Under the pieces are notes generated by a model, which had not been told where the DNA came from, did no database searches, and worked only from the letters and a program-made list of their open reading frames with translations. Below, piece by piece: positions 1-64,000 of a stretch of 64,000 bases of DNA. The stretch's first letter is position 1, and the number at the start of each line of letters is the position of its first letter. The DNA lies in the NCBI GenBank assembly GCA_014695195.1, contig JACJNW010000028.1:434001-498000 (forward strand). The letters run 5' to 3'. The translations under genes and the position numbers were made by a program. This stretch comes from Cyanobacteria bacterium FACHB-DQ100. Its GTDB lineage: Bacteria > Cyanobacteriota > Cyanobacteriia > Leptolyngbyales > Leptolyngbyaceae.

Positions 1-538
1 GATCCTTGCGCTGAGCAGCGGCATAGCCCGCGGTCATGTAGCGATCGTAGAATGTTTCGTTTCGGCTCGGTTTCTCAGGCTTTTCCGCAACGGTGGGCTG
101 GTAGGCCCTCAGTGCTTTTTGCACATAAGGCGCGATTTCTCGTGCATTGAACTTATTCGCGTCGCCCGTCATCCACCAAGCTGCGACTCGTTGAACCGCA
201 GCCGTTTCATTATTGCCGATCGCTTTTGCTTCTTCTTTCAGCACGTCGCGCACGATGCACGTCACAATCGATCGAGCAATGCCTGAATTTGCTTCAAATT
301 CAGATGGAGACAGCGATCGTCCGGTACAGGCTTTTGACCAGCGTGGGATATTGTCGGGCTTGACTTGCCAATCACTGAATAGTCCAGTGTTGGGCTTTTC
401 GGGTTTTGAGGCTTGGCGTAGGGCTTCAACGATCCGATCGACTTGAGCATTGCTCAACTGCGCCGATGCGGGCAGCGCAATTAAACCGAAAGCGCTGATC
501 ACGAGTAATGGTCTGATTAGCTGTTTACAAAAGTGCAT
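1..538 (-). CDS. Secreted protein of unknown function, 3'-truncated by window edge
   Basis: The minus strand is open from an ATG at 538 to the first base of the window, so the C-terminus is missing. The roughly 179 visible residues begin with a classical signal peptide: a basic start (MHFCKQLIRP), a hydrophobic core, and a likely signal-peptidase site after LPASA. The mature part has two cysteines and the motif VAAWWMTGD. I do not recognise a named family. It is probably a small exported protein, seemingly of the cyanobacterial hypothetical class. Its stop codon lies outside the window. Confidence 0.75.
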   Translation of the reverse strand, partial: MHFCKQLIRPLLVISAFGLIALPASAQLSNAQVDRIVEALRQASKPEKPNTGLFSDWQVKPDNIPRWSKACTGRSLSPSEFEANSGIARSIVTCIVRDVLKEEAKAIGNNETAAVQRVAAWWMTGDANKFNAREIAPYVQKALRAYQPTVAEKPEKPSRNETFYDRYMTAGYAAAQRKD

Positions 539-699
539 AGCCGCTAAAGGTTGCATCAAAAATATGATCGTTATTTTGATCTTAAAGTGCCTGACCCTAA
601 CAAATCTTGTTTGGATCGAGCAGTGCTGATATCAAAAAACTATGAAGGAATCAGGCTTCGAGGTCAAGCCATTGTGTGACAGCCAATTCAACAAAAACA

Positions 700-720
700 G
701 GGGGCTGATTTACAGCCCCC
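700..720 (-). terminator. Rho-independent terminator of the CAAD/CurT gene
   Basis: A perfect 8-bp stem (GGGGGCTG / CAGCCCCC) with a 5-nt loop is followed on the minus strand by CTGTTTTTGTTG. It lies 27 bases past the stop of the CAAD gene. Confidence 0.8.
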
Positions 721-747
721 CGATTTCACGACCGTTGCGACTGCGCT

Positions 748-1176
748 CTATTGCGTCACACGACCAACCACTTGTTCTTTGAGCTTGTTGAACTCCTGCC
801 CTAATTCCTCACGGTTGGAGGCTTTCAGCAAATATCGATACACAAACCAGATGCTGTAACCCAATCCAACCAGTTCAAAGGTCGGCTGTAATAGGGGAAC
901 GTCGTTGATCGCACCTAAAAGGGCGAGGGTAAGCTTGACCGAAACGATCGAGCCAAAAATCAGTCCGACCGTCACCAAAGGTTTGCGGTACTCTGAGAAA
1001 AATCGACCGAGATATTCCGGCAGCGATGCCAAAACCGAATAAGTCTTGTCGGCGATTTCGCGCCACTGTTCGCTGCTTGAATTGCTAGAGACAGGCGCAA
1101 GCGTTCCAGCTTCGTCCATTTTGATCGTCGGAGTTTCGACGGTGGAGGCTTCCATTTCTTTCACTTCAGGTTCCAT
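748..1176 (-). CDS. CAAD-domain thylakoid membrane protein (CurT/CURT1-like)
   Basis: The 142-residue protein has a polar, acidic N-terminal half (about residues 1-50), two adjacent membrane segments (about 69-90 and 97-116) and a charged C-terminal helix. The stretch PTFELVGLGYSIWFVYRYLL is typical of the CAAD/CURT1 family. Free-standing members (CurT) shape thylakoid margins; other CAAD domains are appended to aminoacyl-tRNA synthetases. The length matches stand-alone CurT and no synthetase is fused. It is monocistronic with its own terminator. Function is inferred from family. Confidence 0.85.
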   Translation of the reverse strand: MEPEVKEMEASTVETPTIKMDEAGTLAPVSSNSSSEQWREIADKTYSVLASLPEYLGRFFSEYRKPLVTVGLIFGSIVSVKLTLALLGAINDVPLLQPTFELVGLGYSIWFVYRYLLKASNREELGQEFNKLKEQVVGRVTQ

Positions 1177-1261
1177 ACTAAATACCTTGGAAACAATAAC
1201 CTAGTTTGTCTCGCTGGAGCAAAATTCCAGCATTCGGACAGTAGCAGAATTCAACTTTAAT

Positions 1262-1288
1262 TTTCGCTATCTTTCAAACATAGCGAAA
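1262..1288. promoter_or_regulatory. Inverted repeat upstream of the CAAD gene
   Basis: TTTCGCTAT and ATAGCGAAA form a perfect 9-bp inverted repeat with a 9-nt spacer, about 90 bases upstream of the CAAD start. Neither side carries a T-run, so an operator or RNA hairpin in the leader fits better than a terminator. The function is unproven. Confidence 0.4.
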
Positions 1289-1454
1289 GTTCAGAGATAA
1301 ACTTGTCTCTTGCAAGATAGATAATCCTCAAAAATCTGAACTCTGTAAACCCTACTTTCGAGCAGATTTACCCTCCAGTTAGGAGATGTAAAGGTTAATA
1401 GTGTATTTGTTCTATAACTTACCATTAGTCAAACGCGATTGCATCACTAAGATT

Positions 1455-2081
1455 TTATAAGCTGCAAAATTCCTGAATCGCTTGCCAAATCTGCGCTTCT
1501 TGATTCACTAGGCTGTGATTGCTATCCAATTCGATCAAATTTACCCACGATCGATCTTTTACATACAAGCGGCTTTGAGCGATCGGAATCACTTCGTCGT
1601 GGACTCCATGTAAGACCAAGGTTGGAATGGGTTTCTTGATCTGGGCTTCGTCGTAGTTTTTGAGGTCTGAAACAATATCGTAATTCAAAGACGCTGATCC
1701 ACCTAGGCCATAGTGATAGATCAAAATTGGCACCCCGGATCGCCATCGCTCTAGGTCAGATGGGTCGAATGCGGGAAGCCAATGATTTAAATAATTAAAT
1801 GCAGGTGCAAGCAAAACGACGCGATCGATTTGATCACACTGCTCGGCAATCCAAGCGGCAGTTAATCCCCCAAAGCTAGAACCAATTAACGTTACAGGTT
1901 CGTCGTGCAACAGGCTTTTAACCTGCTGAATTTGGCGAGTCAGGGTGAGATGTGGAAAATCGTTTTGATTTAGATCAGGAACTTCTAGGGAGAGATGAAT
2001 CGATCGGAAACGATCGCAAAGTTGACGAGCTTTGGTCGATCTTGGACTTGAAGCAAATCCATGCAGATAAAAATATTTCAT
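1455..2081 (-). CDS. YqiA/YcfP-type alpha/beta-hydrolase (esterase)
   Basis: The product has about 208 residues. The N-terminal MKYFYLHGFASSPRSTKA is the hallmark of the YqiA/UPF0227 family, followed by the nucleophile elbow IGSSFGGL, the acid-loop region HGVHDEVIP and the histidine in SNHSLVN, a complete Ser-Asp-His set. An upstream reading frame would overlap the preceding SIMPL gene; I start at the ATG giving MKYFYLHGF because family similarity begins there and a GGAGAG lies just before it. It is probably a cytosolic esterase with unknown substrate. It is 13 bases downstream of the SIMPL gene and likely cotranscribed. Confidence 0.85.
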   Translation of the reverse strand: MKYFYLHGFASSPRSTKARQLCDRFRSIHLSLEVPDLNQNDFPHLTLTRQIQQVKSLLHDEPVTLIGSSFGGLTAAWIAEQCDQIDRVVLLAPAFNYLNHWLPAFDPSDLERWRSGVPILIYHYGLGGSASLNYDIVSDLKNYDEAQIKKPIPTLVLHGVHDEVIPIAQSRLYVKDRSWVNLIELDSNHSLVNQEAQIWQAIQEFCSL

Positions 2082-2094
2082 CTCTCCGCAGAAG

Positions 2095-2847
2095 CTAGTA
2101 ACTGATTTGTAATGTGACCGATCCTTCGACTCGTTGTTCTCCCCCAACGACCGGACTCGGAGCGGCTTGAACCTTTGTATTTCGTAACTCCATCACCGCA
2201 GCATCCCGGAAAATAGGCGGCGGTGCAGAGGCTCCATTCACCTGAACATTCACAATGTCTTTACGGGTTAGATTCAAGGCACTGAATACTGCATCTGCTT
2301 GAGCTTGTGCCTCTTGAGTGGCTTTACGGAGCGCTTGTTTTTGGGCGGCGGTGATCGCTTCATCTGACGCGACAAAGCTGACCCCATCGATCCGACTTGC
2401 GCCTCTCTTCACCGCTTCATCGATGATCTCGCCTGATCGCTCGGTCGGAACTCGAAACGAAACATTATTCGATCCCGTGTAGCCGACTAGGGTTTGACGG
2501 TTGTTGGTGTAATCATATCGAGGACTCAAATTGATTCCCGTGGTTTCGAGCTTATCGACTTGGCGCGATCGCAAGAAGGTGACGACTGCATTCGATTTGC
2601 GAGCCACTTCTTGCTGCACTTCATTAGCGGTTTTGCCTTGGACTTCGACGCCCAATCGCACTTGCGCCAGTGTCGTTTGGATATCTTCGAACCCGCGACC
2701 TGTGACAGTTAAGGTTCGCACTAATTTCTCCTGAGCCTGAACCGGACTGATCATCGATAAGCTAACAATACCGATTGCCATTGGGATGGCACTCAACCGT
2801 TGCCAAGGTGACTTCTGAATGGATTTCTGAACTGGACTCATCATCAC
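2095..2847 (-). CDS. SIMPL-domain (DUF541) periplasmic protein
   Basis: The 250-residue product has a signal peptide at about residues 1-38 (hydrophobic core ending at SPVQAQ), then the SIMPL fold: an early TLTVTGRGFEDIQTTLAQVRLGV segment, a central ANEVQQ...NAVVTFLR helix, and a C-terminal VEGSVTLQISY strand. SIMPL proteins are exported or membrane-associated and linked in other bacteria to stress and outer-membrane functions; the biochemical role is unknown. Three ATGs in tandem at the start leave the exact initiator open by one or two codons. It precedes the esterase gene in the same direction. Confidence 0.85.
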   Translation of the reverse strand: MMMSPVQKSIQKSPWQRLSAIPMAIGIVSLSMISPVQAQEKLVRTLTVTGRGFEDIQTTLAQVRLGVEVQGKTANEVQQEVARKSNAVVTFLRSRQVDKLETTGINLSPRYDYTNNRQTLVGYTGSNNVSFRVPTERSGEIIDEAVKRGASRIDGVSFVASDEAITAAQKQALRKATQEAQAQADAVFSALNLTRKDIVNVQVNGASAPPPIFRDAAVMELRNTKVQAAPSPVVGGEQRVEGSVTLQISY

Positions 2848-2923
2848 AATTGCCGTACTTAAGAATGTACCTACTTTGCCATCGCATTGGATGAATCGTG
2901 CGATCGGTTACACTTTTCGCAAC

Positions 2924-4354
2924 TTAAGACGGGTTGTGCTTGCGCTCATGAAGTTTCAGACGAATCTCTGCGTGAACTTCTCGCGTGATCGGATAGAAAT
3001 ACACCAACACCATGCCAATGAGCAGCGCGATCGTGGGAACAGGGCCGATCGACAGTCGAATCGCTAACAACACCTCATCTGGCTGAACAGGCAGTTGAAC
3101 TGCTTCAGTTGGCTTGACGTATCCTGCCCACCCTAAACTTTGCAGCACGATCGCCACCGCAATCCCCAAAGAAACCTTTTGCAGAAATGTCACAAAGCTA
3201 TAGAAAATTCCTTCGCGGCGCTGTCCAGTTTGCAGCTCATCGAGTTCGATCACATCCGGCAACATTGACCAGGGAATTAAATACGCGACCGATACCCCAA
3301 ATCCTGACATCACTGCCAACACGTACATCAAGGTCAACTGTCCCGGCTGTAAAAAGAACAATCCGCCTTGTGCAATAATCCACAGCACCATGCCCGCAGC
3401 ATAAACGCCCCGTTTGCCAATTCGCTGACTCGCCGCATTCCACAGCGGAAGGACGAGCATTGCAGTCAGTTGCACGGCTAATACCACGCTTGGAACTGCC
3501 CACGGGCTATTTAGTCTCATCCAGCTTCCGACAAAGTAAGGAATAATCGCTGCTGTAAGCTGAAAACTCAGCCAAGAACACAGATAAATCCCAACGACAA
3601 ATAGAAATGGACGGTTGCTGAAGGCAATTTTGATTTGTTGCGCGATCGGTATCGAGACAGGTTGCTCTGATTCAGGACGCTGTAGCCCGATCGCTTTCAT
3701 CCGATCGAACGTCCCCCAAACACACCAAAACAACGGCAACGATCCCAAAACGGCACAGACGGCACCAATCACCAGATAGCGCTGCCGCACTTCGGGAAAC
3801 ATTGATCCAATGATGCCGACCAGCACGACTGAGAGAATACTGCCGCCGATCGAGAACGCAAATCGGTAACTGTTTAAACTGGTGCGCTCATCGTAATCCT
3901 GCGTCATCTCCGGCGTGAGTGCTGTGTAAGGCAAATTCACCACCGTATAGAGCCACCCAAACGCGATCGAAATAAAGGTGTAATACCAAAACAACCCCCA
4001 CTGCTGCCCGTCTGGATTGTTGCTAAACTTGGGCACAATCCATTGCAGGAAAAAGAAAAAACCGAACGGAATTGCACCCGCCAAAATCCAGGGGTAGCGG
4101 CGACCAAGGCGCGATCGAGTCTTATCGCTCATCACCCCAACCATTGGATCGTTGACTGCATCCCAGACCTTCCCGACCAATTGTGTCTGTCCAGCCAGTC
4201 CGGGATTTAACCCCGCCACGTCCGTCAGAAACGGCGAGAGATAGAAGATCAAAATATTTGCCGTGATTGCAGGGCCTAAATCTCCGGCTCCATAAGCAAT
4301 TTTTGTTTTGAGGTCGAGTTTTTCAGAAATCGGCTCGTTAGCAGAATTATTCAT
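2924..4354 (-). CDS. GPH-family (MelB-like) MFS sugar:cation symporter
   Basis: The 476-residue polytopic protein has about 12 hydrophobic segments. YGAGDLGPAITANILIFYLS at the N-terminus and VNDPMVGVMSDKTRSRLGRR in the first cytoplasmic loop are diagnostic of the glycoside-pentoside-hexuronide:cation symporter family. Members import sugars with H+ or Na+; the substrate cannot be read from sequence. The start MNNSANEP gives a short polar N-terminus before helix 1, as usual. No sugar-catabolic gene is adjacent. Confidence 0.85.
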   Translation of the reverse strand: MNNSANEPISEKLDLKTKIAYGAGDLGPAITANILIFYLSPFLTDVAGLNPGLAGQTQLVGKVWDAVNDPMVGVMSDKTRSRLGRRYPWILAGAIPFGFFFFLQWIVPKFSNNPDGQQWGLFWYYTFISIAFGWLYTVVNLPYTALTPEMTQDYDERTSLNSYRFAFSIGGSILSVVLVGIIGSMFPEVRQRYLVIGAVCAVLGSLPLFWCVWGTFDRMKAIGLQRPESEQPVSIPIAQQIKIAFSNRPFLFVVGIYLCSWLSFQLTAAIIPYFVGSWMRLNSPWAVPSVVLAVQLTAMLVLPLWNAASQRIGKRGVYAAGMVLWIIAQGGLFFLQPGQLTLMYVLAVMSGFGVSVAYLIPWSMLPDVIELDELQTGQRREGIFYSFVTFLQKVSLGIAVAIVLQSLGWAGYVKPTEAVQLPVQPDEVLLAIRLSIGPVPTIALLIGMVLVYFYPITREVHAEIRLKLHERKHNPS

Positions 4355-4455
4355 AACAAAGTCGCAGAATCCGGGGTAACAGTTGTATTATTTTCATCGT
4401 CTTCACCTGTGTAATCCGCAGGTTGCAGAAAAACTTATCTATTTTTGACTTCACT

Positions 4456-4977
4456 ATGCCCGATTCCACTCAGTCCGATCTTCATGTCAGTTGGCCAGAT
4501 TATCATCTGTTAATCGAAAAGCTTGCAGCTCAAATTTACCGATCGGACTGGCAGTTTAATCAAATCGTCTGCTTGGCAAAGGGGGGATTGCGCGTCGGCG
4601 ATGTGCTTGCCCGCATCTTCGATATGCCGCTGGCGATTTTATCGACTTCCTCATATCGCAGCGGCAGTCAGTCGAGGAGTACACTCGTCTTCTCAAAAGA
4701 TCTGACGATGACGACGCTGAATTTGGGCAGTCATGTTTTGTTGGTCGATGATCTAGTGGATTCGGGCGTGACGTTGCAAAAGGCGATTCCTTGGCTCGAT
4801 CGGCACTACGGCTTCTATATCGAGGAGGTTCGTACTGCCGTTCTCTGGTACAAAGCCTGTTCTGTGATCAAGCCCGATTATTATGTGGATTATTTGGAGC
4901 ATAATCCCTGGATTCATCAACCGTTTGAGAAATATGAAAAGATGGAACCGTCGGAACTCTTGAAGCTTCCTGAGTAA
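4456..4977 (+). CDS. Phosphoribosyltransferase-family protein
   Basis: The 173-residue protein has the type I PRTase core. A 5' segment, IVCLAKGGLRVGDVLARI, corresponds to the PPi-binding loop, and VLLVDDLVDSGVTLQKAI is the PRPP loop with the paired acidic residues. The C-terminal WIHQPFEKYE resembles xanthine/hypoxanthine-type PRTases. The ATG giving MPDSTQSDL is preferred over one 11 codons upstream, which adds unrelated residues. The nucleobase is not predictable; purine salvage is likely. Confidence 0.8.
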   Translation: MPDSTQSDLHVSWPDYHLLIEKLAAQIYRSDWQFNQIVCLAKGGLRVGDVLARIFDMPLAILSTSSYRSGSQSRSTLVFSKDLTMTTLNLGSHVLLVDDLVDSGVTLQKAIPWLDRHYGFYIEEVRTAVLWYKACSVIKPDYYVDYLEHNPWIHQPFEKYEKMEPSELLKLPE

Positions 4978-5055
4978 AACCTGTGCCCTAGTAAATAGAG
5001 CTGAGTTTCTCCTGTCCAGATGTCATCTGCAATATAAGGCTAGGAGCGGCTAATC

Positions 5056-5688
5056 ATGTATGGAGCAGACCCAAAAGATAAGCATCCAATGAAGGGATTT
5101 CCGCAAATCTGCTTCATTCAAAATACGGTGTCAAATCCCAATATCATTATTGGTGATTATACTTACTACGATGATCCAGAGGATTCAGAAAATTTTGAGC
5201 GCAACGTTCTATATCATTTCCCATTCATTGGCGATCGCTTAATCATTGGAAAATTCTGTGCTTTGGCAACAGGAATTAAGTTCATCATGAATGGTGCAAA
5301 TCACAAATTGAGCGGGTTCTCGACTTATCCGTTTGACATCTTTAACAACGGTTGGGAAAAAGTAACTCCTCAACCTGAAGAACTCCCCTACAAAGGCGAT
5401 ACCGTCATCGGTAATGATGTGTGGATTGGTTATGAAGCGGTGATTATGCCAGGAGTGAAGGTGGGAGACGGAGCCATTATTGCTGCAAAATCTGTCGTGG
5501 TCGGTAATGTGTCACCCTACACGATCGTGGGGGGCAATCCAGCCAAGCCTATTCGTCAGCGCTTTGACGATGACGTAATCCAATCGTTGCTTGAAGTTGC
5601 TTGGTGGAATTGGGACATTGAGAAAATTACGCGCAACCTGGAAACGATCGTAGCAGCAGATATTGAAGCCCTAATCAATTGCAAGTAA
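5056..5688 (+). CDS. Vat/CatB-type xenobiotic O-acetyltransferase (left-handed beta-helix)
   Basis: The product is 210 residues, the usual length for XAT-class hexapeptide acetyltransferases. IGDYTYYDDPEDSENFERNV and the active-site loop NGANHKLSGFSTYPF, with its catalytic histidine, match the Vat/CatB group. Hexapeptide repeats follow (VIGNDVWIGYEAVIMPGV, VGDGAIIAAKSVV), then the conserved GGNPAKPIRQRF. Family members acetylate streptogramin A or chloramphenicol, but most chromosomal copies have unknown natural substrates, so a resistance function should not be assumed. It stands alone, followed by a terminator belonging to the opposite gene. Confidence 0.85.
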   Translation: MYGADPKDKHPMKGFPQICFIQNTVSNPNIIIGDYTYYDDPEDSENFERNVLYHFPFIGDRLIIGKFCALATGIKFIMNGANHKLSGFSTYPFDIFNNGWEKVTPQPEELPYKGDTVIGNDVWIGYEAVIMPGVKVGDGAIIAAKSVVVGNVSPYTIVGGNPAKPIRQRFDDDVIQSLLEVAWWNWDIEKITRNLETIVAADIEALINCK

Positions 5689-5714
5689 GTAGCCTAATCG
5701 CTCAAACAAAAAAA

Positions 5715-5740
5715 CGGGTTAACTGTAAGAAGTTAACCCG
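5715..5740 (-). terminator. Strong intrinsic terminator of ycf35
   Basis: A 10-bp perfect stem (CGGGTTAACT / AGTTAACCCG) with a 6-nt loop is followed on the minus strand by TTTTTTTGTTTG, 24 bases beyond the ycf35 stop. It also separates the convergent acetyltransferase gene. Confidence 0.9.
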
Positions 5741-5764
5741 CCAGCTTGGGAACGCGCAGAGAAA

Positions 5765-6118
5765 CTATTTTTGAACAACCAATTTCACGTTTGCATTGTT
5801 CAAACCAGGGCGCTTGACTTCAGCCAAGGTCTTGTTCACAGCGTACTTCTGGTTGATCGAGTTGATCAGCTCAGTTTGGTTGTGCTTCTTCGCAACACCC
5901 CAGAGGTCAGCGATCAGGTCAAACGAACCATCAGCGTTACGCGACCAGCCCAAATCATATTCGCCGTCGAGAACTGCAACAATGTCAGAACGAACGCGCT
6001 GACCGTTGTAGCCACGAACATCAGCTTCGGTCTTAACCGAGATGCCCAGATCGCGAAGCGAGGACTTGAGGATTTCAGCGTCGGTGATTTTGGTGCGAAG
6101 AGTGCTAAAGTGAGACAT
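5765..6118 (-). CDS. ycf35: Ycf35 (DUF1257) conserved photosynthetic-lineage protein
   Basis: This is a small 117-residue soluble protein. The start MSHFSTLRTKITDAEILKSS and the central segment VLDGEYDLGWSRNADGSFDL are characteristic of DUF1257/Ycf35, retained in red-algal plastids and cyanobacteria. Its biochemical function is not established. A GGAGG lies a few bases before the ATG. It sits directly downstream of ycf46 on the same strand with a hairpin between them, suggesting one transcript with differential expression. Confidence 0.88.
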   Translation of the reverse strand: MSHFSTLRTKITDAEILKSSLRDLGISVKTEADVRGYNGQRVRSDIVAVLDGEYDLGWSRNADGSFDLIADLWGVAKKHNQTELINSINQKYAVNKTLAEVKRPGLNNANVKLVVQK

Positions 6119-6246
6119 TTTAGGTTTCCTCCGTGGAAAGTTGATAACAACGACAACGTTTAGGTTTTAGATGTTTTGTAACTCCAAGTACTTGCGTACT
6201 CAAGTTGCAAAACAGGTGTTCATACTGCTGGACGGTTGCCCAGCCC

Positions 6247-6271
6247 TTTGTCCTGTGGGAAGCAGGACAAA
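6247..6271. other. Intercistronic hairpin between ycf46 and ycf35
   Basis: TTTGTCCTG and CAGGACAAA form a perfect 9-bp stem with a 7-nt loop just after the ycf46 stop. It is not followed by a U-run on the minus strand, so a processing, stability or leaky-termination element is more likely than a full terminator. Confidence 0.5.
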
Positions 6272-6277
6272 AGCCTT

Positions 6278-7786
6278 TTAGAACTCAAGTCGCTGATATT
6301 CAGCAACTGAGGCTGCCGCAGGTCGCGCACGCTGCCTAGCCCAATCCCGAAGGGCTGTAACCTGCTCAGTCATTGTCTTGGACAGCGGCAGAGTCGCTCT
6401 CGATGCCGCGATGATGTCCAACTGGGTAAACTCTCGATCTTGAGCGAATGCCTCGTACATGGCTGCCACTAAGGCTTGCTCAATTTCCGCTCCCGAAAAG
6501 CCGTCGCAGACGTTTGCGAGTTGGTCGAGATCAAAGCGTTCGATCTCTCGGCGGCGTTTCGCGAGGTGAATTCGGAAAATCTCTTTACGCTCTTCAGCGG
6601 TCGGGAGGTCAACGAAGAAGATTTCGTCAAATCGACCTTTTCTAAGGAATTCTCCCGGAAGGCGCTCGACTCGGTTCGCAGTCGCCATCACAAACACTGG
6701 AGAGGTTTTCTCTTGCATCCAGGTGAGGAAGGAACCAAAGATCCGACTGGAAGTCCCGCCATCAGAATCGGCTGAGCCAGTGGTTCCAGCAAATGCCTTA
6801 TCCATTTCATCGATGAAAAGGATCGCGGGTGAAATCGATTCCGCAGTTTTGAGCGCGTTGCGGAGGTTCGCCTCCGATCGACCCACCATTGAGCCGTCGT
6901 AAACTCGACCCATATCTAATCGCAGGAGAGGCAAGCCCCACAGCCGTGAAGTCGTCTTGGCAATCAGTGACTTTCCGCAACCGGGAACACCCAGAATTAG
7001 CATTCCTTTAGGTTGGGGCAGTCCATACTCTCTTGCTCTTTCGGTAAAGGCATCGGATCGCTGTCTTAACCAGTGCTTCAGTTCATCGAGTCCACCCACC
7101 GAATCGATCGTTTCATCTTCTTCGATGTACTCTAAAATGCCATTGCGTCGAATCAGTTGCTTTTTCTCAGAAAGAACAATGTCAACTTCTTCTTCGGTTA
7201 AGCGTCCGGCAGTTACCTGAGCTTTACGATAAACTTTTTCTGCCTCGTCGCGGGTCAGACCTAACGCCGCTTTTAGAAGCTTTTCGCGGGTCTCGGTCGT
7301 AATCCGGCGAGTCCGAACTTGATCAAGCTGAGCGGTGAGAACTTGATTCAACTCAGCCATGTTGGGGAGTGGGAAGTCCATCACAACGACTTCTTTCTCC
7401 AGCTCGATCGGGATGTTTTGCATCGGAGACATCAGCACGATCGCTTTTTGCGTTCCTTTGAAGCTGGCGATCGCGTCACGCAACCACCGAGTCACCGCAG
7501 GGGAATCAATAAACGGGTGCAAATCCTTGAAAACAAAGATGCCGGGTTCGCGCTGTCGCATCACCCACTCGATCGCAGCTTCTGGAGAAACTGTGTTGTG
7601 CTGGGTCACGCTGCGAGGCTGACCATACTCCACAATTCCGTGAGTCACTGTCCACAAATACAACCGCTTGGAAGGTTTCGTCTGAGCAAGAATCGAGATC
7701 GCTTGCTCTGCCCGCTCTTCTTCCGAAGTTACAAGATAAATTAAAGGATATTGAGCCTGTAACAGGATATTTAGCTCTTCTTGCAT
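6278..7786 (-). CDS. ycf46: Ycf46-type AAA ATPase
   Basis: The 502-residue protein has an N-terminal domain starting MQEELNILLQAQYPLIYLVT that is typical of Ycf46, then one AAA module: Walker A GVPGCGKS (about residues 266-273), Walker B AILFIDEMDKAFAG, sensor region VMATANRVERLP, and the arginine-finger segment GRFDEIFFVDLP. It is an ATP-dependent remodelling enzyme. In cyanobacteria it has been linked to CO2 use and photosynthesis regulation, but the substrate is unknown. It lies between an RHH gene upstream and ycf35 downstream, all on one strand. Confidence 0.92.
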   Translation of the reverse strand: MQEELNILLQAQYPLIYLVTSEEERAEQAISILAQTKPSKRLYLWTVTHGIVEYGQPRSVTQHNTVSPEAAIEWVMRQREPGIFVFKDLHPFIDSPAVTRWLRDAIASFKGTQKAIVLMSPMQNIPIELEKEVVVMDFPLPNMAELNQVLTAQLDQVRTRRITTETREKLLKAALGLTRDEAEKVYRKAQVTAGRLTEEEVDIVLSEKKQLIRRNGILEYIEEDETIDSVGGLDELKHWLRQRSDAFTERAREYGLPQPKGMLILGVPGCGKSLIAKTTSRLWGLPLLRLDMGRVYDGSMVGRSEANLRNALKTAESISPAILFIDEMDKAFAGTTGSADSDGGTSSRIFGSFLTWMQEKTSPVFVMATANRVERLPGEFLRKGRFDEIFFVDLPTAEERKEIFRIHLAKRRREIERFDLDQLANVCDGFSGAEIEQALVAAMYEAFAQDREFTQLDIIAASRATLPLSKTMTEQVTALRDWARQRARPAAASVAEYQRLEF

Positions 7787-7857
7787 AACCGCGACCCACT
7801 AACAACGGTGCAGATGTGTGAAGCGAACCGATCAGACTGCGAACTCTGCGATGGAAA

Positions 7858-8190
7858 CTAGCAGGGAACGACAACCTTCTCTTCGCTGGAAGACCCGATC
7901 GAAACGGTCGATAGCTCATCCTGAGTAACAGCGTTCGAGGAGTGCCCTAAAGCAGTCAACTCGCCGTTTCGCAGGACTACCGGAGTGGTACAACTGGGAC
8001 AGTCGTAAATCCGATGGGTTTGACCATGAGCTTCTTCTTGCTGCTCGACAACCTCCGGGTATGTGAGGTAAAAGTCGAGCGCCCTCTCTGCGAGGACTGA
8101 CATCGCCTCTGAACTCATCGCCGCTTGGATTTTTAGCTTGCGGTGCAATTCGGGCGGGAGATACAACGTAACTTTCTGCTTGTCTTGCAT
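7858..8190 (-). CDS. Ribbon-helix-helix-like small protein upstream of ycf46
   Basis: About 110 residues from MQDKQKVTLYLPPELHRKLK. The first 45 residues look like a ribbon-helix-helix fold (strand KVTLYLP, then two helices, AAMSSEAMSVLAERALDFYL). The C-terminal part has one CPSC pair and a low-complexity tail. A longer frame runs upstream through the intergenic region, but I prefer this ATG because the RHH strand begins here. RHH proteins usually bind palindromic operators, and a palindrome lies 18 bases upstream of this start, so autoregulation is plausible. It lies 71 bases upstream of ycf46. Confidence 0.7.
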   Translation of the reverse strand: MQDKQKVTLYLPPELHRKLKIQAAMSSEAMSVLAERALDFYLTYPEVVEQQEEAHGQTHRIYDCPSCTTPVVLRNGELTALGHSSNAVTQDELSTVSIGSSSEEKVVVPC

Positions 8191-8207
8191 AGAACTTTCA
8201 GTCGTTT

Positions 8208-8217
8208 TACCCGGGTA
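8208..8217. promoter_or_regulatory. Palindrome TACCCGGGTA, candidate operator
   Basis: A perfect 10-bp palindrome in the divergent region between the RHH gene and the lipoprotein gene, 18 bases from the RHH start. It is a candidate operator; no experimental basis. Confidence 0.4.
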
Positions 8218-8231
8218 TGCAATTACGATAT

Positions 8232-8266
8232 CTGGCATATCTGGGGCTGTCAAGACGGTATGCCAG
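8232..8266. promoter_or_regulatory. Inverted repeat CTGGCATA-N19-TATGCCAG
   Basis: Perfect 8-bp arms separated by 19 bases, centred about 50 bases upstream of the lipoprotein start. Arm spacing of about two helical turns suits a dimeric regulator or looped tetramer. Putative. Confidence 0.4.
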
Positions 8267-8299
8267 CATGACGGCAATATTGTTACATTCATTTACATT

Positions 8300-8776
8300 A
8301 TGAAGCAGGGTTTGAGTTGGATTTTGGTGGGAGTGATTGGGCTGACAAGCTGCAATGGCTTGCCGTGGGAGCGATCAAGTTCTCAGCAGGACAGTCTTCC
8401 TGACCGCTGGCAGACCTACCGGAATCCTCGATTTGGTTTTGAGTTTTTGTATCCGGAGGGCTGGATTGATTCGATTCCACCGGAAAATCAAGACGGCATT
8501 GTGTTTAGCGATCCGAAGAATGCGGGGTTTGAAATTCGCAGTTGGGCGCAGTTAAAGCGATCGACTCAAAAATCGCAGCCGACGAACTTTACAACGGCGC
8601 AGGGGATACCCGGACGATTAGAGGTGAAGGTCGAGGCGCAGACTAGCACGATGATGTTAACGATCGACCATAAAGACGTGAGATATCACTGGCGCGGCAT
8701 TGCTCCGAGTGGGCAGTTCAGCAACTACTACCGATTTTTCTCGTTTATTGCTACTCGGTATCGAGTTCCGAATTAG
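8300..8776 (+). CDS. PsbP-like lipoprotein
   Basis: The 158-residue product starts MKQGLSWILVGVIGLTSCNG: a lipoprotein signal peptide with lipobox LTSC, so the mature N-terminus is a lipidated cysteine. The following YRNPRFGFEFLYPEGW is typical of PsbP-like domains. The frame is open further upstream, but the signal peptide fixes the start. It is probably anchored to the lumenal or periplasmic membrane face. PsbP-like proteins may assist photosystem assembly, but this is a divergent member and its role is unknown. Confidence 0.75.
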   Translation: MKQGLSWILVGVIGLTSCNGLPWERSSSQQDSLPDRWQTYRNPRFGFEFLYPEGWIDSIPPENQDGIVFSDPKNAGFEIRSWAQLKRSTQKSQPTNFTTAQGIPGRLEVKVEAQTSTMMLTIDHKDVRYHWRGIAPSGQFSNYYRFFSFIATRYRVPN

Positions 8777-9268
8777 AGGGATTGTTGAGAGCGATGGGGT
8801 TAAATCAACCTTCTGTATAAAGCGAAGAATATATGGAAAGTTTCTGTATATGCAGCCGTAAGAGCGTACTATAAAAAATCTTTCTCCATATTGCTCTGCA
8901 CCAGCGTGATAACCCGAAGTAATTCATTCTAGTCAGCCAATTTGGGACGCTATGCGGAAAAATTCAGTGCAGTTAGACCGCTAATCTTTCTGTGGGGCGT
9001 AGCGAGAGATGATCGGTGAGTTTGCGATGACCAAGCTATTACGAGTTCTCTCCGAGGGCATCGTTAGGGCATTATTTGGTGAGGTGCAATCAGCTTTGCT
9101 GCTGTCCGCTGCACACGTGAAGGTTAAGTTGTAAAATTAATAAGATTTCCTGATACCTAGATTTAGCTTGGTATATAACTCAATTAGAGTAGTTGAACAC
9201 TGAATCAATTTGCGCCAAAACTTAAGAAACAGAAGCAAACTTGTCGATTAACAATTCGTTTAACTCCC
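8777..9268. other. Intergenic region, no convincing gene
   Basis: This 492-base stretch separates the lipoprotein from the accessory gene. It is AT-rich near both ends, with TATAAA-like runs around 8870 that could be promoter elements. A 41-codon plus-strand frame (9009-9134) exists but lacks supporting features. I see no hairpin terminator, tRNA or repeat. Confidence 0.5.
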
Positions 9269-10354
9269 ATGAGAGGCTACTTAGGAAAACTACTGGAGTG
9301 GTTCAAAACCCTCCTTCGGAGATTGAAACGATCCCGCGATCAGAAGCCAAAGTATACGCTTCTGACCCGAAAGTCGTCTGAAGCTGAGTTGGAAAAATCT
9401 GTAGGTGAGTCTTCCTCCTTTTCAGCAAAGGTAGAATCACCTGATGAACAAGCTAACCCACAGCCACCTCCTTCCATAGAAATAGATACGTCTCAGAAGC
9501 CGGCAAATTACCCACCAATGCCACAACGGGATCTTCTGATTGATAGACCATTTGAGGTTAAGCCGTCTCAGAAGCCGGCAAATTACCCACCAATGCCACA
9601 ACGGGATCTTCTGATTGATAGACCATCTGGGGTTAAACCTGAACAGGATAGAGCTAGCTCGCCTGCGGCTTCAATACAAGAAGAAAACACCTCTGTTCGT
9701 GTTACTCCACAGTCATCAACATTTAGAAATAAAACTCAATATACTGATAAATTCAGCCGAAAGCGTCCATATATCAAATGTCATGTTGACAAGCTTGAGA
9801 GAATTGTGAATTCGGAATGGAATAATCCGGATGTTTTGAGGGAAGTACATCATGAGTTACAGTTCCGAACTCGAAAAAAAGCTCGAACTTTGCTCGCCCG
9901 TATTTCAGCAAGATTAACAGAGTTAAAGGACACAAAAACATTTGTTTGGCCAACTACCACTGCAACAGTAAAGGTTGGATCAAAAAATTTATCTGAAGAT
10001 GTTTTCAAATATGAGGAAGGACTTCTGAAACTCTATGGGTATAAAGTTGGTGTAAATGGGCTACCAGAAAATCAACGTAGGCAGATTCTTGATGATATCT
10101 TCTTGCATTCTTTGCCATCCATAGATAACGTCGCCTACTTAAGTGAGTGGGGTCAACTAGGTACGGCTAAGAGACTGAAAAAGCTAGCTGACTCTATTGC
10201 AGCATTTACACGCAATGCGAGACGCCGTAACGCAGGTGCTTTTGATAAGGCAATTCGGGATTGGGAAGCTGACTTAGCTTATTTGAAGCGCACTTACTAT
10301 GATGAGCGATTTAGTTTTCAATGGCCTCGGACAAACACTGCGAGTCGTGAGTAG
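9269..10354 (+). CDS. Unrecognised protein with internal 25-residue tandem repeat
   Basis: A 361-residue protein of no family I can name. Residues 1-22 (MRGYLGKLLEWFKTLLRRLK) form a basic amphipathic helix that could bind membrane or nucleic acid. Residues about 40-150 are proline/serine-rich and disordered, with two near-identical 25-residue repeats containing PANYPPMPQRD. From about residue 168 a compact basic helical domain follows, with notable motifs YLSEWGQLGTAKRLKKLA and IAAFTRNARRRN. Base composition looks lower in GC than the neighbours and GATCGC sites are scarce, which suggests recent acquisition. No partner gene is adjacent. Confidence 0.7.
   Translation: MRGYLGKLLEWFKTLLRRLKRSRDQKPKYTLLTRKSSEAELEKSVGESSSFSAKVESPDEQANPQPPPSIEIDTSQKPANYPPMPQRDLLIDRPFEVKPSQKPANYPPMPQRDLLIDRPSGVKPEQDRASSPAASIQEENTSVRVTPQSSTFRNKTQYTDKFSRKRPYIKCHVDKLERIVNSEWNNPDVLREVHHELQFRTRKKARTLLARISARLTELKDTKTFVWPTTTATVKVGSKNLSEDVFKYEEGLLKLYGYKVGVNGLPENQRRQILDDIFLHSLPSIDNVAYLSEWGQLGTAKRLKKLADSIAAFTRNARRRNAGAFDKAIRDWEADLAYLKRTYYDERFSFQWPRTNTASRE
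9491..9640 (+). repeat. 75-bp in-frame tandem duplication
   Basis: Two 75-base units (9491-9565 and 9566-9640) are identical over their first 61 bases and differ at only about five positions near the end. The length is a multiple of three, so the duplication adds 25 residues without breaking the frame. Confidence 0.95.
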
Positions 10355-10523
10355 CATGGTTTAACAATGTCCATGTACCCGACCGGAGGTTTTCTGTTAG
10401 AGTCTAAGGCTGTTAGCGGCAAGTGATGGGCAACGTTAGTTCGGATTACGATCGCTCCCAATATTCTTCGCCAAAGCGCGATCGCGCTACTTTCAGGCTG
10501 ATACCCAAGACGAGCGATCGTAA

Positions 10524-12401
10524 CTATATGCCAATGACTTTGAGCGTAATGCGATCGCGCCCCTGTCGCTTTGACTCGTACAAACCTTCATCAGCGGCTT
10601 GAATTAAATCGTTTACCTGCAAACTAGGATTGGGAAGACAGATCGCAACGCCCAAGCTAGCAGTTACATAAGCCGCAACGGAAGAACCGGGATGGGGAAT
10701 TCGCTTTTGATGGAGTCGCTGACGAATCAGTTGGGCAATACGAACCGCTCCTTCCGCATCTGTATCCGGTAAGATGACAACAAATTCTTCACCGCCATAG
10801 CGTGCAACCACATCCCCAGCGCGATTCACGACCGTCAGGAGTAGGTTGGCAAATTGAATCAGGCAGGCATCCCCAGCTAAGTGCCCGTAAGCATCGTTGT
10901 AGCGCTTGAATTCATCGATATCCAGCAAAATTAGGGAAAGGGGTTTCTGGATACGGCTACAGCGTCGCCATTCTGCTTCAGCCGATTCCTGAAAATGAAG
11001 TCGATTCGGAATCGCAGTAAGACTATCTCTGCGAGCTTGCAGTTGAAGTTGTAATTCCATTTTTTTGCGATCGCTAATATCCATCACAATGACCCCCACC
11101 TTGGAAGGTGCATGATGAGTCGATGTAATGGGGAAATAGGAGGTTAACCAGGTACGCTTCACTTCTGGCTGTACAGGACTTTTACCACTTTCCTCCTGAT
11201 TTAAAACGGGTTGCCCAGTCATGAGCACCTTTTGATAAACGGGTTCCAGGTTGGGAGCCAAATTCGGAAGCACCTGCCAGATGGTTTGACCTAGATGTCG
11301 CTCGATCGACAAACCATTCATCTTTGACAGGAGTTGGTTAATCCGCACGTATCGCAACTGGTGATCCACAATCCCTAAACCGACTGGAGCTGCTGCAAAA
11401 AAACCATCGAGAGTTGCCTTGCTCTCCTGCAACTCAGCCGTCCGCTCTTCGATTTGCTGCTCTAAAGAGTCCAGCGTTCGTTCTAGAGCCAGCTCCGCTG
11501 CTCTACGCTCCTGGATCACCGCCCCCAATACTAATGTCGTAATAGAACACACGGCAATAAACGACTGCAACAACAACAGGGAACCTGTTGTAGAGTTGGT
11601 TATGAATGATCCCAATCCCTGAGAGGTCATCACGATCGCGATCACCGAGATGATGCAAACCAGTACACTGGTGAAAAATCCACCGCACCGAAAAACTGAC
11701 CAAATTAAGATAGGCAAGAACGTATATTCAATGGGATAGTTCTGAATAAACACGACCCAACCGATCACCAGGCTCAGTCCTAAAGCGAGAACCATCCCGC
11801 AGAACTGAGCGCGTGAACAAAATCTCCCGTTTGATCGCCACAGGAGTAGAGGAGGGGTGAACAGCAGATGAGCCAGCATACTCGCCAGCCACCAGGTCAA
11901 CCAAGCGACACCATAGTCTATCCACGGCGTAAGCTGTACTGAGCACGTAGAAGTAATCCCGATCGTGGCGGATAACATCGGCGAAACTACTGCTGCTACG
12001 ATAAAACCGTTCACAGACTGGACTTGATTAAATGCAGGCGACGTACCGGTTAACCGTTTAATGAGGGCAACGCCAGCAGCTGGCTGAAGGCAATTAGCAA
12101 CAACGCATACAAGATTTAGGAAAACGAAAACAGGAATTGAAAGGGGCGGCTCTACTTTGAGAAAATCCGGTACTACCCCAATCAGTGACCCTAGAGCAAT
12201 CCCTGGAAATGCCAACCATCCACACCAGGTAAAAAATGCCAGAGTTAATCCGGAGGGCAACCAGATAGCGGTCACTTTACCTGGTAAGGGGGCAAAAACT
12301 AGACAAAGGGTAGCGGAAACGCTGTAAGCGATCGCAATGCTCAAAGTAACAATGACCCATTTCACTATCTGGTTCAACCTAGTAGAGGACATAGCTGACA
12401 A
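10524..12401 (-). CDS. MASE1-PAS-GGDEF diguanylate cyclase
   Basis: The 625-residue protein has about eight N-terminal membrane helices of the MASE1 type (signature VTAIWLPSGLTLAF, residues about 1-295), a short coiled coil (LEQQIEERTAELQESK), a PAS domain (about 325-450), and a GGDEF domain (about 455-625). The active-site motif is GGEEF at 536-540, and RAGD five residues before it is a canonical inhibitory I-site. It should make c-di-GMP and be product-inhibited. The membrane sensor ligand is unknown. It is monocistronic. Confidence 0.9.
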   Translation of the reverse strand: MSAMSSTRLNQIVKWVIVTLSIAIAYSVSATLCLVFAPLPGKVTAIWLPSGLTLAFFTWCGWLAFPGIALGSLIGVVPDFLKVEPPLSIPVFVFLNLVCVVANCLQPAAGVALIKRLTGTSPAFNQVQSVNGFIVAAVVSPMLSATIGITSTCSVQLTPWIDYGVAWLTWWLASMLAHLLFTPPLLLWRSNGRFCSRAQFCGMVLALGLSLVIGWVVFIQNYPIEYTFLPILIWSVFRCGGFFTSVLVCIISVIAIVMTSQGLGSFITNSTTGSLLLLQSFIAVCSITTLVLGAVIQERRAAELALERTLDSLEQQIEERTAELQESKATLDGFFAAAPVGLGIVDHQLRYVRINQLLSKMNGLSIERHLGQTIWQVLPNLAPNLEPVYQKVLMTGQPVLNQEESGKSPVQPEVKRTWLTSYFPITSTHHAPSKVGVIVMDISDRKKMELQLQLQARRDSLTAIPNRLHFQESAEAEWRRCSRIQKPLSLILLDIDEFKRYNDAYGHLAGDACLIQFANLLLTVVNRAGDVVARYGGEEFVVILPDTDAEGAVRIAQLIRQRLHQKRIPHPGSSVAAYVTASLGVAICLPNPSLQVNDLIQAADEGLYESKRQGRDRITLKVIGI

Positions 12402-12703
12402 TCAATTCCCAAGTAGAATGAATCACTCGCACAACTTATCACACGTTCAAATGCCAAAATTTGGGTGATAATTCGGGATGAGCAAGAGGAGCGCGATCGA
12501 CCCACACCGTATCTTCCACTCTATGCGGAATGAGGAGACACCGATAGAGACCTCGAAGTGCTTCAGATTTTCGGAACAGAAGGAAAAGCTTTTAGACGCT
12601 TACTCTGTGGTTCGGTATTGGTAGCTTGACCGCGTTTATTTCTGAATGCGCTATCGTTTCAGGATGCGTGAGAGACTAAATCAAGTGAACAAGAGTTTAG
12701 GCA
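12402..12703. other. Divergent intergenic region
   Basis: About 300 bases between the divergent cyclase and DUF4336 genes; it must hold both promoters. I see no clear operator, RNA or conserved short reading frame. Confidence 0.4.
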
Positions 12704-13888
12704 ATGATGCGATCGGTGCAAAACAGTCAAATCAGTCCGCGTGAACGATCGTGGTTTTATTGGTTTACAGTGCCAATTTATCCCTATAGCCAGCGTCGGA
12801 CGATCAGGCGCGAAGTCGTCGAAAATGCTGTTTGGATATTTGAACAGCTTCAGGGAATTTTCTACGTTGTTACACCGATTCGGATGACGGTTGTAAAGCT
12901 TGATGCAGGTGGGCTTTTAGTATATGCGCCTGTTGCCCCAACTGTTGAATGCTTGCGATTGCTGGATGATGTTGTTTCCGTTCACGGTGATGTTAAATAT
13001 ATTATTCTCCCAACTGCTTCGGGTTTAGAGCATAAAGTATTTATTCCACCATTCGCTCGGAAGTTCCCTAATGCTCAAATTTATGTTGCACCCGACCAAT
13101 GGAGCTATCCAGTTAATCTACCGTTGTCTTGGTTGGGATTTCCTCGCGATCGGACGCATTTACTCGATGGTCGATCGGTTCCCTTTGGCGATCAGTTTGA
13201 GTATGCGAAATTAGGCCCAATTCGATTGGGATTAGGCCCGTTTGAAGAGATTGCCTTGTTCGATCGACGCTCTAAAACACTGATGGTGACGGATTCTGTT
13301 GTATCGGTTCCAGAAGTTGCGCCAGAAATCCTGCAAATTGATCCTTACCCGTTGTTGTTTCATTCGCGTGAGACGGGAGCGGAGGGCATTGAAGATACCG
13401 AAGCCAATCGCCGTAAAGGCTGGCAGCGCGTTGCATTATTTACGTTTTACTTTCAACCCAGTGGTTTAGAGGTTGCCGATTTAGTTCCGTCGGTACGTGA
13501 AGTCGCCAAAGCGCCCGATCGCTCGAAAAAAGCCTTTTTCGGTTGGTATCCGTTCCACTGGAAAGCAGGGTGGCAGCGATCGTTTGAAGCATTGCGAAAA
13601 CATCGATTGATCGTTGCGCCAATTTTGCAGAGATTGATCCTGAATCGGGAACCGCAGATCGTGATTGATTGGGCGGAAAAGGTTGCTAGTTGGGACTTTG
13701 AGCGCGTGATTCCCTGTCATTTGGAGGCACCGATCGCAGCCGATGCTAAAGAGTTTCGGGCGGCGTTTAACTTTCTAGAGAAGAACGGCGATCGAACTTT
13801 ACCTGATCAAGATTTTGAACTGTTGAAACAACTTGAACAGGGCTTGATTAAAACGAAAGTGACACCCCCACCAAAAGACAAGATCTAG
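12704..13888 (+). CDS. DUF4336 protein (metallo-beta-lactamase-like fold)
   Basis: The 394-residue protein resembles DUF4336, common in cyanobacteria and plants. Diagnostic stretches are WFTVPIYPYSQRRTIRREVV near the N-terminus, RMTVVKLDAGGLLVYAPVAP, and KYIILPTASGLEHKVFIPPFARKF. The order of strands, with the His in GLEH and in IPCHLEAP near the end, suggests a lactamase-like hydrolase that has lost most of the HxHxDH metal motif. Cytosolic; function unknown. It converges with chlM across a hairpin. Confidence 0.8.
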   Translation: MMRSVQNSQISPRERSWFYWFTVPIYPYSQRRTIRREVVENAVWIFEQLQGIFYVVTPIRMTVVKLDAGGLLVYAPVAPTVECLRLLDDVVSVHGDVKYIILPTASGLEHKVFIPPFARKFPNAQIYVAPDQWSYPVNLPLSWLGFPRDRTHLLDGRSVPFGDQFEYAKLGPIRLGLGPFEEIALFDRRSKTLMVTDSVVSVPEVAPEILQIDPYPLLFHSRETGAEGIEDTEANRRKGWQRVALFTFYFQPSGLEVADLVPSVREVAKAPDRSKKAFFGWYPFHWKAGWQRSFEALRKHRLIVAPILQRLILNREPQIVIDWAEKVASWDFERVIPCHLEAPIAADAKEFRAAFNFLEKNGDRTLPDQDFELLKQLEQGLIKTKVTPPPKDKI

Positions 13889-13892
13889 AGAA

Positions 13893-13920
13893 ACAGGATA
13901 AGGAATTTTCCCTATCCTGT
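13893..13920. terminator. Hairpin between convergent DUF4336 and chlM genes
   Basis: ACAGGATA / TATCCTGT form an 8-bp stem, extended inside a mismatch by GGAA/TTCC. It starts 5 bases after the DUF4336 stop. There is no clear T-run on either side, so it may be a weak bidirectional or Rho-aided terminator. Confidence 0.5.
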
Positions 13921-13961
13921 AGGCGCTAAACGATACAGGGCTGGATCTAACTTACGTATAT

Positions 13962-14642
13962 TTAACGCACCGCCTCTAACATTCGCGAAAAATAGAATTT
14001 CGTACTGGTCATTGCTGTGCGCTTAACCTTAAAGCCACAGCTTTCCAGCACTTTCACAATATCGGCTTCACGATGCTGATAAGCGCGAGTGGTTTTACTA
14101 GGGCCCGGAAAAAACTCTCCGATCCGCTTCAGAATCGTTAGCAAAAAGGTTTTTGGTGCAAAACTCAAAACCAAACGATCGTCCGCCAAACTTGCCAAAT
14201 GCTTGATCATCTCTGTCGCTTGTTCCGTCGGATAGTGAATCAACACATCCAAACAAACAACCGTGTGATACTTGCCGCTCAGTGTTTCTAAGTCTTGTAC
14301 AGCGAAAGCCGGATTGTCTTGAAGCCCAAGTTCGCTCGCTCGCTCCTTTGCTTCACCCACCATCTTTTCGGAAATGTCGCTAGAAAACAGCTTCGCGCCT
14401 TCTTGCGCTAGCGGAATGCTCAAACTTCCGACCCCGCAACCCGCATCACAAATGGTTAAACTTGCTAAATTTCCATCACTTCTGAGCCAGCCAAGCAGCG
14501 TATCAACCGTCTGTTGATGTCCAGTGCGGATATCAAGCTGGACTTTATTTACCTCACCATCGCCATAAATTCTGCGCCAGCGATCGAAGCCCGTTGCGTT
14601 GAAATACTCACGCACTTCGGTTTTATCATCGACTCCGTTCAT
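13962..14642 (-). CDS. chlM: Magnesium-protoporphyrin IX methyltransferase
   Basis: At 226 residues the length suits ChlM/BchM. The N-terminal VREYFNATGFDRWRRIYGDG and the SAM-binding motif ICDAGCGVGSLSIPLA (about residues 60-75) are diagnostic. The enzyme methylates the C13 propionate of Mg-protoporphyrin IX using SAM, an early chlorophyll-specific step. The C-terminal CGFKVKRTAMTSTKFYFSRML is also typical. It stands alone here; other chlorophyll genes are elsewhere. Confidence 0.95.
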   Translation of the reverse strand: MNGVDDKTEVREYFNATGFDRWRRIYGDGEVNKVQLDIRTGHQQTVDTLLGWLRSDGNLASLTICDAGCGVGSLSIPLAQEGAKLFSSDISEKMVGEAKERASELGLQDNPAFAVQDLETLSGKYHTVVCLDVLIHYPTEQATEMIKHLASLADDRLVLSFAPKTFLLTILKRIGEFFPGPSKTTRAYQHREADIVKVLESCGFKVKRTAMTSTKFYFSRMLEAVR

Positions 14643-14789
14643 AAATCTGTGTTTCTTTTTGTTGATTCCCTTTTACCTATCGTATTACTCGATCGTCCCC
14701 GGCCTACGAAAAAGTTAAACGAGCCAGTCCGCAGCAATTTTTCTCAATTAGCAATCAAGAGAATTTTTGAATTGCTAATAATTTCTGTA

Positions 14790-14989
14790 GAAACATGAGG
14801 TTCTGATGAAATTTTGATGTAGGGGCACCTATGGCACAAATCACTCAGGTATTCTACGGAGAGGCAAAACCCCAAATACCTCAACAGTGGCTCGTGATTC
14901 TACGGGTTTGTTCGAGGCTGTGAGGGAACTTTTGCTTTGACAAGTCAATCTGAGTATCTTGGGGGCACCTGAACCGTGCCCCGTTTTTT
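14790..14989 (+). ncRNA. Candidate structured RNA ending in an intrinsic terminator
   Basis: A canonical plus-strand terminator lies at 14962-14989, yet no plus-strand protein gene precedes it: the flanking genes chlM and nagA are both on the minus strand. The upstream ~150 bases can form nested pairings: GGGGCAC (14822) with GTGCCCC (14976), AATCAC (14839) with GTGATT (14894), and AGGTATT (14847) with AATACCT (14875). The length (about 165-200 nt) and the paired ends resemble 6S RNA, but I cannot confirm the family. The 5' end is a guess. Confidence 0.35.
14962..14989 (+). terminator. Intrinsic terminator on the plus strand
   Basis: Perfect 7-bp stem GGGGCAC / GTGCCCC with a 7-nt loop followed by GTTTTTT. 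The U-run is on the plus strand only, so it does not serve nagA, whose stop is adjacent on the other strand. Confidence 0.8.
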
Positions 14990-16106
14990 ATGCAAGCTTT
15001 TTATCAAACGTGAGTCGCTGCGGTGCGATCGTTCCATTTTTTCGCCATCTCAAAAAATTAGCAGGTTGCTTCAGGAAAGAATGAGGTAGATTGATCGCAG
15101 CGCGTGGAGCGGTTGTTGCAAGCGCGATCGCGGTTCCAAGATCACAGATATTCCAGTTCACTAAATTTTGCACCCCAGACAAGAGTGATCGCGTCGTTCC
15201 CGCAAGTGTGCCATCAAGTAATCTTGCTGTTCCGTGAATCACCTCAATCTCACGCGAATCCCAAGGGTAGCGCCCATCGGGTAATCCAAGCGGCGAAAGC
15301 GCATCGCTGACCAAAAAAATTCCACGATCGTACTGACTAGAGCGCAGCAAAATCTCGATCATGCTCGGTGAAACATGCTGTCCATCTGCAATCAAACCGC
15401 AGTACACACTCGGATTAATGATCGCGGCTCCGAGCAGTCCGGGTTCCCGGTGGTGCAAACTCGGCATCGCGTTAAAAGCATGTGTCACCATCGAAGCGCC
15501 CTGATCAAAGGCTTGCTGCGCTTGCTCCGCAGTGGCTTGCGAATGTCCCAAACTCACCGTAATTCCCAAAGATTTGAGATATGCGATCGCTTCACCAGTT
15601 GGATCAAGTTCGGGAGCCAGCGTGATCACTTTAACAATTTCCGCATAATCACCTAACACCCGCTTTACAGTTTCCACATCAAGCGGCAGAAGAAATTCTT
15701 CGGGATGTGCGCCGCGCTTCTGTCGATTGAGAAAAGGCCCTTCGAGATGGACACCCAGGATTTGAGGTAGGTTAGAGTCGGAAAGAACCGAGAGCGATCG
15801 TTGGATATTGTCGATTGAAGTCGTAACGATCGTCGGCAAAAATCCATCCACACCTTGATTCCAGAGAAACTGACAAATTTTCTCTAACTGGTCGCAGTTT
15901 TCCGAATTGAGATCTGGAAATGCTAGTCCCAATGCACCATTAATCTGTAAATCAATACCGCCCAGAGAAATCCAATCCCCGACAACATCAACGATCGGAG
16001 CCGTTATTTCAATCCGAGGCGCAATCTCTAAAACCACCTCATCGATCAAAATTTGCTGCAATCCTTGGAAACCGGGTACTTGAGCATTGATAATCAAAAA
16101 GCGCAT
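14988..16106 (-). CDS. nagA: N-acetylglucosamine-6-phosphate deacetylase
   Basis: The 372-residue amidohydrolase has the NagA landmarks: [18 protein letters not shown] near the N-terminus, [20 protein letters not shown] with the metal-binding Glu, [26 protein letters not shown], and [14 protein letters not shown] with the catalytic Asp. It deacetylates GlcNAc-6-P, feeding amino-sugar and peptidoglycan recycling. It is divergent from purE, only 38 bases apart, so their promoters must overlap. No nagB or nag transporter is adjacent. Confidence 0.93.
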
Positions 16107-16144
16107 TTGTCACACTTGATTGCATTCGTTTTGGATCTTCGCAT

Positions 16145-16663
16145 ATGACTCAGCCGTTGATTGGAATTATTATGGGCAGCGACTCGGATCTGCCGACGAT
16201 GCAAGCTGCGATCGCGGTTTGCGAAGAATTCGGTGTCCCTTGCGAGGTCGAAATTGTCTCAGCCCATCGCACCCCAGAACGGATGATGGAGTACGCAAAA
16301 CAGGCACACACAAAAGGTTTGAAAGTTATTATTGCCGGGGCAGGAGGCGCAGCGCATTTGCCAGGAATGGTGGCATCGATGACAGCTTTACCTGTGATCG
16401 GCGTTCCGGTACAAACAAAAACGCTGCAAGGTGTGGATTCGCTGTACTCGATCGTGCAGATGCCGGCTGGAATTCCGGTGGCGACGGTTGCGATCGGCAA
16501 TGCCAAAAATGCAGGACTCCTCGCGGTGCAAATTCTCGCAAGCCACGATGCCGAGTTATTTGCCAAAGTGCAAGGTTACCGTCAAAGCCTTGCAGAAATG
16601 GTACGCGGAAAACAAGCGAAACTTGATGAATTGGGCTACAAACAATATCTAACAGAATCTTAA
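16145..16663 (+). CDS. purE: N5-carboxyaminoimidazole ribonucleotide mutase
   Basis: The 172-residue protein shows the class I PurE motifs [17 protein letters not shown] (phosphate loop), [15 protein letters not shown] (with the catalytic His), and [15 protein letters not shown]. It isomerises N5-CAIR to CAIR in de novo purine synthesis, acting as an octamer in the cytosol. The ATG at MTQPLIGI is the natural start. Divergent from nagA. Confidence 0.96.
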
Positions 16664-16832
16664 ACGACCCACACATTCAACCTTCAATCTCATCCCAAAC
16701 GAACAAGTACAGCTTGATCTCGCTTATCAGATCCGGCGCTTTCTCAAGGGCTACAACCTAGCCCCTGAATCACTCGACCGGGGCAAATCGCGCTAGAATA
16801 GTACCAATGTATCGATGCGAAACGCCATGCCG

Positions 16833-17231
16833 TTACGATTTCGGCAGCAACGCCATGATCTGATCCACAAAGGCTTGATGATCAACGACAGGCTTCGAGA
16901 TATATCCATCTGCACCGCTTTGCTTCAGAAAGTTCTCTCGATCGCCCTCCATCGCGTGTGCTGTCACCAAAATAATCGGCAAGGTTACAGTTTTGGCATC
17001 GGCTTTCAGCAGTTGAGTCAACTGAATTCCATTCATCGCCTTACCTTGGTACATACTGCGAGAGAGAGACACATCCATCAAGATAATGTCTGCCTCTCCG
17101 GACTGTGCAATCTGAATCACTTCGTCTACATTCTCAGTATGCTTGACTGCCAGACCTCCGCGTTTTGTCAGAATTTTGGAGAAGACCCTCGCGTTAATCA
17201 GATCATCCTCCACAATCAGAACGGTTTGCAT
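16833..17231 (-). CDS. Single-domain response regulator (CheY/DivK-like)
   Basis: The 132-residue receiver has the acidic pair in VLIVEDD, phospho-acceptor D53 in IILMDVSL, and the lysine in YISKPV. An extra loop, LSRSMYQGKAMNG, follows the phosphorylation site. There is no output domain, so it signals by protein-protein contact. It converges with purE and is divergent from the topoisomerase gene. The partner kinase is unknown. Confidence 0.88.
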   Translation of the reverse strand: MQTVLIVEDDLINARVFSKILTKRGGLAVKHTENVDEVIQIAQSGEADIILMDVSLSRSMYQGKAMNGIQLTQLLKADAKTVTLPIILVTAHAMEGDRENFLKQSGADGYISKPVVDHQAFVDQIMALLPKS

Positions 17232-17384
17232 TATAAATTCCTCTTACGAAATGCACTGGATACGGCAAAATAGAACGATTGTAAGGTAGCTCAACTGTAT
17301 TAGTATTTTCAGGCAAGAGCGATCGACCCTTCGGAACCCCCAAAACTCCGACTATTGTAAAAGTTCAGCAGGATAAATAGGCTC

Positions 17385-19958
17385 ATGGCGCGGACGCAAC
17401 CTCAATCACAACAGTTAAACATTCTCCCAACCGGACAGGTGATCCCAACTGCTCTACATACGGAGATGCAGCAGTCCTATCTAGAATATGCCATGAGCGT
17501 GATCGTAGGACGTGCGCTGCCGGATGTCCGCGATGGTTTAAAGCCTGTTCATCGTCGTATTTTATACGCGATGCACGAATTAGGCTTAACTCCCGATCGA
17601 CCTTACCGTAAATGCGCCCGTGTCGTCGGGGATGTCTTAGGTAAATATCACCCGCACGGCGATCAGGCGGTTTACGATGCGCTGGTGCGAATGGTGCAGG
17701 ATTTTTCTAGTCGCTATCCGTTAGTTGGGGGTCACGGAAACTTTGGATCAGTTGATAATGATCCGGCTGCGGCGATGCGATACACCGAGACGCGACTCTC
17801 TGCGATCGGGAATGAAGCTTTATTAAATGAAATTGGCGAGGCAACGGTTGATTTTGTTGGTAACTTTGATAATTCACAACAAGAACCAACCGTATTACCC
17901 GCGCAGTTACCGATTCTGTTGCTAAATGGCAGTTCAGGGATTGCGGTGGGGATGGCGACGAATATTCCACCCCATAATTTAGGTGAAGTTATTGATGGGT
18001 TGGTGGCGTTGATCGATCGACCTACCTTATCAGATGATGAATTACTCGCACTAATTCCGGGGCCTGACTTCCCTACAGGCGGCGAAATTATTGACACAAA
18101 TGGAATTCGAGAAGCTTACTTAACCGGACGCGGAAGTATTCCCGTTCGCGGAATTGCTAATCTTGAAGAAGTTAGCACTGGACGCGGCAAGCATCGTAGA
18201 AGCGCGATCGTGATTACAGAGTTGCCTTTCCAAGTGAATAAGGCAGGGCTGATCGAAAAGATTGCGGAACTTGTGAACACAGGCAAGATCGAAGGCATTG
18301 GGGACTTGCGGGATGAGAGTGATCGCGAGGGGATTCGCGTGGTGATCGAACTGCGCCGCGATGCGAATCCTCAAAAAATTCTTAACCTGCTCTACCGGCA
18401 AACTCCACTGCAAACCAATTTCGGCGTAATTTTGCTGGCGTTAGACAATGCTCAACCGCGCCAAATGACGCTGCGAGAATTACTGAATTCATTCTTATTG
18501 TTCCGCGAAACCACCCTAACTCGGCAATATCGCAACGAATACGAGCAAGCCGAAAGCCAACTTCACATTGTTGAAGGTCGATTAAAAGCGTTGTCGAACC
18601 TTGATGACGTGATTCAAATTCTGCGGAATGCTCCAGATGGCGGCACTGCTAAACTTCAGCTGCAAGAGCGGCTAGATTTGAGCGATCGACAAGCCGATGC
18701 AATTCTTTCGATGCCGCTGCGTCGTCTCACCGGAATGGAGCGTCAAAGCCTGCAAACCGAGCATGACGAACTTGTTGTGAAAATGCAGGAGTTGAATAAG
18801 CTCCTCAGCGATCGCCGTGAATTACTGAAAGCGCTGAAGAAAGACTTACGATCGCTAAAGAAAAAATACAGCGACGATCGACGAACTAAAATCGTTGCGG
18901 CTACAGAAATTGCAGCCGAAGTCAGCGAAAAAGATGATGTTCCTGCGGCAAAATCAACAACAAATTTATCATTTGAGTTTGAGGAAGAAGAACAGTCCGC
19001 AGTCGTGGAAGTGACACGGCGCGGATATGTGCGGCGAATGACTCCGAAAGTGTACGATCGCGTCAGCAAGAATCGCAACGATGACACCGCCACGAAAGAA
19101 CTTGAAGACGGAGACGATTTCGCAACGCAAACCGATTTCACCACCACAGGTAAAACGCTAGTTGTGTTTACGCGCAGTGGAAAAGCTTTTGCGGTGAAAG
19201 TCCGCGACATCCCACAAGCGAATAACGGCAAATCGAAAGGCACACCGCTTGTAACTCTCCTGCCACCTGCCGCACAAGCAGAACCGGATTCGATCGCAGG
19301 CACGTTCATCCTGCCAGACGCGATCGAGGATCAATTTGTCCTGCTGCTCACCGAACAAGGACGCATCAAACGATTACCACTCTCTGAATTTACAGATTTA
19401 ACCGGGCGGGGACTCACCGCATTGAAGCTCAAAGAGGGCGATCAGCTTTTGTGTGTGAGTCCGGTGCAAGTCGGAGAACAAGTCTTACTCGCAACTTCAA
19501 GCGGACGAGTCTTAAGATTTGAGGTGAACGATTTGCAGATTCCGATCGCAACTCGCACCTCTCAAGGTCAAACCGGAATGCGCGTTTCTAAGAAAGAACA
19601 GATTGTCGGTTGGGCGATCGCTAACGAAGACGATACGTTTCTGATGATTTCTGATCAAGGTTACGCGAAACACATGGAGGTGAGAGCCTTACGTCGAGCA
19701 AGCGCGGGAGAACTCGGAACCCAATCCTTCCACTTCAACAACAAAACCGATGTAGTGGCAGGAATCGTTGCCGTATTACCTCAATCGCTGGTGTTCCTGT
19801 TAACGAATGAGAATCACTTAGCGCGGATTGATGTAGACGAGATCGATCTGAGCGCGAGAGACGATCGTGGTAGTCGAGTCGTCAAACTGAGCAAAACTGA
19901 GCGGGTGACTCATGTAAGTTTGCCTGTGCTGTATGGAGACGAGGAAGCGATCGAATAG
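17385..19958 (+). CDS. Type IIA topoisomerase subunit A (GyrA/ParC paralogue)
   Basis: The 857-residue protein has the whole breakage-reunion domain: [41 protein letters not shown], and catalytic Y133 in MRYTETRLS. The C-terminal beta-pinwheel repeats run from about residue 540. The GyrA box (QRRGGKG), essential for gyrase wrapping, is not visible; the region around residue 563 instead reads [16 protein letters not shown]. This argues for a ParC-like, topoisomerase IV-type or gyrA2 paralogue. The position equivalent to E. coli GyrA Ser83 is Gln (Q94). The B subunit is not nearby. Confidence 0.9.
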
Positions 19959-20061
19959 ATCGATGTTGCGGTGGGCAGATGGCTAAATCTCTGATCACCG
20001 CGACACAAATGAATTAAAGCTGCGACTTAAAGGATCTTGTTAGCTTAGGTAGCGCAAAAAA

Positions 20062-20274
20062 ATGATTTGTGAATCTTGTAGCGGACAACCTATCTTCAGA
20101 AAAGTGAGACGACAACATTGGCTAAACGACAGCCTCTACATTGTTGAAAATGTTGATGCTGAAGTTTGTCCAGACTGTGGAGAGCGCTATTTTCATGCCA
20201 CCGTTTTAGACAAAATCGATCGACTACTCACCGCAGAACATATCCGGTCAAGCAGCTCTCCGCAAGGAGCATGA
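20062..20274 (+). CDS. YgiT-type zinc-finger protein, C-terminus apparently altered
   Basis: The 70-residue product has two CxxC pairs (CESC near the start and CPDCGERYF in the middle), as in YgiT/MqsA-type antitoxin N-domains. After EH at about residue 60 the expected tail is lost: shifting frame at 20240-20243 restores a plausible PVKQ continuation. That points to an AT duplication causing a frameshift. The frame then ends inside a PIN-toxin remnant on the other strand. No partner toxin is upstream. It may still be expressed but is probably a relic. Confidence 0.55.
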   Translation: MICESCSGQPIFRKVRRQHWLNDSLYIVENVDAEVCPDCGERYFHATVLDKIDRLLTAEHIRSSSSPQGA

Positions 20275-20407
20275 CTTCCCAGATGGTGATAGGACTTAAC
20301 CATAATTCAGTGTCGGAGTCTGAGATTATATTCTTCAAGTTCTGGGAAAGTTGTGGGTCATCAAACAGATACCAGAGTCAAATATGCGTATCCAGCAGGA
20401 TTTTTAT
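20252..20407 (-). pseudogene. Decayed PIN-domain (VapC-type) toxin
   Basis: Immediately after the antitoxin, the minus strand encodes a PIN-domain N-terminus: KILLDTHI, a stop, then LWYLFDDPQLSQNLKN, and later ELWLSPITIWEVMLLAE. The family normally reads DTHIWLW or DTHALLW; here the codon before LWYLF is TGA at 20378-20380. The start position reads ATA where ATG would overlap the antitoxin stop as ATGA, so one G-to-A change would explain both. The C-terminal two thirds are missing. The toxin is almost certainly dead. Confidence 0.8.
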
Positions 20408-20643
20408 TGCAGCACTTCCCAAGGCTGCTCAATGGGAGAAACGATATCACCTAAAATTTCACCACGACCTTTCATACATCCAGCAGCAGGACGGGGCTTA
20501 TGAGATTGCGCTGGAGTGATGATCGCAATAGGTTTGCCCTCATGAATTACAGTGAGGGGTGTATTGGTTCGTTGAAGTTCTAGTTGAAGTTCTAACAGTA
20601 TTGCTTGCAGAGCTTCAGGAAGCTCATTCGTCGTAATCGTCAT
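20404..20643 (-). CDS. Type II antitoxin (Phd/YefM-like), orphaned
   Basis: A 79-residue protein. The segment TPLTVIHEGKPIAIITPAQ matches the N-terminal operator-binding region of Phd/YefM or related VapB-type antitoxins, and the C-terminus (ILGDIVSPIEQPWEVLQ) resembles the toxin-binding tail of antitoxins paired with PIN toxins. The frame is intact, unlike its downstream toxin. It may have been kept for repression or as an anti-addiction factor. Confidence 0.75.
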   Translation of the reverse strand: MTITTNELPEALQAILLELQLELQRTNTPLTVIHEGKPIAIITPAQSHKPRPAAGCMKGRGEILGDIVSPIEQPWEVLQ

Positions 20644-20836
20644 TGAGTTAGATTAAATGAATAAACTCTATGTTTATTCGTTACTCATTTTCTTGAGTTG
20701 ATTTGAGGCATTCGCGATCGCACCCTCACACGACGAAATGTAACAATTTGTCAAGGCAAATGAGAGAATCCCCTTTCGCATCGTGCCCGAAACTCGGTAA
20801 ACTACAAAGTGACTTCTGAGATACTGCAATAACAAC

Positions 20837-21322
20837 ATGAGCGTAGTTAGCCAAGTTATCCTACAAGCCGACGACGAGCTTCGTTACCCAACGAGAGGCG
20901 AACTCAACGGGATAAGAGAGTTTTTTCAAACCGGAGAACAGCGCACTCGGATCGCGAGTGTTTTGTCTGAGAGCGAAAAGAAAATCGTAGAACAAGCCAG
21001 CAAGCAATTGTGGAAAAAACGCCCCGATTTCATTTCTCCGGGCGGTAACGCTTACGGAAACCGGGAACGGGCGCTGTGTTTACGCGATTACGGCTGGTAT
21101 TTACGCCTAGTGACTTATGGCATCCTCTGCGGTAGCACTGACCCGATCGAGAAAATTGGCGTGATCGGTGCGCGGGAAATGTACAACGCGCTCGGTGTTC
21201 CAGTTCCGGGAATGGCAGAGGCAATTCGTTGTCTCAAAGAAGCTTCTCTGGGTCTCCTGAGTGAAGCTGATGCAACAGAAGCGGCTCCCTATTTCGATTT
21301 CATTATTCAAGCGATGTCATAA
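20837..21322 (+). CDS. apcD: Allophycocyanin alpha-B subunit (terminal emitter)
   Basis: The 161-residue phycobiliprotein starts [19 protein letters not shown], which distinguishes ApcD from ApcA. C81, in [13 protein letters not shown], is the phycocyanobilin attachment site. ApcD is a minor core subunit that passes energy from the phycobilisome core, mainly toward photosystem I. It is monocistronic and away from the apcABC operon, as usual. Confidence 0.93.
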
Positions 21323-21452
21323 GGCATTCAACTTATCGACTCCCCGGAGTCTCTGGCAGACGATCGTGACACTATCGCGGCGTTTTTGGAGGCTTTGGGG
21401 AATTTTGCTTTTTAAAGTTCCGAAATTTTATAGAGATTGATTGGAGAAAAAG

Positions 21453-22010
21453 ATGACTGCTGTTGAAGTTTTATCGTTCTGGTTCGGGGACAAGCTAGAA
21501 ATGCGGAAGGAATGGTTTACCAAAAATCCAATTTTTGATGCAGAGGTACGATCGCGCTTTCTCCCCCTTTACGAGCAAGCCGCATCGAATCAGCTTGACG
21601 ACTGGAGCAGTTCTCCCGAAAGCTGTTTAGCGTTGATCATTGTGTTAGATCAATTTCCGCGCAATCTGTTTCGGGACACACCTCGATCGTTTGCGACAGA
21701 TACTAAAGCATTAGAAATTGCGAAAGATGCGATCGATCAGCAGTTTGATCAGCAAGTTGCCCCAGTCCAGCGATTCTTCTTCTATTTGCCGCTCGAACAC
21801 AGTGAAAATCTCGACGATCAAAACGAATCAGTCCGTTTATTTGAGCAATTTAAAGGCAATCCTGAGTTAGAAGAAATTTACGATTACGCTTTGCGCCATC
21901 GAGCGGTAATCGAGCAGTTTGGGCGGTTTCCTCACCGCAATCAAATTCTGGGTCGTTCTTCTACGCCAGAAGAAATCGAGTTCCTGAAACAGCCCGGATC
22001 GTCGTTCTGA
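21453..22010 (+). CDS. DUF924 family protein
   Basis: The 185-residue all-helical protein has the DUF924 signatures VLSFWFGD, ALIIVLDQFPRNLFRDTP and FYLPLEHSE, followed by HRAVIEQFGRFPHRNQILGR. Members adopt a TPR-like fold; the function is unknown. I start at the ATG because GGAG lies six bases before it, although a TTG four codons upstream is in frame. The hydrolase gene starts about 20 bases downstream, so the two probably form an operon. Confidence 0.88.
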   Translation: MTAVEVLSFWFGDKLEMRKEWFTKNPIFDAEVRSRFLPLYEQAASNQLDDWSSSPESCLALIIVLDQFPRNLFRDTPRSFATDTKALEIAKDAIDQQFDQQVAPVQRFFFYLPLEHSENLDDQNESVRLFEQFKGNPELEEIYDYALRHRAVIEQFGRFPHRNQILGRSSTPEEIEFLKQPGSSF

Positions 22011-22030
22011 AATCTTTTTAAGCCAAAATC

Positions 22031-23203
22031 ATGAACATTGCCGCTGACACGATTCCCACGCTTGAGCAAATCAATCAAACGAAATCTGCGATCGATGCCT
22101 ATATTCAATCTCTCAATCAGAATCCTGATGGTAGAGACGGTGCACTGCCGTATTACTTATTTCACGAACCGGGTCGATCGATTCGCGGCACGGTAATGAT
22201 TTTTCACGGATTCAGCGCCAAACCGCATCAAATGTGGCGATTGGCAGATTATCTCTTTCGCAATGGGTTCAACGTTTATCAACCCTCGATCGCAGGACAT
22301 CCGCTCATCAATCCAGCCAAAAACTGGTGTCAGGTCGATCTCAAGCCCGAATATGCAGAACCGATTAAAGAAAAGGTGCAAAAAGATCCGGTGCTGCAAG
22401 CGTATATCAAAAACTTCACGAATAATCCAGGAGCTACCCGTCCCGGATTTATGCAACAGATGGGATTGATGGCGCGATTAGTCATGATTGAGCCGCAACT
22501 GCTCGATATTATCAAAGCGCTAGAATTGCCCGATGATCCAGATTTCGATCGCTATTTCATTTCTTCGCATTTACGCTATCTCACCGAAGCGCAAGCAAGA
22601 TTAAACGAACTTGCGGCAATGCCGGGAGATATTTTCACGGTGGGCTTGTCGGTTGGCGGTGCGGCTGCCTTGGGATTAGCGGCATCGCGTCCCGATCGCG
22701 TCCGGAGAGTGGTTGCTTATGCGCCCTTGCTGAAGATCTACGGGGAAGAACGGCGGCGCTATGTGAACTTAGCAGGCCCGTTGGACATTAGCGAATCGGG
22801 TTGGGATGCGAATTTGAGATTTCCGGTTGGATGTCTGACGGCTGCCGATCGCTTTGGGAGCAGCATGGTTTTGAGTGACAAATCGGTGCGATCGCTCTCA
22901 AACATTCCCACGTTCTTAGTCTTGACTGAGAACGAAGATGCAGCCGATATCGAAACGAATCAAGACTTTTACCAGCGCATCGGTGGAGAAGGCGAAGGAC
23001 ATCGATTTTTCCTGTATCCCAAAGAAGATCTCGTGCCGCATCCGATGGTTGATCCAACTGAAGTCAGCCAAAATATGAGTAATCGATTCTGGCAGAGCCT
23101 GTATCAGGAGACGTTCCGCTTTTTGACTGCTGGACGAGTAAACACGACTAACTTGCATAGCATTGAGCAAGATCCAAATTTACCGATCGTGCCTCCTGTT
23201 TAA
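22031..23203 (+). CDS. Alpha/beta-hydrolase
   Basis: The 390-residue protein has an oxyanion HGF motif (MIFHGFSAKPHQM), the nucleophile elbow GLSVGGAA, a candidate acid in LVLTENEDAADIETN, and a candidate His in LVPHPMV. A long helical insertion (about residues 105-190) would form a lid. There is no signal peptide, so it is cytosolic. The substrate is unknown; carboxylesterase or lipase-like activity is likely. It follows the DUF924 gene closely. Confidence 0.8.
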   Translation: MNIAADTIPTLEQINQTKSAIDAYIQSLNQNPDGRDGALPYYLFHEPGRSIRGTVMIFHGFSAKPHQMWRLADYLFRNGFNVYQPSIAGHPLINPAKNWCQVDLKPEYAEPIKEKVQKDPVLQAYIKNFTNNPGATRPGFMQQMGLMARLVMIEPQLLDIIKALELPDDPDFDRYFISSHLRYLTEAQARLNELAAMPGDIFTVGLSVGGAAALGLAASRPDRVRRVVAYAPLLKIYGEERRRYVNLAGPLDISESGWDANLRFPVGCLTAADRFGSSMVLSDKSVRSLSNIPTFLVLTENEDAADIETNQDFYQRIGGEGEGHRFFLYPKEDLVPHPMVDPTEVSQNMSNRFWQSLYQETFRFLTAGRVNTTNLHSIEQDPNLPIVPPV

Positions 23204-23247
23204 TTGCAGTTGCGATGGGTGCTTTCTGAACACAGCGATAAAAGCAC

Positions 23248-23850
23248 TCATCGCCCAGCGTTGAGAATTTGTTCTGCGGTAAGTTGCAAGTGTGGAAATG
23301 TGAGAGAAATGACGCAATTGCTCCCCTGAAATCGCTTGACTTGATAGACTCCATCCACCAACGAGTACACGCTAACGGTCGGACGTTTCGGAGAACCAAT
23401 ATACTTTGCTGCTCCAAACGGATCAGGATCAACAATCCAATATTCTCGAATTCCTTTGTTTTGGTATTCTGTCACCTTCTCGCGGTAGTCTTGCAGCGCA
23501 GTGCTATCGCTCACAACCTCCACGATTACAATGGCAGCAGTCGTTAAGATAGCAGGTCGATCAATAGATTCTTCAACTGCTTCGATTGGCACGATCGCGA
23601 CATCTGGAAGGCGAGAGGTGTTTTCTTCTGTTTGCTGTCCAGGATCGCGATGTGCTTCCCAGGGGAGCTGTCGCCGAGTAATCTCATCGTCGAATGCGCG
23701 TTCTAGAAATTTAGCAATTCGATAATGTAACCAAACAGGCGGAGTCATTAGCTGTAATTCTCCCCGGACTAATTCGTAGCGCTCTTGACTTGTTTCACAG
23801 AAGTCCAAATATTCCTGAAAAGTCAGTTTCTTCGTCTTTGCGATGTTCAT
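23248..23850 (-). CDS. Uma2-family (PD-(D/E)XK-like) protein
   Basis: About 200 residues from MNIAKTKKLTFQEYLDF. The family core is visible: YELVRGELQLMTPP, LPDVAIVPIEAVEE, and IVEVVSDSTALQDYREKVTEYQNKGIREYWIVDP. These give the acidic and lysine residues of a restriction-endonuclease-like fold. Such genes are highly multiplied in cyanobacteria and of unsettled role. A GTG six codons upstream is an alternative start. Confidence 0.9.
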   Translation of the reverse strand: MNIAKTKKLTFQEYLDFCETSQERYELVRGELQLMTPPVWLHYRIAKFLERAFDDEITRRQLPWEAHRDPGQQTEENTSRLPDVAIVPIEAVEESIDRPAILTTAAIVIVEVVSDSTALQDYREKVTEYQNKGIREYWIVDPDPFGAAKYIGSPKRPTVSVYSLVDGVYQVKRFQGSNCVISLTFPHLQLTAEQILNAGR

Positions 23851-23881
23851 GCGATCGTGCCTCGCCACTCCGGTAAGACAA

Positions 23882-24565
23882 TCATAGCGAGCGTCGTAGT
23901 TCTTGAATACTCTGACGAATTAGGGGAATCGTTGACACTAAGATTAATCCGGCGATCGCTAAGCTAATCGCGCCATCTGCCCACATCCAATGAAAAACAG
24001 CAACGGAGAGCGCTGCAACAATCACCCCAATCGCTCCTAACGCGTCCGCGACAACGTGCAAAAATGCCGCACGTAAGTTCAAATCGTGATCGCTGCCTTG
24101 ATGCAAGATTGCAATATTAATACCATTCACCGCTAAACCAACGATCGCAGTAATTAGCATCGGTAAGCTAGAGATCTCAGGTGATGTTGTTTGAAACCGG
24201 GCGATCGCTTCCCACATAATCCACAGCGACACTACGATCAGTCCAACTCCGTTTAGCAAAGCTGCCCAAGTTTCCGGCGAGCGACTCGGTTTGATGGTAA
24301 CGGTATTCTCGCCGATCCAGCCCCACTGCATCGGAGCCTGAGCCATCCGCGTCGCTAATAATGCCAACACCAGCGCAAAACAATCAGACACTAAATGTCC
24401 TGCCTCCGCCACCAGCGCGAGACTGTGACTCGATACGCCGATCGCGCCTTCAACTCCGGCAAAGCTGCCTACCACAATCAGCGCAGATAAAAGCTGACGT
24501 TGCTTGGTTTGGGGATCGTGGACAGGACAGGCACAATTGAGAGAATGAGGAGCGTGCATCGGCAT
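23882..24565 (-). CDS. Cation diffusion facilitator (CzcD-like), short form
   Basis: The 227-residue protein has six predicted membrane helices, with HxxxD metal sites in helix 2 (AGHLVSD) and helix 5 (LHVVADALG). The N-terminus (HAPHSLNCACPVHD) is His/Cys-rich and may bind metal. The usual C-terminal cytoplasmic dimerisation domain is absent: the protein ends soon after helix 6. Likely a Zn/Co/Cd exporter of the plasma membrane. No metal regulator is adjacent. Confidence 0.85.
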   Translation of the reverse strand: MPMHAPHSLNCACPVHDPQTKQRQLLSALIVVGSFAGVEGAIGVSSHSLALVAEAGHLVSDCFALVLALLATRMAQAPMQWGWIGENTVTIKPSRSPETWAALLNGVGLIVVSLWIMWEAIARFQTTSPEISSLPMLITAIVGLAVNGINIAILHQGSDHDLNLRAAFLHVVADALGAIGVIVAALSVAVFHWMWADGAISLAIAGLILVSTIPLIRQSIQELRRSL

Positions 24566-24634
24566 CTCAACGAATACAACGGGATCATTGACTGTGACCA
24601 GTGTAGATGAGTTTCCGCTGAACGCTCCAGAAAT

Positions 24635-25075
24635 CTACCACTTCTTATAGGGCAGGAATTTACCATTCATGGTCAAAAGGACGCGATCGCCCTTCGGATC
24701 TTCGATTTTCTCGATGTCGAGGGTGAAATCGATCGCGCTCATGATGCCATCCCCGAATTTTTCATGAATGACTTCTTTGATCGGCATTCCGTAGACCTGC
24801 ATGATCTCGTAAAAGCGATAAATCAACGGGTCAGTCGGAACAACAGGGCCTAAACCTTTCACAGACGATTGAGTGAGTTCTGAAGCAAGATCCTGACTCA
24901 ATCCCAAAGCGTGTAATAGCTTTGAGGCTTCATCTTCAGAAGCCGTCGCTTGGCGGTAAAACAGGGACGCAATCCAAACTTCGTCGCGTCCGAGCATGGC
25001 TTCTAGATCGGCGAAGCTCAACCCCTTTTCCTTTTTTGCGGCTAGGAGTTTTTGTGTGATTTCTGGGATAGTCAT
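24635..25075 (-). CDS. cynS: Cyanate hydratase (cyanase)
   Basis: The 146-residue protein from [11 protein letters not shown] has an N-terminal helical domain and the conserved active-site segments [15 protein letters not shown] and [10 protein letters not shown], with R87, E90 and S113 in the catalytic positions. It turns cyanate and bicarbonate into ammonia and CO2 as a decamer, providing nitrogen. The cynABD transporter genes, often linked in cyanobacteria, are absent here, so cyanate may arise internally. An upstream alternative start adds four residues. Confidence 0.95.
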
Positions 25076-25189
25076 GGGATGTATCAAATTCGGGTCGGTT
25101 CTACTTGTAGGCGAATTTGATCCTATAGATTTGTTGCGATCGCTACCGTTCGATCATTTGGAGCGATCACGATTCCTGCCAAAATAAAT

Positions 25190-25214
25190 AGAGACAAGTC
25201 ACCGACTTGTCTCT
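25190..25214 (-). terminator. Hairpin downstream of thf1
   Basis: An 11-bp perfect stem (AGAGACAAGTC / GACTTGTCTCT) with a 3-nt loop, followed on the minus strand by ATTTATTTT. It lies 54 bases past the thf1 stop and upstream of cynS; probably a terminator. Confidence 0.6.
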
Positions 25215-25268
25215 ACCATCGTTTGGATTTCCCGACACAATCCAGGAATACAGCAATTAAGATTCAGT

Positions 25269-25961
25269 TTAAGACTCAGTAGTTGCCTCGTCTTTCGAGG
25301 GTTCGACAGTTTTTGCTTGGGCGCGTTCCTCGCGTTTCTTGCGATCGGCAGCCAGCGCATCTGCAATCACCGCTTGAATCTGCGTCATTTTCTCCAGATT
25401 GCTGCGGTACAGTTCCAAATCTTTTTGCATCTTGTCTTGCGACACGTTCAAGGCTTGACCGACTTGTTTTAAGGCTTCAGTTAGTTTGGCAGTATCCTTG
25501 ACCGAATCGGGGCTAGCCGTTTCGAGAACCGTGTACAAACCAACCGCAAATAAACGGCTGTATTTGAACTTCGGATTTGATGCGATCGCGGCTAGCACCT
25601 CGCGAAACTCACCCGCCTTGTCGGGAATTACAAGGTTCTCCCAAGGATTTTGCGATGCGGCAGAAAGTAGGTGCTGGGCATCGTTGCGATACTGTTGCGG
25701 ATCGGATTCGAGGGCGCGACAGAGCGAGCTGAAAATCGATTCTTTGTCGGCTTCAGGGCGATATCCCTGCATAAAGCGATCGAACGTCGTCACCACACCC
25801 AGCGCATAGAAGGGGTCGTAGCGGAAGTCCGTGTTGACGGCAAGCAGGTGCATTTCGACCATCAGTTCTTCCACCACTCGCCGGAAAATCGAATTCACCG
25901 GACGGGTGTGCAGATTGTAAAACGATCGCTTGGTATCAGAAACGGTACGAACACTATTCAC
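25269..25961 (-). CDS. thf1: Thylakoid formation protein Thf1/Psb29
   Basis: The 230-residue protein begins VRTVSDTKRSFYNLHTRPVN and continues RVVEELMVEMHLL and ALGVVTTFDRFMQGY, all diagnostic for Psb29/Thf1. The C-terminal third is a charged helix with lysine/glutamate repeats (RKKREERAQAK). It supports photosystem II biogenesis and repair, partly via the FtsH protease. The GTG start gives the conserved N-terminus; no ATG is available. Confidence 0.95.
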   Translation of the reverse strand: MNSVRTVSDTKRSFYNLHTRPVNSIFRRVVEELMVEMHLLAVNTDFRYDPFYALGVVTTFDRFMQGYRPEADKESIFSSLCRALESDPQQYRNDAQHLLSAASQNPWENLVIPDKAGEFREVLAAIASNPKFKYSRLFAVGLYTVLETASPDSVKDTAKLTEALKQVGQALNVSQDKMQKDLELYRSNLEKMTQIQAVIADALAADRKKREERAQAKTVEPSKDEATTES

Positions 25962-26096
25962 GGGATTTTTCGGGGATCTACGTTAAACCATTGTAGAGGG
26001 TAACGGGAGATCGATATTGTTTTTGCCGCGATTCGCTCTCAATTTAGAAATTGTGATCTGTCAGAATTGTTCAAATTAGTTTTAAGGGAGATGGGT

Positions 26097-26549
26097 ATGA
26101 AAACGGTGGCGACGGTAGCGCTGGCGCTTGCAGTGTTGGGTCAGGGTGTAGCTATCGCAGCGCTACCCGATGTGGAGACGTATGAATTTGTGACTAAAAA
26201 ATACAATTTGCTGATGCGTCAGAGCCGCGATGGCTGTGTTTTTTATGCTGATCCAGAATTTATCGTCGCGCGAAGCGAAAAGCCCGATCGCTCCGATAAA
26301 AATATTCGTCAACTGATTGTGTTGCAAACGATGACGAAAGACGGCGGTTCGGCTTGTAGTGGTGTGTTTCAGTTTCAATATGCAGATGTGAATTGCAGAA
26401 CCAACACAGTCACCTACACGGATGGTGTTGGTTCTCCCGCAACTTGGAAAACGGCTAGCTATTCTGATCCCGCAATGGCTAAGAAAATCTGCGCTTTACC
26501 GACGGTTGAATTTGCCACGCCTACTCAGAATCTGCCACCCGCAAGATAG
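26097..26549 (+). CDS. Secreted protein of unknown function
   Basis: About 150 residues starting MKTVATVALALAVLGQGVAIAA, a clear signal peptide with a cleavage site near AIAA. The mature part has four cysteines, which could form two disulfides in the periplasm. I recognise no family. I chose this ATG because GGAG lies six bases upstream; in-frame upstream starts would spoil the signal peptide. Its 3' end overlaps the convergent VWA gene by 29 bases. Confidence 0.75.
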   Translation: MKTVATVALALAVLGQGVAIAALPDVETYEFVTKKYNLLMRQSRDGCVFYADPEFIVARSEKPDRSDKNIRQLIVLQTMTKDGGSACSGVFQFQYADVNCRTNTVTYTDGVGSPATWKTASYSDPAMAKKICALPTVEFATPTQNLPPAR

Positions 26550-27774
26550 TTTTCGAGACTAATCGCGTTTTTTTGCGATCGGCTTCCGATAGTTCTCCGC
26601 CTGCATTTAACTGAGTTGCGTTATTTTGCAAAACGGTTGCGGCATTGCGATCGCCCAGTTGAAGCGCGGTTTTTGCCGCCGTTTGCAGCATTGTGACAGC
26701 ACCTTGACGATCGCCCTGCTGTAATTTCGTTTCGGCGATTTGGGTTTGGCGGTATTTCGCAAGTGTCAAGATATTCTGCTGAACTTCTGGATCAAGTTTG
26801 GGTTGATATTGTGCTTGCGAAGCGATTTCGACGGGGAAGGTTTCGGACGCGAATCCGGTCTGTCTTGCTGCGGGATCATCGTATCTAATCTGAACTGCGG
26901 CGATCGTGTTTTTCCCTTCGGGTAACTGATTGACATAAAGATTTGCCAGAATTACACGGGGCGCATTGGTCATCAAGTCGCCTAATCGGACGATCGCCAA
27001 ATTTCCTTCTTGCTGTACCAAAAGTTCGATCGTTTCGGGAGCAACTTGAGCGATCGGTTTAAGTTCTGCAAGCCGAGTTCCAGGAGCCAGCGTGAGGTGC
27101 AGAAACGCATTGGTAAGTCCGATTGATTGAATGCGATCAAACAGTCGTCCGAATTCTGTTACCGCTTGTTCAGGTTCCTGAATGTACGAGAGCGCTCCAC
27201 CACCCGCATCGGCAATCTTTTCTAAAACATCTTGATTCCAAGAGTCGCCAAATCCAAGGGAATTGATCGATAAACCCTGATTGGTGGCAACTTGAGCCAG
27301 CTTGAGGCAGCGATCGTTATCGCCATGCTCGTTTTCGCCATCGGTGAGGACAAACAGTTGCGAAATGGCTTCTCTTTTACCTTTAGCAGTTTCTTCGATG
27401 CCCAATCGAATGCCCTCGTCGATCGCTGTTCCGCCTGCGGCTTCGAGGCGATTTAATGCTGCTTTAAGACGGTTTGGATCATCGACGATTTGATTTGGCA
27501 GGAGAACTTTGGCTTTGTGGTTGAACGTGACGATCGACAGCCGATCTCCTGGTGACAAGCGATCGATTAATCGTTCTGCGGCTTGCTTGACGGTTGAGAG
27601 CGATCGTCCTTCCATCGAACCGCTTTGATCGAGTACTAGACAGAGATTAAGCGGCACTGTGCGACCGGAGGAACTGGGGAGCGCTTCAATTGCGATCGAA
27701 AGTTGTCGTTGGCTACTTGATTGAGCAGCGTCTAGATGAGCATCACTCAGCGCACACTTTAAACCGACTTGCAT
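26521..27774 (-). CDS. von Willebrand factor A domain protein
   Basis: The product has about 417 residues. The VWA domain (about 35-230) has an intact MIDAS: DQSGSMEGRS gives DxSxS, with TDGENEHGD as the later Asp. The region after it (to about 350) looks like a beta-sandwich, and the C-terminus has helical repeats with RQGAVTMLQTAAKTALQLGD. No signal peptide is seen. Such cyanobacterial proteins likely scaffold metal-dependent complexes; the partner is unknown. A GGAG stands eight bases before the chosen ATG. Confidence 0.85.
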   Translation of the reverse strand: MQVGLKCALSDAHLDAAQSSSQRQLSIAIEALPSSSGRTVPLNLCLVLDQSGSMEGRSLSTVKQAAERLIDRLSPGDRLSIVTFNHKAKVLLPNQIVDDPNRLKAALNRLEAAGGTAIDEGIRLGIEETAKGKREAISQLFVLTDGENEHGDNDRCLKLAQVATNQGLSINSLGFGDSWNQDVLEKIADAGGGALSYIQEPEQAVTEFGRLFDRIQSIGLTNAFLHLTLAPGTRLAELKPIAQVAPETIELLVQQEGNLAIVRLGDLMTNAPRVILANLYVNQLPEGKNTIAAVQIRYDDPAARQTGFASETFPVEIASQAQYQPKLDPEVQQNILTLAKYRQTQIAETKLQQGDRQGAVTMLQTAAKTALQLGDRNAATVLQNNATQLNAGGELSEADRKKTRLVSKTILRVADSE

Positions 27775-27947
27775 TGCAATCACTCCATCTGTGGAGAATT
27801 CAAACTTGCTAACAACTACAGCTTATCTCAGGCATTCTCCGCATTCGAATTCCCGCCTTTGGAGTCAGTCATCTTGACGAAATTTGCCCCAGATCAATTA
27901 GTATCTTTTAAGTCTGCATTGCTCAGGTTGTCGCTCAAACATTATTC

Positions 27948-28391
27948 ATGCAAGCCAATTCTCTCGTCATTAAAGTCGCATTGTTTGAGCGCGATTACAG
28001 CGATATCGTCGCGATTCGGACACGGGTTTTTCAGGAGGAACAAGGAGTCGATGCAGCGCTGGAATTTGATGGGCGGGATCAAGCCGCGACGCATTTTCTA
28101 GCGTATTGGGGAGAAAGAGCGATCGCGACGGCGCGGATTCGATTTCTAGATGCAAAGACTGCAAAATTGGAGCGGCTTGCAGTTTTAGCGACCTTCAGAA
28201 ATCAGGGAATTGGTAGAAAAACTGTAGAAACTGCTCTAGAATTTTTGGCTGATAAAAACATCTCTGATTTACGCATTCATGCTCAAACCTCGGTCGTTGC
28301 GTTCTATCAGCAATTAGGATTTGTTACGGAAGGTGAGGAGTTTGAAGAAGCGGGGATTCCGCATATCAAAATGAACTACAAATTTCCGTGA
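27948..28391 (+). CDS. GNAT N-acetyltransferase (ElaA/YjcF-like)
   Basis: The 147-residue single GNAT domain shows FQEEQGVDAALEFDGRD, typical of the YjcF/ElaA subgroup, and the acetyl-CoA loop LAVLATFRNQGIGRKTVE. FYQQLGFVTEGEEFEEAGIPH closes the fold. The substrate is unknown. The last codons are partly duplicated just downstream. Confidence 0.88.
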   Translation: MQANSLVIKVALFERDYSDIVAIRTRVFQEEQGVDAALEFDGRDQAATHFLAYWGERAIATARIRFLDAKTAKLERLAVLATFRNQGIGRKTVETALEFLADKNISDLRIHAQTSVVAFYQQLGFVTEGEEFEEAGIPHIKMNYKFP

Positions 28392-28428
28392 CTAATGAAC
28401 TACAAATGAACTACAAATTTCCGTGACT
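28371..28428 (+). repeat. Short tandem duplication of the GNAT gene 3' end
   Basis: The 23 bases covering the last codons and stop of the GNAT gene (28371-28393, starting ATGAACTACAAATTTCC) recur exactly at 28406-28428. A partial 11-base copy lies between them. It looks like replication slippage. Confidence 0.9.
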
Positions 28429-28442
28429 TTAGTGAACTGGGA

Positions 28443-31103
28443 TTGACGGGAGTGATTGCAAAGCAGCAAGAGCAAAAGTGGGTAAAAGGCTTCTGGGTCG
28501 TGGCAATCGCTTGGGCGATTGGGGCCGCGATCGATCGCATTTGGTTTGCCGTTGATCGATCGATTCCTGCCTGGGATCAAGCCGAATATCTAACGGGCGC
28601 AATGAACTTTTGGCGGGCTTTTCAGCAGCCGGATTGGTTTTCTCAGGCTTGGTGGACAAGCGTTTGGTTGCTTTCTTCTAAAATGCCACCACTTGTGTAT
28701 TTAACTACTGCACCATTTATTCATTCATTCGGTTCTGGACAAGATCGATCGACGCTCGTTAATTTGCTATACAGTGCAATTCTACTTGCATCAGTTTATG
28801 GATTAGCGGTTCGATTATTCAGTGTTCAAGTTGCGGTCTGGTCGTTGGCATTGTGTCTAATATTGCCTGGATTATATGTAGTTCGGTTAGATTATTTGAT
28901 CGATTTTCCACTGGTCGCGATCGTTACGCTGACGTTTTTTTGTCTCACACTCTGGGCAACAGAAACAATCACACCTAAATCTCATCATTTGTCGGCGAGC
29001 AGTGATCAAGCTGCTTCTGTACCCATTACGCAATCGTTTGCGATCGTACAATCTTTTTCATTTCCAAAGATTCAATCCTTACGATCGTGGTTCTATGCGG
29101 TTGCATTTGGAATTTCATTAGGACTTGCGTTTCTGACAAAACAACCTGCACTCTTTTTTCTGTTTACACCGATCGTTTGGCTTAGCATTCTCGCAATCAG
29201 AAAAAAAGCATGGCAGCGATTGCTGCAATTAGTCTCAGGTCTCATCATTGCGGCTCTAGTCTGTTTGCCCTGGTATCGAACGAATTGGCTGATTATTCTT
29301 ACGGCAGGAAAACGCGCAACTGTCGATAGCGCGATCGCAGAAGGCGATCCACCGTTGACCAGTCTGGAGGCTTGGATTTATTACTTCAAGGCTCTACCCG
29401 CTTTAGTTTCTGTACCGCTATTCGTCGTGGGCTTGGTGGGATTGTTGCTGTACTGGAAGCGATCGGTGATTCAAGAACAGTGGGAATGGATCGACGGGCG
29501 ATGGCTGAAAATCGCGGATTATGGTGGTCTGGGCAGACGGGGATACCGCCGCGAGATTCATCACGCTTGGTTGCAGTCGGTTCGCTGGTTATTGATCTTT
29601 TTGATTGGCGCGTACATTCTTTGTTCTGCAAATGTGAACAAAGACGATCGCTATATCGCACCCTTGCTACCTGTGTTGGCGATTTTACTCGCACAAGGAT
29701 TGCTGTTATTTCCCGATCGCTTACGCATTTTTCGCTGGGGCGCGATCGTGCTGTCAACCATTTTTATGATCGCGAATCTATTACCGATGCAATACAGTCC
29801 TCGATTTCTGCAAACGGCTCACGCTCGTCATGCAGTGCTTTCGAGTAATTGGCATCAAGCGGATGTCGTGAATGAAGTGATTAGTGCAGAACCATATTTG
29901 CAAAGTACGATCGGGGTTTTGCCGTCGCTCCCAGAATTGAATCAGCACAATCTGAATTACGCTGGCATCTTAAGAAATTATCAAGTGTATGGGCGGCAGG
30001 TCGGAGCCGATCGAAAGCAGGTTGAACCGGATGCGCGATCGCTCTCCTGGTATGTGACAAAAACAGGCGATGCCGGATCAATTCGTCGTCCAGAAGCTTA
30101 CGCTGCGGTCAGCCGAGCGATTACCAATAGTCCAGATTTCCTGCTGCACAAGTCCTGGGAACTGCCCGACAACAGCAAACTCGAATTGTATCGTCGCTCG
30201 ATCGCACCCGTGCGCGTCGCACCCTCTCCTCAACCCGCCGAGCAAATCAAACTCGAACAAATTCGCATTCCCAACCAAGCCGCCCCCGGAAAGCCGATGC
30301 CGATTACCTACCGTTGGTCAGGTTCTTGGAAGCAGTTACGCTCTGGCTCTGTGTTGCTGACTTGGACGCGAATTGCAGACGATACCACTAAAAAGCCTAG
30401 AGAGCGATGGTTTCACGATCACGCGATCGGGCTCGGTACGCTCCATTCTCCCGCAAACTCTGATAACGCTGCTTTCCAAGTCACCGAGAGCATTGCGGCC
30501 TTACCGCCCCCGAATGCTGAAGGCGTTTATACATTGACGGTTGCCTATCTCAATCGCGAGACCCAAGCGACTTACGCGATCGACAGTCCTGATGTGCGCT
30601 TAACCATCGCTCCAACCGCTACGATCGAATCGCCCGAAGTGGATGCCATGACTCAACTCCGCGCCCTCGCTGCGACCATGCCACAGGGAATTAAGGCGCT
30701 CGATCGTATCTTTGCAAAAGTTGGACAACTGAATCAATACGATCCGAATCAAGATTACGTTACACAAGCGAGACAGATTCTAGAATACCGACTACAACAG
30801 GAACCGAATAATCTAGAGTTCGCTTATGGATTAGCTTTAGCGAATGTTTTGAAACGGCGGGTACAACCCGCGATCGACGCTTTTGAGCGTGTGACTCAAC
30901 TCGATGCCAGAAATCCGATCGCTTACGCTTATCTTGCTTTTGTCAATTTGTATGATTTTCGTCCTCATGCAGCACAAAAGGCAATTAATTCTGCGATCGC
31001 GCTTGATCCGAAACTCAAAGAACTGCCTACGTTGAATGCTGTTGCTGGATTGATGCAGGGAAATTTGGTACAGGCTTGGCAGGAATATCAGCGATCGCGC
31101 TAA
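28443..31103 (+). CDS. GT39/ArnT-like membrane glycosyltransferase with C-terminal TPR
   Basis: The 886-residue protein has an N-terminal membrane part (about 1-460) with a dozen helices and the PAWDQAEYL loop, whose Asp is the presumed catalytic residue of GT-C enzymes. Then come a beta-rich domain of lumenal or periplasmic type (about 590-710) and TPR-like helices (about 750-886). It probably transfers a sugar from a polyprenyl phosphate donor. The start is uncertain: TTG here or GTG three codons later, with no obvious ribosome site. It follows the GNAT gene. Confidence 0.8.
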   Translation: MTGVIAKQQEQKWVKGFWVVAIAWAIGAAIDRIWFAVDRSIPAWDQAEYLTGAMNFWRAFQQPDWFSQAWWTSVWLLSSKMPPLVYLTTAPFIHSFGSGQDRSTLVNLLYSAILLASVYGLAVRLFSVQVAVWSLALCLILPGLYVVRLDYLIDFPLVAIVTLTFFCLTLWATETITPKSHHLSASSDQAASVPITQSFAIVQSFSFPKIQSLRSWFYAVAFGISLGLAFLTKQPALFFLFTPIVWLSILAIRKKAWQRLLQLVSGLIIAALVCLPWYRTNWLIILTAGKRATVDSAIAEGDPPLTSLEAWIYYFKALPALVSVPLFVVGLVGLLLYWKRSVIQEQWEWIDGRWLKIADYGGLGRRGYRREIHHAWLQSVRWLLIFLIGAYILCSANVNKDDRYIAPLLPVLAILLAQGLLLFPDRLRIFRWGAIVLSTIFMIANLLPMQYSPRFLQTAHARHAVLSSNWHQADVVNEVISAEPYLQSTIGVLPSLPELNQHNLNYAGILRNYQVYGRQVGADRKQVEPDARSLSWYVTKTGDAGSIRRPEAYAAVSRAITNSPDFLLHKSWELPDNSKLELYRRSIAPVRVAPSPQPAEQIKLEQIRIPNQAAPGKPMPITYRWSGSWKQLRSGSVLLTWTRIADDTTKKPRERWFHDHAIGLGTLHSPANSDNAAFQVTESIAALPPPNAEGVYTLTVAYLNRETQATYAIDSPDVRLTIAPTATIESPEVDAMTQLRALAATMPQGIKALDRIFAKVGQLNQYDPNQDYVTQARQILEYRLQQEPNNLEFAYGLALANVLKRRVQPAIDAFERVTQLDARNPIAYAYLAFVNLYDFRPHAAQKAINSAIALDPKLKELPTLNAVAGLMQGNLVQAWQEYQRSR

Positions 31104-31177
31104 AGTTCCGCCCACGACATCAACATTCGAGTGCTAGGCTGAAGGAGCGCAACTTATTTGAGTTTGATCGTTTTCCA

Positions 31178-32800
31178 GTGACTTCTCCTTTCTCGTCCGA
31201 ACGCCTATTGTTCACGCCTGCAACACCGATCGCAGACGCAGTTCCGCTTATCTTTGCTTTTCCAAACGAATACAGTGTCGGAATTACTGCACTGGGCTAT
31301 CAAGTCGTTTGGGCAACGCTGGCAGCACGATCGGATCTCGATGTGGCGCGATTGTTTACGGATGTGCATGAATCTTTGCCGTCTGAACCAGAGCTATTGG
31401 GCTTTTCGATGTCCTGGGAATTGGATTATGTCAATATTTTGGGACTGTTGGAATCGTTAGATATTCCGATTTGGAGCCGCGATCGCACGGATGAGCATCC
31501 GATCGTCTTCGGTGGCGGCCCGGTACTCACCGCGAATCCTGAACCCTTTGCAGATTTCTTTGATGTGTTCTTACTTGGAGATGGAGAAATTCTGCTGGAT
31601 GCGTTTATCAATGCGTATCAAGCAGTTCGTCACGCCGATCGCGCCACACAACTAAGGCATCTAGCGCAAGTACCGGGAATCTATGTTCCAAGCTTGTATG
31701 AAGTGACTTACGAAAGTGCAGAGGGTGCGATCGCGGCAATTGTTCCGACTGATTCGACTGTTCCCGCTCAAGTTCAGAAGCAAACCTATCGCGGCAATAC
31801 GCTTTCTGCTTCGACTGTTGTGACCGAGCAAGCGGCTTGGGAAAATATCTTTATGGTCGAAGTGGTACGGAGTTGTCCGGAGATGTGCCGTTTCTGTTTA
31901 GCAAGTTATCTCACCTTACCGTTTCGGATTGCAGATGTCGAAGCTTCATTGATTCCAGCGATCGAACAGGGCTTGAAGTACACCGATCGATTAGGCTTAC
32001 TGGGTGCATCGGTGACACAACATCCAGAGTTTGAGAACTTACTGGACTATCTCAATCAGCCCCAGTTTGATCAAGTGCGATTAAGCTTATCTTCGGTACG
32101 AACCAATACTGTGACCGAAAAGCTTACACAAACATTGGTGAAACACGATGCAAAGTCCATCACGATCGCTGTTGAAAGTGGCAGCGATCGCATCCGGCAG
32201 ATTATCAATAAAAAGCTGGCAACCGATGAAATTACCCAAGCTGCAATCAACGCTAAAGCAGGCGGGTTAAGTGCGCTGAAGCTTTACGGCATGGTGGGAC
32301 TTCCCGGCGAAGAGCAAGAAGATTTAGAACAAACCGTTGCAATGATGCGATCGCTGAAAAAAGCGGCTCCAGGTTTGCGGCTGACCCTTGGATGCAGTAC
32401 CTTTGTGCCGAAATCACACACTCCGTTTCAATGGTTTGGTGTGAATCCGCAGTCCGAAAAACGCCTACAATTCCTGCAAAAACAACTCCGATCGCAAGGC
32501 ATTGATTTTCGTCCTGAAAGCTACAACTGGTCTGTGATTCAAGCAATCTTATCGCGAGGTGATCGCCGACTTTCTAAGTTTTTAGAACTCGTCCGTAACT
32601 ATGGAGATTCACTCGGCAGCTATCGACGAGCATTTAAGGAACTGAAAGGACAGTTACCAGATTTGAATCATTATGTGTTCGATCTCTGGGAACTCGATCG
32701 CGTGTTGCCGTGGAGCCATTTACAAGGGGCATTACCGCAAACCACGCTAGAGAAACATTTAGCAAGTGCGATCGATCAGTTCAAACCTTTAACTGTGTAA
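31178..32800 (+). CDS. B12-binding-type radical SAM protein
   Basis: About 540 residues. The N-terminal region (IFAFPNEYSVGITALGYQVV, VFGGGPVLTANPEPFADFFD, VFLLGDGE) looks like the cobalamin-binding-like domain of this radical SAM class. The cluster motif CPEMCRFC follows at about residue 232 (CxxxCxxC), with the TIM-barrel glycine-rich segment TIAVESGSDRIR. The frame is open further upstream into the preceding gene; I start at GTG, giving VTSPFSSERLLF, because family similarity begins there. Substrate unknown. The 3' end overlaps convergent surE by 20 bases. Confidence 0.85.
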   Translation: MTSPFSSERLLFTPATPIADAVPLIFAFPNEYSVGITALGYQVVWATLAARSDLDVARLFTDVHESLPSEPELLGFSMSWELDYVNILGLLESLDIPIWSRDRTDEHPIVFGGGPVLTANPEPFADFFDVFLLGDGEILLDAFINAYQAVRHADRATQLRHLAQVPGIYVPSLYEVTYESAEGAIAAIVPTDSTVPAQVQKQTYRGNTLSASTVVTEQAAWENIFMVEVVRSCPEMCRFCLASYLTLPFRIADVEASLIPAIEQGLKYTDRLGLLGASVTQHPEFENLLDYLNQPQFDQVRLSLSSVRTNTVTEKLTQTLVKHDAKSITIAVESGSDRIRQIINKKLATDEITQAAINAKAGGLSALKLYGMVGLPGEEQEDLEQTVAMMRSLKKAAPGLRLTLGCSTFVPKSHTPFQWFGVNPQSEKRLQFLQKQLRSQGIDFRPESYNWSVIQAILSRGDRRLSKFLELVRNYGDSLGSYRRAFKELKGQLPDLNHYVFDLWELDRVLPWSHLQGALPQTTLEKHLASAIDQFKPLTV

Positions 32801-33458
32801 TCGCAATCTGACCCGATAAGCAAACATCCACATCAGAACCTCGATCGCGCTTTCGTGCCCCATAGTTACCACAGTAGTAAAAATCATCGCCCTCAATGCG
32901 AAAATCACTCGGAAGCGGTTGTGTGCAAGGTTCGCAGAAGACAATTTTCGGATCAGGCGCATCCGGCTCAACATAGGGAAGATTTACATTCCAGTAGAAT
33001 CCCGGCTCATAGGAACGATCGCTCAATTCCTGCAAAACTTTCGCGGCGAGATTAGCCGATCGATTCCAATCCACCGGAATCTTACCTTTCTTATATTGCG
33101 AAATGGCAATCCCTGGAACGCGATGAAATGCCGCTTCTCGAATGGCTGCAACCGTTCCAGAGATATAAACATCAACACCCATATTCCCACCTGCGTTAAT
33201 ACCGGATAAAACCAGTTTTGTATCAGGAAAAAGATAGTTTAGAGCAATGCGACTACAATCCGCAGGAGTGCCAGCGATCGCATATTCTCGATCGCTGCGT
33301 TTTTCCACTCGAATCGGTTGAGTCGTTGTCACTTGATGACCACAGCCGGAATAGTGACCGCTCGGCGCAACCAACACTCCGGCTCCATTTACCGCACTTA
33401 ACAATGCCCGAATTCCCGGCGCATCAATGCCATCGTCGTTCGTCAAGATAACCGTCAT
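32781..33458 (-). CDS. surE: 5'-nucleotidase SurE
   Basis: At 225 residues it is a typical bacterial length. The metal site MTVILTNDDGIDAPG at the N-terminus, the APSGHYSGCGHQVT loop, AGTPADCSRIALN, and LVLSGINAGGNMG are all conserved. It is a divalent-metal nucleoside monophosphatase of stress and nucleotide recycling. It overlaps the radical SAM gene tail to tail. Confidence 0.95.
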   Translation of the reverse strand: MTVILTNDDGIDAPGIRALLSAVNGAGVLVAPSGHYSGCGHQVTTTQPIRVEKRSDREYAIAGTPADCSRIALNYLFPDTKLVLSGINAGGNMGVDVYISGTVAAIREAAFHRVPGIAISQYKKGKIPVDWNRSANLAAKVLQELSDRSYEPGFYWNVNLPYVEPDAPDPKIVFCEPCTQPLPSDFRIEGDDFYYCGNYGARKRDRGSDVDVCLSGQIAITQLKV

Positions 33459-33653
33459 CAGTCTCCCAAATAAATTCCGAGTTCACGCGCAGTCTTCACC
33501 AGTGTACTGTCTGCATCGCATCAAGCTCCAGTAGCCGATACTCGTTAAAATTCCGATTCGTTTGACTTCAGCCATAATCTCATACACTGAATAAGCTGTG
33601 AGTTTAGTACGATCGAAACCAACAGTATCCAAGATTACAGAATAGATTTAGGA

Positions 33654-34583
33654 ATGTCAGAAGAAACAGACATTTTCACGATTCCCACCGCACCCGAAGA
33701 TTATCGATCGGGCTTTGTCGGCATCATTGGTCGTCCCAATGTTGGCAAGTCCACGATTATGAATTTCCTGGTGGGTCAAAAGATTGCAATCACCTCCCCC
33801 GTGGCACAAACTACGCGCAATCGGTTACGCGGCATTCTCACCACTCCTGAGGCTCAGATTATTTTCGTAGACACCCCCGGAATTCATAAACCGCATCATC
33901 AACTCGGACAGGTGTTAGTCAGAAATGCTAAGGGCGCGATCGATGCGGTTGATGTGGTCTTATTTGTGGTGGATTGCTCAGTCGAGCTAGGGGGCGGCGA
34001 TCGCTATGTTGCCGAACTGTTGGAGCAAACGGAAACACCTGTGATTTTGGGTTTAAACAAATCAGATCAGCAGTCTGATGATGCTTTAGATAAACAGTAT
34101 CGGGAATTAGCAGAAAATAGAGGCTGGACGATCGCGAAATTCTCAGCGCTTCAAGGCGATCACATGGAAGCACTGCAAACCGCTATCATCGAAAAGCTAG
34201 AACCGGGGCCATACTACTATCCGCCCGATTTAGTCACCGATCAGCCAGAGCGCTTCATCATGGGCGAACTCATCCGAGAGCAAATTCTACTTTTGACCCG
34301 TGAAGAAGTGCCGCATTCAGTCGCGATCGCGATCGAAAGAGTTGTCGAGGAGCCGAAGCTGACACGAGTTTTTGCCGCAATTAACGTCGAGCGTCCTTCA
34401 CAAAAAGCAATTCTTTTAGGAAAAGGAGGCAGCATGATTAAAACGATCGGTACTGCGGCTCGCGAACAGATGCAAAAACTGATTGAAGGCAAAGTGCATC
34501 TAGAGTTATTTGTGAAAGTGCTGCCGAAATGGCGACAATCGCGGGTACGATTGGCTGAATTTGGCTATCGAGAAGAAGATTAA
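33654..34583 (+). CDS. era: GTPase Era
   Basis: The 309-residue protein carries G1 GRPNVGKST, G3 DTPGIHKPHH and G4 NKSD, then the type 2 KH domain with ILLGKGGSMIKTIGTAAREQM. Era binds the 3' end of 16S rRNA and assists 30S maturation, coupling it to cell division. An extension of about 15 residues precedes the G domain. The next GTPase gene follows by about 70 bases in the same direction. Confidence 0.96.
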   Translation: MSEETDIFTIPTAPEDYRSGFVGIIGRPNVGKSTIMNFLVGQKIAITSPVAQTTRNRLRGILTTPEAQIIFVDTPGIHKPHHQLGQVLVRNAKGAIDAVDVVLFVVDCSVELGGGDRYVAELLEQTETPVILGLNKSDQQSDDALDKQYRELAENRGWTIAKFSALQGDHMEALQTAIIEKLEPGPYYYPPDLVTDQPERFIMGELIREQILLLTREEVPHSVAIAIERVVEEPKLTRVFAAINVERPSQKAILLGKGGSMIKTIGTAAREQMQKLIEGKVHLELFVKVLPKWRQSRVRLAEFGYREED

Positions 34584-34654
34584 CGAGCGTTCACTAAGTC
34601 TCTAAAACTCGCCCAAATTTGTACACTGAAGGAGACAAACGTTGGTGTCCTCCT

Positions 34655-36538
34655 ATGGTGCGATTGCGGATTTGGCAGTGGATTGTGTTAGCCCTTCCGA
34701 TCGCGCTTGTGGTCGGATTTCTGCTCGTTGCCGCAGGCTTGCAAATTCAAGCTTGGGGCATTAGCTGGATTTGGGCGATCGTCGGATTAATCTTCTTCGC
34801 TTGGCGATGGTTGTTGGTGAAATGGACACAGCCCGCCTTACAGCAAGTCGAAGCCATTGTTGCCGAACTATCTGAGGAAGCAACCGAGTTAACGGATTCA
34901 CCCGCAACTGAAGTTACTCGAAAAGTTGAAGCCGAAGTCCAAAAGATTTTGACGGAAGCACAATCTGATTCGCCGCTCTGGGAAGACTGGAATACCTTTT
35001 GGCAGCGCTGTTTGGGCATGATTCGAGCGATCGCATCAGTCTACTATCCAGAAGCTCAGAAACCCTTATTAAACATCTATGTTCCGCAAGCTTACACATT
35101 GTTGCGCGGAACAGTCGATGACTTAGATCAATGGATGCGCCAACTATCCCCTGTGCTAAATCAAGTCACGGTAGGACAAGCAGTACAAGCTTACGAGATC
35201 TATCAAAAACTTGAACCCTCCGCCCGAAAACTTTGGAAGGCTTGGGGTTGGGCACAATGGTTACTAAATCCAGCCGTAGCAGTCACTAAAACCGTCACAC
35301 AGCGTAGCGGCAATCAAGCGACACAAGAACTACTCGGAAATCTCAGTCAGCTATTGCGAGAAGCCGCATTACGCAACTTAGCTCGACAAGCGATCGCGCT
35401 TTACAGTGGCACAACTCCCCCGGCTTTAACAACGATCGAGCAACCTGCTACACCCAAGTTTCAAACCCTACGAGGCATCATTGCTCAAGCAAATCCAACG
35501 GATGTCGTCGAACAAAAACCTGTCAGCTTATTGTTAGTGGGTCGCACCGGAGCCGGAAAAAGCAGTGTGATCAATACTTTGTTTGTTGAAGCTCAAGCCC
35601 AAGTTGATGCGCTTCCTTCAACCGATCAGATTCAGGACTATCAGTGGCAAACAGAAACCGGAGATACACTGACACTCTGGGACACACCCGGATACGAACA
35701 AGTCGAGCGTCCTGAACTCCGCGATCGAGTATTAGACTATGCCAGAAACACGGATTTAGTGTTGCTAATCACGCCCGCACTCGATCCAGCCTTACAGATG
35801 GACTTAGACTTTCTGAATGAACTACGATCGCTCTCATTACCCACTATTGCAGTCGTCACTCAAGTCGATCGCTTACGTCCAATTCGCGAATGGAATCCAC
35901 CCTACAACTGGCAATTCGGCGACCGACCCAAAGAAGTCTCTATTCGTGAAGCGGTTGCTTACCGTCAGGAAGTACTAAGTCACGTTTGCTCATTTGTGCT
36001 GCCGCTTGTGACCCTTGGAAACCATCGTGAACCTTGGGGAGTAGATGCCCTATCGATGTCGATTCTCAACACGATCGATCCCGCTAAACAAGCCCGTCTT
36101 GCTCGATTCATGCGAAACATCGATGCTCGAAGCGCCGCAGCAGCAAAGATTATCGATCGCTACACCTTCCAGATGACCACTACTCAAGGTCTAACTACCT
36201 TTCTAAAAAGTCCCATTCTGCGATTCATCTCAGAAATCACAACAGGTTCACCTACGCTTGCATTTCTCTTAGCCGAACGCATTCCGATCGAACAATTGCC
36301 GATCGTCATTGGCAAACTACAGATGGCTTACGATCTCTACACACTGCTACAACCTAAAACTCCACTTGACCTTAAATCACTGTGGAACTTGATTGTAGAT
36401 AACACAGCCACTCCGGATCGGGTTGCTTGGGCGTTTGGTCATGCACTGACCGAATACTGGACACAGAATTTATCGATCAACCAGCTTGAAGTCCGCTATC
36501 ACAACTATCTCAGCCCTGAGCAACAATCTCCCAAGTGA
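34655..36538 (+). CDS. Membrane-anchored Era/YcjF-like GTPase
   Basis: About 627 residues. Two hydrophobic segments lie at the N-terminus (about 8-60), then a helical region, then a G domain with G1 GRTGAGKSSVIN (about 296-307), G3 DTPGYEQ and G4 TQVD in place of NKxD. A C-terminal helical domain follows. It belongs to the dynamin/Era-type P-loop GTPases found next to membranes in cyanobacteria. The role is unknown. The ATG MVRLRIWQ is preferred to an upstream TTG because the first helix follows at once. Confidence 0.8.
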   Translation: MVRLRIWQWIVLALPIALVVGFLLVAAGLQIQAWGISWIWAIVGLIFFAWRWLLVKWTQPALQQVEAIVAELSEEATELTDSPATEVTRKVEAEVQKILTEAQSDSPLWEDWNTFWQRCLGMIRAIASVYYPEAQKPLLNIYVPQAYTLLRGTVDDLDQWMRQLSPVLNQVTVGQAVQAYEIYQKLEPSARKLWKAWGWAQWLLNPAVAVTKTVTQRSGNQATQELLGNLSQLLREAALRNLARQAIALYSGTTPPALTTIEQPATPKFQTLRGIIAQANPTDVVEQKPVSLLLVGRTGAGKSSVINTLFVEAQAQVDALPSTDQIQDYQWQTETGDTLTLWDTPGYEQVERPELRDRVLDYARNTDLVLLITPALDPALQMDLDFLNELRSLSLPTIAVVTQVDRLRPIREWNPPYNWQFGDRPKEVSIREAVAYRQEVLSHVCSFVLPLVTLGNHREPWGVDALSMSILNTIDPAKQARLARFMRNIDARSAAAAKIIDRYTFQMTTTQGLTTFLKSPILRFISEITTGSPTLAFLLAERIPIEQLPIVIGKLQMAYDLYTLLQPKTPLDLKSLWNLIVDNTATPDRVAWAFGHALTEYWTQNLSINQLEVRYHNYLSPEQQSPK

Positions 36539-36782
36539 AGCACAGATTATTACAAATTGTGTGTTTCTAGCACAATCAAACCATTAAATCCGATGATTCC
36601 AAACAATTAAAGCTTAATCTAGTTTTAAATTCAGATTAACCTTGAGCATCGCGAGTTTGTTTATTGTATTGGAGGGTTTGTTCGCCAACAATTCCAGATT
36701 ACTTTTTATTGTGAGTGTTCTTCAAATTTCCACCGATTGACAACTCTGAGCAGTTTGCTCGATCGCTGTTATTGGCTCACTT

Positions 36783-37517
36783 ATGCGGTCGCCTGGACTA
36801 TCCATTACGCCTAGTTTTTATCAAGCCTCTATCTTAGTGATTGACGATGAAACTGTCATTCTCGAATCGCTCACTTCAGCCCTGACTCAAGAAGGATATC
36901 GAGTCTTGACAGCCAGAGATGGACAGCACGCACTGGATATTATTGAATCCCTAAAGCCCGAAGATCCGGCGATCGATCTCATCATCCTCGATCTCATGCT
37001 GCCTCGCTTAAGTGGACTTGATTTATGTCGAATTCTGCGTCAGCGAGGAAACACAGTTCCAATTTTGATACTAAGTGCCCGCGCCAGTGAAACTGATATT
37101 GTTGTCGGTCTAGAAGTCGGTGCAGATGACTATCTCACCAAGCCGTTTGGACTGAGAGAACTGATTGCACGCTGTCGAGCATTGCTGCGCCGTCGATCGC
37201 AAGACCAACCCGAAACACAGGCGATTTTGCAATACGAAGATATCACACTGTATCTGCAAGAGTATCGCGTTTTCGTGCGGGGACAGGAGATCAATCTATC
37301 CCCCAAAGAATTCTCCCTGCTAGAACTGTTCATGAACAACCCGCGCCGCGTGCTCTCGCGAGAACAACTGTTAGAACAAGTTTGGGGAATAAGCTATCTA
37401 GGTGATTCTAAAACCGTAGATGTGCATATTCGCTGGTTGCGCGAGAAGCTAGAACTTGATCCAAGTACACCGCTATACATTACAACCGTTCGCGGATTTG
37501 GCTATCGATTTGGATAG
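36783..37517 (+). CDS. OmpR/PhoB-family response regulator
   Basis: The 244-residue regulator has a receiver with acidic residues D21-D22, phospho-acceptor D70 in LIILDLMLP and the Lys in YLTKPFGLREL. The winged-helix domain has LSPKEFSLLELFMNNPRRVLS and a C-terminus VDVHIRWLREKLELDPS ... TTVRGFGYRFG. The wording of the C-terminus resembles SphR/PhoB-type regulators, but the target regulon is unproven. No kinase gene is adjacent. Confidence 0.88.
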   Translation: MRSPGLSITPSFYQASILVIDDETVILESLTSALTQEGYRVLTARDGQHALDIIESLKPEDPAIDLIILDLMLPRLSGLDLCRILRQRGNTVPILILSARASETDIVVGLEVGADDYLTKPFGLRELIARCRALLRRRSQDQPETQAILQYEDITLYLQEYRVFVRGQEINLSPKEFSLLELFMNNPRRVLSREQLLEQVWGISYLGDSKTVDVHIRWLREKLELDPSTPLYITTVRGFGYRFG

Positions 37518-37606
37518 CAATCTAACGACGATCGCCCCGATATGCACCTACATATTCACCTACAGTGCAGGGACGATTCGGCGAATCCTACGGGGGCACG
37601 ATCGAC

Positions 37607-38137
37607 CTACGTTAACCAGGTTCCCACCTGCGGCACGATAAATTTGTTGATCAACCATCCCACCCACAAGCCCTCCCAGCCAATGATCGTTAACGTCCGC
37701 ATCACAGACGATCGGCGAAATCCTGCTCGCTCCATCCGATACTTCGCTCCCCCAACCGCCCACAGCCAAATGCCTGTCGCCACCAGCCCCGCCGCACTCC
37801 ACCGCGCCAACTCTGCGTTTTGATCCCGCAGCAGCACTCCTGCAATCGCACTCACACCCGCCAAACTCAGCACCACTAGCCCGCTTCTACCCAACTGAAG
37901 CGATGACCCAACCGCTACCGCCAGCGCCGCCAGCGCCGCACAGACCCAAATGCCACCCGCCACCCGCGAAGCAGCCAGCCCCCAGCCAGCCAGCACATAC
38001 ACAATCCACAGCAATGTCAGCCCAGATAGCGGAACGCGATCGAGTTCCCGGCGTGGAACCCGAAACGCCGCGATCGCGCTTAACACTCCTCCCAAAACCG
38101 TAATCAGCACATCTATCTGTGTCGGAACCTGAAGCAT
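37607..38137 (-). CDS. Hypothetical integral membrane protein
   Basis: The 176-residue, very hydrophobic protein has about five membrane helices, with short polar loops such as RVPRRELDRVP and GGAKYRMERAGFRRSS. I do not recognise the family. The alternative frames here are GC-rich shadows. It is divergent from rpsB and convergent with the regulator gene. Confidence 0.65.
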   Translation of the reverse strand: MLQVPTQIDVLITVLGGVLSAIAAFRVPRRELDRVPLSGLTLLWIVYVLAGWGLAASRVAGGIWVCAALAALAVAVGSSLQLGRSGLVVLSLAGVSAIAGVLLRDQNAELARWSAAGLVATGIWLWAVGGAKYRMERAGFRRSSVMRTLTIIGWEGLWVGWLINKFIVPQVGTWLT

Positions 38138-38300
38138 TCAACCATCCTTAGAAACCCAAACTGCCTCCAGGTTATCAAACCCGTTCATGTGTTACCCTAG
38201 ATAAGCTGTTAAAACTCTCACATTCAGGATTTCGGGTGGTGCATTCTAACGAATCGCTGCTTTCTGAATGGACGATAAACCCGAACTAGGAGATCAATTC

Positions 38301-39083
38301 ATGCCAGTTGTTTCGTTGGCTCAACTACTTGAGTCGGGAGTCCACTTTGGGCATCAGACCCGCAGATGGAACCCCAAAATGAGTCCCTACATCTACACCG
38401 CTCGTAACGGTGTACACATCATTGACCTGGTGCAAACCGCTCAATTGATGGACACCGCATACAACTACGTGCGGACTGCATCAGAACAAGGGAAAAAATT
38501 CTTATTCATCGGCACAAAGCGTCAAGCTGCGGGCATTATTGCTCAAGAAGCAAGTCGCTGCGGCGCATATTACGTCAACCAGCGCTGGCTAGGTGGAATG
38601 CTCACCAACTGGGCAACGATCAAAACCCGCGTTGAGCGCCTCAAAGATCTAGAGCGCCGAGAAGAAACAGGCGGACTCGATCTGCTGCCGAAGAAAGAAG
38701 CATCGGTGCTGCGTCGGGAATTGGAGCGACTCCAGAAATATCTGGGCGGTATCAAGAATATGCGGAAACTGCCTGATGTGATCATCATGGTCGATCAGCG
38801 TCGGGAGTACAACGCAGTTCAAGAATGCCTGAAGTTGAACATTCCGATCGTGGCGCTCCTCGACACCAACTGTGACCCCGATACCGTTGATGTCCCGATT
38901 CCGGCAAACGATGACGCGATTCGATCGATCAAGCTGATCGTCGGACGCTTAGCGGATGCAATCTACGAAGGTCGTCACGGTCAACTCGAAGCCGAAGAAG
39001 AGTACGACTACGAAGGCGCAGAAGAAGAGTACGAGTACGACGAAACTGAAGTTTCGGACGACGAAGAAAGCGCAGAATCATAG
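38301..39083 (+). CDS. rpsB: 30S ribosomal protein S2
   Basis: About 260 residues from [20 protein letters not shown], the conserved S2 start, preceded by an AGGAGA seven bases before. An upstream ATG would add 11 unrelated residues. [21 protein letters not shown] and [10 protein letters not shown] are diagnostic. The acidic C-terminal tail ([17 protein letters not shown]) is a cyanobacterial extension. tsf follows 61 bases downstream in the usual rpsB-tsf operon. Confidence 0.97.
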
Positions 39084-39090
39084 GACAATG

Positions 39091-39113
39091 TGGAGGAGAA
39101 TATTTCTCCTCCA
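39091..39113 (+). other. rpsB-tsf intercistronic hairpin
   Basis: A 10-bp perfect stem (TGGAGGAGAA / TTCTCCTCCA) with loop TAT stands between rpsB and tsf. It lacks a T-run, so it is probably an attenuating or mRNA-stabilising element within the operon. The left arm contains a GGAGG-like sequence that would be sequestered. Confidence 0.6.
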
Positions 39114-39144
39114 TCCTCTCTAAAGACATTGGGAACTGAGGCAA

Positions 39145-39807
39145 ATGGCAGACATTTCAGCAAAAGCGGTGAAAGAACTGCGCGAAAAGACGGGCGCAGG
39201 GATGATGGATTGTAAGAAAGCGCTGACCGAAAACGGCGGCGACATGGAAAAGTCGATCGATTGGCTTCGTAAGAAAGGCATCGCGTCGGCGGGCAAGAAA
39301 GAAGGCAAAATCACGGCTGAAGGTCTGGTTGACAGCTATATTCACATCGGCGGACGGATCGGTGTTTTAGTAGAAGTGAACTGCCAAACGGACTTTGTGG
39401 CGCGCAACGATGCGTTCAAAGAGCTAGTTCGGAATATTGCTAAGCAGATTGCCGCCAGCGCGAATGTAGAGTATGTCCGCGTTGAAGATATCCCGGCAGA
39501 AATTGTCGAGCGGGAAAAATCGATCGAGATGGGCAAAGATGATATCGCTGGCAAGCCCGACAACATTAAGGAAAAGATCGTTCAAGGTCGGATCGATAAG
39601 CGCCTGAATGAAATGTGCTTGTTGCCCACTCCTTACATCAAAGATCCGAATATCACCGTTGAAGAATTGGTGAAACAGAACATCGCGCAACTCGGCGAAA
39701 ATATCCGGATTCGTCGCTTTGTTCGCTTTGTTTTGGGTGAAGGTATCGAGAAGGAAGAAACCGACTTCGCTGCAGAAGTCGCCGCACAAATGGCAGGCGG
39801 AAAGTAA
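39145..39807 (+). CDS. tsf: Elongation factor Ts
   Basis: The 220-residue protein is short-form EF-Ts, as in cyanobacteria and chloroplasts. [27 protein letters not shown] and [17 protein letters not shown] are diagnostic of the EF-Tu-binding core. It exchanges GDP for GTP on EF-Tu. The operon ends at a very strong terminator. Confidence 0.97.
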
Positions 39808-39817
39808 GGATTTGATT

Positions 39818-39860
39818 GAAACAAAAAAGCGAGGAGACAATCTCCTCGCTTTTTTGTTTC
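39818..39860. terminator. 20-bp-stem bidirectional terminator shared by tsf and kaiC
   Basis: The arms 39818-39837 and 39841-39860 are exact reverse complements (core GCGAGGAGA / TCTCCTCGC) with loop CAA. The outer arms are A-rich on one side and T-rich (GCTTTTTTGTTT) on the other, so a U-run follows the GC core in both directions. It ends tsf on the plus strand and kaiC on the minus strand. Confidence 0.95.
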
Positions 39861-39881
39861 ATGCCTTGGGTGCAACGATCG

Positions 39882-41438
39882 TTAACTCTTATCCTCGCTT
39901 CGCAACCCTTTTGTAATCCGAGACAGATCGCTCTTCTCGTCGATCGCAACCCGAGTCGGCGACCCACTAATAATGCGCTCAAAATTGCGGAACGAATCCT
40001 TAATCTCAGGCCCTTGATCGCTGATTGTATATTCCCGGATTCCTTTATCGTGCCAAGATCCGCGCATCTTAAACACATTCAGCGCTCTCGACATTTCTCC
40101 CCGAATTTCTACATATTGCAGCATGATAATCGTGTCGGTAATCGTCGAGATATGCGAATCCGTGATCGAATGTGACCCCATAAATTGATCGGTGGTGTTC
40201 GTGAAGAAACCTGTAATCTCTTCTTGCTTTGCGAATCCAGTCACCCCAATCACAAACTGACGAAACGCATTATTACTCACCCCTCTTGCCAGCGCCGAAA
40301 GCGAATCGATCGCAATTCGAGACGGCTTGAATTCTGCAATTTCAGATTTAATAATCTGCAAGTGATCCTCAAGTCCTGCCGACTCCGGATACGCGCAAAT
40401 AATTTTCAATAAGCCCTTTTGCTCTAGATCTTCAAAGTCAATGCCCCAAGAGTAAGCGTTTCTCGATAATTGAGCGCGAGATTCTTCGTAAGCAAACAGA
40501 ATCGCTCGATCGCCCCTGGTACAAGCTTCTTGTAAAAACTTGCTCACCAGCAGCGTTTTTCCGGTTCCGGTTGCACCCGTTGCCAGAATGATCGAATCTT
40601 TGAAAAAGCCGCCGCCGCACATTTCGTCGAGCGTTTTTACACCTGAAGAGACGCGCACATTCGACGATCGCTGAGTCAAACGCATCGCGCCCAACGGAAA
40701 GATATTAATTCCCTGATTCGTAATCGTGAACGGATACTCTCCTTTCATATGCGTCGTGCCGCGCAGCTTCAGAATCTCGATCGTTCTTCTACGCCGTTCG
40801 CCTTCCAGCACATTTCGCACGATCGCAACGTTATCCGAAACGAACTCCTCTACTCCAAACCGCGCCACCTGACCATACTCCTCGATGCGCTCTGTGGTCA
40901 TAATCGTCGTTGCGCCCACTTGTTTGAGCCGCGCCACTAGGCGAAAAATCTCGCGCCGCACCACCGATGCTGCATCATACTGTTGAAACACAGCCGTCAC
41001 TGAATCGATCGACACCCGCCTCGCTTTGTATTTACGAATCGCATATTGAATGCGTTCGATCAAAGCAGATAAATCAAAATTTCCAACAACATCTTGACCC
41101 TCTGGATCGGGAGAAGCATCGAGAATAAACAGCTTTCCTTCATCAATAAATTTTTGAAGATCCCAGCCGAAGCTAAAGGCATTTTTGATAATATCTGCGG
41201 GCGATTCTTCAAACGTGACGAATACGCCTGCTTCATCAAACTGAGTAATACCGTTGTAAATAAATTGAACTGCAATCAGCGTTTTTCCAGTGCCAGAAGT
41301 GCCGCTTACTAAAGTTGTCCGACCAATCGGTAAACCGCCATGACTAATATCGTCAAAGCCTTCAATCATCGTGCGGATTTTCTGGACACCGGTAAGCTGC
41401 GGAGGGTTACGCTGTTCGATCGGGTTGCTCGAAGTCAT
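39882..41438 (-). CDS. kaiC: Circadian clock ATPase/autokinase KaiC
   Basis: The 518-residue tandem RecA-like protein has CI Walker A GTSGTGKT at 46-53 and catalytic EE at 77-78, and CII Walker A GATGTGKT at 288-295 with EE at 318-319. The autophosphorylation sites S431 and T432 are present in SHISTITD with the same numbering as in Synechococcus elongatus. A full C-terminal tail (ERIISGSPTR) for KaiA binding remains. It is the core of the phosphorylation oscillator. kaiB is 127 bases upstream on the same strand. Confidence 0.98.
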   Translation of the reverse strand: MTSSNPIEQRNPPQLTGVQKIRTMIEGFDDISHGGLPIGRTTLVSGTSGTGKTLIAVQFIYNGITQFDEAGVFVTFEESPADIIKNAFSFGWDLQKFIDEGKLFILDASPDPEGQDVVGNFDLSALIERIQYAIRKYKARRVSIDSVTAVFQQYDAASVVRREIFRLVARLKQVGATTIMTTERIEEYGQVARFGVEEFVSDNVAIVRNVLEGERRRRTIEILKLRGTTHMKGEYPFTITNQGINIFPLGAMRLTQRSSNVRVSSGVKTLDEMCGGGFFKDSIILATGATGTGKTLLVSKFLQEACTRGDRAILFAYEESRAQLSRNAYSWGIDFEDLEQKGLLKIICAYPESAGLEDHLQIIKSEIAEFKPSRIAIDSLSALARGVSNNAFRQFVIGVTGFAKQEEITGFFTNTTDQFMGSHSITDSHISTITDTIIMLQYVEIRGEMSRALNVFKMRGSWHDKGIREYTISDQGPEIKDSFRNFERIISGSPTRVAIDEKSDLSRITKGLRSEDKS

Positions 41439-41565
41439 AGGGTTAGAATGTCACACAAACGGAGCAAGCTCCTTATTAGTTATGAAAAAATTAAAGCGGG
41501 ACTGATCCATCTATTTACCACAAAAATTGCAACTAAAAAGTTTGATTCAGTGTTGTCAGGCTGTT

Positions 41566-41883
41566 TTATTCTGCATCAATTTCTTCTTCGCGTAATTCTT
41601 CATAAAGCAAATCCAGTCCAATTAAAACTTTTTCTCGATCGGACAAATCTCCAATAATTTTACGCACAGGTGGGGGTAGAATTTTCGCCAATGTGGGTGT
41701 TGCAAGAATTTTGTCTTCTTCGGCTAACTGCGGATTCTTTAACACATCAATGACTTTCAGCGCATAAACACCTTGAAACTCCTTTTCAAGAATATTATTC
41801 AGCATCTTTAGTGCACGAACCGAGTTTGGTGTATTGCCGGCAACATACAGCTTCAAGACGTAGGTTTTTTTCAAAGGACTCAT
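41566..41883 (-). CDS. kaiB: Circadian clock protein KaiB
   Basis: The 105-residue protein has the conserved KaiB sequence [44 protein letters not shown] and [16 protein letters not shown]. It switches fold to bind the CI ring of KaiC, sequester KaiA, and recruit CikA/SasA. The length and acidic C-terminus (LREEEIDAE) are normal. It lies between kaiA and kaiC. Confidence 0.98.
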
Positions 41884-41949
41884 ATTTTAATCGATCACGA
41901 TGAACACTAGCGTAGCGCTCACGATGGGCTGAAGAATCCGAATTCTAAG

Positions 41950-42843
41950 TTAAGATTCACGCGGAATTGAGCGACGGTACATCTCGCAAAGATGGGCGAT
42001 CGTATCAATCAAGGTGAGTCGATAATCGAGGAGAATTTCTTCGCTTCTTCCTTCTAATTTTAGCTGTTTTGCAAATTCGTCCATCAGCTCCATATGGATC
42101 TCAACGATGTGCGACACAGGCACATCTGCAAAAAACGCCGCATTGACAAAATTGTCGATCCGTTGATTGAGATCGTGATCGTCCTGGAAATAACTCAAGA
42201 TAATGACGCGATACTCGATCCGAAGCTGCTCTAGAAATTCCGCCTGCTCATTGGGAGGTAAGTTTTTGAGAAAGACTTTTGGACTGCGTTTGTAGTAGAT
42301 TCCTAAGTAGCCTAATCGCTCTTTGAGTTTGTCGGTCAGTCGGCGCTGTTGCATCATTAGAAAGTTCTGCGCGAGCAGATCGCGAGTAAAATCCGGGGTC
42401 GTAATCGGATCAGGAAGCTGACACATCGGGGACAACGCTAAAAACGCTTCGATCGCTTGAGCAATCGAGATATCGAGGCGATCGAGGTCTGCGAGTGACA
42501 CCCAGATCTTAGCGGTGTGGTAGAGAAAGGCGAGTTTGTGGTCAATCTGCCGTGGTTCAGGTTGAACAATCACAATCGGAAGCAAGGTCGCCGCTGTATG
42601 GAGCCACTCTAGGACAGACATTAAGTTCTGCCCGTCCTCTAAAATCAGACAATCTAGCTGCTGTTTTTGGTGCTCAATCAGTTGGAAAAAATCGGCTTCG
42701 GACTGCGCAATCGACAAAGCATAGCGGTCTTGTAGCATCTCGCCTAAAAGTGACTGCTCGACTAGCCGAGTCAGATCAGGGGAATCGAGGTACACACCGA
42801 TCGAAAGCTGCGGACGCACGATCGAAGAAACAGGAACTGTCAA
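41950..42843 (-). CDS. kaiA: Circadian clock protein KaiA (full-length)
   Basis: The 297-residue full-length form has an N-terminal pseudo-receiver domain (about 10-135) and a C-terminal four-helix dimer domain (about 180-290; YYKRSPKVFLKNLPPNEQAEF, IEIHMELMDEFAKQLKLEGR). Nostoc-type short KaiA lacks the former. It stimulates KaiC phosphorylation. The kaiB start is 66 bases downstream, but kaiBC often also has a separate promoter. Confidence 0.97.
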   Translation of the reverse strand: MTVPVSSIVRPQLSIGVYLDSPDLTRLVEQSLLGEMLQDRYALSIAQSEADFFQLIEHQKQQLDCLILEDGQNLMSVLEWLHTAATLLPIVIVQPEPRQIDHKLAFLYHTAKIWVSLADLDRLDISIAQAIEAFLALSPMCQLPDPITTPDFTRDLLAQNFLMMQQRRLTDKLKERLGYLGIYYKRSPKVFLKNLPPNEQAEFLEQLRIEYRVIILSYFQDDHDLNQRIDNFVNAAFFADVPVSHIVEIHMELMDEFAKQLKLEGRSEEILLDYRLTLIDTIAHLCEMYRRSIPRES

Positions 42844-43219
42844 AACGAAAAACCTGAATGGAATGAAGGGAGCTAAATCGTATTCTAAGATTCTTCCTAC
42901 AAAAATGTTGAAGAGAAAGTGCCAGAGTTAGGGCACAGACTTTTATCAAAGGTCTAATTTAGATTGAAGCGTTTGGCGCTCCGTTAATTATAATTACATA
43001 AAGCTTTTTCTCTCATATATAGGTTTCCCACTGTGTCATGATTTAGGCTTAAATAAATTTAAATTCGCTTCAGTTGAGTGTGAGCACTCAACCTCATATA
43101 AATTCCATTTCAGTTAGTGCTTTTGCAGCTCGATAAACCGTAATCAGACCTTGATCAGCGATTAAAATCAAGGACAACGCTGATTTGCAATCTTCTGCCG
43201 AATCGGTCAGGATAAAGCG
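42844..43219. promoter_or_regulatory. Divergent kaiA / hybrid kinase promoter region
   Basis: A 376-base AT-rich region with TATA-like runs (TTAATTATAATTACATAAAG near 42990, CATATATAGG near 43015). It must carry the promoters of kaiA and the kinase. An 8-bp hairpin (43073-43092, GTTGAGTG / CACTCAAC) lies about 130 bases before the kinase start. Confidence 0.5.
43073..43092. promoter_or_regulatory. Inverted repeat in the kinase leader
   Basis: GTTGAGTG-TGAG-CACTCAAC has 8-bp arms and a 4-nt loop. It may be a leader hairpin or an operator of the clock-adjacent kinase. No T-run follows. Confidence 0.45.
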
Positions 43220-46200
43220 ATGGTGATCTATCCAGCCTCGATTCATGATTTCATCGAGCCTGCCCCCGTTTGTTTGCAGTCGGCAACTTCGGCTGAAGTA
43301 ATCGAACTGCTGGGGCGGTATCACGCTGACCGCTTGGTGTTCGTGGATGAGCGGCAGTCTCCGATCGGCGTAATTCATGCGTATGCGTTGCTCTCTCAGG
43401 TCGGACAGGCGGAAGAGTGCGACCTTGAACCCTTGATCGAGCCGCTACCGACGATCGCAGACACGACGGATTTACTTGGACTTGAATTTTCGAGTCCGAT
43501 TCGGTATTGGGCAGCGGTGAACGCCGCGCATCAGTTTCTCGGATTAGTCGATAGCGTGGTGTTACGCACCTGGTCAGAGTTTTTGCAGTCCGAGCCGATT
43601 AAGCCGAAGGTTTCCTCTGAATCCCTCTGGCATCGCGCCAAAACCGAAACCTGTGCAGAACTGGAACGATCGCGCCTGAAGCTCTCACCTGCAATGAATC
43701 AGCTTCAGCAGCAAATTCAAACTCAGACTGCCAAACTTGGCTATGAACTCGTTGACTGCTCTATACGCTTTGATGCAGTCGCTGAACCTGACTCAAACGC
43801 AACGTTAATGCAATTTCTGGATCACCTACCGTTGCCCTTGATGCTGCAAACTCAAACTGGAGAGGTGATTGCTCAAAACAAAGTGTGGGCAGAGCAACTG
43901 GGAGATATCCTCGATCCAAACTGGGTGCAGCGAGATGCAGCCACGATCCTAGAGCTTGCCGCGCCTGCTGTTCAATCTTCAACCCGTAGCGCACCCGTGG
44001 TTGCCTCTGTGACGGCTAACCTTTGCCAAAAAGGCTCTGCACCAAATACCTGTATTTGCGTTTGCCCGCTAAAAAATGGACAAGAGCGCGTGTTACAGTT
44101 TGCCAAAATTCCGCTTGGGGAACTGTTCTCACACCAGCATATTCCAGCGGTAGATTCTGATTCAGCGTTTCGACTGGCAGCCTTTGAGCAAGGGACAGCG
44201 CACTCCGATCGTTCCCAAGCACCGATGCAAGAGAGCGTTTGGCTGGTGCTGGCGCAAGACATCACGGAACAACAGCAGCTTTCGCGAGAACTCGCAGCCA
44301 AAAACGCCGACCTGATTCAACTCAATCGTCTGAAAGACGAATTTCTTGCCTGTATCAGTCACGAACTCAGAACCCCACTCACCGCCGTTCTCGGCTTATC
44401 GAGTTTGCTCAAAGACCAGCTTTCTGGAACGCTGAACCAACGCCAGATTCGCTATGCCCAACTGATTCACCGCAGCGGGCGGCATCTGATGGCGATCGTC
44501 AACGATATTCTCGACTTGACGCGGATTGAAACTGGACAACTCGAACTGACCTTTTATTCTGTCCGCCTGAAGTCTCTGTGCGATCGAGTAATCGAGCAAG
44601 CGCAGCAAGTCTGTTTAGAAGAAGAGAAACCAGAAACTAGAACAGTTCTCGACGCGATCGGAGCTTTGCCAGCATGCACCCTAGAAATTGAGCCAGGACT
44701 GGAAGCCTTAGTTGCAGATGAACTGCGCCTGCGTCAAATGCTGGTGCACTTGTTGTCGAATGCGTTAAAGTTCACCGATATTTCTGGCAAAATTGGCTTA
44801 AAAGTAAGTCGTTGGGAAGGCTGGATTGCTTTTACCGTCTGGGATACCGGAATTGGGATTCCTTCTGAAAAGCAGCATTTAATTTTCCAGAAGTTTCAGC
44901 AGCTTGAGAATCCGATGACTCGTCGATTTGAAGGAGCTGGATTGGGATTAGTGCTGACGCAGCGTTTAGCACGACTGCACGGTGGCGATGTCTCGTTTGT
45001 GTCTAAGGAGAATCAGGGCAGCGAATTTACGCTTCTGCTGCCGCCCACTCATCCGCATCCCACCGATCGCATTGCTGTTTCTCGCCCGAAATCGAGCAGC
45101 AATCGCCTCGTTCTAGTCGTCGAAGCCGTAGTGAAGTCGATCGAACTGCTTTCAGAACAGCTTGCCGAGCTAGGATACCGCGTGGTGATTGCGCGATCGG
45201 GAACCGAAGCGATCGAAAAAGCCCGTCGTTTACAGCCTTGTGCAATGTTTATCAATCCGCTGTTGCCGACGCTCTCCGGTTGGGACGTGCTGACGCTGCT
45301 GAAAGCTGAGCCTGAAACGCGAGAGATTCCGGTGATTGTGACGGGAACTCGTGGCGATCGCGATCAAGCCTACCGCAATCAAGCCGATGGATTTGTAGCA
45401 TTGCCGATCGTGCAGAAAGCGCTTCAGCAAGTCCTCAACCAACTCACGCCCGATGAGGTATCGGTGCCGTCGATCGTGGAGCCACTGCCCCAAAGCATCG
45501 TGATTTTGCGGCTGAGTCCAACCCGCTACGGGGAACTGCATCGGTTGGGAAATCGATCGGGGATTGATCTGAATGCTTTGCTGCACAGCCAGAATTACCG
45601 CGTAGTCGAAGCAGACGACCTAGAGCAAGCCGAACTGCTCGCACAGGTCTGGAAGCCGAATATCGTGCTACTCGATGCGGCGGTCTCTGACCCGATTGGC
45701 TACCTGAAACTATTAGGAGACTGTAGTTTTCTAGCTTCGCTACCCTTGGTCACGCTCGATCCGGTGACGGCACAAGCCGCGAATCAAGTGCCTGGATTAA
45801 CTGTGTTTCCTTGCTTAGCACCCGTTGACGAAAGCGCAGAATCCTCCGCACTGCTGCAAGTGATTCAAGTGGCAGCAGGCTTTGCTTGGCGACCGTTCGT
45901 GTTGGCGATCGACTCTGCTAAGTTGCGCTCTCCCGAAGCTAAGCGCTCAGATTGGCTACAAGCCGTGATGCAATACTTTCAAACGGCTGGATTTCGCGGC
46001 ATGATTGCGCGATCGTGGCAAGATGTCCTACAAAAGCTCGATACCCAAAGCATCGATTTACTCTTGCTTCATGCTTTGGACTTGGATCAATCCACGATCG
46101 AGCGGCTTTCATCCTTAAAGCGATTCCGGGAAACCGTTGCGATCGTGGTCATCAATCATCAGCCCGAAAATACGCCGCTGCTCGAAGCGATCGCGACCGT

Positions 46201-46264
46201 TGTACTGCCGCCAATGCCCATGGAAGATTTGCTCAATCGCGTTAACAGCATTTTGACGAAATGA
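43220..46264 (+). CDS. CBS-PAS histidine kinase with degenerate receiver domains
   Basis: The 1014-residue protein is transcribed away from kaiA. Domains: a CBS-like pair (about 5-125), a PAS-like domain (about 195-345), HisKA with H381 in ISHELRTPLTAVLGL, and HATPase_c with SNALKFTD, DTGIGIP and GAGLGLVL. Three receiver-like modules follow from about 628, 755 and 895. In the first the phosphoryl-accepting Asp is Asn679 (FINPLLP), the conserved Lys is Leu728, and the acidic pair reads VEA. The second keeps D819 but not the acidic cluster or Lys; the third is eroded too. It is probably cytosolic and active as a kinase, with pseudo-receivers as in CikA and KaiA. Confidence 0.85.
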   Translation: MVIYPASIHDFIEPAPVCLQSATSAEVIELLGRYHADRLVFVDERQSPIGVIHAYALLSQVGQAEECDLEPLIEPLPTIADTTDLLGLEFSSPIRYWAAVNAAHQFLGLVDSVVLRTWSEFLQSEPIKPKVSSESLWHRAKTETCAELERSRLKLSPAMNQLQQQIQTQTAKLGYELVDCSIRFDAVAEPDSNATLMQFLDHLPLPLMLQTQTGEVIAQNKVWAEQLGDILDPNWVQRDAATILELAAPAVQSSTRSAPVVASVTANLCQKGSAPNTCICVCPLKNGQERVLQFAKIPLGELFSHQHIPAVDSDSAFRLAAFEQGTAHSDRSQAPMQESVWLVLAQDITEQQQLSRELAAKNADLIQLNRLKDEFLACISHELRTPLTAVLGLSSLLKDQLSGTLNQRQIRYAQLIHRSGRHLMAIVNDILDLTRIETGQLELTFYSVRLKSLCDRVIEQAQQVCLEEEKPETRTVLDAIGALPACTLEIEPGLEALVADELRLRQMLVHLLSNALKFTDISGKIGLKVSRWEGWIAFTVWDTGIGIPSEKQHLIFQKFQQLENPMTRRFEGAGLGLVLTQRLARLHGGDVSFVSKENQGSEFTLLLPPTHPHPTDRIAVSRPKSSSNRLVLVVEAVVKSIELLSEQLAELGYRVVIARSGTEAIEKARRLQPCAMFINPLLPTLSGWDVLTLLKAEPETREIPVIVTGTRGDRDQAYRNQADGFVALPIVQKALQQVLNQLTPDEVSVPSIVEPLPQSIVILRLSPTRYGELHRLGNRSGIDLNALLHSQNYRVVEADDLEQAELLAQVWKPNIVLLDAAVSDPIGYLKLLGDCSFLASLPLVTLDPVTAQAANQVPGLTVFPCLAPVDESAESSALLQVIQVAAGFAWRPFVLAIDSAKLRSPEAKRSDWLQAVMQYFQTAGFRGMIARSWQDVLQKLDTQSIDLLLLHALDLDQSTIERLSSLKRFRETVAIVVINHQPENTPLLEAIATVVLPPMPMEDLLNRVNSILTK

Positions 46265-46374
46265 CCCTGCATGAAATTGCGGCTATCAATGCCTGGGTTG
46301 AGCAGACGTTTCCGATCGACTGTCTTTATTCTCTCGACTCTGTGTTAGATGAAGACTGGCTACCCGAAAGTTAG
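46261..46374 (+). CDS. 37-residue small ORF overlapping the kinase stop (ATGA)
   Basis: The kinase stop and a new ATG share ATGA, the classic arrangement for translational coupling. The frame encodes 37 acidic residues, MTLHEIAAINAWVEQTF at the start and LDSVLDEDWLPES at the end, and overlaps the creatininase gene tail to tail by 4 bases. I do not recognise the product. Residues fit a helix with an acidic end. It could be real or chance; overlap with both neighbours argues for a genuine short gene or a former longer one. Confidence 0.4.
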   Translation: MTLHEIAAINAWVEQTFPIDCLYSLDSVLDEDWLPES

Positions 46375-47111
46375 TTCGTTGCTAAAAACTCTAAATATGA
46401 GCTGCTAATTTCTTTGACTGCCAACTCATAGAATTGTTTACCGTGTTCGGGAGTGGCAAGTGCAGGATTCGACCCCATGCGTCCATCAGGGTAGTGATTG
46501 CGAAAATCGATCGCGCCATAAATTCGATGCCCCTTCGCTACAGGTTCACTCAACGGCGCAGATTTAATCGCTTCGGGATAAACATACTGAGTTAGTGCAA
46601 CTTCACTCGGCGTTGCATGAGATCCCTCTTGATCCCCGTATAACTCTTTTGCCAGCTTATACACCGAGCCGCACATATACCAATTACTCACCACACACTG
46701 AACACTGTGCGAAATTCCTGAATCCGCTAGATAATCATACGTTTCTGAAAATGCCGCTTTTAACGTTGCAACATTTCCCCCGTGTCCGTTAATAAAGAAA
46801 AATTTGCGAAATCCCGCTTTCGCCAAACCGGAAACGTAATCCTGAATCACCAGAATCATCGTACTCGGTCGTAAACTCATGCTGCCGGGGAACGCCATGT
46901 GATGCAGCGCCATTCCCACATTGATCGTTGGCGCAACTAAGGCATCGATCGACTCCCCGGCTCCTTTGGCGATCGCTTCCGCACAAATCGCATCCGTTCC
47001 GATCAATCCCGTCGGCCCATGTTGCTCAGTCGAACCGATCGGAACAATGATGCCCGTCGATCGCGTCAAATACGTCTCTACTTCTTGCCAAGTCGATAAA
47101 TGCAGCAACAT
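46371..47111 (-). CDS. Creatininase-family amidohydrolase
   Basis: About 246 residues from MLLHLSTWQEVETYL. The metal and catalytic motifs are intact: IVPIGSTEQHGPTGLIGTDAI, HHMAFPGSMSLRP and FFINGHGGNVATLKA. The family includes creatininase, FAPy deformylases and related ring-opening amidohydrolases; the substrate here is unknown. The longer frame upstream lacks similarity, so the later ATG is chosen. Confidence 0.88.
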   Translation of the reverse strand: MLLHLSTWQEVETYLTRSTGIIVPIGSTEQHGPTGLIGTDAICAEAIAKGAGESIDALVAPTINVGMALHHMAFPGSMSLRPSTMILVIQDYVSGLAKAGFRKFFFINGHGGNVATLKAAFSETYDYLADSGISHSVQCVVSNWYMCGSVYKLAKELYGDQEGSHATPSEVALTQYVYPEAIKSAPLSEPVAKGHRIYGAIDFRNHYPDGRMGSNPALATPEHGKQFYELAVKEISSSYLEFLATN

Positions 47112-47217
47112 AAGTGTTTTTTCAAATTCCTCCTTCCAGTTTCCTTCATTTCGCCTACAGAATCGCGTTATCATTTCCTATATTGACGTTGCTTAGAAAG
47201 CCGATTCCGTAGGCGCT

Positions 47218-48069
47218 GTGGACTTAAAACAAATATTCAAAACCCAAAACCCCATCATTGGGGTGGTTCATCTCCTGCCCCTGCCGACTTCTCCGCGCTG
47301 GGGCGGTAGTTTGAAGACCGTTCTCGATCGCGCCGAACAAGAGGCGACTGCCCTCGCCGCTGGCGGCGTAGACGGGATTATTGTGGAAAATTTCTTTGAT
47401 GCCCCGTTTCCCAAAGATCACGTCGATCCGGCAGTGGTCAGCGCCATGACTGTGATTATTCAGCGCCTGCAGCAAATGATCACGTTGCCGATCGGGATCA
47501 ATGTGCTGCGGAATGATGCTCAGAGTGCGTTGGCAATTGCCTCTTGTGTGCAGGCGCAGTTTATCCGCGTCAACGTCTGGACAGGCATTATGGCAACGGA
47601 TCAGGGCTTGATCGAAGGACGCGCTCATGAATTGATGCGCTACCGTCGCGAGTTGGGCAGCGATGTGAAAATTTTTGCAGATGTTTTGGTGAAACACGCT
47701 CGTCCGTTAGGATCGGTGAATTTGACCACAGCCGTACAAGATACGATCGAGCGTGGATTAGCCGATGCAGTGATTCTGTCTGGCTGGGCAACGGGCGATC
47801 CACCTAACCTAGAGGACTTGGAATTAGCGCGGGATGCGGCTGAAGGAACTCCTGTATTTGTGGGGAGCGGCGCAGATTGGGAAAATGTGCCGCAAATGAT
47901 GCAGGTCGCAGATGGTGTAATTGTGTCAAGTTCGTTGAAGCGGCAGGGAAAGCGAGAGAATTCGATCGATCCAATTCGCGTCAGCCGATTTGTGGAAGCG
48001 GCGAGAAGAGGGGTTCCGCTGCAGAAAAATGAGAAGTCAGTTCCGCCCGTGAAGCTGCGAAACTTTTAA
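47218..48069 (+). CDS. btpA: Photosystem I biogenesis protein BtpA
   Basis: The 283-residue protein has the BtpA/SgcQ signatures NPIIGVVHLLPLPTSPRWGG at the N-terminus, VDGIIVENFFDAPF, LPIGINVLRNDAQSALAIA, and VFVGSGADWENV near the end. In cyanobacteria BtpA is an extrinsic thylakoid protein needed to stabilise photosystem I. The GTG start precedes the conserved N-terminus directly. Divergent from the creatininase gene by about 106 bases. Confidence 0.93.
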   Translation: MDLKQIFKTQNPIIGVVHLLPLPTSPRWGGSLKTVLDRAEQEATALAAGGVDGIIVENFFDAPFPKDHVDPAVVSAMTVIIQRLQQMITLPIGINVLRNDAQSALAIASCVQAQFIRVNVWTGIMATDQGLIEGRAHELMRYRRELGSDVKIFADVLVKHARPLGSVNLTTAVQDTIERGLADAVILSGWATGDPPNLEDLELARDAAEGTPVFVGSGADWENVPQMMQVADGVIVSSSLKRQGKRENSIDPIRVSRFVEAARRGVPLQKNEKSVPPVKLRNF

Positions 48070-48256
48070 GTTGCCAAAATGCCGTAATGATGAGATGCGA
48101 TCATGCTTCACTCATTTACGTTTAACCGATGGCTTCACTCGGCGAACGAGTTGAAGTTGAGCAGTGCGATCGCTAGAACGGAGAGTTGATCGAGCGAAAA
48201 TGCGATCGTTGAGATCATCTGGCAATTGTCGATTATTTGCTGTAGCAGCAGCGAAA

Positions 48257-48364
48257 TTAGCCATCAATGGATTGACGCTTACACCTGACACGGATGTAAC
48301 TTTGCCTACCTCTTCCCTTTCCGTTCTTACGGATATGAGTCGATTGGCATTCTGGGCATTGCAT
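48257..48364 (-). pseudogene. Insertion-sequence remnant (InsA-like zinc-finger N-terminus)
   Basis: The minus strand encodes 35 residues beginning MQCPECQSTHIRKNGKGRGR, the N-terminus of IS1-family InsA-like proteins common in cyanobacteria. The expected second CxxC has become VRCK (one Cys lost), and the frame stops at codon 36. No transposase follows. It is a decayed IS fragment. Confidence 0.7.
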
Positions 48365-48406
48365 TAAAGCTGATTCCAATTTCTTCCTCTATTATGCAAT
48401 GCCCAG
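48352..48406. repeat. 13-bp inverted repeat at the IS remnant start
   Basis: CTGGGCATTGCAT (48352-48364) and ATGCAATGCCCAG (48394-48406) are exact inverted copies separated by 29 bases. Both would begin an open frame MQCP, one in each direction, as if two divergent fragments of the same element abut. Confidence 0.75.
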
Positions 48407-48439
48407 ATTTTTGCGAGTTGCTTCTCGATAATGCTGTTC

Positions 48440-51400
48440 TCAAGGGTGCTTATCTCGATCGCTCAATTGCCCCGCAGTTTCCCGGCTCGTTGCATCGTGC
48501 GGATGACCATTTAGATGACCATCCACGGTCTGATCTGTCTTGCCATTTACCGTCACAGTTCTCAAGGGTCGTTTAATCCGATCCTCAAACGACTTGATCA
48601 CAATGTACAGCACTGGAACAATAAACAAGCTGAGGAAGGTTGCCACCGCCATCCCCCCGACGATCGCAGTTCCGAGGGATTGTCGGGCTGTTGCACCAGG
48701 GCCCGTCGCAATCACAAGCGGCACAGCCCCGATCGCCGTTGCGATCGCGGTCATCAGAATCGGCCGCAGTCGTTCCTGCCCTGCGGCAATCACCGCGCTC
48801 GCAATCCCTTTACCGCGATCACGTTCTTCGTTGGCAAACTCCACAATCAGAATCGAGTTTTTACTTGCCATCCCAATCAGCATGACAAAGCCGATTTGAG
48901 TGTAAACGTCATTCGAGCTTCCCCGCAGTAACACTGCCAGTAATGCACCTAAAATTGCCAAGGGTACAGTCAGCAGAATGATAAAGGGATCAACATAGTT
49001 CTCGTACTGTGCCGCAAGCGTCAAGAACACAAAGACGATCGCTAATCCAAAGATAAAGAGTGCTGCACCGCCTGACTCAATTTCTTCGAGGGATAGTCCT
49101 GACCACTCGAACCCGAACCCTTTGGGTAAGGCTTCTTTTGCAACCGCTTCCATTGCCTGAATTGCTTGTCCTGAGCTTGACCCCGGCGCGGATGTGCCGT
49201 TGATTTCCACTGAGCGGAACAGATTGTAGTGCGTAATGATCGAAGGGCCATTCTTTTGGCTCACTCTAACTAAGTTCCCTAGCGGAATCATGCGTCCGGG
49301 TTCACCATTTGCACCCGCACTGCGAACATACAATCGCTTGATGTCTTCAGGATTCGATCGAAACTGTTGGTCAGCTTGTACATACACGCGATAGGCTCGG
49401 TTGAACTGGTTAAAGTCATTAATGTAAGCAGAACCGAGAAAGATTTGCAGTGTACTGAAGATATCTTGAATCGAGACATTGAGTTGATTCGCCCGATCGC
49501 GATCGACTTCAATGGCAATCTGCGGTGTATTGCCATTGAAGTTCGGGCGCAAGCCAGACACTTTCGGACTTTGTGGCGAAGGATAAGTAGAGGCACGCTG
49601 CATAAAGTTACCTAGCGTCTCACCGAGAGCCGGAAAGCCTAAACCCGTGCGATCTTGTAAGTGAAACTCAAAGCCACCAAAGTTACCGATACCCGGAACC
49701 GCAGGTAAGTTAAACGGCAGAACTACCGCCTCTTGAATAGCTGCCATTTTTGGAAACAGTCCGGTTGGTCGAGGGAAAAAGCCACCAATGATAGCTTCTA
49801 GTGATTGATTTGCTCCGGTTCTTTCTTCCCAAGGTTTGAGGGTGGTAAAAATCAAGCCATTGTTCGGTGTTGCTCCACTAAAGCTAAATCCACCCACCGC
49901 GAAGATGTTAGCAACTTCTGGCTGTGCTTTCAGAATTTCCTCAGCTTGTTCTAGAACTTTCTCGGTGTAGTTGAGTGAAACTCCTTCAGGGGCTTGAACA
50001 ATGGTGATAAACACACCTTGGTCTTCATCTGGAATGAACGCTTGAGGCACAAAGTTATAGACAAAGTACGTCAGCGTCAATGCTCCTGCGAACAGTGCCA
50101 GAATCAATCCTTTTCGACGTACCGCCCGATCGAGGTTTCGTCCATAACTTTCACGAGTTTTATCAATGATCCAATTCACTCGCCGGAAAAACCAATTGTT
50201 GCTTTTGGTTTGTCCGGGTCTGAGCAACAATGCCGACAGCATTGGCGTAAAGGTCACCGCATTGAAAGTTGAAACTATAACTGAAAACGCGATCGTTAAT
50301 GCGAACTGTCGATAAAGCTGTCCGGTTGTTCCCGGAAAGAAAGCTACAGGCACAAACACAGTGATCAATACTAACGAAGTTGCAATCACCACACCAAACA
50401 ATGTGTTCATCGATGCGATCGCAGCTTCTAAAGGTCGCTGTCCTTCTTCCTGAATCCGTCGGGTAATGTCCTCAATGATTACGATCGCATCATCTACAAC
50501 TAATCCCGTTGCCAGTGTTAATCCAAACAATGTGAGCGTGTTAATCGAGAATCCCAGCAGTTTCACAAAGATGAACGTACCGAGAAACGCGATCGGAATC
50601 ACGATCGAGGTAATAAACGAAGCTCGCCAATCTTGTAGAAACAGAAATAGAATCAACACCACTAGGATGATGGCTTCAAACAGCGATCGAATAACTTCTC
50701 TTGCACCGGCTTCAATAAAGGTTGTGGTGTCAAATGCAATCTCATATTTCAGTCCCGGCGGAAAGCTTGCCGAAAGGTTCTGCATTTCCTCTTTGACCGC
50801 TTTGGCAACATCGAGCGCGTTACTGCCAAACTGTTGGTTCACGCCCAATCCTACGCCTCGGTGGGTCACCCGATCTTCGGTTGTAAATCTCAGCAAAGAA
50901 CCATAGTTCTCAGCTCCAAGCTCTGCACGACCGACATCTCTCAGCCGCACTAAAGTTCCAGTCCCCGCAGTTTTAATAACTAGATTGTTGAATTCCTCAG
51001 TGTCTTTGAGTCGTCCTTGTGCAGTGATCGAATACTGATACTGCTGTCCGGGAGCTGCGGGAGCCTGTCCAATTTGTCCGGCTCCTACCTGGATGTTTTG
51101 CTGTTGCAGTGCAGCAATCACATCTTGAGGCGTGAGTGTTCGACTAGCTAACCGCTCTGGATCAAGCCAGAGACGCAGTGCATAAGTTCGCTCACCAAAG
51201 ATCTGAACTTCACCGACACCTTTAATTCGGCGAACTGCATCAGCTAGATACAAATCTGCATAGTTACTGAGGTAAAGATCGTCATAGAGATCCTGATTTT
51301 TCGCCTCGTCTCGCTCGGAATACAGCCCGATCGCTAACAGAAAGTTATTGTTTGTTTTAGCAACTTGAACCCCGGTTTGCACCACAGGGGCAGGTAAACG

Positions 51401-51760
51401 CGACTGCACCGTAGACACTCGGTTCTGCACATCCACCGCAGCTAAATCCTGATCGCGTCCCAAGTCAAACGTTAGATTAATCTGACTCACGCCATTGTTG
51501 GCGCTAGTGGATTTGATGTATTTCACACCATTAATCCCGTTCAGTTGCCGCTCTAGAATGTTCGTGACCGTTGATTCGACGACTTCAGCATTTGCGCCCA
51601 CATAGGCCGAAGTCACACTGACTTGAGGCGGAGCAATTTCTGGGTACTGCGCTACAGGTAAGGTCGGAATACAAGCCAGTCCCAGCAGCGTGATCATGAT
51701 TGAACACACTGTTGCAAACACAGGGCGTTTAATGAAAAACGTGGAAACTGAGAAAATCAT
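48440..51760 (-). CDS. RND multidrug efflux transporter (HAE1/AcrB-type)
   Basis: The 1106-residue protein has twelve membrane helices and two large periplasmic loops. The N-terminal FFIKRPVFATVCSIMITLLG and the helix-4 proton-relay aspartates in TGLVVDDAIVIIEDI are diagnostic of the HAE1 class. A polar tail of about 45 residues (NGHPHDATSRETAGQ) is an extension. It should export hydrophobic or amphiphilic compounds together with the adaptor encoded just upstream. No TolC-type gene is adjacent. Confidence 0.95.
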   Translation of the reverse strand: MIFSVSTFFIKRPVFATVCSIMITLLGLACIPTLPVAQYPEIAPPQVSVTSAYVGANAEVVESTVTNILERQLNGINGVKYIKSTSANNGVSQINLTFDLGRDQDLAAVDVQNRVSTVQSRLPAPVVQTGVQVAKTNNNFLLAIGLYSERDEAKNQDLYDDLYLSNYADLYLADAVRRIKGVGEVQIFGERTYALRLWLDPERLASRTLTPQDVIAALQQQNIQVGAGQIGQAPAAPGQQYQYSITAQGRLKDTEEFNNLVIKTAGTGTLVRLRDVGRAELGAENYGSLLRFTTEDRVTHRGVGLGVNQQFGSNALDVAKAVKEEMQNLSASFPPGLKYEIAFDTTTFIEAGAREVIRSLFEAIILVVLILFLFLQDWRASFITSIVIPIAFLGTFIFVKLLGFSINTLTLFGLTLATGLVVDDAIVIIEDITRRIQEEGQRPLEAAIASMNTLFGVVIATSLVLITVFVPVAFFPGTTGQLYRQFALTIAFSVIVSTFNAVTFTPMLSALLLRPGQTKSNNWFFRRVNWIIDKTRESYGRNLDRAVRRKGLILALFAGALTLTYFVYNFVPQAFIPDEDQGVFITIVQAPEGVSLNYTEKVLEQAEEILKAQPEVANIFAVGGFSFSGATPNNGLIFTTLKPWEERTGANQSLEAIIGGFFPRPTGLFPKMAAIQEAVVLPFNLPAVPGIGNFGGFEFHLQDRTGLGFPALGETLGNFMQRASTYPSPQSPKVSGLRPNFNGNTPQIAIEVDRDRANQLNVSIQDIFSTLQIFLGSAYINDFNQFNRAYRVYVQADQQFRSNPEDIKRLYVRSAGANGEPGRMIPLGNLVRVSQKNGPSIITHYNLFRSVEINGTSAPGSSSGQAIQAMEAVAKEALPKGFGFEWSGLSLEEIESGGAALFIFGLAIVFVFLTLAAQYENYVDPFIILLTVPLAILGALLAVLLRGSSNDVYTQIGFVMLIGMASKNSILIVEFANEERDRGKGIASAVIAAGQERLRPILMTAIATAIGAVPLVIATGPGATARQSLGTAIVGGMAVATFLSLFIVPVLYIVIKSFEDRIKRPLRTVTVNGKTDQTVDGHLNGHPHDATSRETAGQLSDRDKHP

Positions 51761-51776
51761 AAATTAGCGCCAGTGG

Positions 51777-53204
51777 TTAAGGTGAAGGTGGACGCTGAAT
51801 CTGTGCGGCATCTGCGATCGGCGCACAGTTTTGCAGTTGTAAAATTCCCGAAGTTACGATGCGATCGTTGGCTGTGACTCCTTCTAGCACTTCTTGTTCG
51901 TTACCGATAATCCTGCCTAACTGAATTGGCTTTTGAGCCGCAACTAACTGATCAGGCGTAACCTCAATTTTTCCACCGCCTCTAGGAGCAGCAGGTGCTT
52001 CACACCCTGAAGCATTAAACGGAGCCGCGACAAACAGAAAATCCCTTCCACCTAAGCGTGAAATTGCTGTGGTTGGAACTAACACACCCGGACGAGTCCC
52101 CCAAACCACTCTCGCTCTGACAAATTGCGAAGTTCGTAGATTTCCAACATTGGCAAATCGCGCTTTCGTCAGTACAGATTGCGTCGTCGGATCAACGTTC
52201 GGTGCAACAAAGGAAATTTGTCCGGTTTGGATCGGTTGGTCTTTCTCGTTTAGCAGCTTGACAGGTAATCCCGTCTTAAGTGCGGAAGCTCGCTCTAGAG
52301 GAACTTGAATCTGAATTTCTAGCTGTTGGTTTTGCGTGACGTTGAGTAGTTGAGTTGTATTGCTCACCGTGTCACCCACTTTCACAGGAATGTCCCCGAT
52401 CGTGCCTGCAAACGGTGCTGTAATCGTGAAATTTTGTAACTGGGCAGCGCCTTCAGCCGTATTCGCTTGCGCCTGTTCGACGGCTCGCTGATTTCGAGCA
52501 ACGGTCGTTTCTGCCCGCTGAATGGCGGCACGTTGAGCAGCGAGATCCGCACTGGCTTCCCTGAGGGCAGCTTGAGCGGTTTGCAGCGCATTTAATCGCT
52601 GATCCACGACTTGCTGACTGGTCGCGCCTTCTTTTTGCAGTTGCACAAAGCGGTTGTATTCTTGTTGCGCTAATTGCACATTTGATTCGGCGGTAGCGCG
52701 TCGAGCATCAAGCGATCGCAAGTTTTCATTCGCGGCTGCTACATCTGCCCGTGCCGATTCCACCTCAGCTTGAGCGGTTTGTGTTGCAGACTGCCGACTC
52801 GCAAGCTGAGCGCGTTGTTCGGCGGAATCAATCTGAATTAAGGGTTGCCCTGCTTCCACTTGCTGTCCGGGGCGCACAAAAATCGCTGCAACTTGCCCAG
52901 AGACCCTTGGCTGCAATGTTACCGACTGGCGGGAATCGAGGCTGGCGGCATAGTCAGAGCTATCTTCGATCGTCGCTGCCTTCGGATTTGCAAGCGGTAC
53001 CGGAGTCGGTTGCGGTTTCATCTGACTGGCAATCATGATCGGCAAAATCAGTCGATTAAACAGAATCCAACCCAATCCGCCGACGATCGCAGCTCCAATT
53101 AAAGCAGGAACCAAATATCGTCGCCAACGAGGAGGTTTTCGTTCTGGAGGGGTTTCGGTAGAAGTCTGAAGCGTCAGATCTCGATTAGTTTCTTCGCCGT
53201 TCAT
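51777..53204 (-). CDS. RND membrane-fusion (AcrA-like) adaptor
   Basis: About 475 residues from MNGEETNRDLTLQ. A single N-terminal membrane anchor (about 30-50), a lipoyl-like half-motif (VAAIFVRPGQQVEAGQPL), a long coiled-coil hairpin (about 130-265, rich in Ala/Gln/Arg), then beta-barrel domains. It ends 16 bases before the RND gene, forming an operon. It couples pump and outer-membrane channel. A GTG four codons earlier is an alternative start. Confidence 0.93.
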   Translation of the reverse strand: MNGEETNRDLTLQTSTETPPERKPPRWRRYLVPALIGAAIVGGLGWILFNRLILPIMIASQMKPQPTPVPLANPKAATIEDSSDYAASLDSRQSVTLQPRVSGQVAAIFVRPGQQVEAGQPLIQIDSAEQRAQLASRQSATQTAQAEVESARADVAAANENLRSLDARRATAESNVQLAQQEYNRFVQLQKEGATSQQVVDQRLNALQTAQAALREASADLAAQRAAIQRAETTVARNQRAVEQAQANTAEGAAQLQNFTITAPFAGTIGDIPVKVGDTVSNTTQLLNVTQNQQLEIQIQVPLERASALKTGLPVKLLNEKDQPIQTGQISFVAPNVDPTTQSVLTKARFANVGNLRTSQFVRARVVWGTRPGVLVPTTAISRLGGRDFLFVAAPFNASGCEAPAAPRGGGKIEVTPDQLVAAQKPIQLGRIIGNEQEVLEGVTANDRIVTSGILQLQNCAPIADAAQIQRPPSP

Positions 53205-53436
53205 TAGTTTAGCCACTAAGGTCTAGATACGATCGGGCGTGGAGCGTAAGGACAAATTCAAGGATCAAATGGCTTTCTATATTACTATGGATGCGAACTA
53301 TTTGATCTCTGCCTGTTGATAGAAGATCTATCTGGGGATAGTTAGCAAGTCGGCAGAAGTCCTTCAGCGGTCAGATGCACGAACAGTTTCAGAACAGTAA
53401 TACTTTTCAGACAAAACAGTTTTACCATTTATTTTT

Positions 53437-55089
53437 ATGAGTAGCCCGATCGAATTTAATGTGTTCGCCCCACGCAACGAAGCGGTTCATCTCGTTGGTT
53501 CTTTCACTCAAGAAGATATCCCAATGCAGAAGGGCGAAGATGGGTTTTTTCGGGTAAAAGTCAATCTCGAAGATGGGCAATATCAATACAAACTGCGCGT
53601 AAAATCAAACAGTCCCGCCTTGCAAGGACAATGGGTTGAGACAAATGATCCATACATGACGGAGATGGATCGTAAAACAGAAAATGGAGTTGTACGAGTA
53701 AAAGACGGACAACGCATTTCAGATACATATATCTGGCAACACGATCGTCAACCGCTTCCCGAAAATCGCGATGTGATTCTCTACGAAATGCACATTGCAG
53801 ATTTCTGCGGAAAAGGCACTGATATCTCTGATCCCACTAAGTTTAAGCAGGTCTTAGACAAGCTCGATCATTTAAGCGAATTGGGCATTAATGCGATCGC
53901 CCTCATGCCCGTTACCGAATACGATGGCGACTATCGCTGGGGCTATATGCCGCTTCACTTTTTCGCACTTGAAAGCAGCTACGGCAAACCCGAAGACTTT
54001 AAACGCTTGATCGATGAATGTCACGGGCGCGGAATTCGCGTTTTGATTGATTGCATTTTCAATCACACAAATGAAGAAAGCCCGTTGTTAAAGATCGATC
54101 GTGACTATTGGTACTACCACGATCGGCATTATCCCGAAGATGATGCAAACTATTGGGGGCCTGAGCTGAGCTACGAAAATTACGACAGCGATCGCAACAT
54201 TCGACCGACCTGGAATTTTGTTCGCGATGTAGTGCAATTCTGGATTCGCGAGTATCACATTGATGGTATTCGCTATGATGCCGTGCGCCAAATCGCAAAC
54301 TATGAATTCTTTGGCTGGTTATTTCAGCAAATTGAAATTAAAGATAAGCCTTTTTATCAGATTGCAGAGCATATTCCTGATACCAGTGAGGTTTGCAGCC
54401 CCAAAGGTGTGTTTGATGCTTGCTGGCATGAAAGCTTCCGCTACTTCCTGAAAGACGCGCTTATTGGTCAATCCGTCGATTTAGAGGAACTCAAGAAAGC
54501 GATCGATGCTCGTCAACAAGGGTACGCTGGCGCAACCTCAGTGATTAACTATCTAGCAACACACGATCGCGAACACATGATTGTTGAACTGGGCGATGTT
54601 GGCATTTTTGATCAGCCTGCTTTCGATCGCGTCAAATTCGGCGTGATTCTTCAGCTTACTGCTCCGGGTATTCCCATGATCTGGATGGGTGATGAATTCG
54701 GACAAGCCACCCACAAAACGCAAACAACTCTGGAGCCGAACCAATTAGATTGGTCGTTGCTCGACCACAATCGCGATTTGTTTGAGTTCTACAAACGAAC
54801 GATCGCCCTCCGTCACGAAAAATCCTCGCTCCGCACCGACAATATCGAATTTTTCTTCGAGCATCTAGACGATAAAGTTTTGGCGTATGTGCGCTGGAAC
54901 GATGACGGCGAAAGGGTGATTGTGGTCGCAAATTTCTCTGACCAAAATTATGAGAACTACGCGATCGACAATCTTCCAACCGATTGCTATTGGCAAGACT
55001 GGAACAACGGCAGCGAAATCGAAGTGAATGAGGGGAGATCTGCGATCGACCTCCCCAGCCTCAGCGCAAAAGTTTTGTTAAGTCATTAA
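53437..55089 (+). CDS. GH13 alpha-amylase-family enzyme with N-terminal CBM48-like domain
   Basis: The 550-residue protein has an N-terminal beta-sandwich (about 1-95; FNVFAPRNEAVHLVGSF), then the GH13 barrel: VILYEMHIADFCG, IDCIFNHTNEE, the nucleophile Asp in DGIRYDAVRQ, the acid/base Glu in QIAEHIPD, and the transition-state Asp in YLATHDREH. The C-terminal domain ends SAKVLLSH. The order resembles branching, debranching or maltogenic enzymes; no signal peptide, so glycogen metabolism in the cytosol is likely. The exact specificity is not clear. Confidence 0.9.
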   Translation: MSSPIEFNVFAPRNEAVHLVGSFTQEDIPMQKGEDGFFRVKVNLEDGQYQYKLRVKSNSPALQGQWVETNDPYMTEMDRKTENGVVRVKDGQRISDTYIWQHDRQPLPENRDVILYEMHIADFCGKGTDISDPTKFKQVLDKLDHLSELGINAIALMPVTEYDGDYRWGYMPLHFFALESSYGKPEDFKRLIDECHGRGIRVLIDCIFNHTNEESPLLKIDRDYWYYHDRHYPEDDANYWGPELSYENYDSDRNIRPTWNFVRDVVQFWIREYHIDGIRYDAVRQIANYEFFGWLFQQIEIKDKPFYQIAEHIPDTSEVCSPKGVFDACWHESFRYFLKDALIGQSVDLEELKKAIDARQQGYAGATSVINYLATHDREHMIVELGDVGIFDQPAFDRVKFGVILQLTAPGIPMIWMGDEFGQATHKTQTTLEPNQLDWSLLDHNRDLFEFYKRTIALRHEKSSLRTDNIEFFFEHLDDKVLAYVRWNDDGERVIVVANFSDQNYENYAIDNLPTDCYWQDWNNGSEIEVNEGRSAIDLPSLSAKVLLSH

Positions 55090-55094
55090 GGTAA

Positions 55095-55127
55095 GGCGTA
55101 GAGGGATTAATTTTTCTCCTCTACGCC
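55095..55127 (+). terminator. Hairpin after the GH13 gene
   Basis: GGCGTAGAGG / CCTCTACGCC form a 10-bp perfect stem with a 13-nt loop, starting 6 bases after the GH13 stop. No T-run follows, so it is likely a weak or processing terminator before rpsO. Confidence 0.55.
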
Positions 55128-55218
55128 CCACTCCCCAAAATTTCCCTTATCTCTCCCCCGAATTGCTGTGATAATATTAAAAGCTGCCGTATTCATCGCA
55201 ATTCAGGACAAACTCTCA

Positions 55219-55488
55219 ATGGCACTGGTACAAGAACGCAAACAAGAAATTATTAGCCAATATCAAGTTCACGAAACCGACACCGGATCGGCAGACGTGC
55301 AAGTGGCAATGCTCACCGAGCGCATCAACAAGCTCAGCCTGCACCTCAGAAGCAACAAAAAAGACCACGCTTCCCGCACCGGACTGCTGAAAATGATTGG
55401 TCAGCGCAAGCGCCTTCTTGCCTACATCCAGAAAGGCGATGCCGATCGCTATCGCGCTCTGATTACCCGTCTTGGTATCCGGGGTTAA
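55219..55488 (+). CDS. rpsO: 30S ribosomal protein S15
   Basis: The 89-residue protein from [16 protein letters not shown] matches S15, with [21 protein letters not shown] and [22 protein letters not shown]. It binds 16S rRNA early in 30S assembly. An upstream frame exists but would add unrelated residues. The PAM68-like gene starts 4 bases after its stop, so they are cotranscribed. Confidence 0.97.
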
Positions 55489-55492
55489 ATCC

Positions 55493-56026
55493 ATGCCCGA
55501 TAACGCCCCTGATCCCAACTCAGAGCGACTTCCATTCGAGCCAGGACGCAAGAAAGCGAAGTCATCCGCAAAACCCGCGCCCGAACCCGCGAAAACTCCC
55601 GCAAAAGAAGCAAAGCCAGCCCTAATCGAGAAGCGCCCCAAATCTTCTCCGAAAAAGGCTCAGGCCCCCGCTCCCAGCCGCGAAGATCTCGCTGTCCCTG
55701 AAGTGGTCAGTCGGCGGATGGCGCGGCGGATGGCGTTCTTTTGCGGCGTTCCGACGACGTTGGGCATCGCTACATTTGTGGTCAGCTATTTCATCGTGAC
55801 CCAAGGCATTTACAAATTGCCGAATACTGCGGTTGTGCTTGTGAGTATGCTCTTTTTTGGGTTAGGGGTGGTTGGATTGTCCTACGGCATTCTCTCAGCC
55901 TCGTGGGACGAAGATCGCGTCGGTGGAATTGTTGGAGCCAGCGAATTCTCGACCAACTTTGGACGACTGACCGGAGCCTGGAAAGAAGCCCGCGAGCAGC
56001 AGCGCCAAAAACGCAGCCAGAATTAG
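55493..56026 (+). CDS. PAM68-like (DUF3464) photosystem II assembly protein
   Basis: The product has about 177 residues. A long, lysine/proline-rich polar N-terminus (about 1-70) precedes two membrane helices (about 81-103 and 113-135) and the DUF3464 signature SYGILSASWDEDRVGGIVGASEF. PAM68 in plants helps PSII reaction-centre and ribosome-associated D1/CP47 assembly. Proximity to rpsO is typical in cyanobacteria. The start MPDNAPD is chosen since it follows the rpsO stop. Confidence 0.9.
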   Translation: MPDNAPDPNSERLPFEPGRKKAKSSAKPAPEPAKTPAKEAKPALIEKRPKSSPKKAQAPAPSREDLAVPEVVSRRMARRMAFFCGVPTTLGIATFVVSYFIVTQGIYKLPNTAVVLVSMLFFGLGVVGLSYGILSASWDEDRVGGIVGASEFSTNFGRLTGAWKEAREQQRQKRSQN

Positions 56027-56128
56027 GGATTCGATCGAGTACGGTACGATTAATTGACAGCAGACTGATCCGGGCAGTTCACTGCTCGATCGGCACAAGA
56101 ATCAACACATTCAGCAGGAACGTTTAAC

Positions 56129-57190
56129 ATGATTGTGGTTATGAAAGTCGGCTCCCCGGAAGCCGAAATCGCCCGCCTCACCGAAGAGTTCTCGACTTGG
56201 GGACTCTCTCCCGAAAAGATTGTTGGAAAGCATAAAGTCGTGATTGGCTTGGTCGGTGACACGGCTGAGATGGAGCCACTCCAGATTCAAGAATCCAGCG
56301 ATTGGATCGAGCAGGTTTTACGAGTTGAGCAACCCTTCAAGCGGGCAAGCCGCGAGTATCGTCACGGTGAAGCCAGCGAAGTTCCGATTTCAACCCCGAA
56401 TGGTGTCGTTTACATCGGTGAGAATCACCCAATCGTCACGGTCGCAGGCCCTTGCTCGGTCGAAAACGAAGAGATGATTATCGAAACGGCTCGTCGAGTC
56501 AAAGCAGCAGGCGCACAGTTCCTTAGAGGTGGCGCATTCAAGCCCCGGACTTCTCCCTATGCATTCCAAGGACACGGAGAAAGCGCACTCGGTTTGCTGG
56601 CAGCAGCACGTGAAGCGACCGGACTGGGGATTATTACAGAATTAATGGATGCCGCAGATCTAGAACCGTTGGCAGAAGTAGCTGACGTGATTCAGATCGG
56701 CGCACGCAATATGCAAAACTTCTCGCTGTTGAAGAAAGTTGGCGCTCAAGACAAGCCGATTCTGCTCAAGCGGGGAATGGCAGCGACGATCGAAGACTGG
56801 CTGATGGCAGCAGAATACATCCTTGCTGCCGGAAACCCGAATGTAATTCTGTGCGAACGCGGAATTCGGACATTCGATCGCGAATACGCCCGAAATACTT
56901 TAGACCTCGCAGCGATCCCCGTTCTCAGAACGTTGACCCACCTGCCCATCATGATTGATCCAAGTCACGGAACCGGACGCGCTGAGTACGTTCCTGCAAT
57001 GGCGATGGCATCGGTTGCAGCAGGAACTGATTCGCTGATGATCGAAGTTCACCCGAATCCGAAGAAAGCCTTATCGGATGGGCCGCAATCGCTCACCCCG
57101 GATCAGTTTGATCAATTGATGAAGCAGCTCGCGATCGTCGGTAAACCCCTCGGACGCTGGACAGAACAACGTCAACCCATCGCCGTTTAG
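56129..57190 (+). CDS. aroF: 3-deoxy-7-phosphoheptulonate (DAHP) synthase, type I-beta
   Basis: The 353-residue protein has an N-terminal ferredoxin-like regulatory domain (MIVVMKVGSPEAEIARL, about 1-75) fused to the DAHP barrel with VAGPCSVENEEM, GAFKPRTSPYAFQG, KRGMAATIEDWL, LCERGIRTFD and MIDPSHGTGR. It condenses PEP and erythrose-4-phosphate at the start of the shikimate pathway. The N-terminal domain is the site of feedback control in this class. Terminated by a strong hairpin. Confidence 0.95.
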   Translation: MIVVMKVGSPEAEIARLTEEFSTWGLSPEKIVGKHKVVIGLVGDTAEMEPLQIQESSDWIEQVLRVEQPFKRASREYRHGEASEVPISTPNGVVYIGENHPIVTVAGPCSVENEEMIIETARRVKAAGAQFLRGGAFKPRTSPYAFQGHGESALGLLAAAREATGLGIITELMDAADLEPLAEVADVIQIGARNMQNFSLLKKVGAQDKPILLKRGMAATIEDWLMAAEYILAAGNPNVILCERGIRTFDREYARNTLDLAAIPVLRTLTHLPIMIDPSHGTGRAEYVPAMAMASVAAGTDSLMIEVHPNPKKALSDGPQSLTPDQFDQLMKQLAIVGKPLGRWTEQRQPIAV

Positions 57191-57209
57191 GTCTATCGGT
57201 TGAAATCTT

Positions 57210-57245
57210 ACGCCTCCTGAAGATCTTCAGGAGGCGTTTGTTTTT
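57210..57245 (+). terminator. aroF intrinsic terminator
   Basis: ACGCCTCCTGAAGATCTTCA and the following GGAGGCGT make a continuous palindrome (arms 57210-57223 and 57224-57237); about 12 bp of stem with a small central loop. TTTGTTTTT follows on the plus strand. Confidence 0.92.
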
Positions 57246-57326
57246 GCACTTCTTCCGCAATGGAGAGACGATCGCTACAGCCGCTTCGCTAGAATCCTCG
57301 ACTGATAAATCAAAAGGAGGTGTGAA

Positions 57327-59039
57327 TTGCGATCGCGCAGGTTTATCTTCACGGTTGTCTTAAGCATCTTACTGATGTTGAGTTCTTCGGCTCTAGCGCA
57401 GAATCCTGTTCTACCGAGTCCAAAACTGGAACTCCCGCAATTTAGCAATACCGAGGTCAGAACGGCTCCAGTCCGTCTAGATGGACGAGAACTGTTTCAG
57501 ATTGCGGTTCCAGCCAACAGTGGAGCAAGTCAGCCGAACCAAAGCAGCGCGCTTCAAGTCCGAGTGCAAGGCATCGAAGCAACGCTACAGCGCCTCGCAA
57601 ATCAAACCAGCGCGGCTGCACCACAGGTTACCGCGACGATCGACACCAGCAGTAATCTGCCTATAATTACGGTGAATCGGCAGTATCTCATGACTGTGAC
57701 GACGCTGGATGCTCAACTGCAAGGACAAGAACTAACGACTTATGCAGAAAGTTTGACGCAAATCATTCGGGACGGTCTGATTCAGGCACAGCGCGAACGG
57801 CAGCCTGAATTTATTGCACAACAGGCAGGGAAGGCGAGCGCGATTTTGTTGGGTATGGTTGCTTTAAGTTGGCTGGTTTCTCGCTTGCAAGCTTACCTCC
57901 GAAGGCATCAAAGACACCAGCACAGCGAAGCATTATCTCTCTCTGAATTGCCGCCCAATACGCCTGAAATGGCGAGTTCTCGCACTCAGTTGATGGTGAA
58001 ACAACAGTTAGCAAATCGTCAGCAACGCACCATGAAAGATGTGCGCCGTCGATCGCTTCAGCTTGTGCAGCTCATCATTTGGGCAACGGGTGGATATACG
58101 ATTTTAGGGCTGTTTCCGCAAACGCGATCGCTTCAGCCGCTTGTGCTTTCGACTCCGTTGAAGGTATTAGGAATTATTGTTCTAACCTATCTAGCGATTC
58201 GATTCAGTGAACTATTAATCGATCGTCTCTTTATTGCGCTTGATATTCCCCAGCAATCTACTCCGGATGTTTCTCAACGAGTGGCGCTGCGTGTCTCGAC
58301 TTTCTCCCGCGTTGTCAAAGGGTTATCTACACTGATTTGGGTCAGCATTAGTTTGATCACAATCTTATCGATTCTTGGGATCCAAGTTTTGCCATTGTTA
58401 GCAGGTGCGGGAATTATTGGACTTGGCATCTCTTTAGCGTCGCAGAACTTAATTAAGGATGTGATTAATGGATTTCTGATTCTGTTGGAAGATCAGTACG
58501 CAGTCGGAGATGTGATCCAAGTTGGAACGATGACGGGATTTGTTGAATCAATTAGCTTAAGGATTACGCAGATTCGCAATTCAGAAGGGCGATTAATTAC
58601 GATTCCAAACAGTGCGATTTCGATCGTCGAGAATCTTTCTAAGGATTGGTCGCGGGTTGATTTATCGATTGCGATCGCGTTTGATGCCGATGTGGATCAG
58701 GCGATTCACTTAATCGAAAAAGTTGGACAGGACATTAGCCACGACCCAAACTGGCAAACCAAAATATTAGAAACACCCCAAGTCTTAGGAGTTGAAAATA
58801 TCAGCAATGAAGGAGTCACAATCCGAATTTGGATTAAAACTCAACCGTTGCAGCAATGGTATGTGGGGCGCGAATTTCGGAAGCGATTAAAGCGAGCGCT
58901 GGATGCGGCAGGAATCTCGATCGCCATTCCGCAACAAGCTTTTTCGGTGCGAGGCGCGATTGACGATGAAATTTTTGACCCCAATGAGAATGAGAACTCT
59001 AACCTTCAACAATCCTCTAACCCTAATAAGGCGAATTGA
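57327..59039 (+). CDS. MscS-family mechanosensitive channel
   Basis: The 570-residue protein has a signal peptide (LLMLSSSALAQ), a periplasmic segment (about 27-165), then several membrane helices and the MscS core: the pore helix GAGIIGLGISLASQNLIKDV, the beta domain YAVGDVIQVGTMTGFVES, and the C-terminal alpha/beta domain. It opens under membrane tension to release solutes. The TTG start is supported by an excellent Shine-Dalgarno AGGAGG six bases upstream. A 35-residue Asn/Ser-rich tail follows. Confidence 0.92.
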   Translation: MRSRRFIFTVVLSILLMLSSSALAQNPVLPSPKLELPQFSNTEVRTAPVRLDGRELFQIAVPANSGASQPNQSSALQVRVQGIEATLQRLANQTSAAAPQVTATIDTSSNLPIITVNRQYLMTVTTLDAQLQGQELTTYAESLTQIIRDGLIQAQRERQPEFIAQQAGKASAILLGMVALSWLVSRLQAYLRRHQRHQHSEALSLSELPPNTPEMASSRTQLMVKQQLANRQQRTMKDVRRRSLQLVQLIIWATGGYTILGLFPQTRSLQPLVLSTPLKVLGIIVLTYLAIRFSELLIDRLFIALDIPQQSTPDVSQRVALRVSTFSRVVKGLSTLIWVSISLITILSILGIQVLPLLAGAGIIGLGISLASQNLIKDVINGFLILLEDQYAVGDVIQVGTMTGFVESISLRITQIRNSEGRLITIPNSAISIVENLSKDWSRVDLSIAIAFDADVDQAIHLIEKVGQDISHDPNWQTKILETPQVLGVENISNEGVTIRIWIKTQPLQQWYVGREFRKRLKRALDAAGISIAIPQQAFSVRGAIDDEIFDPNENENSNLQQSSNPNKAN

Positions 59040-59106
59040 TGTTAAAAGATCGAACAAGTCACAACTGCACCAAACGATGCTTCGATATTCCCTTATTACG
59101 CGAGAT

Positions 59107-60156
59107 TTAGTAATTGTTGAATGCTACGACTTCAAGCTCCGATCGCTCAATCAGCGTTTCTAATGCCGTTTTCATCTCCGTTGTCGTTGTCGTTGTCGTT
59201 CCGAATCGTCTCACCACAATACTTGCTGCTAAATTGCCTAACACCACTGCTTCCCAGACCGTTGCGCCTGCAATTAATCCAAGTGTTAACGCAGCGACCA
59301 CCGTATCTCCGGCTCCAGTCACATCAAAAACCTTTGTACGATTGAAAGCGGGAATATGCTGCTCGTTGCCGGAACGATCGAACAATGTCATCCCTTGTTC
59401 ACCACGGGTGATCAGAATGTATTGCGCGTGCGTTAATCGTAGTAAATCTCGCCCTGCTCTAGACAGCGATGCAGCATCACCGATCGCATATCCAACGGCT
59501 AACTCTGCTTCGGGTAAGTTAGGCGTAAAAATCATTGCATCCTGATAACGCGGAATCTGCTTTTGCGAATCAACGATCGTTCTTGAATGCTCTAATGCTG
59601 CTTCGATCACCGGTTGCGTTAGCGTCCCATCGCCGTAATCAGAGCAGACGATCGCATCAACGTGATCAATCTGATCGCGAATATAAGCGGCTAACTGCTG
59701 CTGAAGTTCAAGCGCGGGTAACGCATTCGATTTACGATCAATTCTCACAATCTGCTGTGTTACAGACTGGCGCGAGTGTCCTGTAATTCGAGTTTTGGTT
59801 ACAGTGGGTCGATCGACCTCCCAAACGACCCCTTCTATATCGACTCCTGCTGCTTCTAACAGTTGTGCTAGTGCTTGCCCTTGAATGTCTTTTCCGAGGA
59901 GTCCCACTGCTTTAACTGTCGCTCCCAATTGGGCAAAATTGTAGATTGCATTCGCGCCGCCGCCCGGAATTTGCTGCGTTTCTTCGTGGCGCAGAATCAG
60001 CACCGGAGCTTCCCGTGATACTCGTTCGACTTCCCCATTGAGAAATTCATCTAGCGTCAAATCTCCGACCACTAATACAGTCGCTTCAGAAAATCGATCG
60101 ATTAATTCAAATAGGCGATCTCGATGCGATCGTAGTAACTCAATCCCGTCATTCAT
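59107..60156 (-). CDS. PfkB-family heptose-7-phosphate kinase (RfaE/HldE kinase domain)
   Basis: About 349 residues from MNDGIELL. Ribokinase-fold motifs are clear: VLVVGDLTLDEFLNGEVERVSREAPV, PGGGANAIYNFAQLGA and the catalytic VTGAGDTVVAALTLG. The resemblance is to the kinase half of HldE (D-glycero-D-manno-heptose); no adenylyltransferase domain is attached. It likely makes nucleotide-sugar precursors for LPS or S-layer glycans. A run of seven threonines occurs near the C-terminus. A longer upstream frame is not supported. Confidence 0.85.
   Translation of the reverse strand: MNDGIELLRSHRDRLFELIDRFSEATVLVVGDLTLDEFLNGEVERVSREAPVLILRHEETQQIPGGGANAIYNFAQLGATVKAVGLLGKDIQGQALAQLLEAAGVDIEGVVWEVDRPTVTKTRITGHSRQSVTQQIVRIDRKSNALPALELQQQLAAYIRDQIDHVDAIVCSDYGDGTLTQPVIEAALEHSRTIVDSQKQIPRYQDAMIFTPNLPEAELAVGYAIGDAASLSRAGRDLLRLTHAQYILITRGEQGMTLFDRSGNEQHIPAFNRTKVFDVTGAGDTVVAALTLGLIAGATVWEAVVLGNLAASIVVRRFGTTTTTTTEMKTALETLIERSELEVVAFNNY
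59180..59200. repeat. GTTGTC microsatellite within the sugar kinase gene
   Basis: Three and a half copies of the hexamer GTTGTC encode a poly-Thr run in the kinase on the other strand. A change of one unit alters the protein by two residues without frameshift. Confidence 0.8.
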
Positions 60157-60368
60157 AGCCCAGCAAACCTTCAATTTGCGCTCTATTATGTCGGAAATGA
60201 AAAAATTCAGAATGCTGCTTGAGACAGATGAAAGCACTTTTTTCGTATTCAGCAGGTTTTGTGAAAGTAATAGTCTTTCGGCAGATTTCTTTCATGTAGA
60301 ACATAGTTCAATGAAAACTATAAGCAACATTTTTGCTTACGACTACTCATCGAACCCACAACACTATC

Positions 60369-60854
60369 ATGCAAGACAAATTTAAAATCTCCTTCAAAAG
60401 CCTAGCAGACCTAGAAAAGGCAGTTGCCCTCATTCTTGGCATTACTTTTCTAACGATCGGAATCGCTGGATTTCTTCCTCAATTCATGGCACTACCTGGA
60501 AGTGCCCCTGTAACGGGTGATGTCTATATTCCTCGCCTGTCTTCTTCGGATGGTTACGGTCACTTGTTTGGATTGTTCCCGACCAACTATGTGCATAATG
60601 CAGTGCATATCGTTGTTGGTTTGTTGGGACTTGCCGCAGCAACTAGCTTCAGCGGTTCACTTGTCTATAACCAAGGTTTTGCAATCGCTTACACCGCGAT
60701 CGTACTGTTCGGCTTGATTCCTGCAACTAATACCACCTTTGGTCTGATGCCAATCTACGGTAACAATGTTTGGTTTAACGCTCTAACGGCTGTACTCGCG
60801 GCTTATGCGGGATTTGTAAAACCCGCGGAACTGGCAAAAGCAACCGAAGCATAA
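60369..60854 (+). CDS. DUF4383 membrane protein
   Basis: The 161-residue protein from MQDKFKISFK has four membrane helices, with conserved segments GHLFGLFPTNYVHNAVHIVVGLLGLAA and NVWFNALTAVLAAYAGF, as in DUF4383 proteins of cyanobacteria. Function unknown. A GC-independent upstream frame adds 12 residues of no similarity. It converges with sucD, 5 bases apart, and no terminator separates them. Confidence 0.85.
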   Translation: MQDKFKISFKSLADLEKAVALILGITFLTIGIAGFLPQFMALPGSAPVTGDVYIPRLSSSDGYGHLFGLFPTNYVHNAVHIVVGLLGLAAATSFSGSLVYNQGFAIAYTAIVLFGLIPATNTTFGLMPIYGNNVWFNALTAVLAAYAGFVKPAELAKATEA

Positions 60855-60859
60855 TCTCG

Positions 60860-61768
60860 CTAGATTGCTTCTCGCACAGGCGTTTTCAAAATTCGTTTCA
60901 CGATCTCAGGAATCTCAGAAGGGCGTTCAGCCACTGGGATTCCTGCACGTTTAAAGGCTGCAACCTTGCTTTCTGCGGTTCCCAAATCAGGCCCAACATT
61001 CGCAGCCTGTAAATCAATAATGGCGCCCGCGTGTCCCATGCGGCGATTTCGGGGAGCGCTGCGACCTGCCACATAGGCAATCACAGGTTTGTCGATCGCT
61101 TCTGCAATATATCGGGCTGCGGTTTCTTCAAAGTCCCCGCCAATTTCCCCAACCAGCACAATCACATCAGTCTGATCATCTTCGTCCAAGATCTGAAGCC
61201 ACTGCGGAAACGTGGAACCCGCGATCTGATCACCTCCTAAGCTCACTGCGATCGATTGTCCATACCCCGCCTGTGTCAGCGTCCAAGCCACTTCATACGT
61301 GAGCGTTCCATTGCGGCTTACAAGCCCGATCGCACCCGGTCGGTAAAACTCTGGCGGATGAATCCCTAGCAGCACTTGTCCCGGTACAATCACACCCGGA
61401 CTGTTTGGGCCCACAATCAAGGTTTCAGTTGCCTCAGCTTTGCGAATCAGATGTACCATATCAAGTGGGGGAATTCCGTGACTGACGAGGACAATCTGAC
61501 GGATGCCAACCGAAATTGCTTCGAGGGCTGCATCCAACGCGGCATAAGGTGGCGAGAAAATTACTGTTGTATCTGCCCCACCAACCTTTGGTAAGGCTTG
61601 TTCGAGCATATCGAACACTGGAATTCCTGCAAGCGTCTGCCCACCGTGACCCGGACTCACACCCGCGACAATTTGTGTGCCATACTGCTGCATGAGTGGC
61701 GCATAGAGTTTTCCCAATGGCTCTAGGATGCCCTGCACAATGACTTTGCTAGCTGGCGTAAAATTCAT
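60860..61768 (-). CDS. sucD: Succinate-CoA ligase, alpha subunit
   Basis: The 302-residue protein has the CoA-binding Rossmann segment (KVIVQGILEPLGKLYAP), AGVSPGHGGQTLAGIPVFD, GPNSPGVIVPG, and the phosphohistidine loop RRMGHAGAI with H246, the same number as in E. coli SucD. It forms succinyl-CoA with SucC. sucC is upstream on the same strand, but 368 non-coding bases lie between, so sucD may have its own promoter. The start MNFTPASK is six residues inside the longest frame. Confidence 0.93.
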   Translation of the reverse strand: MNFTPASKVIVQGILEPLGKLYAPLMQQYGTQIVAGVSPGHGGQTLAGIPVFDMLEQALPKVGGADTTVIFSPPYAALDAALEAISVGIRQIVLVSHGIPPLDMVHLIRKAEATETLIVGPNSPGVIVPGQVLLGIHPPEFYRPGAIGLVSRNGTLTYEVAWTLTQAGYGQSIAVSLGGDQIAGSTFPQWLQILDEDDQTDVIVLVGEIGGDFEETAARYIAEAIDKPVIAYVAGRSAPRNRRMGHAGAIIDLQAANVGPDLGTAESKVAAFKRAGIPVAERPSEIPEIVKRILKTPVREAI

Positions 61769-61797
61769 AAGAAGGTAGGTAAGCAAGGGATAAATAA

Positions 61798-61815
61798 ATC
61801 ATTCCGAGGAATGAT
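61798..61815. promoter_or_regulatory. Inverted repeat ATCATTCC-GA-GGAATGAT upstream of sucD
   Basis: Perfect 8-bp arms with a 2-base spacer, 30 bases before the sucD ATG. The compact dyad and position fit a repressor operator or the binding site of a dimeric regulator. No regulator gene is adjacent. Confidence 0.45.
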
Positions 61816-62136
61816 GTCGGTTACTGTTCAAAGTGAGCCTTTTGCTAGGAATATAAACGGTCAGTTTCGACGAATGCAACCTGCCCAAATTGTTGAAACG
61901 AGCGGGTACGTATTCGTCTTTTGCAAGACTTACCGAACAGTGAGCAAATTGAATTTGAATCTATCTTTTTGCCGAGTGCTAGAACAGGCAAATTTTGGCT
62001 ATTTCTCAAATTATAGAAGGCGCAGCGAGATTGGAAATCCTTAGATTTGCCAAAATCAACAAATGCAACTTAATTTTGTCTAGAAAAATCAGTAGAATTA
62101 CCTGATTATACCTTGATTAAAAATAGATAAGAGCGC
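61816..62136. other. Intergenic region between sucC and sucD
   Basis: About 320 AT-rich bases inside what is usually a tight sucCD operon. A 77-codon plus-strand frame exists here but resembles no protein and has no ribosome site. I see a possible promoter region for sucD and nothing else certain. Confidence 0.45.
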
Positions 62137-63324
62137 TTAACTCTCTCGTTTTTTCGCAAGAGCAATTAACCGCGCGATCGCACTATCCAAATCATCGATC
62201 AGAATGGCTGGAGTGACCGAGAGTTGCTCTTTTGCTTCGGTTAGGTTCGTGCCCAATAGCCGCACAACCAACTTTGGTGATGGAGCGCCCCGACTGATTC
62301 TAAGATCTTCTTTGTTGCTAATGGCTCTTGTCGGTGCAGGCGGACGCAGAAAGCGAACGATCGCGGTTGCAACTTGGTCGCTCTTGACCGTTCCGCTCAC
62401 CATGTTGATTAATATCGCTTTAACTTGCTTATTTCTTGATAGCAACGATAAACCTTGCTCTAGTCGATCGCACAGCGTTTCGGGTTGCCAGTTGTGGTGC
62501 GTGTCACTGCCGATATTGACATAGTGCAGTAATTTTCCGCCTGCTTGAGCGATCATATCCATCGTTGTCATCGTTAAAGCGGCTCCGTTGCACAAAATCG
62601 CAATCTGTCCCTCTGGATCGATCGTCGTTAGCGACTCTGGTAAGCGATCGATGCCAAACTTGCGAGGACGGGGATCGAGAGCAGCTAACGCAGGATGACG
62701 ACCCAAAGCGGCATCATTGACGGTGATTTTCCCGTCGAGTGCCATTAGCTCACCTGTCGCACTTACGCCGAGTGGATTAATTTCAACTAAATCTAAGTCT
62801 TTGTCGATGAACAGGCGATACAGTCGCTCAACAATCTCACTGAAAGCGTTAATGAGGTTCCCTTGTAGTCCCATTTTCAGCGCTAAGCGTCGCGCATAAA
62901 ACGAGGAGAATTCTTGATCAATGATAACGTGCTGCATTTCGTCGATCGCCGTTTGCACATCGATTCCCCCTTTTGTCGATCCCAGAATCACAGGTCGTCG
63001 AATTGATTGATTGAGAACAACGGCGAGATAAAGCTCCTGCTGCGCCTCATACTTTGCTTCTGCCAACAAGACTTTAGGATATTCCCCCATAATTGGCAGA
63101 TTAAAAATTGAATGCGCCGCTGCGATCGCGTCGATCGTATTCGACACAAACCGCACACCCCCAACCCGTCCACGCTCACCTACATAGACTTGAGATTTGA
63201 GCGCGATCGGATACGGGATTTTCAGCGCTTTGAGATCGGTCGGACGCTCGATACATTGCGAAGGCAGCACCGGAATGCCGACTTCGCGGAACAAATCTTT
63301 GGCTTGATATTCGAGGAGATCCAT
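62137..63324 (-). CDS. sucC: Succinate-CoA ligase, beta subunit
   Basis: About 395 residues from MDLLEYQAKDLFREVGIPVLPS, the conserved SucC start, with the ATP-grasp loop KSQVYVGERGRVGGVRF, the metal-binding segment LVEINPLGV and ALDGKI, and the C-terminal NGAALTMTTMDMIAQAGG. It binds ATP/GDP and succinate with SucD. The start is chosen because its ATG shares one base with the stop of the upstream SDR gene (TAATG), which suggests translational coupling. Longer upstream frames lack similarity. Confidence 0.93.
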   Translation of the reverse strand: MDLLEYQAKDLFREVGIPVLPSQCIERPTDLKALKIPYPIALKSQVYVGERGRVGGVRFVSNTIDAIAAAHSIFNLPIMGEYPKVLLAEAKYEAQQELYLAVVLNQSIRRPVILGSTKGGIDVQTAIDEMQHVIIDQEFSSFYARRLALKMGLQGNLINAFSEIVERLYRLFIDKDLDLVEINPLGVSATGELMALDGKITVNDAALGRHPALAALDPRPRKFGIDRLPESLTTIDPEGQIAILCNGAALTMTTMDMIAQAGGKLLHYVNIGSDTHHNWQPETLCDRLEQGLSLLSRNKQVKAILINMVSGTVKSDQVATAIVRFLRPPAPTRAISNKEDLRISRGAPSPKLVVRLLGTNLTEAKEQLSVTPAILIDDLDSAIARLIALAKKRES

Positions 63325-64000
63325 TACAGGGAGGGCTGACGGTGACGAGTTTTCCATTCCTTGGCAACGCGATCGATGCCGTAGAATCTTTGCCAAAAGC
63401 GATCGACGATCCATGTGGGAAGTGCCTTTGTCATCATAAATACAGTCAAGCCGCCTGCGGTCGCTGCAATGTAACGAGAGCGGGGATGCTTCGCCACGAT
63501 CGCCTTGATGATCACAGTCGCGACACGCTCCGAAGTCCAAGCCTGACGTTTTGTAATTTTATCCAAGTTTTTCAGTTGCTCAAACGCGGCTCGATAGGGT
63601 GTATTCTTCCCATCGGGCATCGTGTTATGAACTTCACGATCGACCACATCAAAAAATTCTGTACTGACAGGCCCCGGTTCAATCACGCTGACTCGAATAT
63701 TAAACGGCTCTAATTCCCGCCGCAGACTATCGCTGAGCGATTCCAGCGCAAACTTAGAAGCGCTGTACAATCCACCAAACGGAAACGCAATCCGACCTCC
63801 GAGCGAACTGACATTAATAATTTTGCCGCCGCCGTGATCGCGCATCACCGGAATTAAGGCTTGAATCAATCCGATCGCCCCAATCACATTCACCTGAAAT
63901 TGTCGCTGAACGGATTCGATCGGAATCAACTCAACAGGCCCCATCTGTCCGTAACCCGCATTATTCACCAGTACATCTACGCGCCCAAACTTGTCGATCG
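63324..64000 (-). CDS. Short-chain dehydrogenase/reductase, 5'-truncated by window edge
   Basis: The minus strand is open from the window end, so the N-terminus with the TGxxxGIG dinucleotide motif lies outside. The visible part shows FGRVDVLVNNAGYG, IINVSSLGGRIAFPFGG and YSASKFALESLSD (the catalytic YxxxK) with a catalytic Ser in VSSLGG. A hydrophobic segment (TAGGLTVFMMTKALP) near the C-terminus may associate with membrane. It is the first gene of the SDR-sucC unit. Substrate unknown. Confidence 0.9.
   Translation of the reverse strand, partial: IDKFGRVDVLVNNAGYGQMGPVELIPIESVQRQFQVNVIGAIGLIQALIPVMRDHGGGKIINVSSLGGRIAFPFGGLYSASKFALESLSDSLRRELEPFNIRVSVIEPGPVSTEFFDVVDREVHNTMPDGKNTPYRAAFEQLKNLDKITKRQAWTSERVATVIIKAIVAKHPRSRYIAATAGGLTVFMMTKALPTWIVDRFWQRFYGIDRVAKEWKTRHRQPSL

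Follow-up and report, generated by a model that had tools for sequence, protein, structure and literature searches.

What is known of input to and output from the cyanobacterial clock comes mainly from S. elongatus and, to a lesser degree, from Synechocystis. The CikA features compared here are partly general knowledge: CikA of S. elongatus is a clock-associated histidine kinase with one C-terminal pseudo-receiver and a possible phosphatase role. SasA, a HisKA-type histidine kinase, is likewise linked to the clock, and KaiA carries an N-terminal pseudo-receiver, a degenerate receiver encoded at the kai locus itself. Other CikA features are described in PMC12632262 and PMC13421787. According to PMC12632262, the CikA pseudo-receiver binds KaiB through its α1-β2-α2 surface, and ShkA-type kinases are regulated by a pseudo-receiver within the hybrid kinase.

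In the window, the whole 64,000-nucleotide stretch analysed, the kai genes lie on the minus strand (kaiC, 39882–41438; kaiB, 41566–41883; kaiA, 41950–42843), identified by their open reading frames and by profile scores that exceed the Pfam or NCBIfam cut-offs by a wide margin. On the plus strand, an open reading frame with an ATG start (43220–46264) encodes a kaiA-linked hybrid histidine kinase of 1014 residues, assigned by Pfam profiles and AlphaFold2. As the sequence-only reading had claimed, the kinase is divergent from kaiA, with 376 bp between the two genes. The architecture given in that reading, a CBS-like pair, PAS, HisKA/HATPase and three receiver modules, is visible in full in the AlphaFold2 model, the PAS domain by the model only. 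Pfam cut-offs are passed by HisKA (residues 372–439), HATPase (500–610) and one receiver (631–739).

The kinase core consists of a HisKA/DHp domain (residues 349–438; 44264–44533, plus strand, as for all domains below), recognised by Pfam and AlphaFold2, and a HATPase/CA domain (residues 486–608; 44675–45043) with intact N and G boxes, recognised by Pfam, alignments and AlphaFold2. The phospho-accepting His381, conserved in 149 of 149 alignment rows, together with this HATPase makes the protein a hybrid histidine kinase of the HisKA type. The 149-row set and a 133-row set hold some genomes twice, and their counts are rows, not genomes. A smaller set of 75 named sequences was drawn from the best 80 among 359 candidates and is weighted towards close relatives. 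Its 80 loci were reduced by L105, L135, L140, L141, L143 and L159, of which L140 was restored in the 133-row set. From 59 relatives' loci, L049, L085, L088 and L093 (lacking an orthologue), L052, L054 and L079 (broken reading frame) and seven loci with no kinase match were left out.

The kinase differs from each of the described systems. In contrast to CikA, it has a CBS pair, a PAS-like domain and three receivers instead of one, no GAF domain is found in it or in nine orthologues at E up to 1, and its gene lies beside kaiA. It aligns to the SasA model NF006800 at positions 135–376 only, with 126.7 bits where 342 are required, and has no counterpart of the KaiB-like N-terminal part of that model; a true SasA is encoded at a separate locus of the same genome (549.7 bits). 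The best NCBIfam match over HisKA-HATPase-REC is the HrmK-type model NF038297 (291.7 bits), but this is far under the 725-bit cut-off, the N-terminus differs, and two extra receivers are present. Unlike ShkA-type kinases, with which it shares a pseudo-receiver inside a hybrid kinase, it has no fully equipped receiver, lacks evidence for c-di-GMP and is linked to the clock.

In the N-terminal half, the CBS pair (residues 1–124; 43220–43591) is seen in AlphaFold2 secondary structure; its Pfam match is sub-threshold in the window protein (14.2 against 24 bits) and above the cut-off in six of nine orthologues tested. The nucleotide sensing that had been ascribed to this pair is not supported: the motif G-h-h-[ST]-x-x-[DN], which we take to be the canonical CBS nucleotide motif, occurs in none of the 75 N-termini. 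The PAS-like domain (residues 192–347; 43793–44260) is assigned from AlphaFold2 secondary structure alone, with no Pfam match to a PAS family in the kinase at E up to 1. Within it, alignment of the named sequences reveals a four-cysteine motif, C269-x8-C278-x-C280-x-C282 (44024–44065), in which Cys278, Cys280 and Cys282 share one predicted β-strand (277–284). A family-wide Fe-S site was considered and rejected; the full motif is present in only 35 of the 75 sequences and is thus a lineage feature, the Nostocales and Microcoleus rows having reduced forms.

The C-terminal half is formed by three consecutive receivers. Pfam recognises only one in the window protein, whereas AlphaFold2 predicts three (βα)5 folds. 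None of them keeps the full phosphorylation site (Asp, acidic pair, Thr/Ser, Lys), which makes all three pseudo-receivers, that is, receiver folds without the full residue set. REC1 (residues 630–742; 45107–45445), supported by Pfam, alignment, AlphaFold2 and fold search, carries Asn679 at the phosphosite, Leu728, followed by Pro729, at the Lys position and a broken acidic pair (Glu635, Ala636). These substitutions, read from the window protein in the earlier description, turn out to be features of the family: position 679 is Asn in 74 and Ser in one of the 75 named sequences, and position 728 is never Lys. In a more diverse set of 46 sequences, position 679 is Asn in 40 and Asp in two, and a Lys at 728 is found in one; one relative with Asp at 679 is G260 (L244).

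REC2 (residues 761–888; 45500–45883) is defined by alignment and AlphaFold2, its fold by prediction only, and REC3 (residues 893–1013; 45896–46258) by AlphaFold2 and fold search; REC3 is absent from some shorter orthologues. Modelled alone, REC2-REC3 reach a mean pLDDT of 86.4. The statement that these two had also lost key residues stands for the complete site but not for every position: REC2 retains Asp819 in 57 and Thr845 in 74 of the 75 sequences, without an acidic pair or Lys, and REC3 retains Asp898, one acid of the pair, in 66, with Asp at the phosphosite in two.

Within REC2, the phosphosite loop is weakly conserved, and the β2-α2 segment (residues 794–811; 45599–45652) is the most conserved 18-column stretch, ranking first of 116. 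It ends in Trp811, invariant in 149 of 149 alignment rows. Strands β4 and β5 (3.2–3.3 bits) are as conserved as β2-α2 (3.0–3.1 bits), so that the fold alone may account for the pattern. Against the nearest relative, dN/dS is 0.03 for REC1, 0.02 for REC2 and 0.05 for the kinase core; purifying selection acts strongly on both REC1 and REC2.

The receivers had been likened to those of CikA and KaiA. This likeness holds at the general level of degenerate receivers, but a special kinship of REC3 with the KaiA N-terminal domain is neither established nor refuted by profile comparison and does not enter the reading below. A profile comparison of that domain with REC3 gives 77.5% probability and a score of 34.1 (REC1, 16.8; REC2, 13.5), above the maximum of 18.1 in 100 column shuffles. 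However, among seven ordinary receiver families, all small and shallow (33.0, 18.6, 17.9, 16.1, 15.7, 12.0 and 11.1), one response-regulator family matches KaiA about as well as REC3 does, and REC3 scores 51.3 with this same family. A pooled generic receiver profile scores 37.7 with the KaiA N-terminal domain, but is contaminated by REC2 and REC3 rows. In fold searches with the full model and with REC2-REC3, in which REC2 by itself is barely covered, the 50 matches listed are predominantly ordinary kinases and receivers, and no KaiA or CikA chain is among them, which decides nothing either way.

The synteny with kaiA, put forward earlier as a check, is widely conserved. Kinase and kaiA are together in 45 of 49 genomes bearing the kinase tail among FACHB-DQ100 and its relatives, in 61 of 70 phylum-wide, and at 72 of the 80 named loci; linkage across so many families is not chance. 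In the phylum-wide sample, the kinase is present in 70 of 101 kaiA-bearing genomes (undetected at the threshold used in the other 31) and in 0 of 143 without kaiA. Among those 31 are an S. elongatus-type and a Synechocystis-type genome. In G036 and G042 the two genes clearly lie apart, and at L164 and L173 the roughly 5 kb covered upstream contain no kaiA. A conserved genomic link and co-occurrence with the kai genes are thus both found, as for a Kai component.

Six genomes, two of Thermosynechococcus and four others, carry forms whose ATP-binding motifs are destroyed. These pseudokinase forms keep the phospho-His, REC2 and the linkage to kaiA. The KaiA tree is poorly resolved at depth, and it is the within-family contrasts (G046 versus G260; G258 versus G064, itself damaged in the last G box) that speak for separate losses.

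The locus may encode a CikA-like sensor histidine kinase or phosphatase that is dedicated to the clock, accompanies kaiA and docks through its pseudo-receivers, a reading to which we give a probability of roughly 0.4. It is favoured because the divergent linkage is conserved and the gene occurs only in sampled kaiA-bearing genomes, because the kinase core is complete in most members with REC1 and REC2 strongly selected, and because pseudokinase forms stay beside kaiA. The linkage, the kaiA-only occurrence and the selected degenerate receivers also support the clock part of the earlier proposal, whereas its nucleotide-sensing part is not supported. Against the reading weigh the kaiA-bearing genomes with no kinase at the threshold used, the unlinked loci, the broken reading frames, REC2 strands β4 and β5 conserved as well as β2-α2, the special kinship with KaiA or CikA pseudo-receivers that is not established, and the four-cysteine motif, complete in 35 of 75 sequences only. 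Mechanistically, the CBS-PAS half would read cellular state, redox being a likelier input than nucleotides because of the conserved cysteines. The pseudo-receivers would dock to a protein rather than accept phosphate, most likely to a Kai protein (KaiB or KaiA). Docking could involve REC2 β2-α2, since this segment is the best conserved, the phosphosite loop is weakly conserved, and CikA uses α1-β2-α2 for KaiB. Docking would then tune the HisKA kinase/phosphatase balance towards a separate response regulator in a CikA-like manner, with RpaA as the best guess. Lineages without ATP binding would retain only the docking function, a phosphatase or phosphotransfer function, or both. The full picture, a widespread, undescribed clock-dedicated kinase that passes redox input from a cysteine-bearing PAS/CBS half to the Kai complex via pseudo-receivers, is a pseudokinase in several lineages and is apparently missing from both lab-model groups, is more tentative.

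The best-surviving alternative, though unlikely, is co-regulation only, with one regulatory region common to kaiA and a kinase that serves another pathway timed with the clock. The pair is divergent and compactly spaced, the gap ranging from 113 to 673 bp over the 72 linked named loci, and the intergenic region (42844–43219) contains a block near 42982–43003 that close relatives share. The block is conserved within the genus, but alignment of the intergenic DNA to neighbouring genera is already poor, yet the gene order persists across families, and restriction of the kinase to kaiA-bearing genomes also argues against co-regulation. More improbable is feedback on kai transcription, in which the kinase would phosphorylate an orphan response regulator acting on the kaiA/kinase promoter region and leave the Kai proteins untouched. 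Divergent regulator-target gene pairs are common and the checked catalytic residues are intact in 75 of 75 named sequences, but pseudokinase forms stay linked to kaiA and no DNA-binding domain is found by profile search in the kinase itself. That a standard hybrid kinase with a functional phosphorelay lies beside kaiA by chance is very improbable and largely contradicted: HisKA, HATPase and REC1 score like normal family members, the closest kinase in the same genome is 48% identical over residues 341–621 and REC2 mostly keeps its phosphosite Asp, but REC1 lacks phospho-Asp and Lys throughout the named set, no Hpt domain is found in the window kinase at E up to 1, and the linkage is not accidental.

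Because it stands back-to-back with kaiA in many families, while no copy was found in the relatives of the two lab models that were sampled, the kaiA-linked kinase makes a good candidate for a cyanobacterial clock component that has been overlooked. If so, the clock kinases of the textbooks, SasA and CikA, would not be the complete set in much of the phylum. The docking idea is open to direct testing, since natural pseudokinases occur next to the KaiA of Thermosynechococcus, whose structure is well studied. In Anabaena, the gene next to kaiA is presumably all2883. This gene appears in one table of PMC2633013, and full-text literature searches, which cover their sources in part, returned no paper on the kaiA-linked kinase.

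Two further observations favour the clock-dedicated reading. The outer neighbours of the locus in the window are retained no further than the genus and a single near genus, and G046 has kinase and kaiA as a pair although kaiBC is absent from the roughly 10 kb examined. Against it, the kinase reading frame is broken in G014, G016 and G041 and reduced to a remnant in G196, through decay or assembly error.

The kinase is encoded by a 1014-residue ORF at 43220-46264 on the forward strand, and kaiA (42843-41950), kaiB (41883-41566) and kaiC (41438-39882) lie on the opposite strand, so that the kinase and kaiA diverge across a gap of 376 bp. Within this gap, a block at 42982-43003 is kept among close relatives; it may be a promoter or regulator site. 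Pfam matches over the cut-off cover HisKA (residues 372-439), HATPase (500-610) and one receiver (631-739), while CBS falls below the cut-off here and exceeds it in six of nine orthologues. The AlphaFold2 model, run with 75 named orthologue sequences (mean pLDDT 75, pTM 0.44), predicts a CBS pair, a PAS-like domain, DHp, CA and three (beta-alpha)5 receivers: REC1 (630-742), REC2 (761-888) and REC3 (893-1013). Because the pTM is only 0.44, the spatial arrangement between domains is untrustworthy. In fold searches, the predicted REC1 and REC3 match receivers at Z 21 and about 15, respectively, and REC2-REC3 modelled separately reach a mean pLDDT of 86.

The sequence-only reading had placed this kinase beside the clock, and its synteny with kaiA is indeed conserved across cyanobacteria. 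Among 58 genomes including its own (24 family codes), the kinase, queried by its C-terminal 272 residues, is matched in 49 and KaiA in 55; by an eye comparison of the two match lists, both genes share a contig within about 5 kb in 45 of the 49 kinase-bearing genomes. They lie apart inside long contigs in G036 and G042, in G043 the kinase is at a contig end with kaiA on another contig, and G033 yields no KaiA. ORF maps of the fetched loci show the divergent order. A scan of species genomes returned 359 stretches encoding relatives, and in 72 of the best 80, all cyanobacterial by title, the kinase diverges from kaiA. At locus L105 kaiA is there with a broken kinase ORF, at L141, L154, L159 and L166 the kinase sits at contig ends and no divergent kaiA is seen, at L164 and L173 about 5 kb upstream of the kinase carries no kaiA, and at L123 the neighbour of the kinase is kaiC, with kaiA and kaiB absent. 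Across a phylum sample of 244 genomes, a REC2-REC3 profile (E <= 1e-6) matches 70 and KaiA is found in 101. The two genes share a contig within about 7 kb in 61 of the 70, and occupy different contigs in seven (G147, G155, G160, G172, G206, G248, G252); the kinase matches in G052 and G097 are weak and of doubtful orthology. KaiA is present in 70/70 kinase-bearing genomes and the kinase in 0/143 kaiA-less genomes, in lists compared by eye and counts that ignore phylogeny, the kaiA-less genomes coming mostly from outside the class (only 13 within it, 12 of these below 2 Mb). No kinase is matched at E <= 1e-6 in 31 of the 101 kaiA genomes, where diverged orthologues may score below the threshold. 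A functional tie of the kinase to the kaiA locus is likely, with a probability of roughly 0.8.

The outer neighbourhood is not conserved, since its genes recur only within the genus or one near genus: a creatininase-like gene and btpA, as we presume them to be named, in nine and tsf with rpsB in three of 59 fetched loci, in stretches of at most 20 kb and on some short contigs. At L086 (9865-13353) the kinase forms a pair with kaiA in a fetched stretch that contains neither kaiB nor kaiC, and the link is therefore with kaiA, not kaiBC. A profile search finds no kinase in two stand-ins for the model strains PCC 7942 and PCC 6803, which are not those strains themselves: G045, with a KaiA close to PDB 5n8y (presumably an S. 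elongatus entry), and G069, with a KaiB nearly identical to 1wwj (which we take to be from Synechocystis). In both genomes, the position upstream of kaiA is taken by other ORFs.

The degenerate REC1 residues first named from the window, Asn679, Leu728 and a broken acidic pair, are correct and typical across orthologues. Of the 75 named sequences, 74 have Asn at 679 and none has Lys at 728, and the acidic pair reads Glu followed in most by Ala; in a more diverse set of 46, Asn occupies 679 in 40 sequences and Asp in two, with Lys at 728 in one. The kinase of G260 has Asp at 679. REC2 retains Asp819 in 57/75, with both the acidic pair and Lys absent, and the REC3 Asp position holds Cys, Tyr, His and others (Asp in two), Asp898, the single remaining acid of its pair, being kept in 66/75. 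In comparison with L098, the closest relative, dN/dS values are 0.03 for REC1, 0.02 for REC2, 0.05 for the kinase core, 0.17 for REC3 and 0.21 for CBS, with kaiA at 0.18 and kaiC at 0.015; against three further relatives in the genus, REC1-REC3 range from 0.04 to 0.09. The receivers are therefore not in decay.

Within REC2, beta2-alpha2 is the best-conserved 18-column window (rank 1 of 116), at 3.0-3.1 bits against 1.38 for the phosphosite loop; in the two ordinary receiver families compared, conservation is among the highest around the phosphosite and the Lys. The beta4 and beta5 strands are equally high (3.2-3.3 bits), and the fold therefore accounts for part of this pattern. In a passage of a review, the CikA pseudo-receiver binds KaiB via alpha1-beta2-alpha2 (PMC12632262); by analogy, beta2-alpha2 of REC2 is a candidate docking face and a lead. 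The kinase lacks the tested features of CikA, SasA and HrmK, and none of the best 25 of 103 matching NCBIfam families reaches its cut-off. No description of it was found in the full-text literature, a scope that leaves out most subscription papers, so that it may be noted elsewhere. It is probably a hybrid histidine kinase with pseudo-receivers that is associated with the clock. A more specific role, as a CikA-like kinase/phosphatase that docks to Kai proteins, is a tentative proposal at somewhat under even odds, which the mixed conservation pattern of REC2 lowers slightly.

His381 and Trp811 occur in every row of a 149-row alignment, which includes duplicates and is uncertain in degraded kinase regions. 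G139 and G226 have lost the N box, the DxGxG Asp and the last G box; their kinase ORFs have 715 and 718 residues and a pairwise dN/dS of 0.16. G139 is a Thermosynechococcus, as its KaiA C-terminal domain is nearly letter for letter that of PDB 5jwr, whose source organism we take to be Thermosynechococcus. Comparable loss of ATP-binding motifs occurs in G046, G258, G121 and G037, and partial loss in G180. Among sister genomes, G260 retains the catalytic motifs and G064 the N box and Asp, with damage to its last G box, suggesting that the losses arose separately in two families. The pseudokinase forms keep both the REC2 motif and the kaiA neighbour, which argues that part of the kinase function is ATP-independent. 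They also mostly retain HExxT/N (G258 without Glu), a motif with a phosphatase role, and may thus act as phosphatases, in phosphotransfer or in docking.

As for input, the conserved cysteines point to redox sensing, an unlikely but arguable reading. Cys378, three residues ahead of the phospho-His, and Cys454 are each present in 75/75, and Cys18, Cys269 and Cys865 in 70-71/75 each; in the diverse 46 the counts are 41 (Cys378), 43 (Cys454), 36 (Cys18), 37 (Cys269) and 41 (Cys865). A complete C-x8-C-x-C-x-C motif occurs in 35/75; in the window (44024-44065), three of its Cys would alternate along a single predicted beta strand in the PAS-like domain, where they might serve a metal, a cluster or a disulfide. 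A 2026 review names KaiA, CikA and LdpA as clock redox inputs, and the passages naming these do not mention the kinase (PMC13421787). Nucleotide sensing through the CBS pair, as the sequence-only reading proposed, is very improbable: the canonical motif is missing in 75/75 named sequences, and the idea therefore lacks sequence support.

Several loci depart from the common arrangement. In L071 and L123 (115-5560), apparently one 7037 bp contig, the kinase is directly divergent from kaiC, with kaiA and kaiB absent between; KaiA is not found in this genome (G033, 85% complete), and the adjacency reflects either a genuine loss of kaiAB or an artefact of binning. In L049 (6195-8552, G011) a 785-residue ORF lies upstream of kaiA in divergent orientation, and the kinase is not found in the G011 genome, though the kinase carrier G027 has the same genus code. 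In Nostoc-like genomes, kaiA ORFs of 188-206 residues, too short to hold the N-terminal receiver, adjoin a long kinase (L137, L138, L144, L145, L147-L149, L152, L155, L161, L172, L175, L176). In L180 (G196, 2.8 Mb) kaiB is broken into two overlapping pieces and the kinase is reduced to a remnant, with full-length matches to kaiA and kaiC, and clock decay is possible there; its genus mate G230 (L179) retains an 880-residue kinase ORF.
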